Shown one piece after another: positions 1 through 8,048 of a stretch of 8,048 nucleotides of DNA (its first letter is position 1; every line of letters starts with the position of its first letter). The position numbers and the translations under genes are program-made. A model generated the notes under the pieces. It was not told the DNA's origin. It searched no databases and saw nothing but the letters and a program-made list of their open reading frames with translations. Source of the stretch: Nitrospinota bacterium (GTDB lineage: Bacteria; Tectomicrobia; Entotheonellia; J063); contig RFHZ01000222.1 of assembly GCA_003696125.1 (NCBI GenBank), positions 1-8,048 on the forward strand, in the 5' to 3' direction.

Positions 1-420
1 CTCTTCCACGTAGAAGTCGGGCACGATCTTGGCGTGGGCCTTTTTGTACAGGACGGCAGACTTGAGGCTGATCCCCGGGTACTCTGCCTTGAGGTACTCC
101 ACGGCATAGATCAGGGTCTCCCCGCCATCGACCAGATCATCGACCAGGATGCCCTGTCCTTCGATGGTGTTCAGGGTGGCCAGGTGCTTGCTGAAGAGGG
201 GGCGTCTCAGGATCGGCTGTTCACCCTGCGCCTCGTCCGGGTAGCGCTTGCTGATCATCAGGGCAATAGGGACCTTCAAGGCTTTGGAGACAAAGAAGCT
301 CGGGGGGAGTCCTCCCCGGGCAATGCCGACCACAAAGTCGAACCGCTCTCCACTCTCTACGATCTGCCTGCACAGACGAAAGATGTCGGTCTGATACTTG
401 TGGATGTCGATAAAGATCAT
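1..420 (-). CDS. Purine-type phosphoribosyltransferase, 5' part (xanthine/guanine PRTase-like), cut by left edge
   Basis: The first 140 residues are visible, without a stop. Seen: the PRPP-binding signature ILVDDLVDGGETL at residues 91-103 (D94, D95, T102), the upstream loop GIARGGLPP at 32-40, and the sequence KKAHAKIVPDFYVEE at 126-140. That last stretch resembles the segment of E. coli Gpt just before its C-terminal tryptophan motif. Known of the family: these cytoplasmic salvage enzymes transfer phosphoribose from PRPP to xanthine, guanine or hypoxanthine, giving the nucleotide and pyrophosphate. The base specificity here is inference, because the C-terminal hood region is missing. The ATG at 420-418 is chosen because GGAGG (431-427) lies 6 nt upstream and the fold starts normally there. 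No visible partner gene explains its role; the methyltransferase upstream on the same strand ends 203 nt away, so the two may be separate units. Confidence 0.85.
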   Translation of the reverse strand, partial: MIFIDIHKYQTDIFRLCRQIVESGERFDFVVGIARGGLPPSFFVSKALKVPIALMISKRYPDEAQGEQPILRRPLFSKHLATLNTIEGQGILVDDLVDGGETLIYAVEYLKAEYPGISLKSAVLYKKAHAKIVPDFYVEE

Positions 421-457
421 CAAGCGCCTCCATCCTGAACTCTCTCACAGTAGAGTC

Positions 458-488
458 TTTTTACTGAAGTGTGCTCCGCGGTCGTCAA
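458..488 (-). promoter_or_regulatory. Weak candidate promoter for the phosphoribosyltransferase gene
   Basis: On the minus strand a -35-like TTGACG (488-483) is followed by AGTAAA (465-460) at 17 nt spacing, or TAAAAA (463-458) at 19 nt. Transcription would begin about 30 nt before the start codon. The -10 match is poor, so this is only a candidate. Confidence 0.25.
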
Positions 489-571
489 AGAGTTTTTCCG
501 GTAACCCATGACCCCAGGATGACGCAGAGGACAAAAGGGGTAGCCATAACTACTTAAAGCATAGCATGACC

Positions 572-616
572 GGGAGGGGGAGACCAGAGGAAAATGGGAG
601 AAGTGAGAAAAGGGAG
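572..616. other. 45-nt polypurine/polypyrimidine tract downstream of the methyltransferase
   Basis: On the plus strand 41 of 45 bases are purines; the exceptions are C584, C585, T595 and T604. On the minus strand, which is the sense of the upstream methyltransferase, the transcript here is C/U-rich with only two G. It begins 8 nt after the TAG stop. A C-rich, G-poor stretch just after a gene resembles a Rho-loading region, and no intrinsic terminator is visible in 421-623. The Rho role is inference. Confidence 0.4.
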
Positions 617-623
617 TCTCTGG

Positions 624-1253
624 CTAATCTGGACGGGCAATGATGAGCTTCACCACCCCCAGCGGTCCCAGGTCGTCTACCCGTTCGAGCACCAGCCCGG
701 CCCGAGAGACATTGGCTACCGTGTTCCGGTTAATATTGGCACCCATCACCCGCACCACCAGCGGGTTGAGAAGATCCATCAGCCTGCCTACCCCCGGACG
801 ATTCACCCGCACATGTTCCAGGAGCAGGATCCGCCCCTGAGGCCGGACAACCCGGCGCAACTCGCGTAGTCCCTGTACCGGATCCGGGACCGAGCAGAAG
901 ACAAAGGTGGCTACGGCGGCATCGAAACAGTGATCTGGGAAGGCCAGCGCCTGGGCATCCAACTGGCAGAGGGGAACGTTTTTCCCCTCCTGCATGGCAC
1001 GCCGGAGAGCCCGGAGCAGCATGCGCTCGCTTAAGTCTACCGCCGTCACCCTGGCTTCGGCCGGATAGTAGGGGATGTTCTTGCCGGTACCGACCCCCAC
1101 CTCCAGCACCCGGCCTGGGGGGATCAGGGACCACAGCCGCTTTCGCCACCACCGGAACCGGCGTTCGACAAACCATTCCAGGGCGTCATAAACCGGAGCG
1201 AGACGGTTGTACCGGGTTTGCGTTGCCTTGGTTGCCTGGACGTTCGGTTCTAT
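624..1253 (-). CDS. Class I SAM-dependent methyltransferase, UbiE/PmtA-like; apparent AUA start
   Basis: The protein is 209 residues if started at 1253. Seen: an N-terminal segment RYNRLAPVYDALEWF (14-28), typical of UbiE-like methyltransferases. SAM-binding motif I is EVGVGTGKN (51-59), the acidic ribose-binding residue is D73 in TAVDLSERM, and LDAQALAFPDHCFDAA precedes the post-I region. After these come RPQGRILLLEHVR and LMDLLNPLVVRVMGANINR, a combination seen in proteins annotated as phospholipid or quinone methyltransferases. The substrate is unknown; a membrane lipid or quinone is an inference from family resemblance. The start is odd: the frame opens at a TAG at 1298-1296, and no ATG, GTG or TTG occurs before GTG 1109-1107, which lies inside motif I and would remove the conserved N-terminus. 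AUA at 1253-1251 follows a tandem AGGAG by 7 nt. Other explanations are a sequence error or a mutated start. Transcribed divergently from the AlgH-family gene. Confidence 0.8.
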   Translation of the reverse strand: MEPNVQATKATQTRYNRLAPVYDALEWFVERRFRWWRKRLWSLIPPGRVLEVGVGTGKNIPYYPAEARVTAVDLSERMLLRALRRAMQEGKNVPLCQLDAQALAFPDHCFDAAVATFVFCSVPDPVQGLRELRRVVRPQGRILLLEHVRVNRPGVGRLMDLLNPLVVRVMGANINRNTVANVSRAGLVLERVDDLGPLGVVKLIIARPD

Positions 1254-1260
1254 GCCCTTT

Positions 1261-1270
1261 CTCCTCTCCT
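1261..1270 (-). promoter_or_regulatory. Tandem Shine-Dalgarno that sets the methyltransferase start at AUA
   Basis: Two adjacent AGGAG copies (1270-1266 and 1265-1261) end 7 nt before the in-frame AUA at 1253-1251. This is optimal spacing, and no other start codon is placed to use it. It is the main evidence for translation from a non-canonical codon, or for an error in what should be AUG. Confidence 0.6.
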
Positions 1271-1339
1271 GATCAAAAGCAGGGACTGGTCGCCTCTATG
1301 GACCCGCATTGGTCATGACTGCGGCGCTCTCTTCTCTCT

Positions 1340-1368
1340 ATTATGCCCCTCCCCTTTCGCTGGTGCAA
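1340..1368 (-). promoter_or_regulatory. Candidate sigma70-type promoter for the methyltransferase gene
   Basis: The minus strand carries CATAAT (1345-1340, 5 of 6 to the -10 consensus), with TTGCAC (1368-1363) 17 nt upstream. Transcription would start near 1333 and leave a leader of about 80 nt. The -35 match is weak. A small inverted repeat, AGGAG-5nt-CTCCT at 1368-1382, touches the -35 edge and could be an operator, though it is short. Confidence 0.35.
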
Positions 1369-1459
1369 GGAGGAATTCTCCTCCCCTCTTCCCAGGTCGA
1401 GGAGATTACCGGTTTTGGGAGCCAGACAGGCTAAAGAAAGAGACGCATGGAGGATGGGG

Positions 1460-1488
1460 TTGAGAGCGAGGAGAAGTTGTGCTAGAGT
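1460..1488 (+). promoter_or_regulatory. Candidate sigma70-type promoter for the AlgH-family gene
   Basis: TTGAGA (1460-1465, 5 of 6 to consensus) and TAGAGT (1483-1488, 4 of 6) are separated by exactly 17 nt. A start near 1495 would give a leader of about 54 nt. It lies back-to-back with the methyltransferase promoter in the 295-nt divergent gap; I see nothing else convincing in that gap. Confidence 0.4.
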
Positions 1489-1548
1489 ATAGGGGGTAGA
1501 GAAGGCGAGCCCAAACCGCAGATGATGTGATTGCCTGGCAGTAGGATA

Positions 1549-2421
1549 ATGCTCATGAGTGCTCATTCTGATCAGATAACCCACCGGGTTGATGGCTTGC
1601 AGGAGTGGAAGGGAAGGAAGGTTTTCAGGAGGGCAGGGGTGGTTGTCATCCTGATCACCTGGATGCTGCCTGCGCTGTTGCTGTCGACCACAGCAGCCTT
1701 TACCAATTCCCGGCAGTGGTTTTCCCCGCCTTCCCCTCTTCCCCTCAATCCTTTCCGCGGGGAGGCCAGCCTGGACAAAGGGAAATTCCTGGTCGCCAGC
1801 CGTCAACTCGGTGATCCACGCTTCAGGGAGACCGTGGTCTTCTTACTGCGCTATGACCCGCAGGGGGCGATGGGGGTGGTGATCAATCGTCCTGGCCGGG
1901 TGAAACTCTCTACCCTCTTTCCCAGCATCACCGATCTACAGCAACGAGCGGATACCCTCTACTGGGGAGGACCGGTTTCCCCAAGTCGCCTGATGATGCT
2001 CTTCCGCTTTGCCACCCCGCTGGAGAAAGCGCAGCATGTGTGGAGGGATCTTTACGTCAGCACCAGCCGCACCGTGCTCCGACGGATCCTCAAGGAGTCG
2101 AAAGAGAAGGCACAATTCCGGGTCTATGCCGGGTATGCCGGATGGGCTCCTGGTCAGCTCGACCACGAGGTGTGGCGGGGAGACTGGTATGTGGTAGATG
2201 CCGATATGGCAACCATTTTTGAGACGCCTCCTTCCCAGATCTGGCCAGAGCTGATCCGGCGCAGCACCCTGCGGAAGGCCGGCCTTCCAGAATCGACAGG
2301 GGGAGTCTATGGCCGGTCGCTGCGGGCTGCTCCTCTTTCTTCTTCCCCCAGGTACGCCTGGCGCACCTCTGGATTCACCCGGATCTCCTCTATGGTACCG
2401 GTAGCGATGGCTCGACCGTAA
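1549..2421 (+). CDS. AlgH/YqgE (UPF0301) family protein with N-terminal membrane segment and overlapping C-terminal tail
   Basis: The 290-residue product has three parts. Residues 21-28 are basic (KGRKVFRR) and are followed by a hydrophobic segment at 29-51. A Pro/Ser-rich linker runs over 57-70. The UPF0301 domain spans about 76-238, with FLVASRQLGDPRF (80-92), GAMGVVINRP (106-115), YWGGPVSPSR (138-147) and AGYAGWAPGQLDHE (194-207). Family members are usually about 180-190 residues and cytoplasmic, of poorly defined function; the name comes from an alginate regulator in Pseudomonas. Here the domain would be exported or anchored facing the periplasm (inference). There is no lipobox cysteine. 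ATG 1549 is chosen; ATG 1555 is equally possible because the only Shine-Dalgarno-like element is AGG at 1543-1545. An upstream TTG at 1531 seems less likely. The last 38 residues or so are encoded antisense to livG and look unlike the family, so they may be a read-through tail. Confidence 0.85.
   Translation: MLMSAHSDQITHRVDGLQEWKGRKVFRRAGVVVILITWMLPALLLSTTAAFTNSRQWFSPPSPLPLNPFRGEASLDKGKFLVASRQLGDPRFRETVVFLLRYDPQGAMGVVINRPGRVKLSTLFPSITDLQQRADTLYWGGPVSPSRLMMLFRFATPLEKAQHVWRDLYVSTSRTVLRRILKESKEKAQFRVYAGYAGWAPGQLDHEVWRGDWYVVDADMATIFETPPSQIWPELIRRSTLRKAGLPESTGGVYGRSLRAAPLSSSPRYAWRTSGFTRISSMVPVAMARP
2273..2288. repeat. Perfect 16-bp palindrome GGAAGGCCGGCCTTCC just past the livG stop
   Basis: It is self-complementary over all 16 bases. 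On the minus strand it begins 18 nt after the livG stop codon, so the transporter mRNA could form a GC-rich hairpin at its 3' end. There is no U-tract after it, so it is not a classical intrinsic terminator. It might act as an RNA-end stabiliser, a Rho-assisted stop or a protein-binding site. On the plus strand it lies inside the AlgH-family gene just after the conserved domain. Confidence 0.6.
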
Positions 2422-3083
2422 ACCAGCACGGTGATGCGATCGGCCAGGGCAAAGACGGCATCCATGTCGTGTTCCACCAGCAGCAGGGTATGTTCCCCTT
2501 TCAGTTCCCGGAGCAGGGCGATCATCTGGGCAGTCTCCTCTGCCCCCATGCCGGCTGTCGGCTCGTCCAGGAGGAGGAGTTTGGGCTGGGTGGCCAGGAC
2601 CATGGCGATCTCCAGTTGTCGCTGCTCTCCGTGGGAGAGACGGGCAGCCACTGTCTCTGCCCGTTCCCTCAGTCCGACCCGTTCCAGTATGGCCAGGGCC
2701 GGTTCCCGTAGCTCAGGGATGGTGTGGGCATTGCGCCAGAAGCGGAAGCTATGACCGGCTCGGGCCTGCACGGCGATGGCCACATTATCGAGGACAGAAA
2801 ACCCGTGGAAGATGCTGGTGATCTGGAAGGAGCGGGCCAGGCCCAGGGCAGAGCGGGTATGCACCGGGAGGTGGGTGATGTCCCGCCCTCCAAAGCGAAT
2901 GGTCCCGGCATCGGGACGCAACTCCCCGGCCAGTTGGGCGAGCAGAGTGGTTTTCCCGGCTCCGTTGGGACCGATGATGGCATGGATCTCTCCCGGGAAG
3001 ACGGTGAGATCGAGATGGTCGGTAGCCACCAGTGCCCCGAACTGCTTGACCAGACCCCGCGTCTCCAGCAAGGCTTCGTTCAT
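2307..3083 (-). CDS. livG: Branched-chain amino acid-type (HAAT) ABC transporter ATP-binding protein LivG
   Basis: The 258-residue cytoplasmic ATPase powers import through the LivH/LivM pore. Seen: Walker A GPNGAGKT (38-45), Q-loop Q87 in ARSFQITSIF, ABC signature LSHGEQ (149-154), Walker B LLLLDE (169-174) followed by PTAGM, and H-loop H205 in VEHDMDAV. The family features RSFQ, FSVLDN and AYLGEE near the C-terminus identify LivG rather than LivF. The ATG at 3083-3081 overlaps the livM TGA as ATGA, and GGGAGG (3098-3093) is 9 nt upstream. The frame stays open upstream to 3590, but that part is inside livM and lacks family similarity. It is the last transporter gene; no livF follows. Its final 115 nt overlap the convergent AlgH-family gene. 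Confidence 0.95.
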   Translation of the reverse strand: MNEALLETRGLVKQFGALVATDHLDLTVFPGEIHAIIGPNGAGKTTLLAQLAGELRPDAGTIRFGGRDITHLPVHTRSALGLARSFQITSIFHGFSVLDNVAIAVQARAGHSFRFWRNAHTIPELREPALAILERVGLRERAETVAARLSHGEQRQLEIAMVLATQPKLLLLDEPTAGMGAEETAQMIALLRELKGEHTLLLVEHDMDAVFALADRITVLVYGRAIATGTIEEIRVNPEVRQAYLGEEERGAARSDRP

Positions 3084-4021
3084 CGCTTCTTGCCTCCCAT
3101 CAGCAGTCCGTAAATGCCGCCTTTGGCAAAGAGCACCATCAATACCAGCAGGGGGCCGAGCAGGATCATCCAGTGCTCGGTGAAGCTGGAGAGGATATCC
3201 TCGGCCAGCAAGAGGGTGGTGGCGCCCAGCAGCGGTCCGATCAGGCTCCCCATCCCTCCCAGGATCACCATGACGATGATATCCCCGGAGCGTGTCCAGT
3301 GCATGAGCGTTGGACTGACGTACAGGGTGTGGTTTGCGATGAGGGCTCCGGCCAGGCCGGCGATTCCCCCGGCAATGACGAAACAGACCAGCTTGTACCA
3401 GAAGGTGGGGAAACCGAGGGAATTCATGCGGCGCTCGTTCTCCCGGATCCCCCGGATCACCATGCCGAAGCGGGAATGGACCAGCCGGTGACTGACGAAG
3501 AGGATTAATCCTAAGATCCCGAACACCACGTAATAGAAGACGGTGTGATTCTCGATATCGATCAGGCCACCAAAGGTGTTGCGTGACCATAAAGGAAGGC
3601 CATCGTCTCCCCCGTACCCTTCCAGGCTGAAGAAGAAGTAGTAGAGCATCTGGGCAAAGGCGAGCGTGATCATGATGAAGTAGACACCGCTGGTGCGCAG
3701 GCTGATGGCTCCGATCACGAAAGCGACCCCGGCGGCGAGAAGGGTGGCCAGGGGCCAGGCAATCCAGCCGCTCTCGACGCCATGGTAGGAGAGGATCCCC
3801 ACCGTGTACGCCCCTACACCGAAGAAGGCGGCATGACCAAAGCTGACCATGCCGCCGTACCCGAGGATCAGGTCGAGGCTGATGGCCACGATGGCGTAGA
3901 TCATGATGCGGGTAAAAAGACGGGTATAGAAGGGCTCGGAGAGGAGCGGGATGGCGGCAAAGAGGACCGGTACAAGCAGGAGAAGAGCCTGGCGGAGTTC
4001 GGGGGACGATCGCTTAAACAT
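3080..4021 (-). CDS. livM: Branched-chain amino acid-type ABC transporter permease LivM
   Basis: A 313-residue polytopic inner-membrane protein that forms half of the transport pore with LivH. Seen: a hydrophobic N-terminus from about residue 11, the hallmark GYGGMVSFGHAAFFGVGAY (54-72), RTSGVYFIMITLAFAQM (109-125), a hydrophilic GGDDGLPLWSR (137-147), and the coupling region RGIRENERRMNSLG (190-203). SGDIIVMVILGGMGSLIGP follows at 245-263, then a basic C-terminus GGKKR. Length and motif order are normal for LivM. The ATG at 4021-4019 overlaps the end of livH by 8 nt in a different frame. There is no good Shine-Dalgarno close by (AAGGG is about 13 nt away), so translation is probably coupled to livH. 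The transported substrate cannot be read from the permease. Confidence 0.95.
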   Translation of the reverse strand: MFKRSSPELRQALLLLVPVLFAAIPLLSEPFYTRLFTRIMIYAIVAISLDLILGYGGMVSFGHAAFFGVGAYTVGILSYHGVESGWIAWPLATLLAAGVAFVIGAISLRTSGVYFIMITLAFAQMLYYFFFSLEGYGGDDGLPLWSRNTFGGLIDIENHTVFYYVVFGILGLILFVSHRLVHSRFGMVIRGIRENERRMNSLGFPTFWYKLVCFVIAGGIAGLAGALIANHTLYVSPTLMHWTRSGDIIVMVILGGMGSLIGPLLGATTLLLAEDILSSFTEHWMILLGPLLVLMVLFAKGGIYGLLMGGKKR

Positions 4022-4886
4022 GGGCGGGAAACAACCCTTGTGGACGCCAGCACAACACGGCGGCCATCAGAATGTAAATGACCATGGAGGCCAGGGCCGG
4101 GGGGAGCAGGATCCGGCCAAAGGTATCGGCAACCCCGACCAGGAGCGCGGCGATAAAGGCGCCTCGAATCGACCCGATCCCCCCGATGACGATGACCACA
4201 AAGGTGAGGATCAGGATCGATTCTCCCATCCCCACTTCGACCGAGAGGATGGGGCCGGCCATCATGCCGGCCAGGCCGGCCAGAGCCGCTCCCAGGCCGA
4301 AGAGGAGGGTATAGAGGAGTTGGATGTTGACCCCGAGGGCGTTGACCATCTCCCGGTTACTCGCCCCGGCCCGGATCAGCATCCCCAGACGGGTGCGGGT
4401 AATCAGCAGATAGAGGAAGGCCGCCACCCCCAGTCCGACCACCACAATGAGCAGGCGATAGGTCGGATAAGGGACGCCAGGCAGAACGGTCACATGACCG
4501 GAGAGGGCGGCCGGCAGGGCCATGAAGTAAGCCTGGGGACCCCAGATGATGCGGACCAGCTCGTTAAAGAAAAGAATCAGGGCAAAGGTGGCCAGCACCT
4601 GGTCGAGATGATCACGCGCATAGAGGGTACGTAAGGCGATGACTTCCACCAGCATCCCGATCAGGATCGTGGCCGGGATGGCCAGCAACACCGCCAGCAG
4701 AAAGGAACCGGTGTACCGCTGCAACGTGGCGGCCAGGTAGGCCCCGATCATGTAGAGGGAACCATGCGCCAGATTGATCAGGTTCATGATCCCGAAGATC
4801 AGGGTAAGACCGGCCGCCATCAGAAAGAGCATGACACCGAGTTGCAGGCCGTTTAATCCCTGCGTGATGAGCAGTATCGGATCCAT
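4014..4886 (-). CDS. livH: Branched-chain amino acid-type ABC transporter permease LivH
   Basis: A 290-residue polytopic inner-membrane permease. Seen: the hydrophobic N-terminal helix with QLGVMLFLMAAGLTLIFGI, the family hallmark NLINLAHGSLYMIGAY (35-50), the cytoplasmic coupling segment TRTRLGMLIRAGASNREM, and a Gly/Ala-rich helix (GLAGMMAGP). GGIGSIRGAFIAALLVG follows, and the protein ends in WRPQGLFPAHV, as is typical of LivH. Normal length. The ATG at 4886-4884 is 9 nt after the binding-protein stop, with GGGGA just upstream as a modest ribosome binding site. This spacing places it in the same operon as the binding protein, livM and livG. Confidence 0.95.
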   Translation of the reverse strand: MDPILLITQGLNGLQLGVMLFLMAAGLTLIFGIMNLINLAHGSLYMIGAYLAATLQRYTGSFLLAVLLAIPATILIGMLVEVIALRTLYARDHLDQVLATFALILFFNELVRIIWGPQAYFMALPAALSGHVTVLPGVPYPTYRLLIVVVGLGVAAFLYLLITRTRLGMLIRAGASNREMVNALGVNIQLLYTLLFGLGAALAGLAGMMAGPILSVEVGMGESILILTFVVIVIGGIGSIRGAFIAALLVGVADTFGRILLPPALASMVIYILMAAVLCWRPQGLFPAHV

Positions 4887-4895
4887 CTTCCCCGG

Positions 4896-6071
4896 CTACC
4901 ACCGCATCTTGCACTGCGTATGGTACGCATCGGCATGGTCTTTAAAGGCCAGGCCGACCAGTTGGTTGGTCAAGACCCCTTCCTCGTTCCTGATCACCTT
5001 GCGGATGTAGAAGTTCTGGATGGGAAAGTGGTTGTTGTTGAAGCGGAACGCCCCCCGTACCGAGGCAAAATCGGCTTTGCGGAAGGCGGCTCGTAGCCCG
5101 TCTTTGTTGCTCAGGTCTCCTCCCACGGCCCGGATGGCGCTGTCGATCAGGAGGGCAGCATCGTAGCCCTGTGCGGCGAACAGGGAGGGGATCCGGCCAT
5201 AGGTGGTTTTAAAATCGGCCACGAACTTCCGGTTCACCGGGTTATCCAGGTCCGGACTCCAGAAGCTCGAATTGAGGATACCCAGTGCCGCATCCCCCTG
5301 CGCAGGGAGGACGGTCTGATCAAAGGTAAAGGCAGGTCCGTAGAGGGGAATCTCCTCCTTGAGCCCGGCCTGGGCGTACTGCTTGACAAAGTTGATGCCC
5401 ATGCCTCCTGGATAGAAGACAAAGACCGCTTCTGGTTTGGCGGCGCGGAGCTGGGCCAGCTCGGCCGCATAGTCGGGCTGGTTGATCTTGGTGTACACCT
5501 CGCCCACGATCTCCCCTTTAAAGTAACGTTTGAACCCGGTCAGGGCATCCTTGCCCGCCCGGTAGTTGGGGGCCATGATGTAGACCCGCTTGACCCCTTT
5601 ATCCTGCAGGTACTTCCCCATGGCCTCGTGCGTCTGGTCGTTCTGCCAGGAGACGGTGAAGAGGTTCGGTAGACAGCGGGCACCGGCCAGCGGGGAGGGT
5701 CCGGCATTGGCGCTGATCAGGAAGACCCCGGCATCGCTGATACGCTTGGCCACTGCCATCATCACGTTGGAGAAGACGATCCCGGTGATGAAATCGACCT
5801 TATCCTTTTCGATCATGCGGGTGGCCACCTGCACTCCAACTCCCGGTTTGAGTTGATCATCTCCCACGATCAGATCGACCGGCAGGCCACCCAGTTTGCC
5901 CCCGGCATGCTCGATCCCCAGCTTAAACCCGTCCAGGATATCGATGCCGAGACCGGCAGCCGGACCGGACATGGTAGCCATGTAGCCGATCTTCACCTTC
6001 TCGGCAGCCATAGCCGGTCCCACCAGCATCAATAGCGAGAGAACAACGCATACGATCATGGATCTGTTCAT
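4896..6071 (-). CDS. Periplasmic substrate-binding protein of a HAAT/LivK-type ABC transporter
   Basis: A 391-residue type I periplasmic binding protein that delivers ligand to the LivHMG complex. Seen: a Sec signal peptide at 1-22 with hydrophobic core VCVVLSLLMLVGPAMA and an AxA-type site before AEKVKIGY. The opening MATMSGPAAGLGIDILDGF (31-49) is typical of the family, followed by GDDQLKPGVGV (70-80), GIVFSNVMMAVA and FTVSWQNDQT (138-147). No lipobox is present, so it should be soluble in the periplasm. The mature part has only two cysteines, C133 and C387 (in the final QCKMRW), which could form a disulfide. The ligand is unknown; related proteins bind branched-chain amino acids, amides or aromatic acids. 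ATG 6071-6069 has AAGGAG (6084-6079) 7 nt upstream. First gene of the operon, under the strong promoter at 6175-6203. Confidence 0.92.
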   Translation of the reverse strand: MNRSMIVCVVLSLLMLVGPAMAAEKVKIGYMATMSGPAAGLGIDILDGFKLGIEHAGGKLGGLPVDLIVGDDQLKPGVGVQVATRMIEKDKVDFITGIVFSNVMMAVAKRISDAGVFLISANAGPSPLAGARCLPNLFTVSWQNDQTHEAMGKYLQDKGVKRVYIMAPNYRAGKDALTGFKRYFKGEIVGEVYTKINQPDYAAELAQLRAAKPEAVFVFYPGGMGINFVKQYAQAGLKEEIPLYGPAFTFDQTVLPAQGDAALGILNSSFWSPDLDNPVNRKFVADFKTTYGRIPSLFAAQGYDAALLIDSAIRAVGGDLSNKDGLRAAFRKADFASVRGAFRFNNNHFPIQNFYIRKVIRNEEGVLTNQLVGLAFKDHADAYHTQCKMRW

Positions 6072-6121
6072 CGTTCCACTCCTTCTGTATGATGTCTTCA
6101 GCCAGGTATGCAGTACTCCAA

Positions 6122-6132
6122 CTCTGCCAGAG
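6122..6132. repeat. Short inverted repeat CTCTG-C-CAGAG in the transporter leader
   Basis: Perfect 5-bp arms around a single C lie between the predicted transcription start (about 6168) and the binding-protein start codon. This is a plausible position for an operator or small leader structure, but the arms are short and could occur by chance. Confidence 0.2.
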
Positions 6133-6174
6133 CGATGGCGAGGCCTGATATCCTCCCCCTCTCGTTCGCCACCG

Positions 6175-6203
6175 ATTCTACACCGCTACCCCTGTTCTGT
6201 CAA
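6175..6203 (-). promoter_or_regulatory. Near-consensus sigma70 promoter for the transporter operon
   Basis: On the minus strand TTGACA (6203-6198, perfect -35) is followed after 17 nt by TAGAAT (6180-6175, 5 of 6 to the -10 consensus). Transcription would start near 6168 and give a leader of about 97 nt before the binding-protein ATG. This is the best promoter in the window. If the gene is regulated, a repressor acting near or downstream of it is more likely than an activator (inference). Confidence 0.65.
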
Positions 6204-6261
6204 GACCAGATTCCGGCCTCCCAGGATCGGCTGTGGATGAGGAGAAAGTCCTCGCAAAGTA

Positions 6262-6270
6262 TGATATACT
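6262..6270 (+). promoter_or_regulatory. Candidate extended -10 promoter for the LarA-like gene
   Basis: TG-A-TATACT: TG at 6262-6263 is spaced one base from TATACT at 6265-6270 (5 of 6 to consensus), the extended -10 arrangement that can work without a good -35. No strong -35 is seen 17 nt upstream. A GAGGA-5nt-TCCTC inverted repeat (6239-6253) covers the -35 zone. Transcription would start near 6277, leaving a leader of about 118 nt that contains the hairpin at 6333-6357. Confidence 0.4.
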
Positions 6271-6332
6271 ACTGGGAGGAGTTGGGGGAAGCGCTTTCTG
6301 TCCCTTCTCCGGCACGATGCTGAGGATGAATC

Positions 6333-6357
6333 GCCCCCTGATGCGGAAGCAGGGGGC
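6333..6357 (+). promoter_or_regulatory. GC-rich leader hairpin upstream of the LarA-like gene
   Basis: GCCCCCTG (6333-6340) and CAGGGGGC (6350-6357) form a perfect 8-bp stem around a 9-nt loop. It lies 37 nt before the start codon and 23 nt before the Shine-Dalgarno. No T-run follows on either strand, so it is not an intrinsic terminator. It could stabilise the 5' end or bind a regulator. I see no riboswitch class that I can name. Confidence 0.5.
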
Positions 6358-6380
6358 CAAGACCCATAGAGATACCGCTG

Positions 6381-6386
6381 AGGAGG
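6381..6386 (+). promoter_or_regulatory. Ribosome binding site deciding the LarA-like start
   Basis: AGGAGG lies 8 nt before ATG 6395. The frame is open back to GTG 6233, but that stretch contains the promoter and hairpin and has no domain similarity. This site therefore fixes the start at 6395. Confidence 0.8.
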
Positions 6387-6394
6387 ATTTGCTC

Positions 6395-7861
6395 ATGACA
6401 GCGAAAACGGTAGAGCTCTGCTTTGGTGACGATCGTCTTTCTGTTTCTCTCCCGGAGCGAGCAACCATCATCTCTCCACCGGCTCCTCTTCCCGCCCTTC
6501 CCCATCTCGAGCAGGCCATTCGTGAGGCGATCGCTTCTCCTATCAATCACGAGCAGATCAGGAACCTGGTCAGCCCCCGCTCTCAGGTGACCATCGCCTT
6601 TGACGACCCGGTGATCCCCCAGTTTCCCATGAAAAAACCGGACCTGCGAGAGGTGGCCATCACCATCCTGCTGGAGGAGCTGATGCAGGCCGGAGTCAGG
6701 CCCCACCACATCCGTCTCCTCTGCGCCAATGCTCTGCACCGGAAGTTTACCCCTACCGAACTCTCCACCATTCTCGGCTCCCGTATCCCGCTCCGCTTCA
6801 GTCCCAGCCATCTCTTCTGTCATGATGCGGAGGACCGGGAGCACCTCATCTTCCTGGGGGAGACGGAGCGAGGAATCGAGATAGAGGTGAACAGAGCGGT
6901 CATGGAGTCGGATCAGTTCTTCTATGTCAACATCACCAGCCTCCCCTTTCACGGCGGATGGAAGTCGATTGTGGTGGGGCTGAGTAGCTACCGCAGTATC
7001 CGGCATCATCATCGCCCTTTCCGGGGGGCGAGCGGTAAATCGGTCATGGATGCCAGGCGGTCCTCCTTCCAAAAGCTCTTGTGGGAGATGGGGAGCGTGG
7101 TCGATGCCGAGCTGGCACGACAGGGGAAGCGGATCTTCACCATCGAGTCGGTGTTGAACACCGCCCAACCGCAGGAGGTGATTGCCGTCTATGCCGGCCA
7201 TATCCCGGATGTCCATGAAAAGACTCTTGATACCCTCTACCAGCAGCAGGTTGTCCCCATAGACAGGCAGTACGATGTGGCCATTTACGGCATTCCTGAT
7301 CAGGTCTACTACGCCAACCTCTCCACCATCAACCCGATCCTCGTGCGCAACCAGGCGCTCTCCTACGCCTTTGGCCTGTACCAGAACAGACCGCTCATTC
7401 GGGAGGGAGGGATCGCCATCTTTGTCCATCCCTGCCTGCCCCGTTTCCATCCCCGGCACCACCCCTCCTATATCGAATTCTTTGAACAGGTCCTTCCCCA
7501 CCTGCAGGACCCTTATGAGATCTGGGAGCTCTATGCCGACGACTTTGCCCATCGTCCTGAATATGTACACAGGTATCGCTATGCTTACGGGTTTCACGGC
7601 GTACATCCCTTAATCCTCTGGGGACAGGGGGCTTTCCCACTGCGCCATCTGGGACGGGTCTTTTTAGCCGGAGCCCGAGACGCAGAAACGGCGCGTCGCA
7701 TCGGATTTGAGCCCTTTGCTTCCCTGGAAGAGGCGATAGCAGAAGCAGAGGCAACGCTGGGGAAGGATTGCACCATTGCCTGCCTCCCCATGCCCCCGAT
7801 GTTTATCCCAGCCGTTCAGGAGGGTGAGGCATCAGCGGGAGAGGCGAAGAGGTCGCGATAG
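6395..7861 (+). CDS. LarA-like (DUF2088) protein, divergent relative of nickel-pincer lactate racemase
   Basis: The product has 488 residues; Lactiplantibacillus LarA has about 424. LarA racemises lactate using a nickel-pincer nucleotide tethered to Lys184, with His200 as nickel ligand and His108/His174 as acid-base residues. Seen here: IAFDDPVIPQFP (67-78) in place of the DDxTRPTP-type loop, ANALHRKFT (111-119) with H115 matching His108, and FHGGWKSIVVG (185-195) with K190 matching Lys184. H206 in RHHHRPF lies exactly 16 residues later, matching His200. The His174 position (K-10) is I180, and the loop arginine is absent. The C-terminal half has NPILVRNQALSYAFGLY (313-329), a His-rich FHPRHHPSY (351-359) and HRPEYVHRYRY (386-396). 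A larger LarA-like subfamily with GGWKS and HHH seems likely. Cytoplasmic, since no signal is seen. Substrate unknown; racemase or epimerase activity is inference. No larB, larC or larE is in the window. The gene is divergent from the transporter operon. Confidence 0.85.
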   Translation: MTAKTVELCFGDDRLSVSLPERATIISPPAPLPALPHLEQAIREAIASPINHEQIRNLVSPRSQVTIAFDDPVIPQFPMKKPDLREVAITILLEELMQAGVRPHHIRLLCANALHRKFTPTELSTILGSRIPLRFSPSHLFCHDAEDREHLIFLGETERGIEIEVNRAVMESDQFFYVNITSLPFHGGWKSIVVGLSSYRSIRHHHRPFRGASGKSVMDARRSSFQKLLWEMGSVVDAELARQGKRIFTIESVLNTAQPQEVIAVYAGHIPDVHEKTLDTLYQQQVVPIDRQYDVAIYGIPDQVYYANLSTINPILVRNQALSYAFGLYQNRPLIREGGIAIFVHPCLPRFHPRHHPSYIEFFEQVLPHLQDPYEIWELYADDFAHRPEYVHRYRYAYGFHGVHPLILWGQGAFPLRHLGRVFLAGARDAETARRIGFEPFASLEEAIAEAEATLGKDCTIACLPMPPMFIPAVQEGEASAGEAKRSR

Positions 7862-8048
7862 GCGGTGGGGAGGAAGAAGAGGCCGAGGGTGCCGTTGGCC
7901 AGCATGAAGGTCAGGTGAGCGGCAATGCTGTAGGCGAGGAGAGTCGATTCCTCCGCATAGGGAGCGAAGAAAAAGATCCAGGCCGCCTGTGCCGTTCCCA
8001 GGTGGGCAACGGTGATGGGCAGGGCAGCGACCAGGTAGACGATGGGGA
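7816..8048 (-). CDS. C-terminus of a polytopic membrane protein, possibly flippase-like (UPF0104/LPG synthase TM type)
   Basis: The last 76 residues are visible; the start lies beyond the right edge. Seen: a hydrophobic stretch opening with LVAALPITVAHLGTAQAAW, then WIFFFAPYAEE. A second hydrophobic segment follows (LLAYSIAAHLTFMLANG), ending GLFFLPTAYRDL and a short polar tail. The LPIxxxxLGTxxA pattern followed by another helix resembles the final helices of the UPF0104 / lysylphosphatidylglycerol synthase membrane domain, a family linked to lipid or polyprenyl-glycan transfer. The fragment is too short to be certain, and another multi-pass protein is possible. The TGA at 7818-7816 lies inside the convergent LarA-like gene, giving a 46-nt tail-to-tail overlap. 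Confidence 0.6.
   Translation of the reverse strand, partial: PIVYLVAALPITVAHLGTAQAAWIFFFAPYAEESTLLAYSIAAHLTFMLANGTLGLFFLPTAYRDLFASPADASPS

Follow-up and report, generated by a model that had tools for sequence, protein, structure and literature searches.

A LarA homologue of a Nitrospinota bacterium in the branch lacking the second catalytic histidine

The window, an 8,048 nucleotide stretch of a Nitrospinota bacterium (contig RFHZ01000222.1), encodes a full-length homologue of LarA, the lactate racemase, as a complete open reading frame (6395–7861, plus strand). Judged from its residues, the function of the protein is most likely a non-classical hydride transfer with the nickel-pincer cofactor (NPN). 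Since the cofactor residues are kept and one of the two catalytic histidines is lost, the reaction is probably other than ordinary lactate-type racemisation. The features of the window and of the related loci are collected in Table 1.

Table 1. Features of the window and of related loci (residues are numbered from the ATG at 6395; elb-type loci carry their own coordinates)
Feature	Position	Strand	Basis
LarA-like CDS, 488 aa	6395..7861	+	Lar_N, NCBIfam LarAH14/15/16 and 9q2u matches
Ribosome-binding site GAGGAGG	6380..6386	+	sequence; 8-nt spacer to ATG at 6395
D71 = Asp72 of LarA / Asp73 of LarA_Sp (cofactor ribose)	6605..6607	+	21/21 relatives with the column
I74 at Arg75 position (NPN phosphate); K in LarA_Sp	6614..6616	+	profile alignment, conservation
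H115 = catalytic His108	6737..6739	+	22/22
S182-L183, approximate site of 4-residue deletion removing the His174-bearing loop residues	6938..6943	+	hhalign
H186, substitute base proposed earlier, not conserved	6950..6952	+	2/22
K190 = Lys184 (thioamide bond to NPN)	6962..6964	+	22/22
H206 = His200 (nickel ligand)	7010..7012	+	22/22
Y306 = Tyr307 of LarA_Sp (lines substrate density)	7310..7312	+	22/22
H401 = His398 of LarA_Sp	7595..7597	+	22/22
H404 = His401 of LarA_Sp (substrate site), candidate second acid/base	7604..7606	+	22/22
Peripla_BP_6 substrate-binding protein, divergent ABC transporter	4896..6071	-	E 7e-85; LivJ-type model E 1.5e-16
LivH/UrtB-type permease	4014..4886	-	profile match
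Second permease (LivM-like)	3080..4021	-	ORF and position only
LivG/UrtD-type ATPase	2307..3092	-	profile match
Strong promoter-like TTGACA-17-TAGAAT facing the transporter genes	6175..6203	-	11/12 matches; 1 found vs 0.2 expected
elb-type locus	L059:6169-14897	+	gene order
elb-type locus	L058:816-9833	-	gene order

Homology and placement of the window protein

By sequence comparison the homology of the window protein to LarA is far above chance: the Pfam Lar_N model matched with 130 bits (E 8e-38), above its curated cut-off of 23.3, and the match to LarA_Sp (9q2u) extended across 457 residues (E 2e-49). The start codon falls on the same residue as the start of a 72% identical relative (L005). 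An AlphaFold2 run on these two sequences gave a mean pLDDT of 33.5, too low for a usable model. The best family match, NCBIfam LarAH14/15/16 (NF052592), scored 454 bits against a cut-off of 740, whereas members above the cut-off in the sampled set reached 790–850 bits. In a tree of 32 rows the window protein grouped with L005, L019 and L012 (support 100/98), the one-histidine relatives, including the window protein and LarAH14/15/16, were split from the two-histidine enzymes (100/100), and LarA_Sp formed a long branch near the base. By these comparisons the window protein is a clade of its own beside LarAH14/15/16, below the cut-off of that family and within an already known branch without His174. 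Zero relatives turned up in the viral contigs scanned, and the plasmids scanned held only distant or canonical LarA.

The first-pass annotation had presented the loss of the histidine as new, but papers of 2020 and 2025 had already described homologues without His174 (PMC7583248, PMC12611868). Desguin and coworkers (2020) reported groups lacking His174 and Lys298, for which another hydride-mediated reaction was suggested, and found none of the seven racemase or epimerase activities tested in the LarAH14 of Frankia (PMC7583248). The structures of 2025 defined an Asn-type subfamily, for which one-way catalysis and carbohydrate substrates were proposed; LarA_Sp carries NPN on the lysine matching K190 and showed no racemisation of lactate (PMC12611868).

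The window protein shares the shortened loop, the absence of Arg75 and the same invariant C-terminal residues with LarAH14/15/16, but it lacks the insertion near residue 258, forms a separate clade (100/98) and lies outside elb-type loci. With LarA_Sp and LarA_Bw (PDB 9q2u, 9q3k, 9q3j), LarA homologues which have Asn for His174 and assemble into an octamer built of tail-to-tail dimers, it has in common full-length similarity (about 30% identity), the same length class, a single catalytic histidine, the Tyr307 and His401 positions, the K-16-H cofactor pair and the YR...FHxxH motif. The residues typical of the Asn-type subfamily, His115, Tyr307 and His401, have their equivalents in H115, Y306 and H404. 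In contrast to these enzymes, the window protein does not have the invariant Asn, the His174 site being deleted; unlike LarA_Sp, it has Y305 for His306 and I74 for Lys76, and no glycolysis-gene context was seen. The LarA of Lactiplantibacillus plantarum shares with it the N-terminal domain and Asp72, His108, Lys184 and His200, whereas the window protein lacks His174 and Arg75 and its C-terminal domain aligns poorly around the active site.

Active-site residues and the predicted reaction

Conservation was assessed in an alignment of the window protein with 21 relatives (22 rows; pairwise identity about 39% on average and about 28% at the lowest). Thirty-four columns were invariant, among them D71, H115, K190, H206, Y306, Y394, R395, H401 and H404. 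H115, K190 and H206 stand at spacings of 75 and 16, as the first-pass annotation had given. The pair that marks the LarA superfamily, the lysine of the NPN thioamide and the histidine ligand of nickel, is present as the invariant K190 and H206; of the features of a two-histidine racemase, neither a histidine at the His174 position nor an equivalent of Arg75 was found.

In profile-profile alignments with two-histidine homologues and LarA_Sp, the residues bearing His174 fall into a four-residue gap just after T181/S182. I180, previously taken as the match of His174, is only the ungapped K-10 position; because the His174 residues align into the gap, I180 cannot be read as a replacement of His174, and it is the loop that has become shorter. 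The DDxTRP-type loop does read DDPVIPQFP without an arginine, as had been noted, but the purely substrate role ascribed to that arginine did not hold: Arg75 of LarA contacts the phosphate of NPN and, in LarA_Ip, the carboxylate of the substrate as well (PMC12611868), and its role thus extends beyond the substrate. The Arg75 position is occupied by L, V, Q, I, M or A in the alignment, and by R or K in 0 of 21 relatives. As the losses of His174 and of Arg75 are common to all relatives, they represent an old shared family trait and not local decay.

The histidines suggested earlier as replacement for His174 fared poorly. H186 lies four residues before K190 and is present also in L005, which would fit a classical two-base racemase of 2-hydroxy acids with H186 (or H204/H205) acting for His174. 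H186 was rejected as substitute base on conservation, the other 20 rows having N, D, T, Q or S at this position; nor were H204 or H205 supported as replacement, H204 being poorly conserved (His in 8 of 22 rows, against 21 for H205 and 22 for H206). We regard a two-base racemase of this kind as very improbable. The C-terminal His-rich stretches, to which a contribution had also been ascribed, gave a divided picture: 351–359 is mostly variable, but 386–404 happens to include H404. This histidine is also kept, beyond the 22 rows, in LarA_Sp and three more distant homologues. In LarA_Sp substrate-site density lies near His115, His306, Tyr307 and His401 (PMC12611868), which by alignment correspond to H115, Y305, Y306 and H404. 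As the second base, two residues of the C-terminal domain, H404 and Y306, are better candidates than H186, H204 or H205.

The explanation that we favour, and to which we assign about an even chance, is that the window protein belongs to the LarA superfamily as an enzyme of NPN-dependent hydride transfer, with H404/Y306 substituting on the opposite side. By homology, K190 would anchor the cofactor and H206 would ligate its nickel, and hydride would be transferred to NPN with H115, the sole base left of the classical pair, acting as base. The second base has been lost along with its loop residues; in its stead H404 and Y306, perhaps also H401, would bind the substrate and probably transfer protons on the opposite side. 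Most likely the enzyme would catalyse an epimerisation or internal redox reaction, and its substrate would be some hydroxy compound that is not a simple 2-hydroxy acid. This explanation is supported by the invariance of H115, K190 and H206 in 22 rows down to a lowest pair identity of about 28%, and by the alignment of H404/Y306 with His401/Tyr307 near the LarA_Sp substrate density. The phosphate-binding position is without R or K throughout the clade, which counts against it, as do the inactivity of the Frankia LarAH14 in seven tests and of LarA_Sp as lactate racemase. Of the first-pass proposal of a nickel-pincer binder acting on a different substrate, the kept cofactor Lys and His and the missing second base stood, and the different substrate is probable; the base assigned to H186, H204 or H205 was dropped.

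A one-base, one-way enzyme is a serious but somewhat less probable alternative. In such an enzyme, which would still use NPN, H115 alone would be the acid/base and act on one stereoisomer in one direction, H404/Y306 serving to bind the substrate. One-way action has been proposed for the Asn-type subfamily and LarA_Sp (PMC12611868), and in 22 rows no conserved acid/base side chain stands at the His174 position; on the other hand, H404, invariant including LarA_Sp, is capable of an acid/base role. Whether H404 would act as second acid/base or merely bind the substrate cannot be told apart from sequence alone.

Cofactor-biosynthesis genes and gene neighbourhood

The genome search for larB, larC and larE that the first-pass annotation had proposed found larB, larE and, at a contig end, the N-terminus of larC in the window genome (4.18 Mb, 990 contigs, 94.8% complete, 8% contamination). 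The start of larC follows larB on one contig, where it is cut by the contig end (AYFDCFSGISGDM); it was missed by TIGR00299, its first residues being picked up by Pfam Ni_insertion. These genes support the favoured explanation of an NPN-dependent enzyme, but the genome has other Lar_N genes too, at least two of them with the His174 loop, and such two-histidine LarA genes would in themselves explain larBCE.

Six genomes from five families (G089, G032, G052, G352, G131 and G267) have a one-histidine gene as their sole Lar_N gene, and larB and larC were present in 6/6, which also supports cofactor use. Because half of the sampled genomes have larB (over cut-off in 198 of 386, 51%; chance of five out of five about 0.04), the co-occurrence of larB is weak proof. 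Further support comes from larB directly upstream of the related gene in G043, from larE three genes away from the related gene in L057, and from G193 (80% complete), which at that completeness shows no larB or larC and whose only Lar_N gene, L041, encodes R, T and L where the window protein has H115, K190 and H206. L041 may have kept the LarA fold but given up the cofactor.

For the window protein itself, a LarA-fold protein no longer using NPN is unlikely. The loss of the Arg75 equivalent would agree with it, and the two other LarA genes of the genome could account for larBCE; against it stand the invariance of the lysine, the nickel histidine and the catalytic histidine across divergent relatives, and the retention of larB and larC in the one-His-only genomes. 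In two related homologues, L056:219-1664 and L066:7890-9335, H115 and H206 are kept, but Glu stands in the place of Lys190, preceded by a deletion of two residues (GYSG--EGAA); in both cases the next gene encodes an SDR-like protein.

In the window a Liv/Urt-type ABC transporter, starting at 6071, diverges from the LarA-like gene; no LivF-type gene was found on the contig. In L049 the homologue is immediately preceded, on its own strand, by a similar transporter set that includes a binding protein. The rough chance of the transporter adjoining in both was 0.0008, a value calculated post hoc. The two binding proteins share only 23% identity, Peripla_BP_6-type proteins are generally numerous (18 and 30 per genome), and the neighbours in L005 and L047 are not the transporter set, and for these reasons the transporter was rejected as a firm clue to the substrate. 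We give the transport link little weight; the substrate of the proposed reaction could perhaps be imported by the adjacent Liv-type transporter. The L047 homologue neighbours a sulfonate-type ABC transporter, a 3-hydroxyacyl-CoA dehydrogenase and an OsmC-like protein. As L023/L052 and L019/L047, from other families, lie beside unrelated genes, the gene neighbourhoods point to no pathway shared by the clade. The window also holds an AlgH-family (DUF179) open reading frame with a C-terminal extension (1531-2421, plus strand), which runs about 115 bases into the LivG-type gene (2307-3092, minus strand) at the 3′ end of the latter.

LarAH14/15/16 genes in elb-type operons and their significance

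In L058 and L059 the LarAH14/15/16 gene stands third in the order NAD-dependent epimerase, HAD hydrolase, LarAH14/15/16, ElbD-type protein (acyl reductase, AMP ligase, ACP and acyltransferase domains), NAD-dependent epimerase. Most of this order was found in L065, L064 and L062 and a shorter form in L061, and an ElbD-like gene lies about 5 kb from the LarAH14/15/16 gene in L055. The elbA-elbE operon of Myxococcus xanthus has a matching order, in which elbC is a gene of unknown function (PMC9131029). Since LarAH14/15/16 sits at the elbC position, ElbC is probably a one-histidine LarA homologue; for M. xanthus ElbC we infer this from gene order. No mention of a link between ElbC and LarA was found in the open literature searched. 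G032, G131, G267 and G352 carry no Lar_N gene besides the elb-type LarAH14/15/16 gene, and they possess larB and larC; G267 was counted through a gene that is a near-copy of that of G131, not through its own neighbourhood.

Tentatively, and with less confidence than we place in the reaction favoured for the window protein, we propose that the His174-less branch performs nickel-pincer hydride chemistry outside 2-hydroxy acid racemisation, one part of it being ElbC and the window clade a second part, perhaps with an imported substrate. With the window protein, the LarA homologues that lack the second catalytic histidine gain a new clade, and its invariant H404, Y306 and H401 are the targets for mutation in place of H186. 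Through the elbC position the one-histidine branch is tied to a pathway in which it can be tested: should ElbC depend on the nickel-pincer cofactor, species with elbC as their only LarA-like gene would be expected to make ether lipids poorly once larB, larC or larE is lost. The occurrence of LarAH14/15/16 genes at the elbC position, a side result, may matter more than the window protein itself. If the proposal is true, there would be a nickel-pincer step within bacterial ether-lipid synthesis.
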